Positions 1-64,000 of a stretch of DNA of 64,000 nucleotides are shown here, one piece after another. The DNA comes from Desulfovibrionaceae bacterium (lineage in GTDB: Bacteria; Desulfobacterota; Desulfovibrionia; Desulfovibrionales; Desulfovibrionaceae): assembly GCA_009783025.1 (NCBI GenBank), contig WRHY01000001.1, positions 62,001-126,000 on the forward strand, in the 5' to 3' direction. Numbering within the stretch: the stretch's first letter is position 1; every line of letters starts with the position of its first letter. The position numbers were made by a program, and so were the translations under genes. The notes under the pieces were generated by a model. That model was given only the letters and a program-made list of their open reading frames with translations. It was not told where the DNA came from and made no database searches.

Positions 1-677
<677 letters not shown>

Positions 678-926
678 TTCGTATTGGGGCTCCGCCCCAA
701 ACCCCGCAAGAGGGCTGAGCCCCCTTGACCCCGCAATCCCGGAAAACGGCTTTGCCGTTTTCCGGATATGGGGGTGCAGGGGCATCATGCCCCTGCCGGG
801 GAGGTTTGGAGGTGTGGCCAGTGGTGCTAAAGCTCACGTTCATCCCATCGCGAGTATCGCTGGATGACAACCTTTGCGCCACTGGTTTGAGTCCCTCCAA
901 AAAATATAATTATACAGGGAACACGC
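678..926. repeat. Tandem hairpins between ftsL and ftsI
   Basis: This gap holds a run of palindromes instead of a gene. Visible stems are TTGGGGC/GCCCCAA (684-700), an imperfect stem at about 706-728, a perfect 12-bp stem around a TTT loop (739-765) and a perfect 10-bp stem with a one-base loop (776-796). A longer imperfect inverted repeat at about 804-903 has outer arms TTTGGAGG/CCTCCAAA and inner arms CCAGTGGTGC/GCGCCACTGG. The modules look like the GC-rich intergenic repeats common in Desulfovibrio-type genomes. They could attenuate or process the dcw transcript ahead of ftsI. No promoter is clear. Confidence 0.7.
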
Positions 927-3185
927 GTGTTCGGACGCCGTAAAACATCAGGAAGAACAAACAGCGCCGCCGGTAGAAAACAGACCGGAGTCTCGGCGCA
1001 TGGGCGGCGTTCCGCGACTTCAGACAAGGGAAAGAGCGGCCTCTTTTCCCGTCGTTCTTCCGCTGAAAATAAACGTACTCGTTCCGCGTCCAAACCGGCA
1101 ATGGAAAACGCCGCCCCGCGTGAAAGCCGTTGGGACTGGGGCCGGGTGCGGCTCTGGGCCGTGGCGGTCTGCTTTTCTTTACTCTGGGGCGCGCTTTGGG
1201 CTCGGGCTTATCATCTGCAAATTATTATGGGGCCGGAATACGCGGCTCTGGCCAAGCGGCAGCATACGACCAAGGAACAGGTTACCGGCGTGCGCGGCCA
1301 CATCATGGATCGCAACGGCAACGTGCTGGCCAGGAGCGTGGAATGCAGTTCCGTGGCGGCCAACCCGGCAAAAATTCAGGACAAGCAACAGGCGGCCTTG
1401 GCTCTGTCCAAGGCGCTGAAGCTGCCGGTTTCCCGTATTCTGGCCCAGTTGCAAGAGAAAAAGCAATTTGTCTGGCTGGCTCGCAAAATCGACTACCACA
1501 CGGCCGAGAGCATCAAAGCCCTGAACATTCCTGGGGTGTTTCTTGAAACCGAGTACGAGCGGGTTTATCCGTATAAGCATCTGGCCGGACAGTTGCTCGG
1601 CTTTGTGAATATCGACGACAAGGGCATTGAAGGTTTGGAAAAGGCCTTTGAAGGCGAGCTTTCCGGGCGTAGCGTGACCCGGATGGTGGAACGCGACGCT
1701 AGGGGCAACAGGCTCATGGCTGCGGGCACGGGTTCTTTGGTGGACCTGCGGGGCCGTAACATCCGGTTGACCCTTGACACCCAGGTCCAGTTTTTTGCCG
1801 AGGAAGCCCTGGCCGAGAACGTGGAAAAGTACGGAGCCCGCTGGGGTGGCTGTATAGTCGTGGATGTGCCCACAGGTGATATTCTGGCCTGGGCTCAGTA
1901 TCCTTTTTTTGATCCCAACAACACCAATGCAACGCCTCAGGCGGACCGCCGCAACCGGTTGGCCAGCGACATGCTGGAACAGGGGTCCACCATCAAGTCC
2001 TTCCTGATTGCCGCCGCGCTTGAAGAAAAGCTCGTGCAGCCGTCCACCATGATCAACTGTGAAAAGGGCCGGTGGAAACTGAGAAATATCGTGCTGCACG
2101 ATACTCACCCCTATTCCATTCTGCCGGTTGAAAAGATCCTGCACGTGTCCAGCAACATCGGCGTGGCCAAAATAGGCCTGATGCTGGGCGCGGAAAAATA
2201 CGGCGGCTACCTGGCCCGGCTCGGGTTTGGCGAGCGCACCGGTCTGCCGCTGGCCGGCGAGGCCAAAGGCATCTTGCGGCCGCCCGGCAAATGGAGCGAG
2301 GTAGACGTTGCCGCGGCTTCCTTTGGACAGAGTTTTTCGGCCACTGTGGCCCAAATGGCTCAGGCCTATCTGTGCCTGGCCAGTGGGGGCATCAAGCGGC
2401 CCCTGTATCTGGTCATGGACCAGGACAGGGAGTGTTCACTGGGCGAAGAAGCCACGCCGGGTTTCGCCGGGGAACGTCTTTTTTCCGAAGCAACCATGGA
2501 CAAGGTGCGCGGCATGCTGCGCGAAGTGGTGGAAGAGGAAGGCGGCACCGGCAAACAAGCCCGTATTCCCGGACTGGTTGTGGGCGGCAAGACCGGCACC
2601 GCGCAAAAGGCGGATAAAAGCGGCAAGTATGGTTCCGGCCGGGTGGGCTCCTTTGTGGGCATGATTCCCATTGAAGAGCCGCGTTATCTTGTCTGTGTAC
2701 TTTTGGATGAGCCGACCAAGGTACAGTACGGCGGCATTATTGCCGCGCCCGTATTTCGGCATGTGGCCCTGAATACCATGGCCTATCATGGTCTCTTGCC
2801 CGATTCGGACGACCCTCTGGTGCAGGAAGTGGCTCGTAAGGAAGCGGAGCGCAAACAGGCGGGCAATGACAAGGGGCGCAAAAACGATAAGAAGCCTGGC
2901 GGGCAGGCGGCCGGAACGGCGCGCGCGCTTGCTGAAACGCCCCCTGTTGAAGCGCGCGCCGCCACGGCAACCGTCCATACGCCTGTGCCGCGCGGTTCGT
3001 CCATTGTACCCGCGGTTACCGGCATGGGCCTGCGCAACGCCGTGGAGATTTTCGCCACTGAAGGCATTGTGCCGGTGATCAAGGGCAAGGGCGGCTTTGT
3101 GGTGCGCCAGACCCCGGAAGCGGGGCGCCCTTGGCCGGACGGCAAACGGGAATGCACATTGTGGCTGGAGGAGCGTTCTTCATGA
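927..3185 (+). CDS. ftsI: Septal peptidoglycan transpeptidase FtsI (PBP3) with PASTA domain
   Basis: This is the class B penicillin-binding protein that cross-links septal peptidoglycan. The 752 residues comprise a long basic cytoplasmic tail (1-65), one membrane segment (about 72-92), a dimerisation/pedestal domain and the transpeptidase domain. Active-site motifs are STIK with Ser354, SSN at 408-410 and KTGT from Lys555. A low-complexity linker (about 625-690) leads to one PASTA-like domain at the C-terminus. PASTA tails occur in Gram-positive and some deltaproteobacterial FtsI proteins but not in the E. coli enzyme. Translation probably starts at GTG 927, with AGGGA just upstream. The stop overlaps the murE start as ATGA. 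Confidence 0.95.
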   Translation: MFGRRKTSGRTNSAAGRKQTGVSAHGRRSATSDKGKSGLFSRRSSAENKRTRSASKPAMENAAPRESRWDWGRVRLWAVAVCFSLLWGALWARAYHLQIIMGPEYAALAKRQHTTKEQVTGVRGHIMDRNGNVLARSVECSSVAANPAKIQDKQQAALALSKALKLPVSRILAQLQEKKQFVWLARKIDYHTAESIKALNIPGVFLETEYERVYPYKHLAGQLLGFVNIDDKGIEGLEKAFEGELSGRSVTRMVERDARGNRLMAAGTGSLVDLRGRNIRLTLDTQVQFFAEEALAENVEKYGARWGGCIVVDVPTGDILAWAQYPFFDPNNTNATPQADRRNRLASDMLEQGSTIKSFLIAAALEEKLVQPSTMINCEKGRWKLRNIVLHDTHPYSILPVEKILHVSSNIGVAKIGLMLGAEKYGGYLARLGFGERTGLPLAGEAKGILRPPGKWSEVDVAAASFGQSFSATVAQMAQAYLCLASGGIKRPLYLVMDQDRECSLGEEATPGFAGERLFSEATMDKVRGMLREVVEEEGGTGKQARIPGLVVGGKTGTAQKADKSGKYGSGRVGSFVGMIPIEEPRYLVCVLLDEPTKVQYGGIIAAPVFRHVALNTMAYHGLLPDSDDPLVQEVARKEAERKQAGNDKGRKNDKKPGGQAAGTARALAETPPVEARAATATVHTPVPRGSSIVPAVTGMGLRNAVEIFATEGIVPVIKGKGGFVVRQTPEAGRPWPDGKRECTLWLEERSS

Positions 3186-4678
3186 TCAGGTTCGTGGCAT
3201 TTGAAGACCTCGCCGCTCGGGTGGAGGCCCGGCACATCCCCATTGCGACGCATTCGGGCAAGGTGGTGGAAGGCGGCGTTTTTGTGATCCTGCCCCCGCC
3301 CGTGCCCAAAGGCAGGGCAGAGGGAGCGCCGGGTTCGGAACAGTACTTGGCGGACGTGCTCAAAGCGCGGCCGGGAGCCGTTGTTTGCCAGCCCCGCCAC
3401 CTGCCGTTGCTGGAAGCCTTGAACGCGGATTGCGAGGTGGCCTTGCACGAGGACACCCGGACCTGCCTCGGGGTGCTGGCGCAAAAATACTACGGCACGG
3501 ACAAGCGCTGCCCCACGGTCGTCGGCATTACCGGCACCAACGGCAAAACCACGGAAACCTATTTGCTGGAGGCCTTGTTCACCGCCTTGGGCAAGCCCTG
3601 CGGGGTTATCGGCACAGTCAGTTATCGCTGGCCCGGCCATGAGGAAGATGCGCCGCTGACCACGCCGGACTGCCTGACCCTGCACGCCATGTTGGCGGAA
3701 ATGGACAAGGCGGGCGCAAAATATGCCTTTATGGAAGTTTCCTCACACGCCATTGATCAGAACCGGATCGCCGGCATCTGCTTTTCGGGCGCGCTCATGA
3801 CCAACCTGACCCAGGATCATCTGGATTATCACGCAGACCTGGAAGCGTATTTCGCGGCCAAGGAGCGGCTGTTCCTGCCTGTGGCCGAAGGCGGCCTGCC
3901 GCTGGACAACAAGGTGGCGGCCCTGAACGCGGACGACGAGTACTGCCGCCGCCTGCTCGCAAGACTGCCGGGCAGCATCGGTTTTGGCCTTGAACAGCGG
4001 GCGGCGCCCGGTACCCGCCATCTGGCCGGGCGTGTCCTGTCCATGTCTCCGCGCGGGCTGCACCTGGAACTCAGTTTTGAAGGACAACAGTGGAACCTGA
4101 ACTCCCCACTGGTGGGCGGCTTCAACGTGATGAACCTGCTCGGAGCGCAGGCTCTGGGCCTGGGGCTCGGGCTGCATCCCGGAGATTTCGCCGCCTTGTC
4201 CTCGTTCACCGGCGTATCCGGACGACTGGAGAGGGTTCCGGGCAACCAGGGTCTGCATGCCTTTGTGGATTACGCGCACACCCCGGACGCCTTGGTCAAG
4301 GCCATTTCCGCCCTGCGCGATGCCGGGTTCGCCCGGATCATCACGGTGTTCGGCTGCGGCGGCGACCGGGATCGCAGCAAGCGCCCGCTGATGGGCAAGG
4401 CCGTGGCCGGACTCACGGACATCGCGGTGCTCACTTCGGACAACCCGCGCAGTGAAGACCCCGAGGCGATCATGGCTGATGTGCTGCCGGGGCTGACAGG
4501 CTGCCCCTTTGTGATCACGCAGCCGGACAGAAGAGCCGCCCTGGCCGAAGCAGTGGCCCTGGCAGGTCCGGAAGATGCTTTGCTGGTGGCCGGAAAGGGA
4601 CATGAAACCTATCAACTTATCAAGGGGATCAAGTATCCCTTCAGCGATCAGGCCGTATTGCGGGAGTTGATGCAATGA
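3182..4678 (+). CDS. murE: UDP-MurNAc-L-Ala-D-Glu:meso-diaminopimelate ligase
   Basis: MurE adds the third stem-peptide residue in the cytoplasm using ATP. The 498-residue protein has the Mur-ligase P-loop GTNGKTT (Lys122), the central-domain motif EVSSHA and the C-terminal motif DNPR at 420-423. DNPR is the signature of meso-diaminopimelate specificity, as opposed to lysine. This agrees with lysA in the same window, although that enzyme consumes DAP. I chose ATG 3182 because GGAGGAG lies about 10 bases upstream and it overlaps the ftsI stop as ATGA. A longer in-frame extension exists but would run deep into ftsI. Confidence 0.97.
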   Translation: MIRFVAFEDLAARVEARHIPIATHSGKVVEGGVFVILPPPVPKGRAEGAPGSEQYLADVLKARPGAVVCQPRHLPLLEALNADCEVALHEDTRTCLGVLAQKYYGTDKRCPTVVGITGTNGKTTETYLLEALFTALGKPCGVIGTVSYRWPGHEEDAPLTTPDCLTLHAMLAEMDKAGAKYAFMEVSSHAIDQNRIAGICFSGALMTNLTQDHLDYHADLEAYFAAKERLFLPVAEGGLPLDNKVAALNADDEYCRRLLARLPGSIGFGLEQRAAPGTRHLAGRVLSMSPRGLHLELSFEGQQWNLNSPLVGGFNVMNLLGAQALGLGLGLHPGDFAALSSFTGVSGRLERVPGNQGLHAFVDYAHTPDALVKAISALRDAGFARIITVFGCGGDRDRSKRPLMGKAVAGLTDIAVLTSDNPRSEDPEAIMADVLPGLTGCPFVITQPDRRAALAEAVALAGPEDALLVAGKGHETYQLIKGIKYPFSDQAVLRELMQ

Positions 4679-6321
4679 GGCTGAATCTTGGTGAAATAAC
4701 CACAAGCCTGGGCTGTAGTCCCGGCGAATCCGCCCCTTGGGCGGATCTGGTCCCGACGGGCGCACAAATTGACAGTCGCAAGGTACAGCCCGGCAATCTG
4801 TTTTTCTGCCTTCCGGGTGAGCATGTGGACGGACATGACTTTGCTTTTGCCGCGGCCAAAGCCGGGGCTATCGCCATTGTGGCTTCAAGGAACCCGTGGG
4901 GCAACGATGCCGGAGACGCGGCCGATCTGGTCCTCCCGCCGGTTTTTCTGGTGGATAACGTGCGCCATGCCCTGGCTCGCGTGGCCACGCGCCATCGGGA
5001 GACCTGTCTGGCCAGGATCATAGGCATCACCGGAACCGCGGGCAAAACCTCGGTCAAGGAAGTGCTGGCCCAGGTGCTGGAAAGGCGTGGCCGTACCGAG
5101 CGTAATCCGCTGAATCTGAATAATCAGATCGGTCTGCCGGTCAGCATGCTCAATGCCTCGGCCGCCGCCGCTTTCTGGGTTATGGAAATGGGCATCAGCG
5201 AAGCCGGAGACATGGATGAACTTGGGGAAATTCTGCGTCCGGACGTAGGCGTTATTCTCAATGTGGGCGACGGGCATGTCAGCGGCCTGGGCGAACTTGG
5301 CGTGGCTGCCCACAAGGCCCGCCTGCTCGACTATATCCAGCTTGGCGGCGTGGCTGTTGTCAGTAGGGATTATGCCGATCTGAACCGGCAAGTTGATGAG
5401 CGGCGGAGCGCCCTGGCGCGCCGGGGCGTGCAGGTGCTGCGCTTTTCGGGTAGCGCCTCAGTTTGTCGTGATACTTCGTCAGGCTTGCTTTGTGCTCCGG
5501 GGCAGGACCAGAAGAGTCCAGCTCCATCGCCCAAAGCTACGCCTTCCTGGTCAGATCAGTCGGCCCCACTTGTTGCCGGCTCCGCTGTCTTGCACGATTC
5601 TGTCCATTGCGCGGCGGCAAAACATAGCGCAGACAAACTGAAACACTACCGCGATAGCGACGAAGTCTATGCCAGAGCCGCGTATGCCGGACCCGGCGTC
5701 GAAGGAGGCGTCTACAAGGTCTGGAGCAAAGACGTTCATTTTGCAGTGACCACCCCGTTCCGGGGCGATTTCGGCAGTGAGAATGTGGCCGCCATTGCGG
5801 CTGTCGCCATAAAGCTGGGTTTGTCCCAGGAGGCGATAAGCGAAGGTTTTGCCTCGGCCAGGCTCCCGGAACAACGCTTCCGTGCAGAGCGCTACCCGCG
5901 CTGTACCTTGCTGGATGACAGCTATAACGCCAACCCGCTGTCTTCCTCGCGCATGCTGCAGGCGGCAAGAAGCATGGCTGATGAATACGGGCAGTTCCTG
6001 CTGCTTGTCATGGGCGAGATGCTTGAACTCGGCTCCAAAGCCGAAAGCGCTCACGAGGCCCTGGGCGAAACCATGGCCGCGGTGAAGCCGGAAATGGTGT
6101 TCTGGAAAGGCGGACAGGGCGAGGCCATTGCGCGCGGCCTGCGCAAGGGCGGCTACAGCGGAAAATTGTATCCCCTGTCCGGCGCGCAGGAGTTTGATGT
6201 GTTGCTTGAGGAATCCGATCTGGACAATGTGTTGGTCCTGTTCAAGGGGTCGCGCGGTAATAAACTGGAACGCCTGGTTGCCGTCTTTCGGGAAAAGGTT
6301 TCCCCGGCCGGAGAAAATTGA
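4675..6321 (+). CDS. murF: UDP-MurNAc-tripeptide:D-Ala-D-Ala ligase with repeat-derived insertion
   Basis: MurF attaches D-Ala-D-Ala to complete the UDP-MurNAc pentapeptide. Family motifs are clear: N-terminal [14 protein letters not shown]-loop [21 protein letters not shown]-like [12 protein letters not shown] and [10 protein letters not shown] in the C-terminal domain. At 548 residues it is roughly 90 longer than usual. Residues about 259-298 are encoded by DNA nearly identical to the inverse complement of a separate terminal-inverted-repeat element at 58161-58287, so the insert is a captured mobile repeat kept in frame. Another ~45 residues after it also look unlike MurF. The insert sits late in the central ATPase domain, where a surface loop is plausible. 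Start overlaps murE by 4 bases and the stop touches mraY. Confidence 0.96.
5449..5566 (-). repeat. MITE-like element inserted in frame in murF
   Basis: This stretch matches the inverse complement of 58161-58287 over at least 105 bases, with about 11 differences by hand count. The left inverted repeat is preserved (GGTAGCGCCTCAGTTTG) while the right one has decayed. It contains no stop in the murF frame and encodes residues about 259-298. The same peptide ([14 protein letters not shown]) can be read from the corresponding frame of the intergenic copy. Orientation is given relative to the intergenic copy. The original insertion boundaries and any target duplication can no longer be recognised on the right side. 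Confidence 0.85.
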
Positions 6322-7397
6322 TGCTCTATAACCTGCTCTATCCCTTAAGCTCTGAATTCACGATTCTGAATGTTTTCAGGTACATCACCTTCCGCTCGGT
6401 CTGGGCTCTGCTCACGGCGCTGATCATCTCCATCCTTGTGGGTCCCTGGTTCATCAGGATGCTCAGACGCCTGAAGTTCGGGCAGTATATCCAGGAGGAC
6501 GTCAAAGCCCATCTGGAAAAGGCAGGCACGCCCACCATGGGCGGCGTGCTGATCGCCTTTTCCCTGCTGGTCAGCACCCTGCTTTGGGCTGATCTGACCA
6601 ATCCCTATGTCTGGCTGACCATTTTTGTCTTCATCGGTTTTGGCGTGGTGGGTTTTCTTGATGACTATCTGAAAATTCTGCGCAAGAACAACAAGGGCCT
6701 TTCCGCGCGCAGCAAGTTTCTGGGGCAGATTCTGATCGCGGCCGCGGCCATGGGCATGCTGTTTATGCTGCCCGCGTATTCCACGCAGTTGTACGTTCCT
6801 TTTTTCAAGAATCTTACCCCGGATCTGGGCTGGGCGTATCTGCCCTTTGCCGTATGCGTCATGGTGGGAGCGTCCAACGGGGTGAACCTGACCGACGGCC
6901 TGGACGGTCTGGCCATCGGCCCCACCATTGTGGCGGGCATGTGTTTTGCCGTGTTCATATACGTGGCCGGCAACGCGGCCATGGCGAGCTACCTGCAGGT
7001 AGCCAGTGTGCCCGGCGTCGGCGAGGTCACGGTGTTCTGCGGCGCGCTGATTGGCGCGAGCATGGGGTTTTTGTGGTACAACGCCTACCCGGCCCAGGTA
7101 TTCATGGGCGATGTGGGTTCGCTGTCTTTGGGCGGGGCTCTGGGCTTTATTGCCGTGCTCTGCAAGCAGGAGCTCCTGCTGCTGATCGTCGGCGGCCTGT
7201 TCGTGGTGGAAACCCTATCCGTGATCTTCCAGATCGGCTACTTCAAATGGACGGGCGGCAAGCGCTTGTTCCGTATGGCTCCTCTGCACCACCATTATGA
7301 GCTTAAAGGCCTGCCCGAATCCAAGATTATCATCCGTTTCTGGATCACCTCGGCCCTGCTCGGCCTGGCCGCGCTGTCCGTTCTCAAGCTGCGTTGA
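6321..7397 (+). CDS. mraY: Phospho-MurNAc-pentapeptide transferase (lipid I synthase)
   Basis: MraY moves phospho-MurNAc-pentapeptide from UDP onto undecaprenyl phosphate, giving lipid I in the inner membrane. The 358 residues form about ten hydrophobic segments. Family motifs are GTPTMGG (about 50-56), the DD pair in [17 protein letters not shown] and the catalytic-loop His cluster PLHHHYEL near the C-terminus. The ATG at 6321 shares its first base with the murF stop (TGATG) and has GGAG about 8 bases upstream. The length is normal for the family and nothing is unusual. Confidence 0.97.
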
Positions 7398-7411
7398 ATA
7401 AGGAACAGATC

Positions 7412-8788
7412 ATGTCGTCCGCGTCCCGATCCTCTCCTGCCTGCCCCGAACTCGCTCCGGGCATGACTCCTCCCGTAAAACCGGGAGAACTGGCCGTGGT
7501 GGTCGGCGCCGGGGCCTCGGGCGCGGCCGCGTCCCGGCTGCTGCGCGCTTTGGGGGCTCGCGTGCGTCTGGTGGACAGGGACAGCGCCGGTGTGTCCGCG
7601 TCCCTGCGCGCGGAGCAGGAAGCTCTGGGCACGGAAATTCTTTGCGGTCCGCATGGGCCGGAGCAGTTTGCCGGAGCGTCGCTGGTGGTGACCAGTCCGG
7701 GCGTGCCGCTTGCCGTGCTGCAACCGTTTCTGCGGGAAGCGGGCAATGCGCCTTTGATTGGTGAAATGGAATTGGCCTTGCGTTACGTGCGTGAACCGAT
7801 CCTCGCGGTGACCGGCACCAGCGGCAAAACCACCACGGTCAGCCTGGCCGCGGCCATGCTTGAGGCGGCGGGGAAAAAGGTTTTTCTGGGCGGGAACATC
7901 GGCACGCCTCTTTCCGATTACGTGCTGCGGGCTTCGGAAAATGCGGAAAACAGGGCCGATGTGCTGGTGCTGGAAATGAGCAGCTTCCAGTTGCAGGGGA
8001 GCGAGCACCTGCGCCCCAAGGTGGCGGTCTTGCTCAATCTCTCACCCAACCATCTTGATCATCACAAGGACATGGCCGAATACAGCGCGGCCAAGTTCCG
8101 CATTTTTGCCTTGCAGGACGAAAACGATCTGGCCTCACTGCCGGAAAGTTTTATGGAAGAGTACCACAAGCGCGGCTTCAAGGGGCGGGTTGTGACCTTT
8201 GGCCCGGCCAAACGCTTTGCCCAAAGCTCCCTCCTGGGCAAGCATAATGCGGCCAATGCCGAGGCCGCGTATCTGGCCTGCCGGGAATTCGGGGTCAGCG
8301 AAAGCGCGGCTGCCAAGGCTGTGGCCGCCTTTTCCCCCTTGGCGCACCGTCTGGAACCGGTTGGAGAAGTGGACGGCGTGCTTTACGTCAACGACAGCAA
8401 GTCCACCACCGTGGATTCCCTGCGCGTGGCCCTGGAAAGTTTCACAGCGCCGGTCCTGCTTCTGGCCGGAGGCAAGTTTAAGGGCGGGGATCTTACGTCC
8501 CTGCATCCCCTGCTGCGGGATAAGGTCAAGGCAGTGGGCCTGTTTGGAGCCAGCCGGGAGATTTTCGAACAGGCCTGGCAGGGCGTGGTCCGCATGACCT
8601 GGGATCCGGATCTGCCCTCGGCTCTCCTGCGCCTGCGCGCTATGGCCGGACCGGGAGACGTGGTGCTGCTGTCCCCGGCCACTTCAAGCTTTGACCTGTA
8701 TGAGAATTACAAGGCCCGTGGGGATCATTTCCGCTGTCTGGCGCGGGACCTGCGGGAAAGCAAAGCCATTGCCGGAGATAAGGTATGA
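7412..8788 (+). CDS. murD: UDP-MurNAc-L-alanine:D-glutamate ligase
   Basis: MurD adds D-glutamate to UDP-MurNAc-L-Ala in the cytoplasm. The protein (458 residues) has an N-terminal Rossmann-like motif VGAGASGAAASRLL, the Mur P-loop GTSGKTTT, the central motif EMSSFQL, and the C-terminal segment YVNDSKSTTVDSL typical of MurD. About 25 residues before the Rossmann strand are Pro/Ser-rich and not typical of MurD; they may be dispensable. ATG 7412 is preceded by AAGGA at a normal distance, so it is preferred over the in-frame TTG 18 bases upstream that overlaps mraY. The stop overlaps ftsW as ATGA. Confidence 0.97.
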   Translation: MSSASRSSPACPELAPGMTPPVKPGELAVVVGAGASGAAASRLLRALGARVRLVDRDSAGVSASLRAEQEALGTEILCGPHGPEQFAGASLVVTSPGVPLAVLQPFLREAGNAPLIGEMELALRYVREPILAVTGTSGKTTTVSLAAAMLEAAGKKVFLGGNIGTPLSDYVLRASENAENRADVLVLEMSSFQLQGSEHLRPKVAVLLNLSPNHLDHHKDMAEYSAAKFRIFALQDENDLASLPESFMEEYHKRGFKGRVVTFGPAKRFAQSSLLGKHNAANAEAAYLACREFGVSESAAAKAVAAFSPLAHRLEPVGEVDGVLYVNDSKSTTVDSLRVALESFTAPVLLLAGGKFKGGDLTSLHPLLRDKVKAVGLFGASREIFEQAWQGVVRMTWDPDLPSALLRLRAMAGPGDVVLLSPATSSFDLYENYKARGDHFRCLARDLRESKAIAGDKV

Positions 8789-9936
8789 GTAGCGTGGCCG
8801 AATACGCGCAGGGAGGAATGCCGCTGAACGCGGCCTATGATTCCCCCCGTCTCGGGCAGCCGGATTGGTGGCTTCTGGCTATTGCGGCAATGCTTGTGGC
8901 CATCGGCCTGATGATGGTTTTTTCCGCCAGCGGCATCATTGCCGATCGCATGCAGGCGGACACCTACTACTTTTTCAAGCGCCAGCTTCTGTTCACGCTG
9001 ATCGGCGGCATAGCCCTGGTCATGGCGGCCGCGCTGCCCCGGCCAGTGCTGTATAACCTGCATTATCCGGCTCTGTTCGTGTGCGTGGTCCTGCTGGTTA
9101 TCTGCCTGACTCCGGCCGGAGCCACGGTCAAGGGCGCGAACCGCTGGATCGGCTTCGGTCCCTTGCGTATCCAGCCCATGGAATTCGTCAAGATCGCGCT
9201 GGTTCTATACCTGGCCTATTTTATGAGCACCAAACAGGCCATTATCAAAACCTTCAGCAAAGGCGTGCTGCCGCCCTTTGTGATTACCGGGGTGATCTGC
9301 GCTCTGCTGCTCAAACAGCCGGACTTCGGCGGCGCGGCCTTTTGCGCCCTGCTGCTCTTTTTCATGTGCTTTGTCGGCGGCACCAGGCTGATCTACCTCG
9401 GCGCGTCAGCCATCATCGCCGGGGCCGGAGCCTATTTGCTGGTGGTGGCCGAACCGTATCGTTTCCGGCGGCTGCTGGCCTTCCGCGATCCTTTTGCCGA
9501 CGCCGCGGACACCGGCTACCACCTGGTCAACTCCTTCCTGGCTTTCGGCTCGGGCGGGTTGTCCGGCCTTGGCCTTGGCGCGAGCAAACAGAAGCTGTTC
9601 TACCTGCCCGAGGCGCACAACGATTTCATCATGGCGGTGATGGGCGAGGAGGCGGGTTTTATCGGCATTTCCCTGGTGTTCATCCTGATTGCGGCCTTTT
9701 TTTGGCGGGCCATGCTTATTGCCTTGCACCAAAACGCTCTGCGTGAGCGCTTCATCGCCTTTGGCCTGACCCTGGTCATCACGGTATCCAGCCTGCTTAA
9801 CTTGGCTGTGGTCATGGGCGTGGTGCCGCCCAAAGGCGTGCCCATGCCTTTTATCAGCTATGGCGGCAGCAGTATGTTGGCCTCGCTCATTTGCGTGGGG
9901 CTGCTGCTTAATCTTTCCCGAACCGGCAAAGCATAA
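8785..9936 (+). CDS. ftsW: Septal peptidoglycan glycosyltransferase FtsW
   Basis: FtsW is the SEDS-family polymerase that extends septal glycan strands from lipid II together with FtsI. The 383-residue protein shows about ten membrane segments after a short cytoplasmic start. SEDS landmarks are VFSASGI early, the loop with KGANRWIGFG and LRIQPMEFVKIA, the extracellular stretch YLPEAHNDFIMAVMGEEAGF, and the terminal GVPMPFISYGGSSM. The gene starts within the murD stop (ATGA). Its place between murD and murG is the common dcw order, and it probably works with the ftsI and ftsQLA products in the same operon. Confidence 0.96.
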   Translation: MSSVAEYAQGGMPLNAAYDSPRLGQPDWWLLAIAAMLVAIGLMMVFSASGIIADRMQADTYYFFKRQLLFTLIGGIALVMAAALPRPVLYNLHYPALFVCVVLLVICLTPAGATVKGANRWIGFGPLRIQPMEFVKIALVLYLAYFMSTKQAIIKTFSKGVLPPFVITGVICALLLKQPDFGGAAFCALLLFFMCFVGGTRLIYLGASAIIAGAGAYLLVVAEPYRFRRLLAFRDPFADAADTGYHLVNSFLAFGSGGLSGLGLGASKQKLFYLPEAHNDFIMAVMGEEAGFIGISLVFILIAAFFWRAMLIALHQNALRERFIAFGLTLVITVSSLLNLAVVMGVVPPKGVPMPFISYGGSSMLASLICVGLLLNLSRTGKA

Positions 9937-9949
9937 ATAGGGAGAGACT

Positions 9950-11176
9950 ATGGAACGGGTAATTCTCACCACGGGCGGCACAGGCGGGCATATTTTCCCC
10001 GCCCTGGCCGTTGCCGAAGAAATCCGGCGCAGATATCCCGGTGCCATGCTGTTGTTCATGGGCGGCAAATACGGGCAGGAAGCGGATCTGGCGGTGAACG
10101 CGGGACTGGATTTCATCGGCCTGCCGGTACGCGGAATCATGGGCAGGGGCCTGAAAGGCATGGGGGCGGCCCTGGGCATGGGCCGCGGCCTGCTGACCGC
10201 GCTCGCGGTGATGCGTAAGGTCAAGCCGCAGTTGGTAATCGGTTTCGGCGGGTATGCCGCGTTCGCGGGGGTATTGGCCGGGCGCTTGTCCGGTGTGCCC
10301 ACGGCCATTCACGAGCAGAATTCCTTTCCCGGCATGAGCAATCGGCTGTTGGGCAAGCTGGTCAAAAAGATTTTTCTGTCCATGCCGGACAATGCCGGGG
10401 TCTTCGCCGCGAAAAAGACGCAGTTGGTGGGCAACCCGGTGCGCGCCGGTATTGCCGCTTTGTACGAGCAAAACCTGGCCCACTTTTCTTTCTCTTCCCA
10501 GGAAAGTCCAAAACCCGGCAAAAGTTACTACGGCGGTGTGGACGCTCCCAGTCCCTTTGACATAGCCGGACGCGCCCCCCGGACGGAAGAGGAGATCCCG
10601 CCAAACCAGAACGGTCGCCAGGAAGAACCCCATGCGCCCCGGCTCCTGGTCATGGGCGGAAGCCTTGGCGCCAAAGCGATAAACGACGGCATGATCGCGG
10701 CCATTGGCCTGCTTCAGGAAGCGGGCATCGAGATCTGGCATCAGACCGGGCAGGCCGATTACGAGCGGGTACGGACGGCCTACCGCCAGGACAAGGCCGA
10801 GCACGTGCGCGTGGAAGCTTTTATTGCGGATATGCCCAAAGCCTATGCCTGGGCGGATCTGGTGTTCTGCCGGGCGGGCGCGTCAAGTCTGGCGGAAATC
10901 ACGGCAGCGGCCCTGCCTTCGGTGCTTACGCCGTTTCCCCATGCGGCCCAGGATCATCAGCGGCACAATGCCCGTTACCTGGAGCGCGAAGGCGCGGCAG
11001 TGCTGTTGGAACAGGCGGAATTTTCAGGCAGCCCGAAGAAATTGGTGGACACCCTGACCGGACTTTTGCGGGACAAGGAACAACTAAAGCGTATGGCACA
11101 GCACAGTTTCGCGCTTGCCAAGCCCCATGCGGCCCGCGATTTGGTGGATGGGCTGGAAGCGTTGATTAATTTGTAA
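9950..11176 (+). CDS. murG: Lipid II synthase MurG (GT-B fold) with linker insertion
   Basis: MurG transfers GlcNAc from UDP-GlcNAc to lipid I on the inner face of the membrane. The N-terminal domain carries [15 protein letters not shown] and FGGYAAFAG, with the acceptor motif HEQNSFPG. The C-terminal domain starts at [12 protein letters not shown] and has the nucleotide-sugar motif [15 protein letters not shown]. At 408 residues it is about 45 longer than typical. The extra residues (about 177-228) lie exactly between the two domains and are polar, with many Pro, Gly, Ser and Glu. They look like a disordered linker; I found no repeat matching them in this window. GGGAGAG precedes the ATG at a good distance. 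Confidence 0.96.
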
Positions 11177-11223
11177 TGGGGCTCTGCTCTTCCAAAAGAA
11201 GAACACGAGCACGAGGACCAGGC

Positions 11224-12585
11224 ATGGACAGCAGAGTCAAGACAATCCACATGGTGGGCATCGGCGGATCAGGGATGAGCGGCATTGCCGAGGTGCTTTT
11301 GAACCTCGGGTATGCCGTGCACGGATCGGATATTGCCGAGAGCGCCTCTGTGGTCCGGCTGCGTGAACTGGGAGCGAAAATCGGCATCGGGCACGCGGCG
11401 GAAAACGTGCGGGAAGCGCACGTGCTGGTCAAGTCCACGGCCGTGCGCGAGGATAATCCTGAACTGATTGCAGCCCGGGAAAAGGGTATTCCGATCATTC
11501 CCAGGGCCGAAATGCTGGCCGAACTGATGCGCCTGCGCACGGGCATCGCCATTGCGGGCACGCACGGCAAGACCACCACAACTTCCTTTGCGGCGGCGAT
11601 TTTTGACGAAGCCGGTGTGGACCCCACGGTGATTATCGGCGGTCGCCTGAACGTATATGGCACCAATGCCCGCCTGGGCACGGGCAACTATTTGATTGCC
11701 GAGGCTGACGAGTCGGATGGGTCTTTTCTCTGTTTGTTCCCGATTATGAACGTGGTCACCAACGTGGACATGGACCATCTGGACTTTTACCCGGATCAGG
11801 AGAGTATAGATGCGGCCTTTGTCCAGTTCATGAATTCAGTACCTTTTTACGGCAGCAATATCGTGTGCGGTGACGATCCCGGTGTGCGCCGTCTTTTGCC
11901 CTGCGTGAACAGGCCGGTTATTACCTACGGGTTCAACGCCAGCAATGATCTGACAGCGGAAGTGTTGTCCTGCGGTGCAACTAGCGAATTTATCGTCCGG
12001 CTCAAGGGCATCCGGCTCGGCGAAGTCAGCCTGGCCCAGCCGGGGCGGCATAACATCCTGAACGCCTTGGGAGCCATAGGCGCTGCTTTGCAGGCGGAAA
12101 TTCCGGTCACAGCCTGCATTGAGGCTCTGGGTAAATTTCGTGGCGTGGGCCGCCGTTTTGAGCGCAAGGGCGAGAAGAACGGCGTGCTGGTGGTGGATGA
12201 TTACGGGCATCATCCGGTGGAAATCGCGGCCACACTGGCCACGGCCCGGCAGTGCTGCCCGGAACGGCGGCTGGTGGTGGCTTTTCAGCCGCACCGCTTT
12301 TCGCGCACCAAAGCCTTGTTTGGAGATTTCTGCAAGGTTTTCGTGCAAGCGGACAAGCTCTTTTTGACCGAAATATACGCGGCTTCGGAATCGCCGCTGC
12401 CAGGCGTGAGCGGCGAGAGTCTGGCCCAGGGCATCCGGCAGGTGACCAATACGGATGTCACTTACTGCCAGGACTTTGATACCTTACTGGAGCACCTGAG
12501 CGCCGAATTGAAAGAGGGCGATCTGCTCTTGACCCTTGGCGCGGGCAATATCACGACCATTGGCCCGCGTTGGCTGGAGGCCTGA
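11224..12585 (+). CDS. murC: UDP-MurNAc:L-alanine ligase
   Basis: MurC adds the first stem-peptide residue, L-alanine, to UDP-MurNAc. Motifs are the N-terminal nucleotide-binding [14 protein letters not shown], the Mur P-loop [10 protein letters not shown], the central EADESDGSF and the C-terminal [10 protein letters not shown] and FQPHRFSRT, all diagnostic of MurC. Length is 453 residues, normal for the family. ATG 11224 follows an AGGA and begins at the conserved [15 protein letters not shown]. An in-frame extension back to the murG stop has no family similarity and reads through a GC-rich leader, so it was excluded. Confidence 0.97.
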
Positions 12586-12587
12586 AC

Positions 12588-13487
12588 ATGCATGCGGCTC
12601 AAGGACTGGCTATCCGCGAGGATCCGCTCTTGCGGGAACGCACCAGCATCCGGCTGGGCGGTCCGGCCATTGCCGAGATCCTTGTCAGCGGCACGCAAGG
12701 CCTGGAGCATTTGCCTGATATGGCGACGCGGCTCGGCGGGCGCATCGAACCGTTTGGCGCAGGCACGAACATCATTGCCCGTGACGAGGCCCTGCCCCTG
12801 CTTCTGGTCACACGAACCCCGGTTTATGAGACTTGCGTTACAGGGGAAAAGGAAGGCCGGGTGCTGCTCAAGGCGGACGCCGCGTTGAAACTGCCCGCCC
12901 TGCTGGCCAAAGCCGCGTCTCTGGGACTTGGCGGCCTGGAAGGGCTGACCGGAATACCGGGCAGCGTGGGCGGGGCCGTGGCCATGAATGCCGGTTCCTA
13001 CGGCGTGTCCTTCGGAGACCTGGTGCATAGTGTGGAAGTCTTCTCTCCTGTGCTGGGATTGCGGGAACTTGCGGCAACGGATGTTACTTTTTCCTATCGT
13101 TCCTGCCGCCTGCACAACCATGAAGGCTGGTTCCTGATCACCGGAGTGACTTTAGCCATGAGCAAAAGTGAGCGAAACGTGATTCGGGAACGCATGCGCG
13201 AGGTCTATGCCGGGAAGCGGGCCGGGCAGCCGGTTACGGCCCGGAGCGCGGGCTGCGTGTTCAAGAATCCCGCGCCGCAAGAACCGGCCGGGCGGCTGCT
13301 GGAACAGGCGGGCCTGAAGGGCATGAGCCGGGGCGGCATGCGCTTTTCAACCGTGCATGCGAATTTTCTGGTCAATGAAGGTACGGGCAGTTCGGAGCAG
13401 GCCCTGGAGTTGATAGAACTGGCTAAGGATAGGGTGTACCAGAAGTCGGGCCACCGGCTGGAAACAGAGGTGCGCTTATGGCCGTAA
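12588..13487 (+). CDS. murB: UDP-N-acetylenolpyruvoylglucosamine reductase
   Basis: MurB uses NADPH and FAD to reduce UDP-enolpyruvyl-GlcNAc to UDP-MurNAc. The 299-residue protein has the FAD-binding pattern RTSIRLGGPA, GAGTNIIARD and GLEGLTGIPGSVGGAVAMNAGSYG-type segments, SYRSCR, the catalytic Ser region ARSAGCVFKNP and a C-terminal Glu within ETEVRLWP. The enzyme with SYRSCR and a length near 300 is the short type II-like MurB. ATG 12588 sits three bases after murC with GGAGG upstream. The 3' end overlaps ftsQ by 10 bases. Its place between murC and ftsQ is common in dcw clusters. Confidence 0.96.
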   Translation: MHAAQGLAIREDPLLRERTSIRLGGPAIAEILVSGTQGLEHLPDMATRLGGRIEPFGAGTNIIARDEALPLLLVTRTPVYETCVTGEKEGRVLLKADAALKLPALLAKAASLGLGGLEGLTGIPGSVGGAVAMNAGSYGVSFGDLVHSVEVFSPVLGLRELAATDVTFSYRSCRLHNHEGWFLITGVTLAMSKSERNVIRERMREVYAGKRAGQPVTARSAGCVFKNPAPQEPAGRLLEQAGLKGMSRGGMRFSTVHANFLVNEGTGSSEQALELIELAKDRVYQKSGHRLETEVRLWP

Positions 13488-14527
13488 GAAGTTCCGTTCC
13501 TCAGCGCAACGGCAGGCGGGTTTCCCTGACCCGATCCGGCGGCACGTCCGCGCCGGGAAAAAATATCCGCCGCGAGCCGAAAAAGGTGGCCGCGCCCAAG
13601 GCCGCCAAGTCTGGTTCCCCGGAACAGGGACTGTTTAACCGATCCCGGCTGGAAGGGGTGCGTAATTTTTTTTCAACAACCCTCTTTCTGTCAATGATTT
13701 TATTTCTCGTTGCCGCTGTAGGGGTTGGTCTGATTTACGTCTACAGCAGCATGGTTTCAGGCGATTATTTCGCCTTGAAGACTCTAGAAATACAAGGTAA
13801 TTCTCGTCTGAGCTCTAGAGAAATTTTAGAAACTGCCGATTTAGCCAATGGAGGCAATACGCTCGCCCTTTCCATAGACCTTGTGGAAGAGTCTCTGAGC
13901 AGGCACTCCTGGGTGGAGGAAGTATCGGTCAAGCGGGTGTTGCCGGGCACGTTGATTATCAGCGTGCGCGAAAAGACCCCGGCTTTCTGGGTGTTGCATG
14001 AAGGCGCGTTGCATTACGCCGATGATCGCGGCAGGCTGATCGCCCCGGTGGTTGCCGGCAAGTTCGCGTCCCTGCCCACGCTTGAGGTGGAGCCGGGGGC
14101 CGAGGACACGGCCGCGGTGCTCCCGGATTTGGTGAAGAGCCTGCAAGAGTCCCGTCTGCCGCTGAACATGGGCAGTATCAGCGTAGTGCGCCTTTCCTCG
14201 GCGCGGGGCCTGGAACTGTATGTGGATGACGCACACTTGAAGATTTCCATCGGCCTTGAGGAATGGACGTCCAATTTACGGCGGCTTGGCAGAACGCTTG
14301 CCGATCTCGCGCGCAGGAACGAGCTCGGGGATGTCCGGGAAATCAAGGCTCAGGGCGCTAACGTCTGGGTGGAGAGGCGCACCGGCTTCACGAATGCCCT
14401 AGAGCAGCTTAACATTGAAAATGTTCAACTGCTCTGCAAGGATTTGTCCGCAAATCCTTGCCACGAGATTGGCGTAGGCGAGCTTTGCTCGCCGTTAAGC
14501 GACAATCTCAAAGTGAAAATGCTCTAA
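13478..14527 (+). CDS. ftsQ: Cell division protein FtsQ with repeat-encoded C-terminal tail
   Basis: FtsQ is the bitopic scaffold that brings FtsL/FtsB to the septum. It has a basic cytoplasmic start (1-65), one membrane segment (about 70-92), a POTRA domain (about 97-168, with YFALKTLEIQGNSRLSSREI) and the FtsQ beta domain to about residue 305. The last ~42 residues (from about 308) are encoded by a palindromic repeat that also occurs between ftsA and ftsZ. The stop TAA comes from the final inverted repeat of that element. This tail falls where FtsB-binding residues usually end, so it may be neutral or may alter the contact. GC drops noticeably around the membrane segment and POTRA start. 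Confidence 0.93.
   Translation: MAVRSSVPQRNGRRVSLTRSGGTSAPGKNIRREPKKVAAPKAAKSGSPEQGLFNRSRLEGVRNFFSTTLFLSMILFLVAAVGVGLIYVYSSMVSGDYFALKTLEIQGNSRLSSREILETADLANGGNTLALSIDLVEESLSRHSWVEEVSVKRVLPGTLIISVREKTPAFWVLHEGALHYADDRGRLIAPVVAGKFASLPTLEVEPGAEDTAAVLPDLVKSLQESRLPLNMGSISVVRLSSARGLELYVDDAHLKISIGLEEWTSNLRRLGRTLADLARRNELGDVREIKAQGANVWVERRTGFTNALEQLNIENVQLLCKDLSANPCHEIGVGELCSPLSDNLKVKML
14399..14527 (+). repeat. Triple-hairpin repeat, copy 1, forms end of ftsQ
   Basis: Three consecutive hairpins lie here. The first has outer arms AGAGCAG/CTGCTCT (14401-14435). The second pairs GCAAGGATTTG with CAAATCCTTGC (14437-14462). The third has outer arms GAGATTG/CAATCTC around inner arms GGCGAGC/GCTCGCC with a TTT loop (14465-14509). 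The whole unit is bounded by TAGAGCA and TGCTCTA. It aligns along its length with 15826-15954. The element is translated as the FtsQ C-terminus and supplies its stop codon. Confidence 0.85.
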
Positions 14528-14565
14528 AAGGATGATTCGAGCGATGGGTGTGAGGAGAAGATACA

Positions 14566-15792
14566 ATGGCCAAGGCTGACCTGATTATAGGACTTGATAT
14601 CGGCACCACCAAGATTTGCGCTGTGGTGGGCGAAGCCAGCGAAGACGGCGTGGATGTCGTCGGCATTGGCACGAGTCCGTCCACCGGCCTGCGCAAGGGC
14701 GTTGTGGTGAACATTGAAGAGACCGTCAAATCCGTGCAGAAAGCGCTGGAAGAGGCGGAACTCATGGCCGGGTGCGCTATCCGCTCCGTGTACGCGGGCA
14801 TTGCCGGAAGCCACATCAAGGGCTTCAACAGCCACGGCGTGATAGCGGTCAAAGGCGGTGAAGTGACCCAGCGGGACGTGGATCGGGCCCTGGAAGCGGC
14901 CAGCGCGGTGGCTATTCCGCTGGATCGCGAGGTCATCCACACCCTGCCGCAGGAATTTATCGTGGACGACCAGCGGGGCATCCTCCATCCCCTGGGCATG
15001 GCCGGAGTGCGGCTGGAAGTGAAGGTACATATCGTGACCGGCGCGGTGACCAGCGCCCAGAACATCGTGCGCTCCTGCCACCGCAGCGGGCTTGACGTGT
15101 CGGATATCGTGCTGGAATCCCTGGCCTCGGCCAAGGCCGTGCTCACCGAGGAGGAGCGCGAACTGGGCGTGGCCCTGGTGGACCTTGGCGGCGGCACGAC
15201 GGATATTGCCATTTTTGCCAATGACACCATCAAACATACCGGCGTGCTTCCGCTCGGCGGGCAGAACCTGACCAACGACATCGCTTTCGGCCTGCGCACG
15301 CCCATGGTCAGCGCCGAGCGCATCAAGGTCAAGTATGGCTGCGCCATGGTCGATCTGGTCAGCATGGACGAGATTATCGAGGTGCCCACCGTGGGCGGCC
15401 GCGAACCGCGCAGGCTGTCGCGTCAGCTTTTGGCGGAAATTTGCCAGCCGCGCATGGAAGAAGTGCTGGATCTGGTGGATCAGGAACTCACCCGTTCCGG
15501 CTGCAAGCATCTGATCGGCGCGGGCGTGGTGCTTACCGGAGGTTCGGCCCTGATCGACGGCTGCCAGGAACTTGGCGAACAGATTTTCAACCTGCCCACG
15601 CGCATAGGGTATCCCCGCAACGTGGGAGGGCTCAAGGACGTGGTTAACAGCCCCAAATACGCGACTGCCGTGGGGCTGCTCTGCTACGGCGCTGAAAAGG
15701 AAGGCGGGGAGCGCAAGTTCCGCATTCAGGATGAGAACGTCTTTGATCGTGTGCTTTCACGCATGAAAAAATGGTTCAAGGATGTAACATAG
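14566..15792 (+). CDS. ftsA: Cell division actin homologue FtsA
   Basis: FtsA is the actin-like ATPase that ties FtsZ filaments to the membrane and recruits late divisome proteins. The 408 residues show the phosphate-1 motif GLDIGTTKICAVVGE, the 1C-subdomain motif KGVVVNIEETV, the phosphate-2 motif DLGGGTTDIAIF, the adenosine motif GVVLTGGSALIDG and a C-terminal amphipathic helix (FDRVLSRMKKWFKDV) that should bind the membrane. The ATG has GAGGAGA about 9 bases upstream. It directly precedes ftsZ, separated by a 213-base gap that is mostly a palindromic repeat. The stop codon begins the string TAGGGTATA, seen also at the ends of potD and frr. Confidence 0.97.
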   Translation: MAKADLIIGLDIGTTKICAVVGEASEDGVDVVGIGTSPSTGLRKGVVVNIEETVKSVQKALEEAELMAGCAIRSVYAGIAGSHIKGFNSHGVIAVKGGEVTQRDVDRALEAASAVAIPLDREVIHTLPQEFIVDDQRGILHPLGMAGVRLEVKVHIVTGAVTSAQNIVRSCHRSGLDVSDIVLESLASAKAVLTEEERELGVALVDLGGGTTDIAIFANDTIKHTGVLPLGGQNLTNDIAFGLRTPMVSAERIKVKYGCAMVDLVSMDEIIEVPTVGGREPRRLSRQLLAEICQPRMEEVLDLVDQELTRSGCKHLIGAGVVLTGGSALIDGCQELGEQIFNLPTRIGYPRNVGGLKDVVNSPKYATAVGLLCYGAEKEGGERKFRIQDENVFDRVLSRMKKWFKDVT

Positions 15793-15825
15793 GGTATATT
15801 TCGTCTGTAACGGGCGGCCGCGTAT

Positions 15826-15954
15826 TAGAGCAGTTTACCTTTGAAAAAGTGTAACTGCTCTGCAAGGATTTATCTGTAAATCCTTGCCGCGAGATGCTTG
15901 TAGGCTGGCTTTGCCAGCCGTCAAGCAAGCATCTCAAGCGTAAAATACCGTAGA
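15826..15954 (+). repeat. Triple-hairpin repeat, copy 2, between ftsA and ftsZ
   Basis: This is the second copy of the element that ends ftsQ. It has the same three hairpins in the same order, with AGAGCAGTT/AACTGCTCT, then GCAAGGATTTA/TAAATCCTTGC, then GAGATGCTTG/CAAGCATCTC around GGCTGGC/GCCAGCC. Several positions differ from copy 1 on both sides of a stem so that pairing is kept. It lies in the leader of ftsZ and may act in RNA folding, processing or partial termination between ftsA and ftsZ. No clear promoter was found in the remaining ~50 bases before ftsZ. Confidence 0.85.
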
Positions 15955-16005
15955 CGCGGGCGGCGGCTGTAACCCGCTCAGACCATAAAGGCAAGGAGAG
16001 GCACA

Positions 16006-17289
16006 ATGGCACTGGATTTTGAAATCGACGGCAAAGAAACAGCAAAAATCAAAGTTGTGGGCGTCGGAGGCGGCGGCGGGAACGCTGTCAATAACATGAT
16101 CTCCTCGTCCCTGCGGGGTGTTCACTTTATCTCCGCCAACACGGACGTGCAGGCGCTCGGCCGTTCCCTGGCCGAGCATAAGGTCCAGATCGGAGCCAAA
16201 CTGACCAAAGGTCTCGGCGCTGGCGCCAACCCGCGCATCGGGTGTGACGCGGCGCTGGAGAGCATGGATCAGATCAAGGCCTGCATCGCGGAGGCGGACA
16301 TGGTCTTTGTGACCGCGGGCATGGGCGGCGGCACCGGTACCGGCGCTGCCCCGGTTATTGCCCAGGCGGCCAAAGAACTGGGTATCCTGACCGTGGGCGT
16401 GGTTACCAAGCCCTTTTTCTTTGAAGGCAAAAAGCGCCTGGAATCCGCTGAAGCGGGCATTGAGGAATTCCGCAGGCACGTGGACAGCCTGATCACCATT
16501 CCCAACGACAGGCTGCTCCAACTCGCGCCCAAAAAGGCCACCTTCATCGAGATGCTGAAAAAGGCCGACGAGGTGCTGTACTACGCGGTCAAAGGCATTT
16601 CCGACCTGATCCTGGTCACCGGCCTCATCAACCTGGACTTTGCCGACGTGCGCACCGTCATGAGCGAATCCGGCCTGGCCATGATGGGTACGGGCATTGC
16701 CACCGGCGAATCCCGCGCCAGGGAAGCCGCGCTCAAGGCCATCACCAGCCCGCTGTTGGAAGGCGTGTCCATTGACGGCGCGCGCCAGGTGCTGATGAAC
16801 ATCACCTGCGGACCGGATCTCGGCATTGACGAAGTGTCCGAAGCGGCCAGTATCGTGTCCGAAGCGGCGCACGAAGACGTGCACGTCATCTTCGGCACTG
16901 TCTGCGACGAAAGCGTGGGCGATGAAATGCGCATTACCGTGATTGCCACCGGCATTGACAGCGGCGGCTCCGGTGTTGCGGCCCCGGCCAAAACCGCGAC
17001 CGTAACCTCCCTGCGCGGCGCGTCCGCGGCCGGAACCTCGGCAGCGCCTCCGACTCCGCGTTCCCCGCAAGGATTGAACACGGTGGATGAGAGCCTGCAA
17101 CGCGCGGTGGGCGGCCGACAACCGTCCCAGCCGGGCAACTTCAACGTGCCCGCGTATTTGCGCAAACCTTCCCCGGCCGCTCCGGCCCCGGCGCCCCGCA
17201 CGAACGGGCACAACCCGGGAGAAGATGATTTCATTTTTGATGAGGACGACTTTGAAACGCCGTCCTTTATACGAAAACAGGCTAATTAG
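16006..17289 (+). CDS. ftsZ: Cell division GTPase FtsZ
   Basis: FtsZ is the tubulin homologue that forms the Z ring. The protein (427 residues) has [15 protein letters not shown] at the start, the tubulin signature [10 protein letters not shown] from Gly107, [13 protein letters not shown] [12 protein letters not shown] carrying the T7 loop, and the C-terminal GTPase-activating domain to about residue 325. A Pro/Ala-rich linker (about 328-410) follows. The last residues, [12 protein letters not shown], form the conserved tail that binds FtsA and ZipA-like partners. AGGAG lies about 8 bases before the ATG. It is the last gene of the dcw operon and is followed by a strong hairpin. Confidence 0.98.
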
Positions 17290-17336
17290 GGCCTGGGGAC
17301 GTACCGCTTACTCGCCTTTTTGCAGTAATCGATATT

Positions 17337-17361
17337 CCCCCTGCATCCTTGCCGCAGGGGG
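17337..17361 (+). terminator. Hairpin after ftsZ
   Basis: A perfect 8-bp GC-rich stem (CCCCCTGC at 17337-17344, GCAGGGGG at 17354-17361) lies 48 bases after the ftsZ stop. It probably ends the dcw transcript. No T-run follows, so if it terminates it may need Rho or act with the next palindrome. Confidence 0.5.
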
Positions 17362-17417
17362 TCAGGCAACGCGCGGGCAGCGAAGCGCCGCGCCCAGCAA
17401 GTACCGTTGCCATGAGT

Positions 17418-17464
17418 AAAGAATCCCTGTTACCGCTTTGCCTCAGCGGTAACAGGGATTCTTT
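17418..17464. repeat. Perfect 20-bp inverted repeat
   Basis: The arms at 17418-17437 (starting AAAGAATCCCTG) and 17445-17464 are exact inverse complements around a 7-base loop. The AAAG/CTTT ends fit a bidirectional terminator, but a 20-bp perfect stem is long for one. It may instead be a degenerate mobile repeat. The bases from 17290 to the kinase start hold no gene I can support. Confidence 0.6.
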
Positions 17465-17468
17465 GATC

Positions 17469-17492
17469 ATTACTGCTAACGGTTGCTGTAAT
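17469..17492. promoter_or_regulatory. Imperfect dyad upstream of the kinase gene
   Basis: The half-sites ATTACTGCTAAC and GGTTGCTGTAAT form a 24-base imperfect palindrome (9 of 12 positions pair). It lies ~125 bases before the preferred kinase start. It has the size of a repressor or activator operator, but no known binding motif was recognised. Confidence 0.25.
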
Positions 17493-17617
17493 GCCCTTGT
17501 CAAGGAGCAACGGGGTGTGGTACGTAATTCGCATTCTGTTGGAACAGTATTTTAGAACCAACCATTTACCGCCCGTTCGCTTTGGGAGCCTCTTCCAGGG
17601 CGCGGCAAAAACACCGT

Positions 17618-21361
<3,744 letters not shown>

Positions 21362-21388
21362 ACTGAGGCACTACCCAAGAACTCTGCC

Positions 21389-21619
21389 ATGACAGATACA
21401 GCCAACAACTACACAGCGCCGCAGATTACCGTGCTGCTTCAGCCCGAAGGCCGGGAGTTTTCCCTGCCCCGTCCCAAAACCGTGCTTCAGCTTCTGCGCA
21501 AGCTGGATATCAGGCCCGGCACGGCCCTGGTGATCCGCGAGGGCGGACTGCTTACGCAAGACCGCCAGATCCTGCCTGGTGACCATATCACCGTGCGTAT
21601 CGTGACTTCGAGTGGGTGA
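21389..21619 (+). CDS. ThiS/MoaD-like beta-grasp protein
   Basis: This 76-residue protein has the beta-grasp layout of small sulfur carriers. A first strand (ITVLLQPEGREFSL) is followed by a helix (KTVLQLLRKLDI), a strand (TALVIREGGLL) and the late loop LPGDHITVRIV, which closely matches the ThiS/MoaD consensus. Carriers of this type end in Gly-Gly, which is adenylated and thiocarboxylated; this one ends in Ser-Gly. It may therefore be a non-canonical carrier or need processing or another partner. It lies 27 bases after the kinase and 6 before pbpC, so it is probably co-transcribed with both. No thiamine or molybdopterin gene is near. Confidence 0.75.
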   Translation: MTDTANNYTAPQITVLLQPEGREFSLPRPKTVLQLLRKLDIRPGTALVIREGGLLTQDRQILPGDHITVRIVTSSG

Positions 21620-21625
21620 GGCGCC

Positions 21626-24055
21626 TTGCTGCGCCGTCTTTTCGCTTCCTTGGCCTCCACCCGGCGTGGGCGCGCAATGCTCTCGCTCTGCGCCGGTGTT
21701 TTATTGCTTCTGGGGGGCCTCGGCTTAACAGCCGGAATCCTTTGGAACAGCACACCCGATCCCCTGCCCGCTGTGCTGCGCTGGCCGGTATCGCCGGTAC
21801 TGCTGGATAAAGACGGCACGCTGATCCACGCCCGCCTGTCCGCAAGCGAGGAGTGGTGCCTGCCCATTCCCTTGTCCGAAATGGGCGACTGGATGCCCAA
21901 GGTGCTGGTGGCCGTGGAAGACAAGCGCTTTTACCGCCATTCCGGCGTGGATCTGTTGGCCCTGATACGGGCTGCGTGGCAGAATCTGTCTTCCGGCCGG
22001 GTGATTTCCGGCGCGTCCACCATCACCAGTCAACTGGTGCGCCTGAGCATGCCGCGACAGCGGACGGTTTCCACAAAGGTGCTGGAGTTCCTGGGAGCCT
22101 GGAAACTGGAACATTCCCTGAGCAAAGAGGAGATCCTGGAATACTACCTGAACCGGGCGCCTTTTGGCGGACCTATCCGGGGGGTGGAGGCGGCGTCGCG
22201 TCTGTATTTCGGCAAGCGGGCCAAGGAACTTTCTCTGGGTGAAGCCGCCCTGCTGGTGGGCCTGCTCAAGGGGCCCACGGCCTACCGGCCGGATCGGAAC
22301 CCGGCCGCGGCCTTGAGCCGCAGGCGGATGATCATCAAAAAAGTGGCGGAGCAGACGGCCATGCCCGCAGCCATGTCGGCCCTGGCTCTGGAAGAGCCCT
22401 TGCCGGACTTCAGGCCATCCATGCCCGGCCAGGCCTGGCATTTTGCCGATCTGGCCTTCAAGACCCTGCCGCCCGAAGGCGGTGTGGCCCGTTCCAGCTT
22501 GGACATGCGGGTACAGGCAACGCTGGAGCGGATCTTAAGCGAACACCTGCAACGGGCCGGAGATGACGTGACCGCGGCCGGGGTTGTGGTGGATAATGCC
22601 GATACTTCCATTGTCGCTTACGTGGGCAATGCCCGCTTTGACCGCGACGCCGGAAAACAATGGGTGGACTGCGCCATCTCCCCGCGTTCCCCAGGCTCCA
22701 CGCTCAAGCCCTTTGTGTATATCGCGGCCCTGGAGTCTGGCCGGCTCATCCCGGCCACGCTCCTGGCCGACACGCCACTTGGGCTTGGCGGCGAGGCCCC
22801 GCGTAACTTTGACCGCACCTACCGGGGGCCGGTGAGCGCGCATACTGCTCTGGCCGATTCCCTGAACGCCCCTGCGGTGCGGGTTTTACGCATGCTGGGA
22901 GTGCACACGGCCTTGGCCGCCCTGCGCGGGGCCGGTTTTTCCTTTCTGAACCGTAGCGATGCCGAGTATGGAGATTCCTTGGTCCTTGGAGCCGGGGAGG
23001 TGTCCGTGCTGGAACTGGCCCGCGCTTATGCGGCCCTGGCCAACCTGGGCACGGATCGCCCCTTGCTGCTGCTCCGTCCAGCCCGCGATTCCAATACAGG
23101 CTTTGCGGAAACGGACGTTAGCGTGTTGTTTCCCTATGGAGCGGAACCTTCCCTGCCCTCCGGCCTGGCTCCATTGTCCCGGCAACTCAAGGCAACGGCC
23201 ACGGGCGAACTGCCCCCGCCCGGACAGCTTTACAGTCCGGCCGCTGCCTGGCTGATCGCGGAAATCTTGAAAGACCCCGGCAGACTGCCTTTTCTAGTCC
23301 AGTTGGTGCAGGCAAGGGAAGAATCACCCGTGGCCTTTAAAACCGGCACGTCCTTCGGCCTGCGCGATGCCTGGACCGCCGCCTATACCCCGGCGTATAC
23401 CGTGGTGGTCTGGTTCGGCCGGGCAGGGGGCGGGCCGGATCCGGGACTCCTGGGCATCTCCCTGGCCGCGCCCGCGGCAATAAAAATACTGCGGATGCTG
23501 CAACCCGGCCAGGGACCGGAGCAGGGCTGGTATCCGAAACCGGAGGGCGTGGGCACGGCGCGGGTATGCGCCCTGTCCGGAGCGGCCTTGTCCGCCTGGT
23601 GCCCGAGCAGCCGCCTGGTGCATGATATTGAAGCGGTGCGGCGCACCACCCCCTGCGCCTTGCATGTGCTACGCGACGGCAAAACCGCAGTGGACTGGCC
23701 CCCGGAACTGGAAGACTTCACCCAGAGGCGCTTTGCCGGAGAAGATCTGAGCCGGGCTGCCCTTATTGTGTCGCCCATGCCCGGCGCACGCTACATGCTC
23801 ACTCCCGGCGGAGCGAAGCATCCGATAGCCCTGAAGGCCGAGGGCGTGGCCTATCCCGTGCACTGGTATGTGAATGGCGAGTACCTGGGCGAACAGACAC
23901 GCGAGGATCTTCCCCTGTACTGGCAGCCGGTGGGAGGCGAACACAGCCTGTCCCTGCTGGACGCCGAAGACCGGGTGGCCGGAACTCAGATTAAGGTGAC
24001 TGATCTTGATGCTGTGAAGGAAGAAGAGCGGGTGGTTGACGTGCTGCTCAATTGA
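21626..24055 (+). CDS. pbpC: Penicillin-binding protein 1C
   Basis: PbpC is a bifunctional class A peptidoglycan synthase. The 809 residues comprise a membrane segment (about 17-38) and a GT51 glycosyltransferase domain with catalytic Glu98 in VEDKRFYRHSGVD and ISGASTITSQL. A transpeptidase domain follows with Ser358 in SPGSTLKPF and FKTGTSFGLRDAW. The C-terminal ~90 residues (from about 715) form the BiPBP_C beta domain that marks the PBP1C subclass. The first codon is TTG with GAGG a few bases upstream; an ATG 17 codons later is an alternative. In enterobacteria pbpC often sits beside an alpha-2-macroglobulin gene, which is absent here. Confidence 0.92.
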   Translation: MLRRLFASLASTRRGRAMLSLCAGVLLLLGGLGLTAGILWNSTPDPLPAVLRWPVSPVLLDKDGTLIHARLSASEEWCLPIPLSEMGDWMPKVLVAVEDKRFYRHSGVDLLALIRAAWQNLSSGRVISGASTITSQLVRLSMPRQRTVSTKVLEFLGAWKLEHSLSKEEILEYYLNRAPFGGPIRGVEAASRLYFGKRAKELSLGEAALLVGLLKGPTAYRPDRNPAAALSRRRMIIKKVAEQTAMPAAMSALALEEPLPDFRPSMPGQAWHFADLAFKTLPPEGGVARSSLDMRVQATLERILSEHLQRAGDDVTAAGVVVDNADTSIVAYVGNARFDRDAGKQWVDCAISPRSPGSTLKPFVYIAALESGRLIPATLLADTPLGLGGEAPRNFDRTYRGPVSAHTALADSLNAPAVRVLRMLGVHTALAALRGAGFSFLNRSDAEYGDSLVLGAGEVSVLELARAYAALANLGTDRPLLLLRPARDSNTGFAETDVSVLFPYGAEPSLPSGLAPLSRQLKATATGELPPPGQLYSPAAAWLIAEILKDPGRLPFLVQLVQAREESPVAFKTGTSFGLRDAWTAAYTPAYTVVVWFGRAGGGPDPGLLGISLAAPAAIKILRMLQPGQGPEQGWYPKPEGVGTARVCALSGAALSAWCPSSRLVHDIEAVRRTTPCALHVLRDGKTAVDWPPELEDFTQRRFAGEDLSRAALIVSPMPGARYMLTPGGAKHPIALKAEGVAYPVHWYVNGEYLGEQTREDLPLYWQPVGGEHSLSLLDAEDRVAGTQIKVTDLDAVKEEERVVDVLLN

Positions 24056-24164
24056 GGTAAAACCCTGATGAACCTGTTTTACATTATAAAGTATCCATGA
24101 TATCAGGCAGACGAATTTCCCAAAGACCGCTTTTAGCACGGAGCGAAAACCAGGAATGCGGAAC

Positions 24165-25370
24165 ATGAAAAAAGCTCTCATCACGGGCATTACCGGGCAG
24201 GATGGCGCGTATCTGGCCCGGTTTTTGTTGGACAAAGGCTACGAGGTTCACGGCATCAAGCGCCGTTCGTCCCTGTTCAACACCCGGCGCATTGACGCCA
24301 TCTACCAGGGCGTGCATGCCAGGAATAAGCGTTTTTTTCTGCACTACGGCGACCTGACGGACAGCACCAACATCATTCGTCTGGTGCAGAAAATCCAGCC
24401 TGATGAACTGTATAACCTCGGCGCGCAGAGCCACGTGCAGGTTTCCTTTGAAGCGCCGGAATACACGGCTGATGTTGATGCCCTCGGTACTCTGCGCGTG
24501 CTGGAAGCGGTCTGTCTGCTGGGGCTGGAAAAGAAAACTCGCATCTACCAGGCGTCCACCTCCGAGTTGTACGGTCTGATCCAGGAAATGCCGCAAAAGG
24601 AAAGCACGCCGTTTTATCCGCGCTCGCCTTACGCCTGCGCCAAGATCTACGGTTACTGGATCACGGTCAATTACCGCGAAGCTTACGGCATGTATGCCTG
24701 CAACGGTATCCTTTTTAACCATGAATCCCCTCTGCGCGGCGAAACCTTTGTCACCCGCAAGGTCACGCGCGCGCTGCCCCGCATCGTGCTCGGCATGGAC
24801 GACTGCCTGCACATGGGTAATATTAACGCCCTGCGCGACTGGGGCCACGCTCATGACTATGTGGCTATGATGTGGCTGATGCTGCAACAGGATAGCCCGG
24901 AGGATTTCGTCATTGCCACCGGGGAACAGCATTCCGTGCGCGAATTTATTGATGAAAGCGCCAAAAACCTTGGCCTGACCCTGGACTGGGAAGGGGAAGG
25001 GGTTAACGAGACAGGGATCGTTGCCGCCTTTGATAAAAAAGTACTGATGGCCCTGTTGGACAGGCAAATGCAGGGCGAAGTTTCAGCCACCAAGAACGCC
25101 TTTATTGAAGAGACGCTGAAAAGCATCGCTTCCAATCCGGCGCTCAAGCCGGGCAGCGTGATTGTGCGTATTGACCCACGCTACTTCCGCCCCACGGAAG
25201 TGGAAACCCTGCTCGGCGACGCGGCCAAGGCCAAAGCCAAGCTCGGCTGGGAACCGAAAATACGCTTCAGTGAACTGGTCAGGGAAATGGTGGAGGAAGA
25301 CTTTGCCGAAGCCCGCCGCGACAGTCTGTGTATCCAGGCTGGCTTTGACGTGCACGAGGTGCGCGAATAA
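24165..25370 (+). CDS. gmd: GDP-mannose 4,6-dehydratase
   Basis: Gmd turns GDP-D-mannose into GDP-4-keto-6-deoxy-D-mannose, the first step to GDP-L-fucose. It is an extended SDR with the cofactor motif [15 protein letters not shown], the catalytic STSELYG and the YACAK (YxxxK) pair, and the family-specific [16 protein letters not shown] near the end. The 401 residues exceed the usual 345-375. The extra part lies about residues 285-340, before the DPRYFRP motif. ATG 24165 was chosen because AGGA is 9 bases upstream; an ATG 9 bases earlier directly abuts that site. It shares one base with fcl. Confidence 0.95.
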
Positions 25371-26356
25371 TGCGCAAAGCGGGCATGCAACCGGACAGTC
25401 GCATTTACGTGGCCGGACACCGGGGCCTTGTGGGCGGTGCCATTGTGCGTGCCTTGCAGGCGCGGGGCTTCAGCAACCTTGTCCTGCGCACTCATGCCGA
25501 GCTCGATCTCTGTGATCAGCAAGCGGTAAGCGCCTTTTTCGCCGCGGAAAAACCGGCATACGTCTTTCTCGCCGCCGCCAGGGTGGGTGGTATCCACGCT
25601 AACGACAGCTACCCGGCGGACTTTATCCGCGATAACCTGCTTATTCAGAATAACGTCATTGATGCGGCCCACAAATACGATTGCAAAAAGCTGCTCTTCC
25701 TCGGCTCCTCCTGTATCTATCCCAAGCTCTGTCCACAGCCAATCAAGGAAGAATACCTGCTGACCGGTCCGCTGGAGCCGACCAACGAATGGTACGCCAT
25801 CGCCAAAATCGCGGGCATCAAGATGTGCCAAGCCTACCGCAAACAATACGGCTTTGACGCCATCTCGGCCATGCCCACTAACCTCTACGGCCCTGGCGAC
25901 AACTTTCACCCGGAAAACAGCCATGTGCTGCCCGCGCTCATCCGCCGCTTTCATGAAGCCAAGTTATCCGGCGCGCCGACCGTCAGCATCTGGGGCACAG
26001 GCACACCCAGGCGAGAGTTTCTCTACGTGGACGATCTGGCCGATGCCCTGATTTTTCTCATGCAAAACTATTCGGAAAGCCCCCACATCAACGTGGGCTG
26101 CGGCCAAGATATCACGATTCTGGAACTGGCCCGCCTGGTGGCGGACATGGTGGGATACGCCGGAAGCATCGAAACCGATCTCTCCAAGCCCGACGGCACC
26201 CCGCAAAAGCTGCTGGACGTGAGCCGTATCAACGCCTTGGGCTGGAAGGCGCGGACGGATTTGAGGGGTGGCATTGCACGGGCCTACGCTTGGTATAAGA
26301 ATCTGCCTGAGGTATGCGGTATAAACAGGCTGTTATCGGCATTTTCTGGGCGTTAG
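25370..26356 (+). CDS. fcl: GDP-L-fucose synthase
   Basis: Fcl (WcaG) epimerises and reduces the Gmd product to GDP-L-fucose with NADPH. The 328-residue protein has the SDR motif [16 protein letters not shown], the catalytic region [38 protein letters not shown] with Ser, Tyr and Lys in place, and [26 protein letters not shown], all characteristic of the family. The start overlaps the gmd stop as TAATG, so the two form a coupled pair. Fucose from this pathway is likely a building block of the glycan made by the neighbouring operon. Confidence 0.95.
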
Positions 26357-26374
26357 CCCGCTCATCTGCGGGCT
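26355..26374. terminator. Shared hairpin between convergent genes
   Basis: AGCCCGC (26355-26361) and GCGGGCT (26368-26374) form a perfect 7-bp stem with a 6-base loop. It spans the fcl stop and the stop of the convergent glycosyltransferase, whose ends are only 5 bases apart. No T-run follows on either side, so terminator activity is uncertain. Confidence 0.4.
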
Positions 26375-27534
26375 GCCTGCGTTTCATGTTCTGCCAGCAC
26401 ACGGAGCACAATGTTTTCGTAGGTGCGTGCGAAATCCGCCATACGCCCCGGCAGAGCAGACTCGGCCTTTTGTCTCGCTTCTTCCTCCACAGCAGGAGAA
26501 TATTCGTCCATGGTCTGGCGCATCAGATCTGCCAAGGTTTCGGCATCGTCAACTCCGAAATACAACCCTCGTTCCGGCGCTTGTTCCCTGTGTACCGGAA
26601 TGTCCGAAAGAAGCAGTCGTTTACCTAAGCTTTTGGCCTCTTCCACTGTGGTGCTCCATCCTTCAAAGCGGGAGGGGTTGATCATGGCGATGGAGCCACA
26701 CATCAGTGCTTTTGCATGAGCGAATTCAATAAGTCCCAGGAAACGGAAACGTTCTGCCAAACCGGCTGTCGCCACCCGCTCTTTGAATTCCGTAAAATAG
26801 CCCGGATGACGATAGTCGTCCGTTTGTCCTGTGCTGACCACCAGAGGGCAGATGCCGGAGTCTCGCAGAAGGCTCAGGGCCTCAAGAACCACTTCATGAT
26901 TTTTATGCAGCCAAAGCTGATTTGGAATGTGAAAATAGGGTTCCCTGATGCCATAGTGGGCTAGAACCACCGTTGTGTCTTCGCCGCGCGACGGCGCAGC
27001 CACAAAGCGCAGCACATGAGTTTTACCGGCCGCTTTGGGAAAAAAATACCGAAAGTCCTTTTCCGCGTCAGCGCTGCTCAAAAGCACAGCTTGGGCTTTG
27101 TCGGCCACGTCGCCACAGCCATGATCGCGGGCGGCTATTTCCTCTTGGCTGAACATGTGAGGCAGGTGTTTATGCTGAAAATCAGGGATCCAGCATAAGG
27201 ACGGAACAGGCGACTTGGTTCCCAGCGGCCAACCATGGGAAAACAGTCTGATGTCGTACTGCTGAAAAATGCGGGTCTGCATGCCGCCTTTGGCGTTGAA
27301 TTTTCGGTCGAGGCGCGTCAACCACCAGCGCAGGGAATACTTTTTCGTATCTCCCGGATACGGCACTGTAGCCAGCGAGCGTAGCGGCTCCGGCAGTGCG
27401 GCGGTTCCGCCCAGCACCACGGGCTCTATGCGACGTTCAGGCAGAGCCAACAAGGCCGAGGCCAGATTGATAAAATAATTGAGTCCGCCGATCCAGCCCG
27501 GAGTGTTGGGTACCAGCCAAGCTACTTTAATCAT
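26362..27534 (-). CDS. Glycosyltransferase, GT4-like
   Basis: This 390-residue protein has a GT-B layout. The N-terminal acceptor domain begins IKVAWLVPNTPGWIGGLNYFINL, with the glycine loop seen in GT4 enzymes. The C-terminal donor domain has the segment INPSRFEGWSTTVEEAKSLGKRLLLSDIPVHREQ, in which the E-x7-E-like pattern binds the nucleotide-sugar. It is the last gene of the minus-strand glycan operon and overlaps the epimerase upstream by 8 bases. The start ATG at 27534 was chosen because family similarity begins there; 12 codons of extension upstream lack it. Sugar donor and acceptor cannot be told from sequence. Confidence 0.85.
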   Translation of the reverse strand: MIKVAWLVPNTPGWIGGLNYFINLASALLALPERRIEPVVLGGTAALPEPLRSLATVPYPGDTKKYSLRWWLTRLDRKFNAKGGMQTRIFQQYDIRLFSHGWPLGTKSPVPSLCWIPDFQHKHLPHMFSQEEIAARDHGCGDVADKAQAVLLSSADAEKDFRYFFPKAAGKTHVLRFVAAPSRGEDTTVVLAHYGIREPYFHIPNQLWLHKNHEVVLEALSLLRDSGICPLVVSTGQTDDYRHPGYFTEFKERVATAGLAERFRFLGLIEFAHAKALMCGSIAMINPSRFEGWSTTVEEAKSLGKRLLLSDIPVHREQAPERGLYFGVDDAETLADLMRQTMDEYSPAVEEEARQKAESALPGRMADFARTYENIVLRVLAEHETQAARR

Positions 27535-28459
27535 GGCGCATCTGGCCTTGAAACCAGCGGACGTATTCATGGAGACCCTGTTCCAGAGGGATGCGTGGCG
27601 TGAACTCCCATTCCCGCATGCGGGAAATATCCGCTACCAGGCGATCCGGGTCGCCGGTACGGGTATGGCCTGTGAACTGCGGCGTCAGGGCCGGCGACCA
27701 GGCTCTGCCCAACATGGTCAACACCTCTTTGATACTGGTGCCCTGCCCGGTTCCGCCGTTGACCACCGGAACCGAAGGCGAGGCGTGTTCCGTCGCCAGA
27801 AACAACAAACGGGCTGCGTCGGACACATGTAACCAGTCGCGTTCTTCCGCGCCGCTGCCAAAAAAGGAAAATTCGCCTCGCTCGGCCTTGCGGCAGGCAT
27901 CCCAAAGCAACTGTTTTTTCAACCCGGCGCCGTATACGGAAAAAAGGCGCACACACACACTGGGCACAGTAAAATTTTGGCCGTAGCTAGTGGCCAGCTC
28001 TTCCATGATTTTTTTATGTACGCCATAGGGCGAGGCAGGCTGCCCAGCCACAGCCTCAGCCAAGGGGCTGGCGGAAATATTGCCGTATACCGCCGCGCTG
28101 GAGGGCAACACCACGTTCACCGCAGCGCCGTTGCGCCGGGAAAAATCCAGGGCCTCCAAGGTGCTTTGCACATTGGCCATGAAGTCAGCATAAGGATTTT
28201 GCAGGGAGGCCAACACTGAGCCAGAGCCGGCGCAATGAATAAGGCATTGCGGCAGACCGTGGCGAAGCGCGGCGTCATCCAGAGCAGCCGCATTGATCGG
28301 AGTCTGCCAGAAGTGGGCGATGCCCCAATCCTGAGCTTCCGGCATTGGAGCCGCGTCAAGCCCGAGCACAATATAGCCATTGGCGGCCAGTTCCCTGGCG
28401 CAATGGCGGCCTATAAACCCGGAGCAGCCGGTTACAAGAGCAATCGTGGTCATGTTCAT
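27527..28459 (-). CDS. NAD-dependent sugar epimerase/dehydratase (extended SDR)
   Basis: The protein (310 residues) is an extended short-chain dehydrogenase. It has the cofactor loop TGCSGFIGRHCARELAANGY, an Asp following the second strand (LGLDAAP), a Ser-rich active site (VLPSSAAVYGN) and YGVHK as the YxxxK pair. The C-terminal part contains NGGTGQGTSIKEVL, typical of NDP-sugar 4-epimerases. It should act on a nucleotide-sugar that feeds the glycan, but the substrate is not clear. A second ATG lies two codons downstream of the first; neither has an obvious ribosome site. It overlaps the next glycosyltransferase by 8 bases. Confidence 0.85.
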   Translation of the reverse strand: MNMTTIALVTGCSGFIGRHCARELAANGYIVLGLDAAPMPEAQDWGIAHFWQTPINAAALDDAALRHGLPQCLIHCAGSGSVLASLQNPYADFMANVQSTLEALDFSRRNGAAVNVVLPSSAAVYGNISASPLAEAVAGQPASPYGVHKKIMEELATSYGQNFTVPSVCVRLFSVYGAGLKKQLLWDACRKAERGEFSFFGSGAEERDWLHVSDAARLLFLATEHASPSVPVVNGGTGQGTSIKEVLTMLGRAWSPALTPQFTGHTRTGDPDRLVADISRMREWEFTPRIPLEQGLHEYVRWFQGQMRHD

Positions 28460-28507
28460 ATCAAAAAAGGTATCTCATGGTTGCGTACCCCCGCTATGCG
28501 CGTGACG

Positions 28508-29527
28508 TCAGCTTTGCCTGCCGCAGAGGCGGCGCAGATAATACAACACTTTTTTCCCATAGCGATGCGCAATGCCTCGAACGGGGGAAGCAGCGGATGG
28601 CGCGGGCGGATTGGCTGCAAACGCGCAAAGCGTATCGGTCAGCGCCTGCCGGATTACTTTAGCTGATTGCAAAGCTTGCCGCAAACATGTCGCATCCTGT
28701 CCGCTGTCCGGCGGGCACGGATATTTTTCCGTCACAAAAGTGAACAGACGGCCTGGCGTGCGGCAGGTTCGCCGCAGTGCAGCGATTTTGTCCGGCGCGG
28801 ATGGGCACAACTGCTTCGCCAGGGCGTTCACCTGTTCCAAGGTCGCGGGATAGTAGTTGATGGCGCTGTCAAAGGGGGCCAGTATTTCGCTAAACCAGAA
28901 ACCGGCTTCTTCAATGGCGGCTACATACTGCGGCAAAGAAAAGGCGTTTTCTCCACCATACAGATGGTGCAGCGGATGCCCAGCCAGAAAAACAGGCAGT
29001 TCCTCCGGCCGATCCACCACATGCTCACGGGTGGCGATAAATACCCCGCCCGGCTTCAGCACCCGCGCCACTTCACAGCACAGCCCGGGCAAGTCGCGCG
29101 CGTGGTGCAGCACCTGGCGGCCATGCGCCAGGTCAAAACTGTGATCCGGGAAGGGCAGTTGCTCTCCCCACTCCTGCACCACAGTAATGGGCAAACCGCT
29201 CTCCTCAGCCAAGCTGCGGATGGCCCCGGCGCCCACCAGCGAACTGGGGTCCGGCTCCAGCGCGGTCACCGCAAAACCGTCCTTCGCCAGAGCGTATGAA
29301 CTGATGCCGCGCCCGGCGCCCAAATCCAGGGCTTTCCCAGACGGGTCAGGCAGGCGTTTGCGGGTTTGTGCCCATTCTTCGCTTTGGTGAAAACGTTTGG
29401 CCGCCTCCAGGAGCGGATCATCAAAAAAACAGGCTTTTACCAGCGCTTCCTGTCCTGGCTGCTCACGCAGCCACTCGACAGCCTGTTCCCAGGACATGGG
29501 AAATTGCTTTGCCATATTCTCACTCAT
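28508..29527 (-). CDS. SAM-dependent methyltransferase (Methyltransf_11 type)
   Basis: This 339-residue protein has a class I methyltransferase core. Motif I is [15 protein letters not shown], motif II is VTALEPD with the acidic residue for SAM ribose, and the post-I region shows [22 protein letters not shown] followed by [14 protein letters not shown]. The helix-rich N-terminal ~65 residues and the C-terminal ~100 residues may bind the substrate. In this operon a sugar or lipid-linked glycan is the likely substrate. The ATG overlaps the stop of the upstream acyltransferase as ATGA, with GGAAGAG just before it. Confidence 0.85.
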
Positions 29528-30129
29528 AATTGCTCTTCCGGCACGTCCAGCTTGCGGATGAAACGGGCGGGATTGCCGGCTACCAGCGTATATGGAGGCA
29601 CATCCTTGGTCACCACCGACCCGGCCCCCACCACCGCGGCCCGGCCTATGGTCACGCCTTTAAGAATAACGCATTGGCAGCCAATGAGGGCATCATCTTC
29701 AATGACCACCGGTTTTTCACGCAGGTCGAGCCGGGTGGGATGGCCGGTGGTGATAATATCTTTGAATTGCTGATGGCGGGCCGCCGGGTTGTCAATAGGA
29801 TGGGTATCGTTGTCGAAAATACTGGCATTATGCGAGATGAGCACCCTGTTGCCGATGCTGATGTTTTTGGCCGACCAGATGCGCGTGCCTTCGCCGATAT
29901 AACAGTAGTCGCCGATGGTTATTTGCCCGCCGTGGGCAAAGGTCAATATTTCGCCACGAATATGGGTGTTCGCGCCGATGACGATTTTTTCGGCATGAGG
30001 CAGGTTATTGAAAATTGCGGCTGAATCATAAAAAACCGTGCTGGGTTGGTAGAGGCAGTGGCGGGCTATTGAAGCAGGAAGCTGTTGGGGCAAACGAAGA
30101 ATGCTTTTCAAAAACGACCACGGATTCAT
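29524..30129 (-). CDS. Hexapeptide-repeat sugar O-acyltransferase
   Basis: The 201-residue protein has left-handed beta-helix repeats: [42 protein letters not shown] and later [39 protein letters not shown]. The end [16 protein letters not shown] is typical of sugar O-acetyltransferases of the maltose-acetyltransferase/WcaF group. The extended loop [10 protein letters not shown] contains the conserved His expected to act as base. It probably adds acetyl groups from acetyl-CoA to a glycan sugar. ATG 30129 shares one base with the stop of the preceding methyltransferase gene (TGATG). Confidence 0.88.
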
Positions 30130-30998
30130 CACTTCACCAGTTCCAGACAGGCCACGCTACGGGAAAAAGCCAGATAGTCCGGCTCGTATTCCTTTTGCAC
30201 GTTGATGTCAAAACAGGCCGCCTCTGCCGCTTCTTCACGAGTGGAAATGTGCCAACGATCATTACTGTAGTAAAAAATCGTTTCCCGGCAGGTCGCCGGC
30301 TGGAAGCGGGCAATCAGCTTGTCCACCATAGCGGCGTCAAGCACCTGGAACCAGCCGTGGTTACAAGCCTTGCCAAAAGGGAAAGACACATACAGAGAGC
30401 CCCCCGGTTTCAGCCGGGAGCGCATCACATCAAGGAAGGACAGATAGTCCTCGCAGTTTTGTTCTTTTTTAGAATCATCGCCGGTATATAAAAAAGTGTT
30501 GTCCATACCGATATGTTCAATGGTGGAAATACAGGCAATGACGTCAAAAAAGTTTTCCCGGAAACAGGTTTGCCGCAAATCCTCGTATACATAGGAAACG
30601 CCCAGTTCCGGCCAAGCACTCCCCTCGTGGGCCAGGGTGGAAATGAACAGCTTTTTGGCGCGTATTTTTGGGTGCTGGAGAATGATCGGGAAATTCAGGG
30701 CGGAACCGGCGTCGAGCATGAAACCGGGCTGCTCATCCAGGCGGGACAGAAGCCAGGGCAGTTCCACTATGCGCTCGTCAATGCGATAGCCGTATTTTTC
30801 AGTGCCGATAAGAACCGTAAAATCAGCATGAACACTTTTTTCGATGTGCTCCCATTTATATTCATGGTAGCCAAAAGCCCAAGGTTTACTCCCGCCTTGG
30901 ATAAACTGCTCTACTGGCCTGATGCCTGCCTTTTCGCGGCATTTGGAATAAAGCAGGGCAGGCAGCCCCTTTATGCGTCTGAATGTATTCTTAATCAT
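30129..30998 (-). CDS. SAM-dependent methyltransferase
   Basis: This 289-residue protein contains the class I motif [16 protein letters not shown], a post-I segment [19 protein letters not shown] and the late motif [15 protein letters not shown], as in methyltransferases of O-antigen clusters. The N-terminal ~90 residues include an acidic-basic region ([16 protein letters not shown]) that may bind the acceptor. The substrate is unknown. It starts at ATG 30998, 11 bases after the upstream glycosyltransferase. Confidence 0.8.
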
Positions 30999-31009
30999 TG
31001 AGCACTATC

Positions 31010-31921
31010 TTACCTGCAAAAAAAGTTTCGTATTCTGCCGAGCCAGCCCTGCGGCGCAACCCCGCGCAACTGCCGCTGATAGAGCGACATGGCCGGTCCA
31101 TGCTCTTCCAGAATGTCGGGATAAGAGGTCGGAGCCTTTGCTTCAAACACTGCCGCATCGCCCTCACCCACCCCGCAATTTTCTCCGGAGCCGTCAAAGC
31201 CGATATTCTGGACCAAGCTTTGCCGAGGATGCAAGCATAGGCCGTTCTGGCTGAAGACACAAGCATACCAGTAAACAGCCCAGGTTTTCAAGGCTCCGTT
31301 TTCGTTGACCAAAAGCTGGTTCCAGTAGTCGTAGGCCCCGTCAAGGTTGAATCTCTTAATATCATTCGCTGTAAAGGTATCAATAAACTCCTGCCCCCTT
31401 CTGTGGAAATGCCGCCAGGCCCGCGCCCAGGTGCCCCAGCCCCAGCAGGAGGACTGGCGCAGGAAATAACTTTCCGGCAAGCCCTCGGGAGATATGGGCG
31501 GCACGTGGGCTGCGACATGCATGACCCGCTCCTCATGCTCATAGCGGGCCAAAGCCGTGTTCATGTACTCCAGAAAATGGGGGGAGCTGACAATGTCGTC
31601 TTCCAGAACTATGGCCCGGCCATATGCGTGTATGGTATTCGTTACCCCGTCAGCGATAGAATCGGCCAAACCGAAATTACATTCTCGTTCATATATGGCG
31701 ACGGAAGCAAAGCCGCTGATGGCCTTGAGCAGGCTGCGCGTCTCCTGGACCAGTGGGGTGTCAGTCTCGCTCCTGGCCGCGTCGGAATAGACAATAAGCG
31801 GAGTCCTGGCCGCCAGGGTATTGGCGGTCAGGGCGCGCAGGGTTTCTTCGGCATGTCGGGGGCGATTGTACACGAATAATACTACTGGGGAGCAGCTTTT
31901 GTGCATGAGCGGCTTGATCAT
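31010..31921 (-). CDS. Glycosyltransferase, GT-A fold
   Basis: The 303-residue protein opens with CSPVVLFVYNRPRHAEETLRAL, the pattern of a GT-A family related to GT2/GT13-like enzymes in capsule clusters. The metal-binding acidic motif is AIVLEDDIVSSPHFLEYMNTAL. A further motif SCWGWGTWARAW is shared with the same family and likely shapes the acceptor site. There is no signal peptide or membrane segment, so it acts in the cytoplasm, probably on a lipid-linked glycan. The start overlaps the stop of the GT4 upstream as ATGA. Confidence 0.85.
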   Translation of the reverse strand: MIKPLMHKSCSPVVLFVYNRPRHAEETLRALTANTLAARTPLIVYSDAARSETDTPLVQETRSLLKAISGFASVAIYERECNFGLADSIADGVTNTIHAYGRAIVLEDDIVSSPHFLEYMNTALARYEHEERVMHVAAHVPPISPEGLPESYFLRQSSCWGWGTWARAWRHFHRRGQEFIDTFTANDIKRFNLDGAYDYWNQLLVNENGALKTWAVYWYACVFSQNGLCLHPRQSLVQNIGFDGSGENCGVGEGDAAVFEAKAPTSYPDILEEHGPAMSLYQRQLRGVAPQGWLGRIRNFFCR

Positions 31922-33123
31922 TGTCCAGTTAGCTCCAAATATCCTTCTTTGCTCCTCTCGGCGATTCTATGTGCAAAATCGGCAGCCGCCTCCTGTGCCT
32001 TAAGTAGGGTAGAAGGGTCCTGTAAAATCTTTACCACCTCAGTAGCCATCTTCGGGATATCCAACAGAGGGATTAGTCCATTATGTTCCGCTACGCAGAC
32101 AGTTTCAGACAGAGCATCTACATTAAAAGTAATTACAGGCAAACCCAGGTATTGTGCTTCAAAAATCGCCATGCCATAGCTTTCAGCCATTGTAGGAGAA
32201 AGACATAAAGCACAGGATTTCGCATAAGCCAAGTTTGTCTCGTACGGTTGATTTCCAGGCATAAAAACATATTTTATTTGTAGTGCAAGTTCTAATTCTT
32301 TTCGTAATACATGACTCTGATGGCCTGAAATGTAAAAAACTACATTAGGAAATAAAGATCGAATCATCAATATGAGAGACAAAATATACCTTTCTCCTTT
32401 CATTCCTAAGCCACCTGATGGAATATATATAACTGGCATATTCTCAGAAAAGCCCAATTCATGAGCAACAGATTTGAGCATGGATTTGCTCTTTGTTAAC
32501 ACATCAATATTTGCCAGATTGGGAACACACTTGATAACACCTGTAAAATTATATGTCTTTTTAAATTCATCCAGCATATACTGAGAAGGGCAAATAACCT
32601 CATCAACAATAGCGAGAGCTTTTTGACAAAGTTTTATGGCAATATTGATGTCACGAATTGATGCTGGAGATTCCCACATTAGAGTACTATTGAAACGCGC
32701 CGGATTATGGTGTTCTATTAAATAAACTTTACAATTATCTGGTTTATCAAGAAAAGCTCCAGGCGCGCAACGATCGGGAATTATAAGTACGTCAGGTTTA
32801 AACTTTTTAAGATGTCTGTTTATTCTCAAGCTGCCTAAAATTCCTACAGCTATGTTACTCAATTGGTGTGTGGTTGTATTAGGCTCTAAAATGCGAAAAT
32901 ATAGCCAAATAATCCTGTCTATTAGACTACGAAGTTTTGATGGAGAGCCGAGCCTGCGGATATCTGGTGGATCTGTGGAGAGTTTGCGGAAATCAAAAAA
33001 AGTATAAAGGATTACATCATATCCTTTTTTTTTATAAAGTTCGTAAAGCATGTGATGCATTACACCAATGCTATCATTTGTATTAGGCGGAGCAGAAGGT
33101 GATAATATAGCAATTTTTTTCAT
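31918..33123 (-). CDS. Glycosyltransferase, GT4-like
   Basis: This 401-residue protein has a GT-B layout. The N-terminus reads KIAILSPSAPPNTNDSIGVMHHMLYEL. The C-terminal domain has IYIPSGGLGMKGERYIL and LCLSPTMAESYGMAIFEAQYLGLPVITFNVDALSE, with the EAQYLG helix as the donor-binding E-x7-E region. The DNA is clearly more AT-rich than the genes around 26-31 kb, which suggests acquisition from a different source. It overlaps both neighbours by four bases (ATGA), as expected for an operon gene. Confidence 0.85.
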   Translation of the reverse strand: MKKIAILSPSAPPNTNDSIGVMHHMLYELYKKKGYDVILYTFFDFRKLSTDPPDIRRLGSPSKLRSLIDRIIWLYFRILEPNTTTHQLSNIAVGILGSLRINRHLKKFKPDVLIIPDRCAPGAFLDKPDNCKVYLIEHHNPARFNSTLMWESPASIRDINIAIKLCQKALAIVDEVICPSQYMLDEFKKTYNFTGVIKCVPNLANIDVLTKSKSMLKSVAHELGFSENMPVIYIPSGGLGMKGERYILSLILMIRSLFPNVVFYISGHQSHVLRKELELALQIKYVFMPGNQPYETNLAYAKSCALCLSPTMAESYGMAIFEAQYLGLPVITFNVDALSETVCVAEHNGLIPLLDIPKMATEVVKILQDPSTLLKAQEAAADFAHRIAERSKEGYLELTGQ

Positions 33124-34058
33124 TTTTTATCCTCATTATCTCTTGCGCATTTTCTTAGCCAAATACTTCCGCCCGGATTTTTGGCAAAATGAGGTATTTT
33201 ATTAGCAATATTTTTATGTATTTTTCCGAAATAATCATTAAAAAAAACGATTTCATATTCAGAATTATTAGTCAAAAGCGCCCTCAAGCCGTATAACTCA
33301 TTCCATGACCTGCTATATTTTCTATTCTCAAAAATCCAACTCTTTGGATACTCAAATGGCCAAAATATATCGTGAAAGTGGACAAAAACACCTGGTTTTA
33401 TCATCGGCATAATTGTAAAAAACTCATGCATTACATCACTGCCTGTTTTCATAATATGCGTAGAGTCAATGAATAAAAAATCATTTTCTTGTAATTGTTT
33501 AAAATATGATAGGTCAACATTTTGAATTTTTTCTGCAATTATAGTGACATTTTTTTGAGCGCATTTTGGAAGTACCGCATAAAGTAAATCCGGATATGGC
33601 TCAATATATATTATTTCTATTGGTGATGACAAAAATTTTGATGTATCAAAAATGCACGCAGACGAAAACCCAGATCCAATTTCAATTATTCTTTTAGGCT
33701 TGAAATGCCTTATCATAGAATGCAGAATTAAACCATCACCATAAACAAATGATCCGTTATCTAAATAGTACGTGTATTCATCCGAAGAGTGTTCGCTAAA
33801 AGGGTAATTTTCAATATATTCTGAAAATTGAACCCAAAGATCATTCATTTTTTCACCATCTATATCAATTCCATCAAGTGAGCTGACAGAGGACTGTGCA
33901 TCATAAAAATCTTTAAACGTTGTAGTCAATTCATCTGCAACGACCATGGGGGAATAAAAATGATCAAGTGGAACAAAAAAATCTGACGAATCAATTTCCT
34001 GATTCGATCGCACGTATTGATTTACTATTTTTTTACATTTTTGCAATAATCTTTTCAA
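33120..34058 (-). CDS. Class I methyltransferase (Methyltransf_24 type)
   Basis: The 312-residue protein has motif I RIIEIGSGFSSACIFD, motif II IIYIEPYPDLL, and NDFLFIDSTHIMKTGSDVMHEFFTIMPMIKPGVFVHFHDI, the arrangement of the Methyltransf_24 family found in sugar and cephalosporin hydroxylase-like enzymes. The start codon is probably TTG with GGAGGAG four bases before it. The DNA is strongly AT-rich, about one-third GC by eye, unlike the host-like ~60%. Substrate unknown. Together with the neighbours on either side it forms the most AT-rich part of the operon. Confidence 0.8.
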   Translation of the reverse strand: MKRLLQKCKKIVNQYVRSNQEIDSSDFFVPLDHFYSPMVVADELTTTFKDFYDAQSSVSSLDGIDIDGEKMNDLWVQFSEYIENYPFSEHSSDEYTYYLDNGSFVYGDGLILHSMIRHFKPKRIIEIGSGFSSACIFDTSKFLSSPIEIIYIEPYPDLLYAVLPKCAQKNVTIIAEKIQNVDLSYFKQLQENDFLFIDSTHIMKTGSDVMHEFFTIMPMIKPGVFVHFHDIFWPFEYPKSWIFENRKYSRSWNELYGLRALLTNNSEYEIVFFNDYFGKIHKNIANKIPHFAKNPGGSIWLRKCARDNEDKK

Positions 34059-34091
34059 AATACTCCTCCGATAGTCCTCAAAACAAACAGC

Positions 34092-34934
34092 CTATACCAA
34101 GCGTGACCAAAATCGAGGGCTTCTTTTCCACACCCAGTTGATCTGGTCCGCCATATATGCAGCCTTACGTTTTCCAATTATTTTTGATATGTTTTTCCAC
34201 AGCCAGTAATAACACAATGTTTTTGGCCCAACAAAGCCTTCTTGAAACTCTGGAAAGTATTTTTTAACAACCTGCCTTGCTTCGATTATTGTGTCATAGC
34301 AATGCTCTAAACTACTACTCAACCCTCCGGCAATCATCCTTGTTATAGGGCGCTCATAAGCTAAAAAATTGTCATAAGTCAAAGTGCACGCAACAAAATC
34401 ATAATCTCCAGCTATCCGGAACCCAGGATCAAAAGCATGTGTATTGAACAATGCGCGGCGATGAAAAGTAGCAGGATGGGGCAAAGGCATGCCACGAACC
34501 CTTTTCGCCCAAGCTTCTTCTTTGCTGGGAAAAACACGTTCCAATAGCGCCCCGTCAGGATAATAAAGTTCTAACGGCGTATACACATACATAATCCCTT
34601 CTGGGACATTCTTTAAAAAAGAAACAGCATCATTCAATGCTGTCTCATCTTTTAGCGTGTCTCCAGCTCCAAGGAATAATATCCATTCGCCATTTGCCCT
34701 TTTTAACGCTTTGTTCCAGGCATCATATACTCCGCAATCTTGTTCAGATACAACAGAATATATCAATGATGAACGCCGCAAAGTTTCATTGACAGCGACT
34801 AGGCTGCCATCGGAAGAATTTGCGTCTTGAATAACAATCTCAATTTGTTTGTATGATTGTGAAATAATGCTTGAGAAAGTGTCAGAAAGACTTTGCTGTA
34901 CATTTTTTGTCGCAACTACTATAGTGAAAAGCAT
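34092..34934 (-). CDS. Glycosyltransferase family 2
   Basis: This 280-residue enzyme has the GT2 start LFTIVVATKNVQQSLSDTFSSIISQSYKQIEIVIQDANSSDGS and the donor-site region DAWNKALKRANGEWILFLGAGDTL. In that last motif GAGD replaces the usual acidic NADD-like string, which is a common variant in WbbD/WcaA-like enzymes. The segment GMPLPHPATFHRRALF fits the acceptor part. It is cytoplasmic and probably extends the lipid-linked glycan. AT-rich DNA. The start shares one base with the stop of the transglutaminase-like gene (TAATG). Confidence 0.88.
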   Translation of the reverse strand: MLFTIVVATKNVQQSLSDTFSSIISQSYKQIEIVIQDANSSDGSLVAVNETLRRSSLIYSVVSEQDCGVYDAWNKALKRANGEWILFLGAGDTLKDETALNDAVSFLKNVPEGIMYVYTPLELYYPDGALLERVFPSKEEAWAKRVRGMPLPHPATFHRRALFNTHAFDPGFRIAGDYDFVACTLTYDNFLAYERPITRMIAGGLSSSLEHCYDTIIEARQVVKKYFPEFQEGFVGPKTLCYYWLWKNISKIIGKRKAAYMADQINWVWKRSPRFWSRLV

Positions 34935-36082
34935 TACATCCTATCCTGAATCGAGCGATTCATGTTTTTAAATATATGCACACCATTTTGATATTGATTA
35001 ATTTCATCAAAGCCATAAAATTTGAGCAACTGTGTCGTATCAAGTATATGTTGCAATGGAAAACCAGATGCAAATCCAGGAAATGCTTCTTTCGAATGCT
35101 TAATATTTAAAGGATAATGGATGTCTGTATTTGATCGCATTATAAGTTCGATTCCATGATCTAATTCGTATTCGAACGATTTAATATAACGAGCAATGGT
35201 TTCCTGCTGAGATACATTTATATCGTTGAGCTTCAGGTTGTTGCCTGAAAATTGACTTATGCCGGGGTCCACGTAATAGAATCGATAGGGCATACTACGG
35301 ATACCGCCTAGGGATTTCAAAAACTTCGTGCGATCATCCAACTGCATGTCTAAAAGCTGCTGCAACACCCCACCCTGATTGTGCGGATTGCGCATTAGCA
35401 TGATCACGTTTGTAGTAGCATCAAGAAGGTAGGCGGTATTCTCTTTGGGGTCATAGGCCTCGACTAAAGCATGACCCGGAAGTGAAGGAGTAAAATGAGT
35501 AATTCTGGCCGTAGCAATTCCAAAGGTATCAGCGACCATCATAAGGCGCGCGGCATGATCAACGCAATTACCTTGAGGAGCAAACAACAATATTTCCGTC
35601 TCAAGAGGAAGGTAGCCGCGTACAGAATATGTTGGCATATTGCCATGTACCCTGGCGGTCAGGTAAAAAACTAGGGCTTCTCGCTCTGTTAAATCAGGAT
35701 GAAAATCCAGAATAAGCTGCTTGTCTTGCGCAAAATCCTCCGTCAGCCGGGCCAAAAGAGCTTGACGCCAGTCTTTGGGCTGAGGGAGTTGATCCAGCGG
35801 CATAAGCGGACGGCGTATGCTTTCCAGAAAGCGTTCCGCCTGAGCCTCTTGCTGCGGCTGAAAGGGCGGAGATGATACCGGGAAAGCGCTGTTCGGTGTA
35901 TTGTTTGCCTGGAGGTTAACGCCTTTATAATAAGCGGAAATTTCCAGGCGGGTGTGTGCGAGCATTGCCAGGCAGGGAATCAGGGCAAGCAGCCACCAAC
36001 GGTTTTTACGCCCCAGCCACAGCAGAGGCAACAAGAAGAGGGCTGACGTCAAGAGTAACAGCCAATATGCATGAACAATCAT
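34934..36082 (-). CDS. Membrane-anchored transglutaminase-like protein
   Basis: I do not recognise a named family, but the fold class is visible. The protein (382 residues from ATG 36082) has two membrane segments (about 3-21 and 27-44) and then a large domain that should face the periplasm. In it GNCVDHAARLMMVADTFGI, PGHALVEAYD and YLLDATTN give a transglutaminase-like triad of Cys173, His204 and Asp221. Such domains hydrolyse, transfer or form amide bonds. The start overlaps the asnB stop as ATGA; a start five codons earlier is also open. The 3' half is AT-rich. Placement directly after an asparagine-synthase-like gene suggests a shared pathway on amide groups, which is inference. Confidence 0.75.
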   Translation of the reverse strand: MIVHAYWLLLLTSALFLLPLLWLGRKNRWWLLALIPCLAMLAHTRLEISAYYKGVNLQANNTPNSAFPVSSPPFQPQQEAQAERFLESIRRPLMPLDQLPQPKDWRQALLARLTEDFAQDKQLILDFHPDLTEREALVFYLTARVHGNMPTYSVRGYLPLETEILLFAPQGNCVDHAARLMMVADTFGIATARITHFTPSLPGHALVEAYDPKENTAYLLDATTNVIMLMRNPHNQGGVLQQLLDMQLDDRTKFLKSLGGIRSMPYRFYYVDPGISQFSGNNLKLNDINVSQQETIARYIKSFEYELDHGIELIMRSNTDIHYPLNIKHSKEAFPGFASGFPLQHILDTTQLLKFYGFDEINQYQNGVHIFKNMNRSIQDRM

Positions 36083-37944
36083 AGACCGCTCACCCAACTT
36101 TCCAGTAACACCAGCTTGTACGCTACAAACAAATTATTCCAGGACGTTCCTTTTTTGTGCAAAATATCATGTATGGTTGCCGTTTCCAGAATGCCCTGTT
36201 TTTCAAGTTGCCCATCGCGTAAGGTATCGCCATAGCGCTCCACCGCACTGTTCAGCCATTCCCACACCGGTGGCTGGAAGCCGCGCTTGGGCCGGACCAG
36301 CACGTCATCGGGCAAAGTACCTTTGAGCGCGGCCCGCAGCCAGGCTTTTTGCCCCAGATGATGGTCAGGCGTCTGGCGACGCAGGGTCATAATTAGCTCT
36401 ATAAGATTGGGGTCCAAGAAGGGCAGACGGGTTTCCACCCCCACCCCCATGCTGACCCGATCGCCCAGATTCAGGCAAGCCGCCAGCCAGGTATCGAAGA
36501 GCAGGCGTATTACCGCCGCAGGTGCCTGTTCTTTGGCGCGTGGCCCGATATCCGTCGGCCGGTAGGCATTGAGGCGAGGCAAATCGCGCATGGCAGGGCC
36601 GTATATGGCTGGAAAACGCATTTTAGCATGGCTGAAATCGGGTGTTAAATCATAAAAATGTAAAAATCCCGCCGGGGTGGTCAGATCCATAACCTCACAT
36701 GGGGCCATACGGCGGCGCAGGCGAGTTGGCAAAACCGCTTTTGCCAGGCGTTGCCATATTCCAGGAGCGGCGGGTAGAGCTTGATTGAGTCGTGCCGCCT
36801 GCGCCACCCAGTCGTATCCCCAGAACAGTTCGTCGCCGCCAAGGCCCCCAAGCAGCACTTTTATGCCCATATCCCTGGCGGCCTTGGGCACAGTATAGTG
36901 GCCGAAGGCGGCAGGGTCGGCAATAGGTTCATCCATTACCCTGACCAGTTCGGGGAAAAAATCCACAAACTGGTCAATCGGTATTTCCACTTCGTGAAAA
37001 ATCATGCCCAACGTTTTAGCCAGGGCCTTGGCCTGCTCGCGTTCGTCATAGGGAGGCCGGCCGGGATACCCCACACTGAAGGCATGCATGGGTTCGGGAT
37101 AGTTCTTTTGCGCCAGCGCGGCGATGGCCCCGGAGTCGATGCCGCCGGAAAGAGCCACGCCCACCGGCACATCCGCGTGCAATGCAAGTGTAATGGATTC
37201 TTCCAAGGCTTCCCGGATGCACTGCAAAATACCGGGTGTGTCCGTAGGCAGGCCGTTTATGGATGGTGTATCTTCCACACACCAGTACCGTTCCGGTTCA
37301 TCCTGGAACTGGTCTTTGGACAGGGTCAGAGTATGGGCGGCGGGGAGTTTGCGTACACCCTGAAGCAAGGTGAAAGGCTCCGGCGTGTATTGATAATGCA
37401 GGTACATGTCCACAACCGCCGGGTCGAGCGCGGGCCTGCATGGCAAAAGCGGCACCAGAGCCTTTATCTCAGAGGCGAAGATAAAGCGTTCCGCATCGCG
37501 GTAATATATCAGAGGGCGTTCACCACAGCGGTCACGGGCCAGGAATAGGATTTCTTCCAGCGTGTCCCATATGGCCAAGGCGAACATGCCGCGAAAATGC
37601 TTTATGCAGCTTTTGCCCCAATGACGGTACGCTTCCAGTATCACTTCCGTATCGGAGCGGGTGGCGAATCTGGTTCCGGCCGCTTCCAATTGCGAGCGCA
37701 GTTCCGGGTGGTTATAGATCGCGCCATTGTGGACTATGGCATAACGGCCATCATGGGAGCGCATGGGCTGCGTAGCCTGCCCGGAGAGGTCGAGAACAGC
37801 AAGACGGGTGTGCCCAAGGCTGATGCGGCTGTCATGGTAGAAGCCCTCACCGTCCGGCCCGCGATGGCGTAAGGGAACCAAATCAGGCTCTACAAAATGG
37901 GTAACGTTACCGCTATATCGTAAGGTGCCGATGATGCCGCTCAT
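36079..37944 (-). CDS. asnB: Asparagine-synthase-like protein lacking the glutaminase Cys
   Basis: The 621-residue protein has the two-domain layout of glutamine-dependent asparagine synthase. The N-terminal amidotransferase domain has LRHRGPDGEGF, NGAIYNHPELR and SDTEVIL for glutamine binding. The synthetase domain has the PP-loop SGGIDSG at about 266-272 and GLGGDELFWGYDW. The normal start is Met-Cys-Gly, with Cys as nucleophile after Met removal; here it is Met-Ser-Gly (codon AGC). Glutamine hydrolysis should be lost or very weak, so it may use free ammonia or amidate a different substrate. Relatives in glycan clusters are thought to amidate uronic acids or act in protein modification. No better start upstream restores a Cys. 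Confidence 0.9.
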   Translation of the reverse strand: MSGIIGTLRYSGNVTHFVEPDLVPLRHRGPDGEGFYHDSRISLGHTRLAVLDLSGQATQPMRSHDGRYAIVHNGAIYNHPELRSQLEAAGTRFATRSDTEVILEAYRHWGKSCIKHFRGMFALAIWDTLEEILFLARDRCGERPLIYYRDAERFIFASEIKALVPLLPCRPALDPAVVDMYLHYQYTPEPFTLLQGVRKLPAAHTLTLSKDQFQDEPERYWCVEDTPSINGLPTDTPGILQCIREALEESITLALHADVPVGVALSGGIDSGAIAALAQKNYPEPMHAFSVGYPGRPPYDEREQAKALAKTLGMIFHEVEIPIDQFVDFFPELVRVMDEPIADPAAFGHYTVPKAARDMGIKVLLGGLGGDELFWGYDWVAQAARLNQALPAAPGIWQRLAKAVLPTRLRRRMAPCEVMDLTTPAGFLHFYDLTPDFSHAKMRFPAIYGPAMRDLPRLNAYRPTDIGPRAKEQAPAAVIRLLFDTWLAACLNLGDRVSMGVGVETRLPFLDPNLIELIMTLRRQTPDHHLGQKAWLRAALKGTLPDDVLVRPKRGFQPPVWEWLNSAVERYGDTLRDGQLEKQGILETATIHDILHKKGTSWNNLFVAYKLVLLESWVSGL

Positions 37945-37966
37945 TTGTAATGTGTGCCTTATTACT

Positions 37967-38836
37967 TTATTGTCGTTGTAAAATTACTGTCTGCGCTAGT
38001 TTGGAGATGGGAACATACCCGCGTTCACGCAAAAATATGATGGCCGGAGCATGCATGATTTCGATCAATTGTGTGCCCAGAATCTCCAATACCAAATATC
38101 GCGGAGCATATTTTTCCCAGTTGTTGGATCTGAGTACACCCATTTCCTCGCCTTCCACATCAATGCTCATCAAATCGATGTTCATGCCTGGCGGCAGATG
38201 CCCATCCAAGATATCCGCCAATGGCCTTGGAGTGACATCCCGCGTCCCCAATCGTTCCCAGCCGGCCTGAATATAAGATTCTGCAAGGGAGGCATCAAAA
38301 GTATTCAATGCCGGTTCTTTGAACATATGGAACGCCATAGGTTCAACCGTATCAGAAACCGCAGTCTCAATATTGATATCTTCCGGCCGCCACTGAGCAA
38401 ACACGGCCATGCTGCCGGGCGTTGCGTCAATATTTATGCCCCGCCAGCCCCTGCGGTATAAGGCATAGGTATTGGAAAAACGGGTGGGGTGATGGGCTCC
38501 CACATCCACGAAAAAGCCGTTTTCCTGTTCGCTCAACATACGCTCCAGAATAATATCCTCCCCCTCCTGGCCGTGGTGCAGGACGGCATTGGCCGCGTAT
38601 GCCAGATAACCTGCTTCTTGGTTAGTAATGTTACGCTGGTGGAGAGTTTCGGCCAGAAGCGGCAAGAGGACATCAGCATAAGAATGCATAAAAGCGTTTG
38701 CGTGATTTTTGGACACCTCGGCAATCAGCTCATCAGCATGATGTTGCGAAAGCTCATTGAGCAGATGAGTCCGGATAATCTCTTTGCTGCAAGCTAGGAG
38801 AATCAGCCGCTTCAATAGTTTTTTTATAATATTCAT
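37967..38836 (-). CDS. FkbM-family methyltransferase
   Basis: This 289-residue protein has an N-terminal helical part (1-95) and then an FkbM (Methyltransf_21) domain. Motifs are ENGFFVDVGAHHPTRFSNTYALYRRGWRGINIDATPGS for SAM binding and MNIDLMSIDVEGEEMGVLRSNNWEKYAPRYLVLEI, both typical. Family members O-methylate sugars or polyketides, often in capsule and O-antigen clusters. It lies 22 bases upstream of asnB in transcription order and 33 after the heparinase-fold gene. Confidence 0.9.
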   Translation of the reverse strand: MNIIKKLLKRLILLACSKEIIRTHLLNELSQHHADELIAEVSKNHANAFMHSYADVLLPLLAETLHQRNITNQEAGYLAYAANAVLHHGQEGEDIILERMLSEQENGFFVDVGAHHPTRFSNTYALYRRGWRGINIDATPGSMAVFAQWRPEDINIETAVSDTVEPMAFHMFKEPALNTFDASLAESYIQAGWERLGTRDVTPRPLADILDGHLPPGMNIDLMSIDVEGEEMGVLRSNNWEKYAPRYLVLEILGTQLIEIMHAPAIIFLRERGYVPISKLAQTVILQRQ

Positions 38837-38869
38837 ATGGGAAAATAGTGTTTAATATTCACCATCAGT

Positions 38870-41185
38870 TCATATTTTTTTGACAAAAATTTTTGTGTTT
38901 AGTTTATGCGCATCGCATTGATTGCTTTGAATAGCAATATGATAAATATCTGAATGATTGAAGTGTAAATTATCTTTTTTTACGTACACTTCTGAAGACC
39001 AAGGCGCGTCAACGGAAACACGTGAATTTTTGGTAAAAAAAGTGACCTGATTATTTTCAACTTTTGGCTCAAATGTTGAATGTAAATGAAATGCGACATT
39101 GAGTGGATGATGACATCTTATAATATCGTTAATTGAAAGAAAGTTATCAGAATCACTTTTTATTGTTCTAGTATAAGATGAGAAATATTCACCCCACGCT
39201 GCGGAGCAATCAATCCCTATCGTAAGCTTATCCCATGACTTATGTGCATATGGGGTCATATTTTTTATTGGATAAATTTGATTCATAAAAATATTATCTA
39301 CTACTGGAGTTATGCAGTTATGCATATATGTTAATTGTAGCAGTCCTGCCTGAGTATACCAATACTCAATCATTCCTGGGTCTTCAAAAATTCTTTCCCC
39401 GTTGACTTCTAGCACAAAAGAGCCAACATCCAGATGAGAGTGTGAGGCTCCTGCTTCAGCGCCATTGAGCCATAAGTGAGTAAGAGAATTGTTCTTCGTG
39501 AACAAGACGCTGACTTTTCCTCCATTCGCCAATCTGGAAATCGTCGGCAGCTTTTGTTCCAACTCAACCGGCTCAGGCGGCCCATAGACCATGCCGATAA
39601 GCCCCCCGCTTTTGGCCAACGTGCCGGAGTGTTTGTAAACATTGCCGGAGTCCAGGCTCGTCCGGAGAATTCCCGCAAAAAAAGAACGCGGGAAAAGCCT
39701 GGCCAGAACAGGTACAATATCGCCGCTCCAATCATCCATTCGACTGTCGCCAGAGGGAATGAACTTGCCGGGTCCGGTGATTGATGCCATAGCGTGGGCA
39801 TATTGTTCTGCATTCTTAAAAAGTTTTTTCAAGACGCCTTCCCAGCTCTTGCCGCGTGCCCGGCACCAGGCAATGACAGCCCAAATCAAGGCGGTTGCCG
39901 TCTGAGAATAATAAGCGGCCCCCTCCGGTACAGAGCCGTCTGGCCGGATGTAGTTTTTAGCATTAGAAAGCATTTCAGTATAAGCCAAGTCCACATACGG
40001 GCGCATGCGAGGCAGGTGCGACTCTAGCATGAGGCCGGCTAAAATGCATGCACGATTAAAAACGATCCCCTGGTTCATGTTATGCATATGCTCATTACTC
40101 AGCAAATCGTAACGCACGAAAGCTATCCCGCGAGTCCATAATGCGCTCTGAATCAATTGTATGATGTTCGGCTTGAGCGCGTAATAAAACCAATCATATA
40201 AAATAGCGATGCTTGTCGTCGTCATCTCTTCCAAAAACGCCCGTGAGCTCCAGGGATCGGAGGCGGAACGTTCATATCCTGAATAACGCCAATGCATAGT
40301 ATGCACCATGCACATAAGATAACGTAGAGCGTGTTCAATATATTCCTGATTATTTTTTACAAGCCCAACAAAGCCCAGAACCAAAGCTTCCCAATGATAG
40401 GAGGTCTGGCCAGCGACGAATGTTCTCGAATAGCGCGCATCAGATGTAGGCAAATACGCTCCGAAACGTTCTTCGGGGATTTTGTCGAAAAAAGCTGCGG
40501 CCTCTTTTTCCAGCAAGGTAAAATGGCCACGCCAGCCAGCCGATTGCGCTTTAACGCGAACAGCGTCCAAATCGCGCTCGGAAAAGGCAAGTCCACGCAA
40601 GAAACGTAAAGGCCCCCTTTTCTCAATTGGAATAAGCCAGGGGGTCCAATCAAACGAACGTCTGGCATTTATGTTGCTGACAACCTGTTCGTGAACCGCG
40701 CTCCGGAGTCCAAGCCAAGAAATTTGCATAACATCGTTACTGAAAGGAGGAACAATCAAATGTATATGAATGCCTGTCAAAACACTTATTTGTTTATGGT
40801 CAAGCTCAAACGTATCACCGTAGGGGAAAATATATTCAAAATGTCCCCCTGTGCCTTTCATAACTTGCGTTTTCCCTGCAATATTTTCTTCAATAAAAAA
40901 TTCTAAAAAAAATGAACAATTATCTGGCATATTGCAGCGGAAAATAATGTTATCATAACCAGAGATATCAATATTCCCTTTGATATTTATAGTAATTAAT
41001 TTTTCTGCACTAAATTGATTATCCCAAAAAACAGTTCCCCAACACCAGTCTTGCCTATAGGATGATAAAAAGCCGTCGTTGCTTTTTACAGTTATTTCAA
41101 ATAAATCCATCATCCATTGTGAATAAAGTGGCACCACGATGCATTCAAGAGCGTTATCATCAAGAGGAAGTTTATACGTTGACAT
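38870..41185 (-). CDS. Heparinase II/III-like protein
   Basis: The 771-residue protein has an N-terminal beta-rich part (1-190), an alpha-toroid with tracts such as RYLMCMVHTMHWRYSGYERSASDPWSSRAFLEE and a C-terminal beta domain with GASHSHLDVGSFVLEVNGERIFEDPGM. The last matches heparinase II/III, where a His and nearby residues form the active site for beta-elimination of uronate-containing polysaccharides. No signal peptide or membrane segment is visible at the N-terminus, which is odd for a lyase. It could act in the cytoplasm or leave the cell by another route. It overlaps wzt by 14 bases. The first and last thirds are AT-rich while the middle is more GC-balanced. Confidence 0.8.
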   Translation of the reverse strand: MSTYKLPLDDNALECIVVPLYSQWMMDLFEITVKSNDGFLSSYRQDWCWGTVFWDNQFSAEKLITINIKGNIDISGYDNIIFRCNMPDNCSFFLEFFIEENIAGKTQVMKGTGGHFEYIFPYGDTFELDHKQISVLTGIHIHLIVPPFSNDVMQISWLGLRSAVHEQVVSNINARRSFDWTPWLIPIEKRGPLRFLRGLAFSERDLDAVRVKAQSAGWRGHFTLLEKEAAAFFDKIPEERFGAYLPTSDARYSRTFVAGQTSYHWEALVLGFVGLVKNNQEYIEHALRYLMCMVHTMHWRYSGYERSASDPWSSRAFLEEMTTTSIAILYDWFYYALKPNIIQLIQSALWTRGIAFVRYDLLSNEHMHNMNQGIVFNRACILAGLMLESHLPRMRPYVDLAYTEMLSNAKNYIRPDGSVPEGAAYYSQTATALIWAVIAWCRARGKSWEGVLKKLFKNAEQYAHAMASITGPGKFIPSGDSRMDDWSGDIVPVLARLFPRSFFAGILRTSLDSGNVYKHSGTLAKSGGLIGMVYGPPEPVELEQKLPTISRLANGGKVSVLFTKNNSLTHLWLNGAEAGASHSHLDVGSFVLEVNGERIFEDPGMIEYWYTQAGLLQLTYMHNCITPVVDNIFMNQIYPIKNMTPYAHKSWDKLTIGIDCSAAWGEYFSSYTRTIKSDSDNFLSINDIIRCHHPLNVAFHLHSTFEPKVENNQVTFFTKNSRVSVDAPWSSEVYVKKDNLHFNHSDIYHIAIQSNQCDAHKLNTKIFVKKI

Positions 41186-42440
41186 TTTGTATCTCCACTG
41201 CGGCCTTTGAGAACATCACAGCTCTATCTGATGCATAGAGAAATATATCTCTTGGATGCGTCACCTGAAAAGAGAAAGCATTTATATTATAGAATACATG
41301 GACGCCACGCTTTTTCGTTGTGATTGAATTATTTAATGTATATGAACCCGGACGCAGGAGAAAATTGTCAATTGTAAATGTCAATACATAATTCCCAGGA
41401 GAAATATCGTCCAAATCCATACCTTGTTCAACACTATCCATGGAAAAAAACATTTTATAGTGTGGGCTATCCAAGCTAAATCTGAAAACAGGAATTTCAA
41501 GCTGCGTGTTTATCTGGTAATGCAAACAGAAAGTTACTGTATCTCCCATTGTAAATGACTGCACAGCATCGCCAACGGCACTCAATATCTCGATTTTTGT
41601 GCAAAGCGCCTCGCCCGTGCCGCCTTTGGCATGGCCATATTCCGAAGGAAGCTCCTGTCTCGTGGTATTGCTATCAAGCAGGATCCTTGCATTGAATTCA
41701 TCATACAAGCGGCAACCTTCTTCTGCAGAGCCTAAAAAAACCTGTTCACCATGGCTTAAGTATAGGCTCTTGTTGCACATGGACCATATGGCTCCGATAC
41801 TGTGCGATACTAAAAGTATAGTTACTCCCTGTGTGCGTAGCTGGTGAAGCCGTTCATAGCATTTTTTCTGGAAAGCCAGATCTCCGACTGCCAGCACTTC
41901 ATCTACCAATAATATTTCTGGAGTACCCAACACTGCAATGGCAAAACCTAGGCGTACATTCATGCCGCTGGAGTAGTTGCGGACAGGCATGTCAATGAAG
42001 TCCCCGATATCCGCGAAGTGAACAATTTCATCAAACCGCTTTCTTGTCTCCTGTGGTGACATGCCCAGCAGAGCGGCACTGATGAACACATTTTCTCGTC
42101 CGGTGAGCAGGGGTGAAAAACCCGCGCCTGCGGCGATAAGTGCCCCAACCCGGCCGCGCAGAACAGCTTTACCGGCGTCCGGCGTATAGCTGCCGTTCAG
42201 GATGCGCAGCATGGTTGTTTTACCGGAACCGTTCACCCCCATAATGCCCAAGGCATCGCCCGGCTCCAGGGCAAAATTCACATCTTTAAGCGCCCAGAAC
42301 TCTCCCGGCCGTAAATTTGCATTCTTGCCCCGGCCGGTTAAACGGCGAAAGCTGTCGGCAAAGCCGTATTTCAGGGCGCTTTTCAAGGACAGGCCGAATT
42401 TTTTGCTCAGCCCCTCCACAATGACACTGGGTTTGCTCAT
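41172..42440 (-). CDS. wzt: Polysaccharide ABC exporter, ATP-binding protein with Wzt-type C-terminal domain
   Basis: This 422-residue protein energises export of a lipid-linked glycan. The nucleotide-binding domain has Walker A GVNGSGKTT (about 68-76), signature YSSGMNVRLGFA and Walker B ILLVDEVLAVGD, and it belongs to the ABCA-type polysaccharide exporters. The C-terminal ~150 residues form a beta-sandwich of the Wzt_C kind, which in known systems recognises a modified non-reducing end of the glycan (for example a terminal methyl group). That fits with the four methyltransferases in the operon. ATG 42440 overlaps the wzm stop as TAATG; a longer reading frame upstream is spurious because it runs through wzm. 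Confidence 0.93.
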   Translation of the reverse strand: MSKPSVIVEGLSKKFGLSLKSALKYGFADSFRRLTGRGKNANLRPGEFWALKDVNFALEPGDALGIMGVNGSGKTTMLRILNGSYTPDAGKAVLRGRVGALIAAGAGFSPLLTGRENVFISAALLGMSPQETRKRFDEIVHFADIGDFIDMPVRNYSSGMNVRLGFAIAVLGTPEILLVDEVLAVGDLAFQKKCYERLHQLRTQGVTILLVSHSIGAIWSMCNKSLYLSHGEQVFLGSAEEGCRLYDEFNARILLDSNTTRQELPSEYGHAKGGTGEALCTKIEILSAVGDAVQSFTMGDTVTFCLHYQINTQLEIPVFRFSLDSPHYKMFFSMDSVEQGMDLDDISPGNYVLTFTIDNFLLRPGSYTLNNSITTKKRGVHVFYNINAFSFQVTHPRDIFLYASDRAVMFSKAAVEIQNVNV

Positions 42441-43306
42441 TACAGCCGCTCCGCTACCAAGTCTTCCAGCAGGTAAAAAATGCGTATGCCGATGATGGCC
42501 AGTACAACTGAGCCTGCGGCGACCATAAGATATACGCCGACATTTTCCGCCCGGCCGGTCACCAGTAACGCGCGCGGCACGTCGATAAGGTAGGTGAGAG
42601 GGTTGTATGTGATCAAAGATTGTATGATGGGATTCCCGATGGCGGAGCGTAGATACACTACCGGTGTAACGAACATGAGCAGAGCCAGCCCCTGAGTGGC
42701 AAGAGGAGTCAGGTCTTTGGCGATCGTTCCCAGAACCGCCAGCACCATGCCGATGGACAGGCCTATCAGGATCATGGGCAGAATCAGCAAGGGGTACAGC
42801 AGAAACCACCAAGTAGGAACAATACCGCAGAAAAGAAAGACTATTAATGTAGTGATCATGCCCACCATGATGCTATAGCACAAATTGGCCAGAGAGCTGA
42901 CTGCCAGGGCAATTTTGGGGATGCGGGTGCGCATGATGAGGTCGGCTTGAGCTTGCAAGCCGCCGCTGACCGCGCCCATAGCCCCGGGGAGGCAGCCCCA
43001 GATGCTGCTGCCCAGGAGCACATAGAGAGTGTAGGGCATGTCGCCTTCACCCGGTTGCAATACGCCGGCCACGTATAGAAACAGAAAACTTATGATACTC
43101 AGCAATGGACCGAGCAAAGCCCACAAGTATCCCAGTAGCTTTTGCCGGAACTGGGCCACAAAATCACGTAAAAACAGGCGTATGATAACATGGCGCGAGG
43201 CATGGATATCGCTAAAAGCCTGTCTGATGCCCCAAATAAACCCGCCCTGCCGCTCGTTGGGTTGGTAAATAGTGACGGCCATGCCGTCACTGTCAACAAA
43301 ACGCAT
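42440..43306 (-). CDS. wzm: Polysaccharide ABC exporter, membrane protein
   Basis: The 288-residue ABC-2-type permease pairs with the Wzt protein to move an undecaprenyl-linked glycan across the inner membrane. About six hydrophobic segments follow an amphipathic N-terminal helix (FIWGIRQAFSDIHASRHVIIRLFLRDF, typical of Wzm). Recognisable parts are YLWALLGPLLSIISF and NPLTYLIDVPRALLVTG near the last pair of segments. It is the first gene of the 17-kb minus-strand operon. ATG 43306 is preferred, and an ATG 8 codons downstream is an alternative. Confidence 0.92.
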   Translation of the reverse strand: MRFVDSDGMAVTIYQPNERQGGFIWGIRQAFSDIHASRHVIIRLFLRDFVAQFRQKLLGYLWALLGPLLSIISFLFLYVAGVLQPGEGDMPYTLYVLLGSSIWGCLPGAMGAVSGGLQAQADLIMRTRIPKIALAVSSLANLCYSIMVGMITTLIVFLFCGIVPTWWFLLYPLLILPMILIGLSIGMVLAVLGTIAKDLTPLATQGLALLMFVTPVVYLRSAIGNPIIQSLITYNPLTYLIDVPRALLVTGRAENVGVYLMVAAGSVVLAIIGIRIFYLLEDLVAERL

Positions 43307-43780
43307 AACTCAAAGTTCCAGTATTTATTAGAAGTTTGTGTGTCCACCTATTTTTCGCATGTTGGATGTACATCTTTTTTACCCACTCTGCAACTACGAA
43401 AGTTCAGACCATTGCGCCTGGAGCGCCTTGCGGCAAGATTGGATAAAGGTCACGATAATGAACTGTTCTTAGAAGCCAAATCTACGGGAAACACTTCCAG
43501 TTTTGTGTCTGGCTTCCAGGCCCTGAAAAACATGTATGGGAATCAGGGATAGCGTCTAAGAGAAAAGCGTGCTATGGGAGGAAATATTCAAAAATTTCCT
43601 TAAGAGTGCAATGGCTTATGCAAAAAGGCCCATAGCATGACCTGCGGAGATTTTGAACATTTTTCTTGCTATGTATTTTTCTTTTGAGCGTTTCCCGAAC
43701 TTTTGTATCAGGCGGCCGACAACACGTTGCCATTTGGCACACACGCCTGGCCCGTTATGCACCGCGATTTTGGTCTTCAC
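43307..43780. promoter_or_regulatory. Divergent intergenic region with nested palindromes
   Basis: This 474-base stretch lies between the divergent wzm operon and a glycosyltransferase pair and should carry promoters for both. I see no gene in it that I can support. A nested inverted repeat occupies 43571-43636: outer arms GCTATGGG/CCCATAGC and an inner palindrome AGGAAAT/ATTTCCT at 43579-43600. The element could be a regulator-binding site or a terminator-antiterminator. No JUMPstart/ops-like sequence was seen, and no convincing -35/-10 pair could be fixed. Confidence 0.45.
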
Positions 43781-44584
43781 ATGTCCAATCCAATAATACC
43801 TCTTGTCACCATCATCACCGTCTGTCGCAATGCGGGTGACACTATCGAACGCACCTTGCAAAGCGTTACCGCCCAAACCTATCCGCATATCGAGTATATT
43901 GTCATTGACGGCGCTTCCACCGACGGCACCGTGGAGATGGTTCGCGCCTGCTCGGCGGTGACCACTTGGATTAGCGAGGCGGACAAAGGCATCGCGGATG
44001 CCTTCAACAAAGGCTTGGCCAGAGCAAGCGGCGAATGGGTGGGCATACTGAATGCCGATGACTGGTATGAGCCGGAAACCGTTGCACGAGTTATTGGAGC
44101 CATAAAGGATGCCGACATCGTCCACGGTGCGGTGCGTTACTGGGAGGGCGACAAGCCCAGAGAGGTATATTATCCCTGCCAAGCAAAGCTGACGCGGGAA
44201 ATGACCATCAACCATCCGTCGGTTTTTGTGCGACGTTCAGTATATGAGGCCGAAGGGGGCTTTGACCCGGCCTATCGCCTGGCTATGGACTATGAGTTGA
44301 TGCTGCGTTTGTATGTTAAGGGCTATCGATTCAAAGAGCTTGGCAATACAGTCCTTGCCAACATGAGCCATGGCGGGGCGTCTGATAGGTGCTGGGCACA
44401 AGCTTTTTGGGAGGCCGCCAGGGCGAAGCTACGGCATCTGTCTTCCCCGGCATCGACCTGGGCATACTGCGGCTGGCAGTTGATCCGGGGCAGTATACGG
44501 CGGGTATGTGAGCGGTTGGGGTTTGAACGCATAGTGCGGCGAGCCCGAAAGCATATCTCACCGATGCGCAAAGACATAGTATGA
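43781..44584 (+). CDS. Glycosyltransferase family 2
   Basis: The 267-residue enzyme has a clear GT2 pattern: PLVTIITVCRNAGDTIERTLQSV, YIVIDGASTDGTVEMV and the metal site GILNADDWYEP. The later segment INHPSVFVRRSVYEAEGGFDPAYRLAMDYELMLRL matches the acceptor-side motif of WcaA-type enzymes. It is most similar in pattern to transferases that add a sugar to lipid-linked O-antigen or capsule units. ATG 43781 was taken because similarity starts there; an ATG 24 bases upstream and a TTG at 43703 are also open and none has a strong ribosome site. Overlaps the next gene as ATGA. Confidence 0.88.
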   Translation: MSNPIIPLVTIITVCRNAGDTIERTLQSVTAQTYPHIEYIVIDGASTDGTVEMVRACSAVTTWISEADKGIADAFNKGLARASGEWVGILNADDWYEPETVARVIGAIKDADIVHGAVRYWEGDKPREVYYPCQAKLTREMTINHPSVFVRRSVYEAEGGFDPAYRLAMDYELMLRLYVKGYRFKELGNTVLANMSHGGASDRCWAQAFWEAARAKLRHLSSPASTWAYCGWQLIRGSIRRVCERLGFERIVRRARKHISPMRKDIV

Positions 44585-45660
44585 AAACCTTGATCATCGA
44601 CTGCCGCATGGCCCGCATGTCAGGCATCGGCGTGTACCTGCGCAACCTTGTTCCTCGATGTATGGCGCTGCTGGCGGGGGAAGCGCGGTTCCGTCTGCTT
44701 GGGTATGAGGGCACTTTTGCCGTGCCTGAGGAGTGTCTGTGGGAAGACGTTCCCTTTGATGTGCCTATCTACAGCATTGCGGAGCAGATGCGTATATTGC
44801 CGTTGTTGCGCGGCGGCAGCGTTTTATGGACGCCGCACTATCCCATCCCTGTGCTGAGCCGTTTGCCTTTGGCTGTGACAGTGCATGACGTGGCTCACCT
44901 GGCTTTGCCCGAGTTGTTTACAGGTGTTCAAAAAGTATACTCCAGGCTTATGTTTCAAGCCGTGCGGCTCAAAGCGGCGGAACTTGTGTTTGTATCGGAA
45001 TTTTCCCGGCAGGAGTTTTTGCGGCATGTTGGCAGACCCCGAGGAGGCATGACGGTCGTACATAACGGCGTGGACAGCGCGTGGTTGGAACACCCACCTA
45101 CGGCAATGGCGGCGACTACTCCGTATTTTTTGGCAGTGGGCAATATCAAGCCGCATAAGAATATTCGCCTGCTCTGCCGCGCTTTTGCCCAGATAGCGGA
45201 CAAGTGTGATGCGGATCTCGTGCTGGCTGGAGAATATGCCGGATTTCGAACCAGCGAAACTCCCAGGGAAATACTGGCGGATATATGCCCCGGCCGCATC
45301 CGATTCACCGGCGTGATGGAACAGAAAGCCTTGATCTCTCTGATGGCCGGAGCGCAGGCGTTAATATTTCCTTCGCGTTATGAAGGTTTCGGCCTGCCGC
45401 CGCTGGAAGCGCTGGCAGTCGGCATTCCGGTTGTGGCTTCGGATACCCCCTCGGTCCGTGAAGTCTGTGCGACACATGCACACTATTTCCCTCTCAGCAA
45501 CGAAGAACAATTGTCTCAGAAACTGCTTGAAACGCTGGCGCTTTCCCCAGAAGAGCGACGGACGGCCGGAGAAGCTGGACGCGCACATGCCAAGCGGTTT
45601 TCTTGGACAGCGGCAGCTGAAAAAACTGTGGATGTCTTACGTAGAGCCTTGAGGCTCTGA
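44581..45660 (+). CDS. Glycosyltransferase, GT4 (mannosyltransferase-like)
   Basis: This 359-residue GT-B enzyme has DCRMARMSGIGVYLRNL at the start, in which the Gly-Ile-Gly loop contacts the acceptor. Later motifs are PYFLAVGNIKPHKNIRLL and IFPSRYEGFGLPPLEALAVGIPVVASDTPSVREV, with EGFGLPPLEA as the donor-binding signature shared with WbaZ/WbpY-like mannosyltransferases. Together with the GT2 gene before it, it forms a two-gene + strand unit opposite the main glycan operon. GDP-mannose or another NDP-sugar is the likely donor, but this is not proven by sequence. Confidence 0.88.
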   Translation: MKTLIIDCRMARMSGIGVYLRNLVPRCMALLAGEARFRLLGYEGTFAVPEECLWEDVPFDVPIYSIAEQMRILPLLRGGSVLWTPHYPIPVLSRLPLAVTVHDVAHLALPELFTGVQKVYSRLMFQAVRLKAAELVFVSEFSRQEFLRHVGRPRGGMTVVHNGVDSAWLEHPPTAMAATTPYFLAVGNIKPHKNIRLLCRAFAQIADKCDADLVLAGEYAGFRTSETPREILADICPGRIRFTGVMEQKALISLMAGAQALIFPSRYEGFGLPPLEALAVGIPVVASDTPSVREVCATHAHYFPLSNEEQLSQKLLETLALSPEERRTAGEAGRAHAKRFSWTAAAEKTVDVLRRALRL

Positions 45661-45902
45661 CTCTGCGCTCTTCATTGTATCTGAGCCCAGTGACTCATGG
45701 TTGTGGGCTTCCGTATTTTCTTCTTGTCAGTCCGGTCATGAGAGTGTAAACATCAATTCCCCGAGCGGCCTCCGATTATGGCAGGCCCGCCCGCGTCCGG
45801 TTACGGCGGACGCCTGTCACGAGTCTGCGGTTTTTATGCCGTCTGCCTTGTACCTCTCCCCGGCCATTTCGTTGCCGGCTTGCCACATACTGTCGAGGAA
45901 TT

Positions 45903-47156
45903 ATGTCCGCATCTCGTTCCAGTTACAGCGCGTCCCTTAATTTTTTCGGCAATACTACGCCCGCGCGGCTTGTCGGGCAGTTTGGCAGTCCGTTGTATGT
46001 TTACAATGAACGGATTCTGCGCGAGCGTTGCCGGGATATGAAGGCTTTGTGCGGCGTGCCCGGTTTCACGGTCTGCTACTCTACCAAGGCCAACGGCAAC
46101 CCGCATCTTTTGCGCATGGTACGTGAGGAAGGGTTGACGGCCGACGCCATGAGCCCCGGCGAGTTGGCTCTGCTGAAAAGAGCGGGATTTCTCAGAAAAG
46201 ACATCAACTACGTCTGCAACAATGTTTCTCCGGACGAGTTGAAGCTGGCCGCTGCCGAGGCTGACCATGTGAGCGTGGATTCCCTGTCCCAACTGGACAC
46301 CTTTGGCCGGGTGAACCCGGGCGGCCAGGTCATGGTTCGGCTCAATCCCGGAATTGGCGCGGGCCATCATGCCAAGGTGGTCACAGCGGGCAAGGATACC
46401 AAGTTCGGGGTCAATCCTGAAGATTTTGATGCCATGCGGGCCATTTTGTCCCGGCATAACCTGACGTTGGCCGGATTCAACCAGCACATTGGTTCGCTCT
46501 TTCTGGACCCGGAGCCCTACCTGGCAGCCATGGCCTGGCTGCTGGAAACGGCCAAGGCCTTTCCCGGCGTTCGTATTCTGGATTTCGGCGGCGGCTTTGG
46601 CATTCCCTACCATAAGTATGACGGCCAGCAGCGCCTGGATCTGGCCGTGTTCAGGAGCGGTTTCACTCAATTGTTGGAGCGCTTCCGGGCTGAAACCGGC
46701 TATTCCGGCCGCTTTGTGATTGAGCCTGGCCGCTACATTCCCTGTGAGAGCGGCATTCTGTTGGGGTCGGTGTATGCGGTGAAAAATAACGGTCCGACCC
46801 GCTATGTGGGTACGGACCTGGGCTTTTCCGTTCTGGCCCGTCCCATGATGTATGACGCCTTCCATGATGTTGAGATTTACCCTGGGAATGATACAATACG
46901 CCACGAAATGGTACAGAACATTGTGGGCAACATCTGCGAGACCGGCGATGTGCTGGCTAAGAACCGCGTTTTGCCGGAAATTATGGAGGGCGATACCCTG
47001 GGCATTCTGGATGCCGGGGCATATGGCCAGGCCATGAGTTCCAACTATAACCAGCGCCTGCGTCCGGCCGAGGTGCTGATTCGGGAAGACAACAACGTCC
47101 GGCTGATCCGGCGCAGAGATACGCTGGAAGATTTGCTGGCTGTATACCCTGAGTAG
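45903..47156 (+). CDS. lysA: Diaminopimelate decarboxylase
   Basis: LysA converts meso-diaminopimelate to L-lysine and CO2. It is a fold-type III PLP enzyme with Lys62 in CYSTKANGNP, the glycine-rich phosphate loop DFGGGFGIPYH, EPGRYIPCESG and the active-site Cys/Asp region VGNICETGDVLAKNRVLPE. The C-terminal GAYGQAMSSNYNQRLRPAEVLI fits LysA better than carboxynorspermidine decarboxylase, though both families are related. Length is 417 residues. GAGGAATT lies immediately before the ATG. The 242-base gap upstream holds a short stem GCGTCCG/CGGACGC (about 45794-45814) and no gene. Confidence 0.9.
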   Translation: MSASRSSYSASLNFFGNTTPARLVGQFGSPLYVYNERILRERCRDMKALCGVPGFTVCYSTKANGNPHLLRMVREEGLTADAMSPGELALLKRAGFLRKDINYVCNNVSPDELKLAAAEADHVSVDSLSQLDTFGRVNPGGQVMVRLNPGIGAGHHAKVVTAGKDTKFGVNPEDFDAMRAILSRHNLTLAGFNQHIGSLFLDPEPYLAAMAWLLETAKAFPGVRILDFGGGFGIPYHKYDGQQRLDLAVFRSGFTQLLERFRAETGYSGRFVIEPGRYIPCESGILLGSVYAVKNNGPTRYVGTDLGFSVLARPMMYDAFHDVEIYPGNDTIRHEMVQNIVGNICETGDVLAKNRVLPEIMEGDTLGILDAGAYGQAMSSNYNQRLRPAEVLIREDNNVRLIRRRDTLEDLLAVYPE

Positions 47157-47206
47157 GTTTTTGGAGAATTTCACTGTAACAATAAACCACTAGGAGGGCC
47201 CCTTAG

Positions 47207-48310
47207 TTGGAAAACTCGCCTATCATTGAACTGCGCGGAGTCGCGAAATATTACGGCAGCACATCGGCTCTGCATAACATCAACCTGGAGATCGCCAACG
47301 GCGAATTTCTCACCTTGCTCGGCCCGTCAGGCTGCGGCAAAACGACCATCCTGAGGCTCATCTCCGGTTTTGAAAGTCCCAGTAAAGGCGAGCTCTTGCT
47401 CAAGGGGGAGGACATTACCAACACGCCCCCGGAAAAGCGGCAGGTAAACACGGTATTTCAAAACTATGCGTTGTTTCCGCACATGAACGTGTGGGACAAC
47501 GTGGCCTTTGGTCTGAAAATGCAGCGCCTGCCCAAAATGGAAGTCAACCGGCGCGTGGCTGAAGCTCTGCGCCGCGTGCATCTGGACGCCCTGGCCGATC
47601 GCATGCCGCGCCAACTTTCAGGTGGGCAACAGCAGCGCGTGGCCATTGCCCGAGCCATTATCAACAACCCCCTGGTGCTCCTGCTGGATGAACCCTTCAG
47701 CGCTCTGGACTTCAAGCTGCGCAAACAGATGCAGTTGGAGATCAAGCACTTGCAGCGCCAACTCGGCATCACTTTCGTCTTTGTGACCCACGATCAGGAA
47801 GAGGCCTTTGCCATGTCCGACCGTGTGGTGGTCATGAACGAGGGCGAGATCCGCCAGACCGGCAGCCCTCAGGAAATATACGAAGAACCGGAAAATCTGT
47901 TCGTGGCCCGCTTTGTGGGCGAGATCAACGTGCTGGAGGCCGAGATTTTGGGACCGCACGGAGAGGGCGCTTACACGGCCAACGTGGAGGGCCAGGAGTT
48001 CGTGTTGCGTTCCAGGCGCGAGTATGAAGTGGGCGAAGAGGTGAAAGTGCTGCTTCGGCCCGAGGATCTCAAGGTCTATCTGGAGCATGAAAAAGCCCTG
48101 GAGCCGCCCTTTTTCCGCGGACGCATCGTGGAAACGGTATACAAGGGCGCCACCGTGGACATCCTGCTCACCCTGGATAACGGCAAAAAATTGCAGGCAG
48201 CCGAGTTTTTCAATGAGGACGACATTGACATCTCCTACCACCCTGGCGACCGCGTGGTCGTGTCCTGGGTTGAAGGCTGGGAAGTGGTGCTCGATGCGGA
48301 GGGCGAATAA
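47207..48310 (+). CDS. potA: Spermidine/putrescine ABC transporter, ATPase
   Basis: PotA hydrolyses ATP to drive polyamine uptake. The 367-residue protein has Walker A GPSGCGKTT, Q-loop VFQNYALFPHM, signature LSGGQQQRVAIARA, Walker B VLLLDEPFSALD and the C-terminal TOBE domain (from about 275) typical of PotA. It starts with TTG, with AGGAGGG 8 bases upstream; this is a strong site for an unusual codon. Its stop overlaps the potB start (TAATG). The order potA-potB-potC-potD is the standard operon order. Confidence 0.95.
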   Translation: MENSPIIELRGVAKYYGSTSALHNINLEIANGEFLTLLGPSGCGKTTILRLISGFESPSKGELLLKGEDITNTPPEKRQVNTVFQNYALFPHMNVWDNVAFGLKMQRLPKMEVNRRVAEALRRVHLDALADRMPRQLSGGQQQRVAIARAIINNPLVLLLDEPFSALDFKLRKQMQLEIKHLQRQLGITFVFVTHDQEEAFAMSDRVVVMNEGEIRQTGSPQEIYEEPENLFVARFVGEINVLEAEILGPHGEGAYTANVEGQEFVLRSRREYEVGEEVKVLLRPEDLKVYLEHEKALEPPFFRGRIVETVYKGATVDILLTLDNGKKLQAAEFFNEDDIDISYHPGDRVVVSWVEGWEVVLDAEGE

Positions 48311-49281
48311 TGCGCCGTGCGGCCGGAGGCGGAGGTTCGCTGTTCCGGGCGGTCAGCATAGGGTCCACCTGGGTTTGGCTGGGAGCCTTTGCCCTGTTGC
48401 CCTGGCTGGCCCTGTTTCTGGTTTCCCTGCTGGACCGGGGCGAAACGGACTTTTTCATCCCGGTTCTTACGCTCAAAAACTATGAGGAACTGTTAGGGCC
48501 GGTCTTTCTGACCGTGCTCTGGGATTCCTTGCGCCTGGCGCTGTTAAGCACTCTGGTCTGCCTGCTGCTGGGCTATCCCTTTGCCTACCGCATCGCCAAG
48601 GCCGGACCCAAATGGCGGCCCTGGCTCCTCTTCCTGGTGATCATTCCCTTTTGGACCAACTCCCTAATCCGCACCTATGCCCTGATTCTGATCATCGGGG
48701 CTCAGGGCATGATTAACAAGGCCCTCATGGGACTGGGGCTTATCAGCGCGCCCCTGGAGATGATGTATACGGATTTCGCGGTGTTTGTGGGCCTCACCTA
48801 TACCCTGCTGCCTTTCATGGTGCTGCCGCTCTATGCCTCCATTGAAAAGCTCGACCCCAAGCTGGTGGAGGCGGCCAAGGACTTGGGCGCGGGTTCCATG
48901 CGGGCCTTCTGGCACATTACCCTGCCCCTGACCCTGCCCGGCATTGTGGCCGGATGCATGCTGGTTTTTCTGCCCGCCCTGGGCATGTTCTACGTGCCGG
49001 AGATTCTGGGCGGAGCTAAAAATCTGCTGCTCGGCACCTTTATCAAGAACCAGTTCCTGGTGGCCAGGAACTGGCCTCTGGGCGCGGCGGCCAGTTCGGT
49101 GCTCACGCTCCTCCTGGTGGTGATGGCCGTGCTCTACAGACTGTCCAGCCTGCGTGTGGGCGGAAAAGACCGTAAAGGCCTGCTGCCGGGCGGCCTGGAT
49201 GGTGAGATTGGGGCGCCGCCGCCAGAGCAGGGGCGGGGCAGGTCCGCGCCTGTCACCGCGCGAAACGCGGGGGGCGTATGA
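48310..49281 (+). CDS. potB: Spermidine/putrescine ABC transporter, permease 1
   Basis: PotB is one of the two membrane subunits of the polyamine importer. The 323 residues contain about six membrane segments and the permease motif EAAKDLGAGSMRAFWHITLPLTLPGIVAG (EAA loop), which binds PotA. The C-terminal ~45 residues after the last segment are a polar Gly/Pro/Arg-rich tail longer than in E. coli PotB. The start codon overlaps potA and the stop overlaps potC. Confidence 0.93.
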   Translation: MRRAAGGGGSLFRAVSIGSTWVWLGAFALLPWLALFLVSLLDRGETDFFIPVLTLKNYEELLGPVFLTVLWDSLRLALLSTLVCLLLGYPFAYRIAKAGPKWRPWLLFLVIIPFWTNSLIRTYALILIIGAQGMINKALMGLGLISAPLEMMYTDFAVFVGLTYTLLPFMVLPLYASIEKLDPKLVEAAKDLGAGSMRAFWHITLPLTLPGIVAGCMLVFLPALGMFYVPEILGGAKNLLLGTFIKNQFLVARNWPLGAAASSVLTLLLVVMAVLYRLSSLRVGGKDRKGLLPGGLDGEIGAPPPEQGRGRSAPVTARNAGGV

Positions 49282-50051
49282 TGCCGCGTTTTCTTAAAAG
49301 ACTGTACCTCTGGCTGATTTACGCCTTTTTCTACGTGCCCCTGTTGGTAGTGTTCATCTATTCTTTTAACAACAACAGGTACACCACCAATTGGGGCGGG
49401 TTCTCCCTGCGCTGGTATAAAGCCCTGTTCGCCAATTCGGCCCTTTTGGACGCGGCGGTCAACTCCTTGCTGGTGGCTGTGTGCGCGGCCACGCTGGCCA
49501 CGGTTTTGGGCACGCTCACGGCGCTGTCGCTCAAGCGCTACAGCTTTACCGGCAGGCAGGCCATGTATGGCGGTATTTTTCTGCTCACGGCTTCGCCGGA
49601 TATCGTCATGGGCATCTCTCTGCTCATCATGTTCATTGCCCTGAAAATGAAGCTCGGTTTTGTGACGCTGCTCATTGCCCACACCACGCTGTGCGCACCC
49701 TTTGTGGCAGTGACCGTGCTGGCCCGGCTGGAGGCTTTTGACGAGCACCTGATTGAGGCGGCGCGCGACCTTGGCGCTTCCGAGGCCGGGGCTTTCAGGC
49801 ATATACTGCTGCCTCTGACCTTTCCGGCTGTCGCGGCCGGATGGCTGTTGAGTTTCACCCTGTCAATGGACGACGTATTGATCAGCACCTTTACCACCGG
49901 TCCGACCTTTGAGGTCTTGCCGGTGAAGATTTATTCCATGGTCAAGTTGGGGGTAAAGCCGGACGTGAACGCCCTTTGCGCGGTCATGTTCGTGCTCACA
50001 CTCATACTTGTTGTTCTGGCGCAAGTCATAAACCAAAGAAGGAGAAAGTAG
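49278..50051 (+). CDS. potC: Spermidine/putrescine ABC transporter, permease 2
   Basis: PotC is the second membrane subunit of the importer. The 257-residue protein has six predicted membrane segments and the EAA loop EAARDLGASEAGAFRHILLPLTFPAVAAG. Features such as LYLWLIYAFFYVPLLVVFIYSFN and FTLSMDDVLISTFTTGP are typical. It starts with ATGATG; the first ATG overlaps the potB stop (ATGA). Its stop shares one base with the potD GTG start. Confidence 0.94.
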   Translation: MMPRFLKRLYLWLIYAFFYVPLLVVFIYSFNNNRYTTNWGGFSLRWYKALFANSALLDAAVNSLLVAVCAATLATVLGTLTALSLKRYSFTGRQAMYGGIFLLTASPDIVMGISLLIMFIALKMKLGFVTLLIAHTTLCAPFVAVTVLARLEAFDEHLIEAARDLGASEAGAFRHILLPLTFPAVAAGWLLSFTLSMDDVLISTFTTGPTFEVLPVKIYSMVKLGVKPDVNALCAVMFVLTLILVVLAQVINQRRRK

Positions 50052-51109
50052 TGAAACAGATCCGCATTCCGATTGTTATTCTGAGCCTGATTTTTGTCTT
50101 CGCCCTTGCCAGTGTTTCTTTTGCCGCGCAGAAAGCCAAGCGTCAGGTGGTCGTGTACAACTGGTCCGAATATATTCCCCAGGATGTACTGGACGACTTC
50201 ACCAAGGAAACCGGCATCAAGGTGGTGTACTCCACCTTTGAATCCAACGAAGCTATGTACGCCAAGGTCAAGCTGCTGCGCGGCAAATCTTATGACGTTG
50301 TTGTGCCTTCCAGCTATTTTGTGGAAATGATGCGCCGGGACAAGCTGCTTCAGGAACTGGACCATGCCAAGCTGCCCAATCTGGTCAACCTTGATCCCAA
50401 GCTGATGGACCAGGAGCATGATCCGGGCAATAAGTTCAGCATCCCCTACATGTGGGGCGCCACGGGTCTGGCCTACAACACCAAGCATGTGCCTGAAGGC
50501 AGCCTGACCCGCTGGAGTCAACTGCTGCAACCCGAATTCAAAGGCAAGATCATCCTGACCGACGACCTGCGCGATGCCTTTGGTTTGGCCCTGCGCGCCA
50601 AGGGGCACTCGGCCAATACCAAGGACCCGGCCCAAATCAAGGAGGCCTTCGAGTTCCTGGTCCAACTCAAGGACTCGGTGCGTGTCTTTGACGTGACCGC
50701 CATCAAGCAGGCCCTGATCAGCGAGGAAGTCTGGCTCGGACCCATCTGGAACGGCGACTACCTGGTGGCCCAGGAGGAAAACGACAAGCTGGCCTATGCG
50801 TTCCCGCAGGAAGGCGCGCTGCTCTGGGTTGACAGCTTCACTATTCCAGCCGGAGCGGCAAACGTGGATAACGCTTACACCTTCATCAACTATATGCTGC
50901 GCCCTGAAGTAGCCTTGCGTTGCATGGAGGAGTACAAGTATTCTTCTCCCAACCTGAAGGCCATTGAGATGCTGCCGGAAGAACTCCGGAACAACCGTAT
51001 CCTGGTTCCCGGACCCGAGGAACTGAAAAACGCCGAGTTCATCACCTATATCGGCGAAGCGCTCAGCATCTATGAGAAGTATTGGGAAGAGTTGAAGGCT
51101 GTGCAATAG
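50051..51109 (+). CDS. potD: Spermidine/putrescine-binding protein
   Basis: PotD is the periplasmic substrate-binding subunit. The 352 residues start with a signal peptide (about 1-25, ending SVSFA) and then AKRQVVVYNWSEYIPQDVLDDFTKETGI, the canonical PotD/PotF start. YMWGATGLAYNTK and IPAGAANVDNAYTFINYML match the family. The GTG start at 50051 follows AAGGAG by 8 bases; the longer reading frame back into potC has no signal peptide and was rejected. It is the last gene of potABCD. The stop codon begins TAGGGTATA and is followed by two GC-rich hairpins. Confidence 0.94.
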   Translation: MKQIRIPIVILSLIFVFALASVSFAAQKAKRQVVVYNWSEYIPQDVLDDFTKETGIKVVYSTFESNEAMYAKVKLLRGKSYDVVVPSSYFVEMMRRDKLLQELDHAKLPNLVNLDPKLMDQEHDPGNKFSIPYMWGATGLAYNTKHVPEGSLTRWSQLLQPEFKGKIILTDDLRDAFGLALRAKGHSANTKDPAQIKEAFEFLVQLKDSVRVFDVTAIKQALISEEVWLGPIWNGDYLVAQEENDKLAYAFPQEGALLWVDSFTIPAGAANVDNAYTFINYMLRPEVALRCMEEYKYSSPNLKAIEMLPEELRNNRILVPGPEELKNAEFITYIGEALSIYEKYWEELKAVQ

Positions 51110-51110
51110 G

Positions 51111-51201
51111 GTATAGGCGGGGTTCTGCCCCGCACTTCGCCGGGGGGAGTGTTCCCCCCGGCCCCCTCATAAGTATATACCTCTCTCAGGGAGTCCGACC
51201 C
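51111..51201. terminator. Two strong hairpins between potD and queA
   Basis: The stem GCGGGG/CCCCGC (51117-51133) is followed by a 10-bp stem GCCGGGGGGA/TCCCCCCGGC around a 4-base loop (51139-51162). The first probably marks the end of the potABCD message; no T-run is present. TAGGGTATA at the left and TATATACCT at the right look like inverted boundaries, so this may be a repeat unit similar to the one between frr and dedA. The queA ribosome site AGGGAG follows. Confidence 0.6.
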
Positions 51202-52374
51202 TTGAAGCTCATTCCACCCGCGGACGCGGACTTTCTGTTGAGCAGTTATGCGTTTGTCTTGCCCGAAGAGCGTATTGCCCAGTATCCGGCCGGGGAGCGC
51301 GATGCCTCGCGTCTGATGGTGCTTGAGCGCGAAACCGGCAGGATCGACACGGCTCGTTTTTCGGATATTCTCCGCTTTTTGCCGGAAAACTGTCTCCTGG
51401 TAGCGAACAATTCCCGTGTTATTCCCGCCCGCATGTGGGGGCGGCGATCCGGCGGCGGACGTGTCGAGGTGCTCCTGCTGACTCCGTTGCCGCTGCTTGA
51501 GGCGCGGCCGGAGCACAGCGGCGTGCCCGGCCGTATGGCGGGCGGCTGGTTCACGGCCGAGGCTGAAGCCCTGCTGCGCCCGGCCAAAAAGGTTTGTCCG
51601 GGCGAGCGCGTGGCAATCAGCGACGATCTGCATGTGGAACTGGTTGAGCAGGGCGATTTCGGCCGTTGCCGGGTGCTCCTGCGCTGGCAGGGTGATTTGC
51701 TGGAACTCTTGCAACAGCACGGAGCCATGCCCTTGCCGCCATATATCCGCAGGCCGAAGCCGGGGGAGGGCGCCTGTCCTGACGAGAGCAGCCGCTCAGA
51801 CCGGGAACGCTACCAGACCACCTATGCCAGACAGGATAAAGCCGGTTCGGTTGCCGCGCCGACAGCGGGGCTGCACTTTACGCCGGAACTGCGCGCGGCT
51901 TTTCAGGCGTCAAACCGGGAATGGGCCGAGGTTACGCTGTATGTGGGGTACGGCACGTTCAGTCCGGTACGTTGCCAAGATATCCGTGAACACGCCATGC
52001 ATGCCGAATATGTGGAGCTTCCGGCCGCCACGGCCGAGGCTGTCAACCGGGCCAGACAAGAAGAGCGGCCGGTGATAGCCGTGGGCACCACTTCGGCGCG
52101 TACACTGGAAGGCGTATTTGCCGCGCAACGGGTTCAGGGCGGACACAGTGATCTGCTCGCGGCGCATGCCGGATGGATAAATATCTTCCTCTACCCAGGC
52201 CGGCCTTTTCAGGTCATTGACGGGCTGATCACGAACTTTCATCTTCCGGAATCATCCCTGCTGATGCTGGTATCAGCCCTGGCCGGACGTGAGCGTATTC
52301 TTGCCGCGTATGACCGGGCTCTGGCCGAGGGATTTCGTTTTTTCTCTTATGGCGATGCCATGTTGATCAGGTGA
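51202..52374 (+). CDS. queA: S-adenosylmethionine:tRNA ribosyltransferase-isomerase
   Basis: QueA transfers and isomerises the ribosyl moiety of SAM to preQ1 in tRNA, making epoxyqueuosine. Family motifs are YAFVLPEERIAQYPAGERDASRLMVLE, NNSRVIPARMWG, the SAM region DRERYQTTYARQDKAGSVAAPTAGLHFT and the end SLLMLVSALAGRE. The 390 residues are longer than the usual ~350, with extra residues at about 90-110 and 185-200. TTG 51202 follows AGGGAG at a normal distance and starts the conserved region; a longer frame upstream runs through the hairpins and is rejected. It ends 9 bases from the convergent dedA gene. Confidence 0.93.
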   Translation: MKLIPPADADFLLSSYAFVLPEERIAQYPAGERDASRLMVLERETGRIDTARFSDILRFLPENCLLVANNSRVIPARMWGRRSGGGRVEVLLLTPLPLLEARPEHSGVPGRMAGGWFTAEAEALLRPAKKVCPGERVAISDDLHVELVEQGDFGRCRVLLRWQGDLLELLQQHGAMPLPPYIRRPKPGEGACPDESSRSDRERYQTTYARQDKAGSVAAPTAGLHFTPELRAAFQASNREWAEVTLYVGYGTFSPVRCQDIREHAMHAEYVELPAATAEAVNRARQEERPVIAVGTTSARTLEGVFAAQRVQGGHSDLLAAHAGWINIFLYPGRPFQVIDGLITNFHLPESSLLMLVSALAGRERILAAYDRALAEGFRFFSYGDAMLIR

Positions 52375-52383
52375 TGGGCGGCA

Positions 52384-53055
52384 CTACCCGGCGTTTTTGC
52401 GGCTTTGAATCATGTGGCGGGCGGTTTCCACTACCACGGGCATGACTGAAACCAGGATGATGCCGTAGATGATCAGGCTGAAGTTGTTTTGTACAAAGGG
52501 CAGGCTGCCCAGAAAATAGCCCGCCGTGACCAGGGAAAAGACCCAGATCAGCGCGCCCGTGACATTGAAAAAGATGAAGCGTCCCTGGTGCATGGCCGCG
52601 ACCCCAGCTACAAAAGGAGCAAAGGTGCGCAGGATCGGAATAAAACGGGCCAGGATAATGGCCTTGCCGCCGTGCCGCTCATAAAACTCATGCGCCTGCT
52701 GTAAATGCTTGCGCTTGAGCCAGCGGTAGTCTTTCTGAAAAATGGGCGGGCCTACAAAACGGCCGATACGGAAGTTAACCTGGTCGCCGATTATGGCAGC
52801 AACCAGCAGCACGGCGCAGAGGGCCGGATAGCTCAGCAGGCCCGCGCCCGCCAGGGTGCCTCCGGCAAACAGAAGCGAATCGCCGGGCAGAAAAGGGGTG
52901 ACCACGAGCCCGGTTTCGCAAAAGACCACAAGAAACAGAAACAGATAGACAAGGTGCCCATACTCCTGCACCAGATCGCGCAAATACACGTCAATGTGCA
53001 GCAGCATATCCATGAGGTGGAAAAAGGCGTTTATAAACGGGGCGGAGAGTTCCAT
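52384..53055 (-). CDS. DedA-family membrane protein
   Basis: DedA proteins are proposed lipid or undecaprenyl-phosphate scramblases. This 223-residue member has about five hydrophobic segments and the family patterns FCETGLVVTPFLPGDSLLFAGGTLA and FYERHGGKAIILARFIPILRTFAPFVAGVAAM. The arginine and acidic residues of these motifs, needed for activity, are present. It is the last gene of the rpsB-frr block and lies 76 bases after frr with a hairpin between. Two further ATGs (codons 15 and 17) could be starts. A supply role for undecaprenyl phosphate would suit the cell-wall setting, but that is inference. Confidence 0.9.
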   Translation of the reverse strand: MELSAPFINAFFHLMDMLLHIDVYLRDLVQEYGHLVYLFLFLVVFCETGLVVTPFLPGDSLLFAGGTLAGAGLLSYPALCAVLLVAAIIGDQVNFRIGRFVGPPIFQKDYRWLKRKHLQQAHEFYERHGGKAIILARFIPILRTFAPFVAGVAAMHQGRFIFFNVTGALIWVFSLVTAGYFLGSLPFVQNNFSLIIYGIILVSVMPVVVETARHMIQSRKNAG

Positions 53056-53086
53056 TCGGGTAGCTGCTGTCTGTTATAATATTATC

Positions 53087-53135
53087 CCGGCAGGGATCTG
53101 TCTGCAAATCCCTGCCGGTAGGGTATATACCCTAC
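53087..53135 (-). repeat. Palindromes between frr and dedA
   Basis: CCGGCAGGGAT/ATCCCTGCCGG (53087-53118) is an 11-bp stem, and GTAGGGTAT/ATACCCTAC (53118-53135) is a perfect 18-base palindrome overlapping the frr stop. The first stem resembles the middle hairpin of the repeats at 14437 and 15857. A weak terminator is possible, but dedA likely continues the operon. Confidence 0.6.
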
Positions 53136-53692
53136 AACTCCATGATTTCCTTTTCCTTGGCCTGGCATTTCTGATCGACTTTGACCACGTAGCCGTCGGT
53201 CAGTTTCTGCACGGCATCCTGGGCTTTTTTGCTTTCGTCTTCGCTGTAGCCCTTGTCTTTGTCCTTTTCCAGCTTTTTCAGCGCATCATTGGCATCACGG
53301 CGGATGTTGCGGATAGCTACCTTGGTTTCCTCCCCGTACTTGCGCGCCACCTTGACCAGTTCCTTACGGCGATCTTCGGTCAGGGGCGGGATGCCGATGC
53401 GAATGATTTTACCGTCATTGATCGGGGTCAGGCCAAGGTCAGACTTGAGAATGGCCTTTTCCACCAGGGCAAAAGAACCCTTGTCCCAAGGCTGGATGGT
53501 AATGGTACGGCTATCGGGCGTGGCCACGGAGGCAAGCTGCCCGATAAGGGTCGGCGTACCATAATAATCCACCTTCAACCCATCAACCAGGCTGGTGGAG
53601 GCGCGTCCGGTGCGCAACTTGCCGAAATCCCGTTCCAGGGTGGCAAGGGCTTTTTCCATCCGTTCTTCAGCGTCCTTTTTCACAGCTTCCAT
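53132..53692 (-). CDS. frr: Ribosome recycling factor
   Basis: Frr, with EF-G, splits post-termination ribosomes. The 186-residue protein has [54 protein letters not shown] and [31 protein letters not shown] motifs. All are diagnostic and the length is exact for the family. It lies downstream of pyrH, the classical rpsB-tsf-pyrH-frr order, interrupted here by one amidohydrolase gene. The ATG has GAGGAGGG 7-8 bases upstream. Confidence 0.98.
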
Positions 53693-53764
53693 GAAACCCT
53701 CCTCTAATAATTTTCCGCCTGGGATTGTCGCTTACTGCGGGCTGGGCGTTACGAAACAGCCGGT

Positions 53765-54490
53765 TCAGGCGCTCCAGCCCATAAAGCGGTTGATGTTGTT
53801 GTAAAACACATCTTCAAGCTGCTTTTCGCTGAGGCCTGATACCTGTGTGCGCAGGATTTCCACCGCATAGTGGTGGAAAGGGGCGTCGCTGCCCCAGAAA
53901 ATACGTTCCGGCCCGACAGTCAGGTAGGCTTCCCTGATCTTGGTGTGCATGGGCATGCCGGAGTTCTCCAGAAAAATATTAGGATATTTTTTGGAAATGT
54001 CTAAAGCCGCCTGGATATAGACGCCGTGTCCATGTCCCATGTGCACCATGACAATGCGCACGTCAGGAAACAGTTCCGCCAGTTGCCCGATACTCCAGGG
54101 CAGGGAAAAAGGCGCATGCCCGGAATGGATGAACACCGGCAAATCATGTTGCCTGGCGACTTCCATGAGCGGAAACACCACGGCATCGTTAGCAGTGTAA
54201 GCATTGAACAGCGGGTGCAGCTTCAGGCCGGAAAATCCGTGTTCCGACATCAGGCGTTCGCATTCGCTGACCGCGGCCTCTCCCTGCGTGGGATCCAGCC
54301 AGGCCAGAGCGGCAAAGCGATCCGGATATGCGCGCAGCGCCTCACAGGTAACCGCGTTGTCCGGATGGCTGATGATGCTTTTTTCAATGCCATACTCGCG
54401 CATGGCCTCAACCATGGCGTCCGCTGTCAGGCCGACATCGCACCAACTGCCGAAATAGCCTACATGGGCATGGGCGTCGATTTTTTTCAC
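53765..54490 (-). CDS. Amidohydrolase-family metalloprotein (amidohydro-rel type)
   Basis: The 241-residue protein is a compact TIM-barrel amidohydrolase. Metal-binding motifs are the N-terminal HxH in KKIDAHAHVG, FSGLKLHPLF (strand 4 Lys), PVFIHSGHAPFSL, VMVHMGHGHG and WGSDAPFHH, the last with the catalytic Asp. That layout is the amidohydrolase 2 family, which contains decarboxylases and hydrolases of varied substrates. It lacks the extra domain of dihydroorotases. GTG 54490 follows GGAGAG by 6 bases, while the longer TTG start has no site. It lies between pyrH and frr, where an unrelated gene is unusual. Substrate unknown. Confidence 0.8.
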   Translation of the reverse strand: MKKIDAHAHVGYFGSWCDVGLTADAMVEAMREYGIEKSIISHPDNAVTCEALRAYPDRFAALAWLDPTQGEAAVSECERLMSEHGFSGLKLHPLFNAYTANDAVVFPLMEVARQHDLPVFIHSGHAPFSLPWSIGQLAELFPDVRIVMVHMGHGHGVYIQAALDISKKYPNIFLENSGMPMHTKIREAYLTVGPERIFWGSDAPFHHYAVEILRTQVSGLSEKQLEDVFYNNINRFMGWSA

Positions 54491-54557
54491 ACTAAACTCT
54501 CCGGGCAAGAATTATACTCTGCATTGGCTTCTCGCACAAGCTACCGGCCTGTTCACC

Positions 54558-55271
54558 CTAGTCGCCGACGATAGTGCCCTCGTCCTCGCCCAGGACAAGC
54601 CGTTTGATACTGCCGCCGAACATGCTGCAAACGATGATCGGGACATGGTTTTCCATGGCCAGGGTGATGGCCGTGTAGTCCATGACCCCCAGCTTCTTTT
54701 GCAAGGCCTCGGTGTAGCCGACTTTTTTGAAGCGCACGGCATCGTCAAATTTCATGGGGTCCTTGTCGTACACGCCGTCCACCTTGGTGGCCTTGATGAT
54801 GGCATCGCATTTGAGTTCCATGCCGCGCAGGGCGGCTGCCGTGTCCGTGGTGAAATAGGGGTTGCCCGTGCCCGCGGCGCAAATGACCACCCGGCCCTTT
54901 TCCAAATGCCGTTCAGCCCGGCGCCGGATATAGGGTTCGCAGACTTCCTGCATGGTGATGGCGGAAAGCACTCTGGTGGCGTGGCCCTGCTTTTCCAGGG
55001 AGTCCTGCACGGCCACCGCGTTCATGACCGTGGCCAGCATACCCATGTAGTCGGCTGAAGATCGGTCCATGCCCTTGGCCGAAGAAGACAGGCCCCGGAA
55101 GATATTGCCGCCGCCGATAACCAGCGCCACTTGCAGGCCGAGGTCCAGTACCTCGCCTATTTCCGTGCTGATTTTGTTGACCGTTTCAGGGTCGATGCCG
55201 AACTTGTTTTCTCCGGCAAGAGCTTCGCCGCTGAGTTTGAGCAGCACACGTTTATAGCGTAAGTCAGCCAT
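54558..55271 (-). CDS. pyrH: UMP kinase
   Basis: PyrH phosphorylates UMP to UDP, the source of UTP and UDP-sugars. The 237-residue hexameric kinase shows [51 protein letters not shown] and the DGVYDKDP loop, all family markers. GAGG lies before the ATG. Position in the operon rpsB-tsf-(GT)-pyrH-(amidohydrolase)-frr is typical apart from the two inserted genes. Nothing in the sequence suggests unusual regulation. Confidence 0.97.
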
Positions 55272-55310
55272 CAGGCACCTCGTTGAGTTGTTAGTGCGGC
55301 CGCTGAAGCG

Positions 55311-56177
55311 TCACTCTTTATCAAAGGGCACGCCCCAGTCGGCCTGAAGCACACGGACATATTTGGAAAACGCATAAAATGAACCGTGGCAGGCGGCCAG
55401 AAAACCGGCCTTGCCGTCCAGAAAGCCCAATTTGAAGAGGTAGATGCGGCAAAAACGGGCCAGGCCGTGGCCGATGCCGCGCCAGATGCCGCCTTTTTTC
55501 CCCTCGGCAATAAGCGCTTCGGCGCCCTGCTCGGAATAATTGTTCAGCTTGGTCCACTGATGGTAAAAACCGGTATAAGGATAATGGATGAGCTCCGCGT
55601 CCGGCGGACCGCCCAGGTGCTCCTTGCGACCTTGGGGACGGTAATGGATATGCGCGTCCTGGTAAAATTCCACGAAGCCGGTGCGGAACACGCGCAGGAT
55701 ATGATCCGGGTACCAGCCGCCGTGTTTCATAAATCTATCGAAATACCAGGATCTTCTGCCCACGGAAAAAGCCGTCGGCGCGTCCTGCGGAGTATCGGCC
55801 AACTGATCCGCCTCGCAAATGGCCTGGCGGATGTGTTCTCCCAGGGCGGGCGGGCAGATCTCATCCTGGTCCAGAATAAAAAACCAGCGCGTACCCACCT
55901 GCTCCTGGGCAAAGCGGAACTGGACGTCAAAACCGTCCCAGGCGCGAGTAATGACCCGGGCCTGGTGGCGCGCGCAAATACTCAAGGTGGCGTCCGTGCT
56001 GCCGGAATCCACGGCCAGAATGGCATCGCAAAAGGCCAGGGAGCCCAGGCATTTTTCCAGCAGGCGTTCGCCATTGTGGGTCAGCACCACGCCGGTGATG
56101 CCGGGGAGCGGGAGCCTGTCTGACCCGTTGTTGTACGCCTCTGTCCGGGGCGTTGCCTGCTCTGTGGCTGTATCCAT
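55311..56177 (-). CDS. Glycosyltransferase family 2 (WaaE/KdtX-like)
   Basis: This 288-residue enzyme has LPGITGVVLTHNGERLLEKCLGSLAFCDAILAVDSGSTDAT and the donor site FILDQDEICPP, followed by YPDHILRVFRTG and EHLGGPPDAELIHYPY. This matches the KdtX/WaaE group, which adds a hexose to the inner core of lipopolysaccharide. WaaE function is plausible but not proven here. ATG 56177 was chosen because AAGGA precedes it; the open frame extends 12 codons further. It lies between the tsf terminator and pyrH, so it may have its own promoter. Confidence 0.82.
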   Translation of the reverse strand: MDTATEQATPRTEAYNNGSDRLPLPGITGVVLTHNGERLLEKCLGSLAFCDAILAVDSGSTDATLSICARHQARVITRAWDGFDVQFRFAQEQVGTRWFFILDQDEICPPALGEHIRQAICEADQLADTPQDAPTAFSVGRRSWYFDRFMKHGGWYPDHILRVFRTGFVEFYQDAHIHYRPQGRKEHLGGPPDAELIHYPYTGFYHQWTKLNNYSEQGAEALIAEGKKGGIWRGIGHGLARFCRIYLFKLGFLDGKAGFLAACHGSFYAFSKYVRVLQADWGVPFDKE

Positions 56178-56236
56178 GTCCCTTTCCTTGAAAAATACCG
56201 TTGCCGCCGACATGCGAGTGGCGCCGGATGCAGGGC

Positions 56237-56266
56237 AAAAAAAGGGGGTTCCGTGCTGGAACCCCC
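56237..56266 (-). terminator. Rho-independent terminator after tsf
   Basis: On the minus strand GGGGGTTCC/GGAACCCCC form a 9-bp perfect stem around a 5-base loop, followed at once by a run of 7 T. It lies 31 bases after the tsf stop and is a textbook intrinsic terminator. It separates rpsB-tsf from the glycosyltransferase and pyrH. Confidence 0.9.
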
Positions 56267-56296
56267 GGTCTGTCGCTACATAGTGTCTGGTCTGCT

Positions 56297-57157
56297 CTAG
56301 CTGTTTTCGCCCAGTTGCAGGCGGGCGAAACGGCGCACTGTGATTTCGTCACCCAGGCACTTGCACTGATCCTTCACCAGGGCCGTGATGGTGACCTTGT
56401 CGTCACGGATATAGGCTTGTTCCATCAGGCACACTTCCTGATAAAACTTTTGGATGCGTCCATCAACAATTTTATCCACAATGTTGGCCGGCTTGCCTTC
56501 GTCCAGCGTTTTCTGGCGATAAACCTCACGCTCGCGCTCGACAACCACGGGATCAAGGCTGGCCGAATCCAGGGCAAGGCAGCCCGTGGCCGCGACCTGC
56601 ATGGCAATATTTTTGGCCAGTTCGAGCATTTCGGGCTTGGCCAGGGTGGCCGCGTTTTTGGCGCCGAGTTCCACCAGCACGCCTATTTTACCGTTAGAGT
56701 GAATATATGCCCCCACTATGCCGGACTGTTCCGCGGCAAAGCGGACAAAACGGCCGACGGACATGTTTTCACCCAGGGTGGCAATCTGGCTGTTCAGGTC
56801 ATCACCCACCAGAGCGGCCAGGGCGTCGGCGTCAGCGGGGTTGCCGTCAAATACCTTGGCAGCCACGTCAGCGGCAAAAGCCTTGAACTGATCGCCGCGG
56901 GCCACAAAGTCGGTTTCGCACATTACTTCCACAATGGCGGCAACGCTGTTGTCCGGCGCGGCCTTAAAGCCGATCAGGCCCTCGGAAGTGGCGCGCCCGG
57001 CCTTTTTGGCGGCCTTGGACAGACCCTTCTGGCGCAGCCAGTCAATGGCGGCTTCCATTTCACCCCCGCATTCCTGCAGGGCTTTTTTACAATCCATCAT
57101 GCCGACGCTGGTGCGTTCGCGCAGTTCTTTTACCTGGGCAGCGGTTATTTCAGCCAT
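56297..57157 (-). CDS. tsf: Translation elongation factor Ts
   Basis: EF-Ts exchanges GDP for GTP on EF-Tu. The 286-residue protein has AAQVKELRERTSVGMMDCKKALQECGGEMEAAIDWLRQKGL, the family start, and EVMCETDFVARGDQFKAFAADVA with the TDFV segment that contacts EF-Tu. The following core has two subdomains (about 55-140 and 140-285). GGAG precedes the ATG. It directly follows rpsB with 42 bases between them and ends just before a rho-independent terminator. Confidence 0.98.
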   Translation of the reverse strand: MAEITAAQVKELRERTSVGMMDCKKALQECGGEMEAAIDWLRQKGLSKAAKKAGRATSEGLIGFKAAPDNSVAAIVEVMCETDFVARGDQFKAFAADVAAKVFDGNPADADALAALVGDDLNSQIATLGENMSVGRFVRFAAEQSGIVGAYIHSNGKIGVLVELGAKNAATLAKPEMLELAKNIAMQVAATGCLALDSASLDPVVVEREREVYRQKTLDEGKPANIVDKIVDGRIQKFYQEVCLMEQAYIRDDKVTITALVKDQCKCLGDEITVRRFARLQLGENS

Positions 57158-57199
57158 TTGAAACTCCTTACAGTCTTATTCTGGAAACAAAGGACAGCC

Positions 57200-57988
57200 T
57201 TACTCGGCGGTAGCGGGTTCCTGCTCAAAGGCCGGAGCGGCGCTTTCAGCGGCAGCGGCCTTTTCCAGAACGGCTTCAGGGTCTTTGCCCTTGCCGCCGT
57301 CCTTGCGCATGGCCTCTCCTTCGATACAGGCGTCGGCTATGTGAGCCACAAAGAGTTTAATGGCGCGGATAGCGTCGTCATTGCCCGGAATGATGTAATC
57401 GATAACGTCCGGGTCGCAGTTGGTGTCGGTTACCGCCACAATGGGAATACCCAGGGTGCGGCATTCCTTGACCGCGATTTCCTCGCGGTGCGGGTCAATG
57501 ATAAAAGCGACCTGGGGCAGGCCGTCCATGTCCTTGATCCCGCCGAGCACCAGTTTGAGCTTGTCCAGCTCGCGCTGCAGGGTCAGAATTTCCTTTTTCT
57601 GGTAACGGTTCACGCTGCCGTCGGCAAACATGGCCTCCAGCTTTTTCATGCGATCAATGCTCTTCTGGATGGTGGAGAAGTTGGTCAGAGTGCCGCCCAT
57701 CCAGCGGTTGGCCACGTAGAACTGGCCCGCGCGCGTGGCTTCAGCCGCAATGGCCTCCTGCGCCTGGCGCTTGGTGCCGATAAAAACGACGTGGCCGCCT
57801 TTGGCCACTGTATCGGAGATTTTGTCGTGGGCGGTGCGGTACAGCTTGACGGTCTGCTGCAGATCGATAATGTGGATTCCGTTGCGAGCCCCGAAAATAT
57901 AGGGCTTCATTTTGGGATTCCAGCGACGGGTCTGGTGGCCGAAATGGACGCCGGTCTCCAGCATTTGCTTCATGGTTACGTAAGGCAT
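57200..57988 (-). CDS. rpsB: Ribosomal protein S2
   Basis: S2 is a small-subunit protein whose gene usually leads the rpsB-tsf operon and is autoregulated. The 262 residues have [49 protein letters not shown] and [30 protein letters not shown], diagnostic throughout. ATG 57988 is correct because AGGAG lies 8 bases upstream and the family starts with MxYVTM; an 11-codon longer frame is spurious. The C-terminal ~30 residues are an Ala/Glu-rich tail common in this family. Confidence 0.98.
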
Positions 57989-58037
57989 GGCTCTACTCCT
58001 CAAGGGTTGTGCTTCCACCCCCGGCCAGACCCTTCAA

Positions 58038-58059
58038 CCCTTGCGAACAACCGCAAGGG
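58038..58059 (-). promoter_or_regulatory. Hairpin in rpsB leader
   Basis: CCCTTGCG/CGCAAGGG form a perfect 8-bp stem with a 6-base loop, 50 bases before rpsB. The loop-distal strand could also pair with the CCCTTG near the ribosome site (about 58004-58009). Leaders of rpsB in other bacteria fold into S2-responsive structures, so an autoregulatory role is plausible. Confidence 0.4.
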
Positions 58060-58106
58060 CACCCCGGGCCGCTATCAGGAGGTGTGCTTCGTTATGGGAA
58101 CCATGT

Positions 58107-58135
58107 TGCATACGTATTTTTTATTGCATTGGCAA
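58107..58135 (-). promoter_or_regulatory. Candidate sigma-70 promoter of rpsB
   Basis: On the minus strand TTGCCA (58130-58135) and TATGCA (58107-58112) are spaced by 17 bases. The spacer is AT-rich. The boxes match 5 of 6 and 4 of 6 consensus bases. The transcript would start near 58100, giving a leader of about 110 bases before rpsB. Confidence 0.5.
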
Positions 58136-58160
58136 GGGTTTTATTGGGAAGGCAACAGTA

Positions 58161-58287
58161 GGTAGCGTCTCAGTTTGGGGTTAGACGAGGAAGGCGCGGC
58201 TTTGGGCGATGGGGCTGGACTCTTACGGTCCTGCCCCGGAGCACAAAGCAAGCCTGACGAAGTATCACGCCAAACTGGGACGCTACC
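58161..58287 (+). mobile_element. 127-bp MITE-like element with terminal inverted repeats
   Basis: The ends GGTAGCGTCTCAGTTTGG and the inverse complement of 58268-58287 (starting GGTAGCGTCCCAGTTTGG) match at 18 of 20 positions, a strong pair of terminal inverted repeats. There is no gene inside and no transposase nearby, so any movement would depend on an enzyme encoded elsewhere. A diverged copy in the opposite orientation is built into murF (5449-5566). No target duplication is obvious. It lies between rpsB and dus, which are divergent. Confidence 0.8.
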
Positions 58288-58336
58288 ACATTTTGCTTGC
58301 CTGCAAGGGATAGTGAGTGCATGGTCTGGAATAGCC

Positions 58337-59401
58337 GTGAGCAAAGAAAGTCTTATAAAAAAGGAGCGCCTTTCCGCTCTGCCCATAGGGCCTGATTTTC
58401 CCTGGCTCGCGCCTTTGGCCGGGTTTTCGGATCTGCCTTTTCGCCTGCTTTGCCGGGAACAGGGCGCGGCCGTCACCTGTACGGAAATGGTCAGCGCCAA
58501 GGGATTGATCTACGGTCTGCGGCAAAAGTCCGGCCCGGCATCCAGGCAACCGAACGGCACTGAGGAACTCCTGGCCAGCACGCCCGAGGATGTGCCCCTG
58601 GTGGTGCAGCTTTTCGGTGACGATCCCGAGTTTGTCGGCGCGGCTGTGGAGGAATTGCAGCAGCGGGGTTTCATGTATTTTGACCTGAACATGGGCTGTT
58701 CCGTGCCCAAGGTGACCAAGACCGGTGCGGGCGCGGCTCTGCTGCGCGAACCGGAGCAGGCGCTTGCCGTGGCCTCGGCCATGCTCAAAAAAGCCGGGCC
58801 TGGGTGGGCCGGGTGTAAAATTCGTCTCGGTTGGGACAGCGCCGCGCCTGTGTATCTCGATCTGGCCAAAGGCCTGGCTGACGCGGGCGCTGCCTGGATT
58901 ACCCTGCACCCCCGCTATGCCCGTCAGGGATTCAGCGGCAGCGCGGATATTACGGCCTTGGAAAAACTGGCCAGAGCCGTGCCCATTCCGATCCTGGCCA
59001 GCGGCGATCTGTTCACGGCCGAAGACGGCTTGCAGCGTTTGGAGGCCGGGGCCGCCGGGGTGATGTTCGCGCGCGGGGCCATGAATAATCCGGCGGTATT
59101 CAGGCGCTATCTGGCCTTGCGCCGGGCGGAGGAATGTCCCGCGATCCTGTCGGCGCGGGATTTGCTGGCTCTGATTTTACGCCATGCCGAACTGGCCCGC
59201 GCCTTGACGCCCGGCAGGCCGGGGAAAAAAGGCTATGCGCCGGCCTTATTGAAGATGCGCACCGTGGTGCCGCGCTACGTGCGCCACCTGCCCGGCGTAA
59301 AGCACCTGCGTCAGGCCCTGGCGCGCTGCGAGGACTGGGAAGATCTGCGGGCTATTCTGCGGAATTATTTCTCCGAACAGGCGCAAGGAAGAGAGGAGTA
59401 G
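58337..59401 (+). CDS. dus: tRNA-dihydrouridine synthase
   Basis: Dus enzymes use FMN and NADPH to reduce uridines in tRNA. The 354-residue protein has LAPLAGFSDLPFRLLCREQGAAVTCTEMVSAKGL, the catalytic Cys121 in DLNMGCSVPKVTKTGAGAALL, and GVMFARGAMNNPAVF near the FMN site. Which subclass (DusA, B or C) is not certain; DusB-like seems likely. GTG 58337 was taken as start; the open frame upstream runs into the inverted-repeat element, and GTG 58313 is another candidate. It lies three bases before ispH. Confidence 0.9.
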   Translation: MSKESLIKKERLSALPIGPDFPWLAPLAGFSDLPFRLLCREQGAAVTCTEMVSAKGLIYGLRQKSGPASRQPNGTEELLASTPEDVPLVVQLFGDDPEFVGAAVEELQQRGFMYFDLNMGCSVPKVTKTGAGAALLREPEQALAVASAMLKKAGPGWAGCKIRLGWDSAAPVYLDLAKGLADAGAAWITLHPRYARQGFSGSADITALEKLARAVPIPILASGDLFTAEDGLQRLEAGAAGVMFARGAMNNPAVFRRYLALRRAEECPAILSARDLLALILRHAELARALTPGRPGKKGYAPALLKMRTVVPRYVRHLPGVKHLRQALARCEDWEDLRAILRNYFSEQAQGREE

Positions 59402-59404
59402 ACG

Positions 59405-60277
59405 ATGCAGGTACTGCTCGCCCGATCCGCCGGGTTCTGCCTGGGCGTGAGCCTGGCCTTGAGACACCTGGACAGGGAACTGGCCGCCTTTACAGCCGGG
59501 GAACGCCCTGCGGGCGGGCGGCTGATTACCTTTGGCCCGATCATTCACAACCCTCTGGTTATGCGCTGGTATGAGGAGCAGGGCGTTGTCTGTGAAGATG
59601 ATCTTGCCAAGATACGGCCGGGCGACCGGGTGGTGATCCGGGCGCACGGCATTCCACGCGAAGTGGAAAAGCATCTGCGCGAGGCCGGGGCCGAGATTAT
59701 AGACGCCACCTGCCCCAAGGTGAAGAAAGCTCAGTTAGCCATTGCCGGAGTTCGAGGTAAAAAGACCGGCCTGTTGTTGTTTGGTGAAAGTGAACATCCC
59801 GAGGTGCGGGGGCTCTTGAGCTACGCGCGGGGAGAGTCCCACGTGTTCGGCAGCCTGGAGGAACTGGATGCGCTGGATTTTGGCGCGGGCCCCTACTATC
59901 TGGCCGCACAGACTACCCAGGACCAGGCGGTGTTTCATGAAGCCCGGCAACGCCTGGATGAACGCCTGGGCAAGCCCGTGCATACCCTGGACACCATTTG
60001 CAACGCTACCAGGGACCGGCAGCAGGGAGTCATTGAGCTGTGCGGCAAGGTAGAGGCTATGGTTGTGGTGGGCGGCTTCAACAGCGGCAACACCCGCCGT
60101 CTGGCCGAAGTGGCGCGGGCCGAGGGCGTATACGCCGTGCACGTGGAACAGGCCGGCGACTTCACCGAACAGGAGAAAACCGCGCTCAAGCGCTGTGCTG
60201 TTGTGGGCCTGACCGCCGGGGCTTCCACGCCCCAGCCGCACATAGAGGCCATGCAGGCATATTTGCAGGGCCTGTAG
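59405..60277 (+). CDS. ispH: 4-Hydroxy-3-methylbut-2-enyl diphosphate reductase
   Basis: IspH, a [4Fe-4S] enzyme, makes IPP and DMAPP in the last step of the MEP pathway. The 290-residue protein has the three cluster cysteines in GFCLGV, DATCPKV and TICNATRDRQ, with EVEKHLRE and GGFNSGNTRRL at the substrate site. GAGGAG precedes the ATG. The pathway feeds undecaprenyl phosphate, the lipid carrier used by MurG, MraY and the glycan operon. Confidence 0.96.
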   Translation: MQVLLARSAGFCLGVSLALRHLDRELAAFTAGERPAGGRLITFGPIIHNPLVMRWYEEQGVVCEDDLAKIRPGDRVVIRAHGIPREVEKHLREAGAEIIDATCPKVKKAQLAIAGVRGKKTGLLLFGESEHPEVRGLLSYARGESHVFGSLEELDALDFGAGPYYLAAQTTQDQAVFHEARQRLDERLGKPVHTLDTICNATRDRQQGVIELCGKVEAMVVVGGFNSGNTRRLAEVARAEGVYAVHVEQAGDFTEQEKTALKRCAVVGLTAGASTPQPHIEAMQAYLQGL

Positions 60278-60316
60278 TGATAACAATATGTAATCTCAAC
60301 TTTTTCAGGAGTGAGC

Positions 60317-60718
60317 ATGTTTTTTTCCCGTATCACGTCAGTGTCGCTTGTCGTGCTGCTGTTCGCAGCCCTGGTTTTCACCGCGGCCTCTGCCCAGGCT
60401 CGTCCGGAAATGGCCGGACAAGCGGCGGCCGAGCGTTTTTCCGCCATGGACACGAACAAGGACGGCAAGATCAGCCGTGAGGAATTTTTTGCTGCCTACC
60501 CCAACATGAAAGAAGCGGCTTTTGAAGCTATTGATACAAACAAGGATGGCTTTATCAGCCTTGATGAGTGGGAAGTCTTTGTCAAGGGGCACAGCAAAGA
60601 TGAGAGTCATGCCCAGGGTAAGGAAGGTTCCGGCGATGCCTGTTGCACGCCTGAAGGCGCCTCTGGAAAAGACAGCGGCAAGGCTCCGGATCTGATCATG
60701 CCTCCGGCCCAGCGCTGA
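60317..60718 (+). CDS. Secreted EF-hand calcium-binding protein
   Basis: This 133-residue protein has a signal peptide (about 1-27, hydrophobic SVSLVVLLFAALVFTAASA then QA). Two EF-hand loops follow: DTNKDGKISREE and DTNKDGFISLDE, both with the full set of calcium-ligand positions. The C-terminal third is polar and contains Cys-Cys. It should bind Ca2+ in the periplasm or outside the cell. The ATG at 60317 has AGGAG 5 bases upstream, so it is preferred over the GTG 6 bases before it. Function beyond calcium binding cannot be inferred. Confidence 0.88.
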   Translation: MFFSRITSVSLVVLLFAALVFTAASAQARPEMAGQAAAERFSAMDTNKDGKISREEFFAAYPNMKEAAFEAIDTNKDGFISLDEWEVFVKGHSKDESHAQGKEGSGDACCTPEGASGKDSGKAPDLIMPPAQR

Positions 60719-60734
60719 GGAAACGGATCGATCC

Positions 60735-62576
60735 ATGCCGGTCGACCAGCCGCGCTTTCTGCCCATAAGCCGGGAGGAGCTCTGCCGTCTTGGTTGGGAC
60801 AGCGTAGACATTCTGCTGATTTCCGGCGATGCGTATGTGGATCATCCCTCGTTCGGAGCCGCGCTTTTGGGTCGCTGGCTTCTGGCGCATGGCTTTCGCG
60901 TTGGGCTGGTCACCCAGCCGCGCTGGCAGAACAAGGAACAGGCTCTTGAGGATCTGCAAAGCCTGGGCCGCCCGCGCCTGTTCGCCGGAGTGACTGCCGG
61001 AGCCCTGGATTCCCTGCTGGCGCATTACACGGCCTTTCGCAAAAAGCGCCATGACGACGCCTATACTCCCGGCGGGCGGGCCGGGGCGCGCCCCAACCGG
61101 GCCTGTATCGTTTACACCGGCCTGGTCCGTCAGGCCTTTCCCGGTCTTCCCGTTGTGCTTGGCGGCATAGAGGCCTCTTTGCGCCGGGTCAGCCATTATG
61201 ATTTCTGGTCCGACTCTCTGCGCCGTTCGCTGCTGCTGGACAGCAAGGCCGACCTCCTGGTTTGCGGTATGGGCGAACAGGCTCTACTGGACATTGCCGA
61301 GGCCGCCCGTACCCTTCAAGATACGGTCGGCATTTCCGGAAAGGCTCTGGTTGCGGCTTGCCGCGCCATGCCCGGTCTGGCCTTTGCCCTTGGAAAGAAC
61401 GAACTTGAACCCTGGCTGGCCGCAAACGCTTTGGCTGCTGTTCGTCTGCCTTCGCATGAGGCTGTCTCGGCAGACCCGGCTTTGCTGATGCAAGCCACGC
61501 TCCTTTTGGAACAACAGGTGCACCAGGGCAGGGAGCATGCGGTGCAACTGTCCGGCGAGCGGGCTGTGGTCCTGACGCCGCCCGCGCCGCCCCTCAGCGA
61601 AAAGGCGATGGATTTTCTGTATTCCCTGCCGTATTCCCGCCTGCCCCATCCCGCGTATGGAGCCCCCATTCCGGCCTGGGAAATGATCAGAACCAGCATC
61701 ACCACGCATCGCGGCTGCGCCGGCGGCTGTTCCTTCTGCTCCCTGGCTCTGCACCAGGGGCGGCGCATTGCCTCGCGCTCCCGCGCTTCCGTGCTGGCGG
61801 AGGCGGAAAATATAGCGGCCGGACCATATCGGGAACAGGGCAAGGCCGCACCGCGCTGGGCAGGTTCCATCAGTGATGTGGGAGGCCCCAGCGCCAATAT
61901 GTGGCAGGCGCGTTGCACGCTCCCGGCGGACAAGGAATGTTCCAGAGCCAGTTGCCTGCATCCGGCGATCTGCCCGCTGTTTTCTCTGGACCAGGGCAAA
62001 GGCGTGCGCTTGCTGCGCGATATTGCCGCCTTGCCCCTGGTCAGGCATGTGCGCATAGCCAGCGGCGTGCGCTTTGATCTGGCCCTCAGGGACCCGGACG
62101 CTCTGTACGCCTATACCTCGGAATTTACGGGCGGGCAGCTCAAAGTAGCGCCCGAGCACAGTGAGCCTGAAGTGCTGCGCCTGATGCGCAAACCGGATAT
62201 CGCGCTATTCGAGCGTTTTCTGGACACCTTCAAAACCCACTGCCGCGCGGCAGGGAAGGAGCAGTACACAGTGCCCTACCTGCTCAGCGCCTTCCCCGGT
62301 TGCACCCCGGAACACATGCGCCGCCTTGGCGTCTGGCTCAAAAAAAAGAACTGGAGCCCGCGTCAGGTGCAGTGCTTTATTCCCACGCCGGGGAGCGTTG
62401 CCACGGCTATGTATTATGCCGGAATTGCGCCGGACGGCGCTCCGATCCACGTTGCGCGCACTGACAAGGAGCGGCTTGAGCAGCATCATGCGCTATTGGG
62501 CGGCCAAGTGAAGATCGCGCACGCCCCGAAGAAAAGCCGGGAGAAAATGAATGGCCGTAACAAAAAAATATATTGA
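60735..62576 (+). CDS. ygiQ: YgiQ-family radical SAM protein
   Basis: The 613-residue protein has an N-terminal B12-binding-like fold (about 15-165), the radical SAM cluster motif CAGGCSFC with Cys328, Cys332 and Cys335, and ARSRDYRAL-like SDVGGPSANMWQARC. The later part has FTGGQLKVAPEHSEPEVL and RMGLFLKKKNWSPRQVQCFIPTPGSVATAMYY-type segments diagnostic of YgiQ (UPF0313). A [4Fe-4S] cluster would cleave SAM to start a radical reaction on an unknown substrate. The last 26 bases overlap the next gene. ATG has GGATCGATCC-like spacing with no strong ribosome site. Confidence 0.92.
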   Translation: MPVDQPRFLPISREELCRLGWDSVDILLISGDAYVDHPSFGAALLGRWLLAHGFRVGLVTQPRWQNKEQALEDLQSLGRPRLFAGVTAGALDSLLAHYTAFRKKRHDDAYTPGGRAGARPNRACIVYTGLVRQAFPGLPVVLGGIEASLRRVSHYDFWSDSLRRSLLLDSKADLLVCGMGEQALLDIAEAARTLQDTVGISGKALVAACRAMPGLAFALGKNELEPWLAANALAAVRLPSHEAVSADPALLMQATLLLEQQVHQGREHAVQLSGERAVVLTPPAPPLSEKAMDFLYSLPYSRLPHPAYGAPIPAWEMIRTSITTHRGCAGGCSFCSLALHQGRRIASRSRASVLAEAENIAAGPYREQGKAAPRWAGSISDVGGPSANMWQARCTLPADKECSRASCLHPAICPLFSLDQGKGVRLLRDIAALPLVRHVRIASGVRFDLALRDPDALYAYTSEFTGGQLKVAPEHSEPEVLRLMRKPDIALFERFLDTFKTHCRAAGKEQYTVPYLLSAFPGCTPEHMRRLGVWLKKKNWSPRQVQCFIPTPGSVATAMYYAGIAPDGAPIHVARTDKERLEQHHALLGGQVKIAHAPKKSREKMNGRNKKIY

Positions 62577-63450
62577 CACGGCATTGCGGCATTTCAAGGA
62601 CTGCGGGGTCGAGCCTGACAGTGAACGGAATATCGTCGTGTCGTTAACTTCTTATCCGGCAAGAATGCCGGAAGCGCATTACACGCTTTTCTCTCTGCTG
62701 AAGCAATCTCTGAAGCCGAACAAAATCCTCTTTTGGCTGGGGGAAGAAGCGTTTCCAAATCGCGAACATGATATTCCGGAAAAAATTCTGGCTCTCCAGA
62801 AAAACGGCCTGGAAATACGCTGGACAAAAGATATCAAGTCTTACACAAAGCTTGTTCCGGCTTTGCGGGAATACCCGGATGCGATAATTGTGACAGCGGA
62901 TGACGACATATTTTATGATCCGCATTGGCTGCAACTGCTGTACACGGATTACCGGCGCAATAACTTCGCGCCCATGATCTATGCCCACAGGGCGCACAAA
63001 ATACAGACCAGCCCGGAGGGCGCCATACTGGAATACCTCGCGTGGCTGGCGGCGGCGCGGGCATGTGCGGAAGATGGTCCCGGTTGGCTCAACTTTGCAA
63101 CCGGAGTGGGAGGAATACTCTATCCTCCCCATGTATTGCATCCGGACGTTTTTAACGAAGCGCTGTTTTTACAATTAGCGCCTTCAGCCGATGACATATT
63201 CTTTTGGGCTACCGCCGTCATGAACGGCACGAAAATTAAAGTGGTGGAAGGCAATATTTCTACTTTCCCCTCGACGGTTTCCACGCCGTTTGACGATGAA
63301 AATTCTTGCCTCTCTGTGCGGAACGTGCTGCAAGGACGTAACGATGAGCAGCTTGCCGCTGTTTTCGCCCATTATCCTGATATCGCTATGAAGCTACGCG
63401 CGGAATTTACGATCGCCCAAAGGGCGCGGGCAAAACAAAGCGCCGAGTGA
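62551..63450 (+). CDS. Putative glycosyltransferase, GT-A-like
   Basis: This 299-residue protein starts ERNIVVSLTSYPARMPEAHYTLFSLLKQSLKPNKILFWLGEEAFP and has a DxD-type site AIIVTADDDIFYDPHWLQLL. These are features of a glycosyltransferase family found near LPS genes. No signal peptide or membrane segment is visible. It overlaps ygiQ by 26 bases, with GGGAG upstream inside ygiQ. Its substrate cannot be assigned. The AT content is slightly higher than the ygiQ gene. Confidence 0.75.
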   Translation: MAVTKKYIDTALRHFKDCGVEPDSERNIVVSLTSYPARMPEAHYTLFSLLKQSLKPNKILFWLGEEAFPNREHDIPEKILALQKNGLEIRWTKDIKSYTKLVPALREYPDAIIVTADDDIFYDPHWLQLLYTDYRRNNFAPMIYAHRAHKIQTSPEGAILEYLAWLAAARACAEDGPGWLNFATGVGGILYPPHVLHPDVFNEALFLQLAPSADDIFFWATAVMNGTKIKVVEGNISTFPSTVSTPFDDENSCLSVRNVLQGRNDEQLAAVFAHYPDIAMKLRAEFTIAQRARAKQSAE

Positions 63451-63480
63451 GTCGTCTTTCGTTCGTACTGTTAGCGCAGC

Positions 63481-64000
63481 TTAAAACAACTGTTCCTTGA
63501 GCAAATCCACAATCTCGTCGTCTTCGCCGCCGCCACAGGCGTCGTAGCGGGGCGGGATGCCGGAGATGTAGGGGAAGCCCGCTCCGGGTTCGCCGTCCGG
63601 GCCGGTTCTGCCGCTGGACCAGACAATGCCTTGGGGCACAGGGAAGTCATCTTTGGGGTACATGGGATCGGCCACCTCACGGTACTTGATGAAAATGGGC
63701 AGGGCCGCCTTTCCGCCGTATTCCGAACGTCCCATGGGGATGTTGTTGTCGTAGCCAACATAGACGCTGGTCACCAGGTGCGGGGTAAAGCCGATGAACC
63801 AGGCGTCGCGCTCGTCGTTGGAGGTTCCGGTCTTGCCGCCCATGGGCCGGTTCAGCACGCGCGCCGCGCTTCCCGTGCCCGCGTTGATCACGCCCTTGAG
63901 CAGGTATGCCATGACATAGGCGTTCTGCGGGGTGATGGCCTCCTGCACATCCGGCTCAAAGGTGACCAGGGGTTCGCGCCAACTGTTCAAGATTGTGCTG
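63481..64000 (-). CDS. mrcA: Penicillin-binding protein 1A, C-terminal part
   Basis: The gene is cut by the right edge; the frame is open through base 64000. The visible ~172 residues are the C-terminal half of a class A transpeptidase domain. PNAYVMAYLLKGVI-like QNAYVMAYLLKGVINAGTG, GGKTGTSNDERDAWFIGFTP and VYVGYDNNIPMG are the KTG-box region. The remainder (PYISGIPPRYDACGGGEDDEIVDLL) is a short acidic tail with few conserved features. PBP1A polymerises and cross-links peptidoglycan during elongation. It converges on the glycosyltransferase gene with about 30 bases between stops. Confidence 0.88.
   Translation of the reverse strand, partial: STILNSWREPLVTFEPDVQEAITPQNAYVMAYLLKGVINAGTGSAARVLNRPMGGKTGTSNDERDAWFIGFTPHLVTSVYVGYDNNIPMGRSEYGGKAALPIFIKYREVADPMYPKDDFPVPQGIVWSSGRTGPDGEPGAGFPYISGIPPRYDACGGGEDDEIVDLLKEQLF

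Follow-up and report, generated by a model that had tools for sequence, protein, structure and literature searches.

The gene for the UDP-MurNAc-tripeptide--D-Ala-D-Ala ligase MurF in the 64,000-nucleotide stretch of DNA analyzed here (the window) contains, in frame, a copy of a palindromic repeat that also occurs between genes and in frame within unrelated proteins. We consider it very probable that this repeat is a dispersed, non-autonomous element of about 127 bp that belongs to Desulfovibrionaceae-type genomes, is copied around, mostly stays outside genes, and is occasionally kept inside them in one reading frame.

A covariance model of the element gives four matches at only two places in the window, two of these matches being opposite-strand or partial. 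The intergenic copy is full length (127 bp; positions 58161..58287, minus strand; 119.4 bits) and is situated between rpsB on the minus strand and dusB on the plus strand (NCBIfam TIGR01011 and TIGR00737, the latter match lying below its cut-off). A preliminary description had noted inverted repeats at its ends; these are present (GGTAGCGTC...GACGCTACC), and the entire copy is a single imperfect palindrome. As had also been stated, the peptide is open in this copy: the frame giving the MurF-like peptide is fully open, and it is the sole one of the six for which this holds. The plasmid and phage collections contained no match to the intergenic copy, Rfam returned nothing for the window at gathering score, and a search of five loci against Rfam at E values up to 1 yielded one weak and unrelated match.

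The copy within murF (5449..5650, plus strand) is 202 bp long and consists of the 127-bp element and a net 75-bp in-frame extra piece; together they encode residues 259-326. Its left 104 bp (5449..5552, plus strand) are 91.3% identical to the reverse complement of 58184-58287 (blastn within the window, 9 differences over 104 bp, E 6e-37), and the near-inverse-complement likeness earlier put by hand count at about 11 differences over some 106 bases is thus real. The right end had been placed too early, at 5566: the right terminal inverted repeat (CAAACTGAAACACTACC) is found at 5634..5650 (plus strand; in blastn, its 17 bp match the left terminus of the intergenic element at 88%), after the net 75-nt extra piece. 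This piece, the length of which is a multiple of three, lies within the stretch between the clear element parts (5553..5633, plus strand; alignment and blastn), with borders uncertain by a few bases, and blastn found no second copy of that stretch within the window. When the net 75 extra nucleotides are allowed for, 114 of 127 positions are identical between 5449-5650 and the intergenic copy in a pairwise alignment; the covariance model hit covers 5449-5570 (65.1 bits). Extra residues (about 24-25) inside the element are also present in a TrmD protein (P0132), at a different place and with a different sequence.

The host gene murF (4675..6321, plus strand; 548 amino acids) lies between murE upstream (3131-4678) and mraY downstream (6318-7397), both assigned by NCBIfam, and its own match to NCBIfam TIGR01143 (303.9 bits against a cut-off of 288.6) is split into two stretches. 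The first base of the insert is codon position 1 of residue 259, and its last base falls within residue 326. When the best 120 of 1,380 MurF sequences found, that of the window included, are aligned, the window's own protein is the only one with the element; the other 119 lack the segment. In this alignment, S258 and residue 333 of the window protein are 74 residues apart, compared with a median of 7 in the others, and the only other sequence with at least 30 residues at this position (P0036, 31 residues) does not contain the element peptide. The AlphaFold model of the window MurF (mean pLDDT 86.7, built on 52 sequences) has MurF proteins as its closest solved structures, and 263-327 is its sole segment of three or more residues with pLDDT values below 50. 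In the model, this segment is a loop that joins the strands 253-258 and 333-340, and it is predicted to be disordered. The closest named relatives of the protein, among the matches listed, are from Desulfovibrio; the nearest of the genomes compared, as judged by MurF, are G122 (69%) and others of the block G117-G134. A second MurF (P0004), which is 83% identical to that of the window, carries the element near its N-terminus and has none at the window's site. Because the two proteins carry it at different sites, one and the same gene has captured the element on two separate occasions.

Two peptide searches, one with residues 259-328 of the window MurF (41 candidates scored, 14 at E values up to 10, query included) and one with the element part of P0121 (18 candidates scored, 12 at E values up to 10, five of them new), traced the peptide beyond MurF. 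Its core is present in 19 of the 137 proteins examined, and these belong to 14 families: MurF (P0001, P0004), RlmN (two proteins), a CopA-type ATPase (two), glucokinase, TrhP, the RluA family, Fpg, YgiQ, NFACT, TrmD (two), QueH, an NrdG2-type activase (two), YbeY and TruA, with names taken from NCBIfam and Pfam matches, some of which fall below the NCBIfam cut-offs. Family models or solved relatives span or flank the element in Fpg, YgiQ, TrhP, CopA, TrmD, NrdG2, YbeY and NFACT; in RlmN it is situated at the C-terminus, and in the RluA-type protein the model match is restricted to one side of it. The two glucokinase insertions are at different sites in the alignment. A PDB sequence search with strict limits returned nothing for P0124, the glucokinase of genome G286 and P0127. 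Both peptide searches cover one reading frame of the element, and hence they provide no evidence that other frames go unused. The single aligned carrier among 120 MurF sequences, the related copies across genomes described below, and the occurrence of the peptide in 18 other proteins uphold the proposal that MurF contains a dispersed repeat in frame.

The encoded peptide comprises about 43 residues and is hydrophilic. The residue that follows its kept HY pair is P, Q, L or R in 10 of 13 proteins (S or G in the other three), the pattern to be anticipated when the element's final C is joined to two bases of the host. On the TOP-IDP scale, the coding frame of the window peptide is above the next frame in hydrophilicity and disorder (0.263 versus 0.134), and the two frames of the G286 consensus are alike (0.151 and 0.146).

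Among the 14 host families (P0121-P0137), six consist of enzymes that modify RNA (RlmN, TrhP, the RluA family, TrmD, QueH and TruA), and YbeY and NFACT have roles in rRNA maturation or on ribosomes. In a post hoc calculation that assumes 1.5-3% of genes to be of this type, the chance of at least six such families among 14 is 3e-8 to 2e-6.

With blastn (E up to 0.001, the best three candidates per genome scored), the intergenic copy was matched in 17 of the 288 genomes of the family around G005. The consensus of twelve full-length copies is a hairpin with 40 pairs, and double compensating changes occur in 18 of these pairs. The covariance model matched 24 of 31 genomes picked as near the window by MurF or for their blastn matches, so that other genomes do hold related copies; the number of matches rises to 109 in G286, among the matches listed, and a single place may be counted once per strand. 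There are 103 model matches in G119, 12 in G122 and 4 in G123, and some of the matches in G119, G120 and G129 are to related hairpins that share mainly the core. One such related hairpin family (L094, L103, L109, L110, L113, L116) has ends like GGAAACGCTGA and the common core GGGGCAGGAC..GAGTCCAGCCCC. A peptide-profile search of 348 genomes of the order matched 47, many of them weakly. The search for copies covered the order around G005, and hosts may exist elsewhere. Just beyond the right end of several G286 copies (e.g., L217, L219, L223, L237, L243) there is a shared stretch like CTTGCTCAAAT, which possibly forms a longer composite element with them. G030-G037 also contain a different repeat, about 380 bp long at most, with dozens of matches per genome (L146:1-400 and many other places).

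The location of copies relative to genes was surveyed without peptide bias for 201 distinct copies, 101 in G286 (from 60 of the 62 regions listed), 60 in G118 and 40 in G120; G122 and G123 were outside this survey. Open reading frames that span a copy with at least 30 codons on both sides number 43 over the six frames, i.e., 0.15, 0.33 and 0.20 per copy in G286, G118 and G120, respectively, versus 1.22, 1.69 and 1.27 for positions drawn at random from these loci, the rate for the element copies being lowered by their own stops. On the basis of this low rate, most copies are outside genes. The element is therefore not chiefly a gene invader; most of the copies examined are extragenic.

Pfam analysis of 24 of the 43 spanning frames found a family in 10 and none in 14. 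Two of the 201 copies, both read in one and the same frame and strand, were found to have homology to a family on either side: in the glucokinase of G286, the family matches 117-204 and 260-413 flank the element, and in PhnI of G120, the PF05861 match (3-367) runs through it, the copy being an 85-bp short variant. In two further G286 proteins (HolB and one of GH57/DUF3536), the coding frame continues through the element without a stop, and homology is confined to one side. All four of these copies, which were found by the covariance model, are in the sense strand and the same frame (four cases, assessed post hoc). A long coding-frame ORF in G118 (L276) belongs to no family. For G286, where 10 of the 15 spanning frames were scanned, three of the 101 copies fall in an ORF whose family homology surrounds or adjoins the element. 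Domain-bearing frames that read the element differently (SecA, AIRC, NAD_binding_7, Peptidase_M24 with Creatinase_N, Isochorismatase, ThiI) were rejected as hosts; in these six the domain is wholly downstream, so the element lies in a leader. Of 75 G286 copies, 41 have an open coding frame, 49 an open next frame and 31 one open antisense frame; since the next frame is open more often than the coding frame, stops alone do not force the choice of frame. Nor was a general coding constraint detected in G286: among 51 copies of the same length, 30 have an open coding frame, against an expected share of 0.555 when an equal number of changes is placed at random.

A case of long persistence is provided by TrpC. 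In all five genomes fetched (G030, G031, G033, G036, G037; L433-L437), the C-terminal tail of this protein, identified by PF00218 in a test on the G033 sequence, is derived from the element and read in the same frame (tail model scores of 55-56 bits); these tails were found by a peptide profile, and their frame is hence subject to one-frame ascertainment. The flanks are partly 93-96% identical among G031, G033 and G037. The TrpC tail has outlasted species divergence. The pooled pN/pS ratio is 0.37 for the 52 codons of the tail versus 0.21 for 200 codons of the body, in a small sample with pairs that are not independent of each other, and pS in the tail (0.104) is half of that in the body (0.220). 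The low pS of the tail indicates that its bases are constrained besides the residues, in keeping with a hairpin that itself has a role.

Left and right flank positions of 75 G286 copies match in at most 40% at any offset and thus give no signal of a target duplication, although old duplications could have decayed. At one intergenic locus followed over eight close genomes (L333-L341), no plain empty site was found at the DNA level: the hairpin is present in five of the six aligned sequences, query genome included, G030 and G034 give partial matches only, and the stretch after the gene in G035 is not alignable as a plain empty site. Since neither a plain empty site nor a target duplication was found, movement itself is something that we infer; the copies would have originated by transposition, and only tolerated insertions would have survived. 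The element length of 127 bp is 1 modulo 3, and in-frame insertion hence requires two more bases or one fewer. The terminal pairs of the 75 G286 copies tend to co-vary (GG..CC, AG..CT, TG..CA). At the intergenic L333-L341 site, close species have strongly divergent outer arms that stay complementary, and the apex is conserved. Judged from these alignments, the co-varying arms suggest that the element may be subject to arm-by-arm correction (template switching) or to selection for pairing.

The same complementarity belongs to the evidence for a possible account, to which we give somewhat less than even weight, that the repeat is chiefly a hairpin, of RNA or DNA, that functions close to gene ends (terminator-like, mRNA-stabilizing or protein-binding) and is spread by recombination or template switching, its coding copies being by-products. 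The compensating changes in the stem and the low pS of the TrpC tail (0.104 versus 0.220 in the body) speak for it, as does the position of the G286 copies: in a crude ORF call for 90 copies (80 classified), 72 of 80 distances to gene 3′ ends are below 60 bp, and 39 of 52 copies between co-directional genes are in sense orientation. However, these gene calls are crude, 5′ ends are also near (56 of 80 below 60 bp), the TAG of the element closes ORFs in one frame, and copies occur in many unrelated contexts, the interiors of enzymes included. Such a role and mobility are compatible with each other. An artefact of assembly or binning that joined repeats into genes is exceedingly improbable; while the peptide hosts are mostly metagenome proteins, the same peptide and frame recur in 19 proteins from separate records, genome copies are present in PhnI and glucokinase, and all five genomes fetched for TrpC have one at the end of that protein.

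Two routes of transposition by a transposase were considered. The preliminary description held that the element looks like a MITE. As such, it would be a truncated DNA transposon, mobilized in trans by a transposase that acts on its terminal inverted repeats and leaves a target duplication. Its 127-bp length, terminal inverted repeats, many copies and lack of a transposase gene agree with this, but the inverted repeat is the entire element and not just its ends, the flanks of 75 copies show no target duplication, and a search restricted to PF01797 found no longer parent element; we therefore retain the MITE as a candidate only, and a rather doubtful one. Y1 (HUH) transposases, in turn, leave no target duplication, and a REP/BIME-like element moved by a REP-associated enzyme of this type recognizing GTAG would accommodate the missing signal. 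Most of the 75 G286 copies have G-GTAG ends, and PF01797 is found in 16 of the 31 genomes, with ten matches in G119, itself a genome with 103 model matches. Yet eight genomes have at least 50 model matches, and in five of these (G286, G037, G031, G117, G120), the richest included, PF01797 was not found, in assemblies of unstated completeness; the other three copy-rich genomes have ten matches (G119), one (G118) and one (G033). Moreover, the element is one 127-bp hairpin that is GTAG-like at both ends, as opposed to REPs of 20-40 bp (PMC3733652), and we regard this route as unlikely.

Among known repeats, the Rickettsia palindromic elements (RPEs) are the comparison drawn by the preliminary description, and the resemblance fits the anatomy of the element. 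RPEs are described as palindromes of 105-146 bp that have many copies, lie in intergenic regions or in frame within unrelated conserved genes, and encode a conserved peptide each; their target duplication is listed as unknown (PMC2229807, PMC10969869). One RPE-bearing protein tested, a guanylate kinase, was active with a changed substrate affinity (PMC2229807, PMC10969869). Like them, the element studied here is a palindrome of about 100-150 bp that forms one long stem-loop according to folding and covariation, has copies both between genes and in frame within unrelated conserved genes, and encodes a conserved peptide in one frame, the 19 proteins having been found by that frame only and the four covariance-model cases agreeing with it. 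Its host is not Rickettsia, which is in a different phylum from the host of the window, and the likeness is one of anatomy. A further difference is that three of 101 G286 copies are in family-homologous ORFs, whereas nearly half of the RPEs lie in ORFs according to PMC10969869. That 2024 review considers an RPE-like route of protein evolution conceivable in other prokaryotes.

PMC3733652 reports REPs in reading frames of several bacteria, many of them in replication and repair genes; GTAG REPs there measure 20-40 bp with stems of 5-13 bp, and more than half of the intragenic REPs are dimers or groups that code for 20-30 amino acids, larger clusters coding for 43-82. The intragenic GTAG/CGTC REPs in that text resemble our element in being palindromic and within ORFs, in their GTAG end and in offering a TAG stop to flanking ORFs, but differ from the 127-bp element, GTAG-like at both ends, in their one-end tag; the name Desulfovibrio does not occur in the text of PMC3733652 at hand. 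ERIC/IRU elements (also 127 bp) and YPAL/RU-2 of enterobacteria are alike in size, long stem-loop and frames fused in frame to genes, some of these fusions affecting conserved protein genes, but, compared by description, they are listed with target duplications (PMC2229807). Coding palindromes of nematomorph mitochondria share the presence of inverted repeats (theirs of up to 284 bp) within coding sequence, but these are in animal mitochondrial genes (PMC6649704). In the literature on palindromic repeats, MITEs and REPs of Desulfovibrio, Desulfovibrionaceae and sulfate reducers, as searched largely outside subscription papers, this family was not recognized. We class the element as a new family within an already known kind, the protein-coding palindromic repeats, and do not place it among the RPEs.

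We return to the dispersed, non-autonomous palindrome that we favor. In our view, it would be copied to new places and would mostly land, or survive, outside genes. Occasional copies would persist within genes where they are read in the one particular frame that gives the hydrophilic peptide of about 43 residues. In the two hosts that were aligned, MurF and glucokinase, the element is in a length-variable loop, with which the enzyme could still fold, and the element-bearing proteins are presumably made and active. We tentatively suggest, as a rather speculative extension, that the element may serve as a standing source of protein parts: the hairpin would be kept for a non-coding role near gene ends, one of its frames would happen to be a safe, disordered peptide, and copies would seed loops and C-termini, some of which would become fixed, such as the TrpC tail, and enzymes of RNA modification would make up a marked part of the hosts.

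Rickettsia is the best-known source of palindromic repeats in frame; shorter REPs and ERIC-type elements within genes are described for some other bacteria (PMC3733652, PMC2229807). In Desulfovibrio-type bacteria, the 127-bp element now accounts for about 20 sites in 18 gene families (the 14 from the peptide searches plus HolB, GH57, PhnI and TrpC), with two-sided homology not in every case. With the same peptide in MurF, TrmD, RlmN, CopA, Fpg and others, and with insert-free relatives for comparison, the cost or use of such insertions would become measurable, as would the making of new protein segments.
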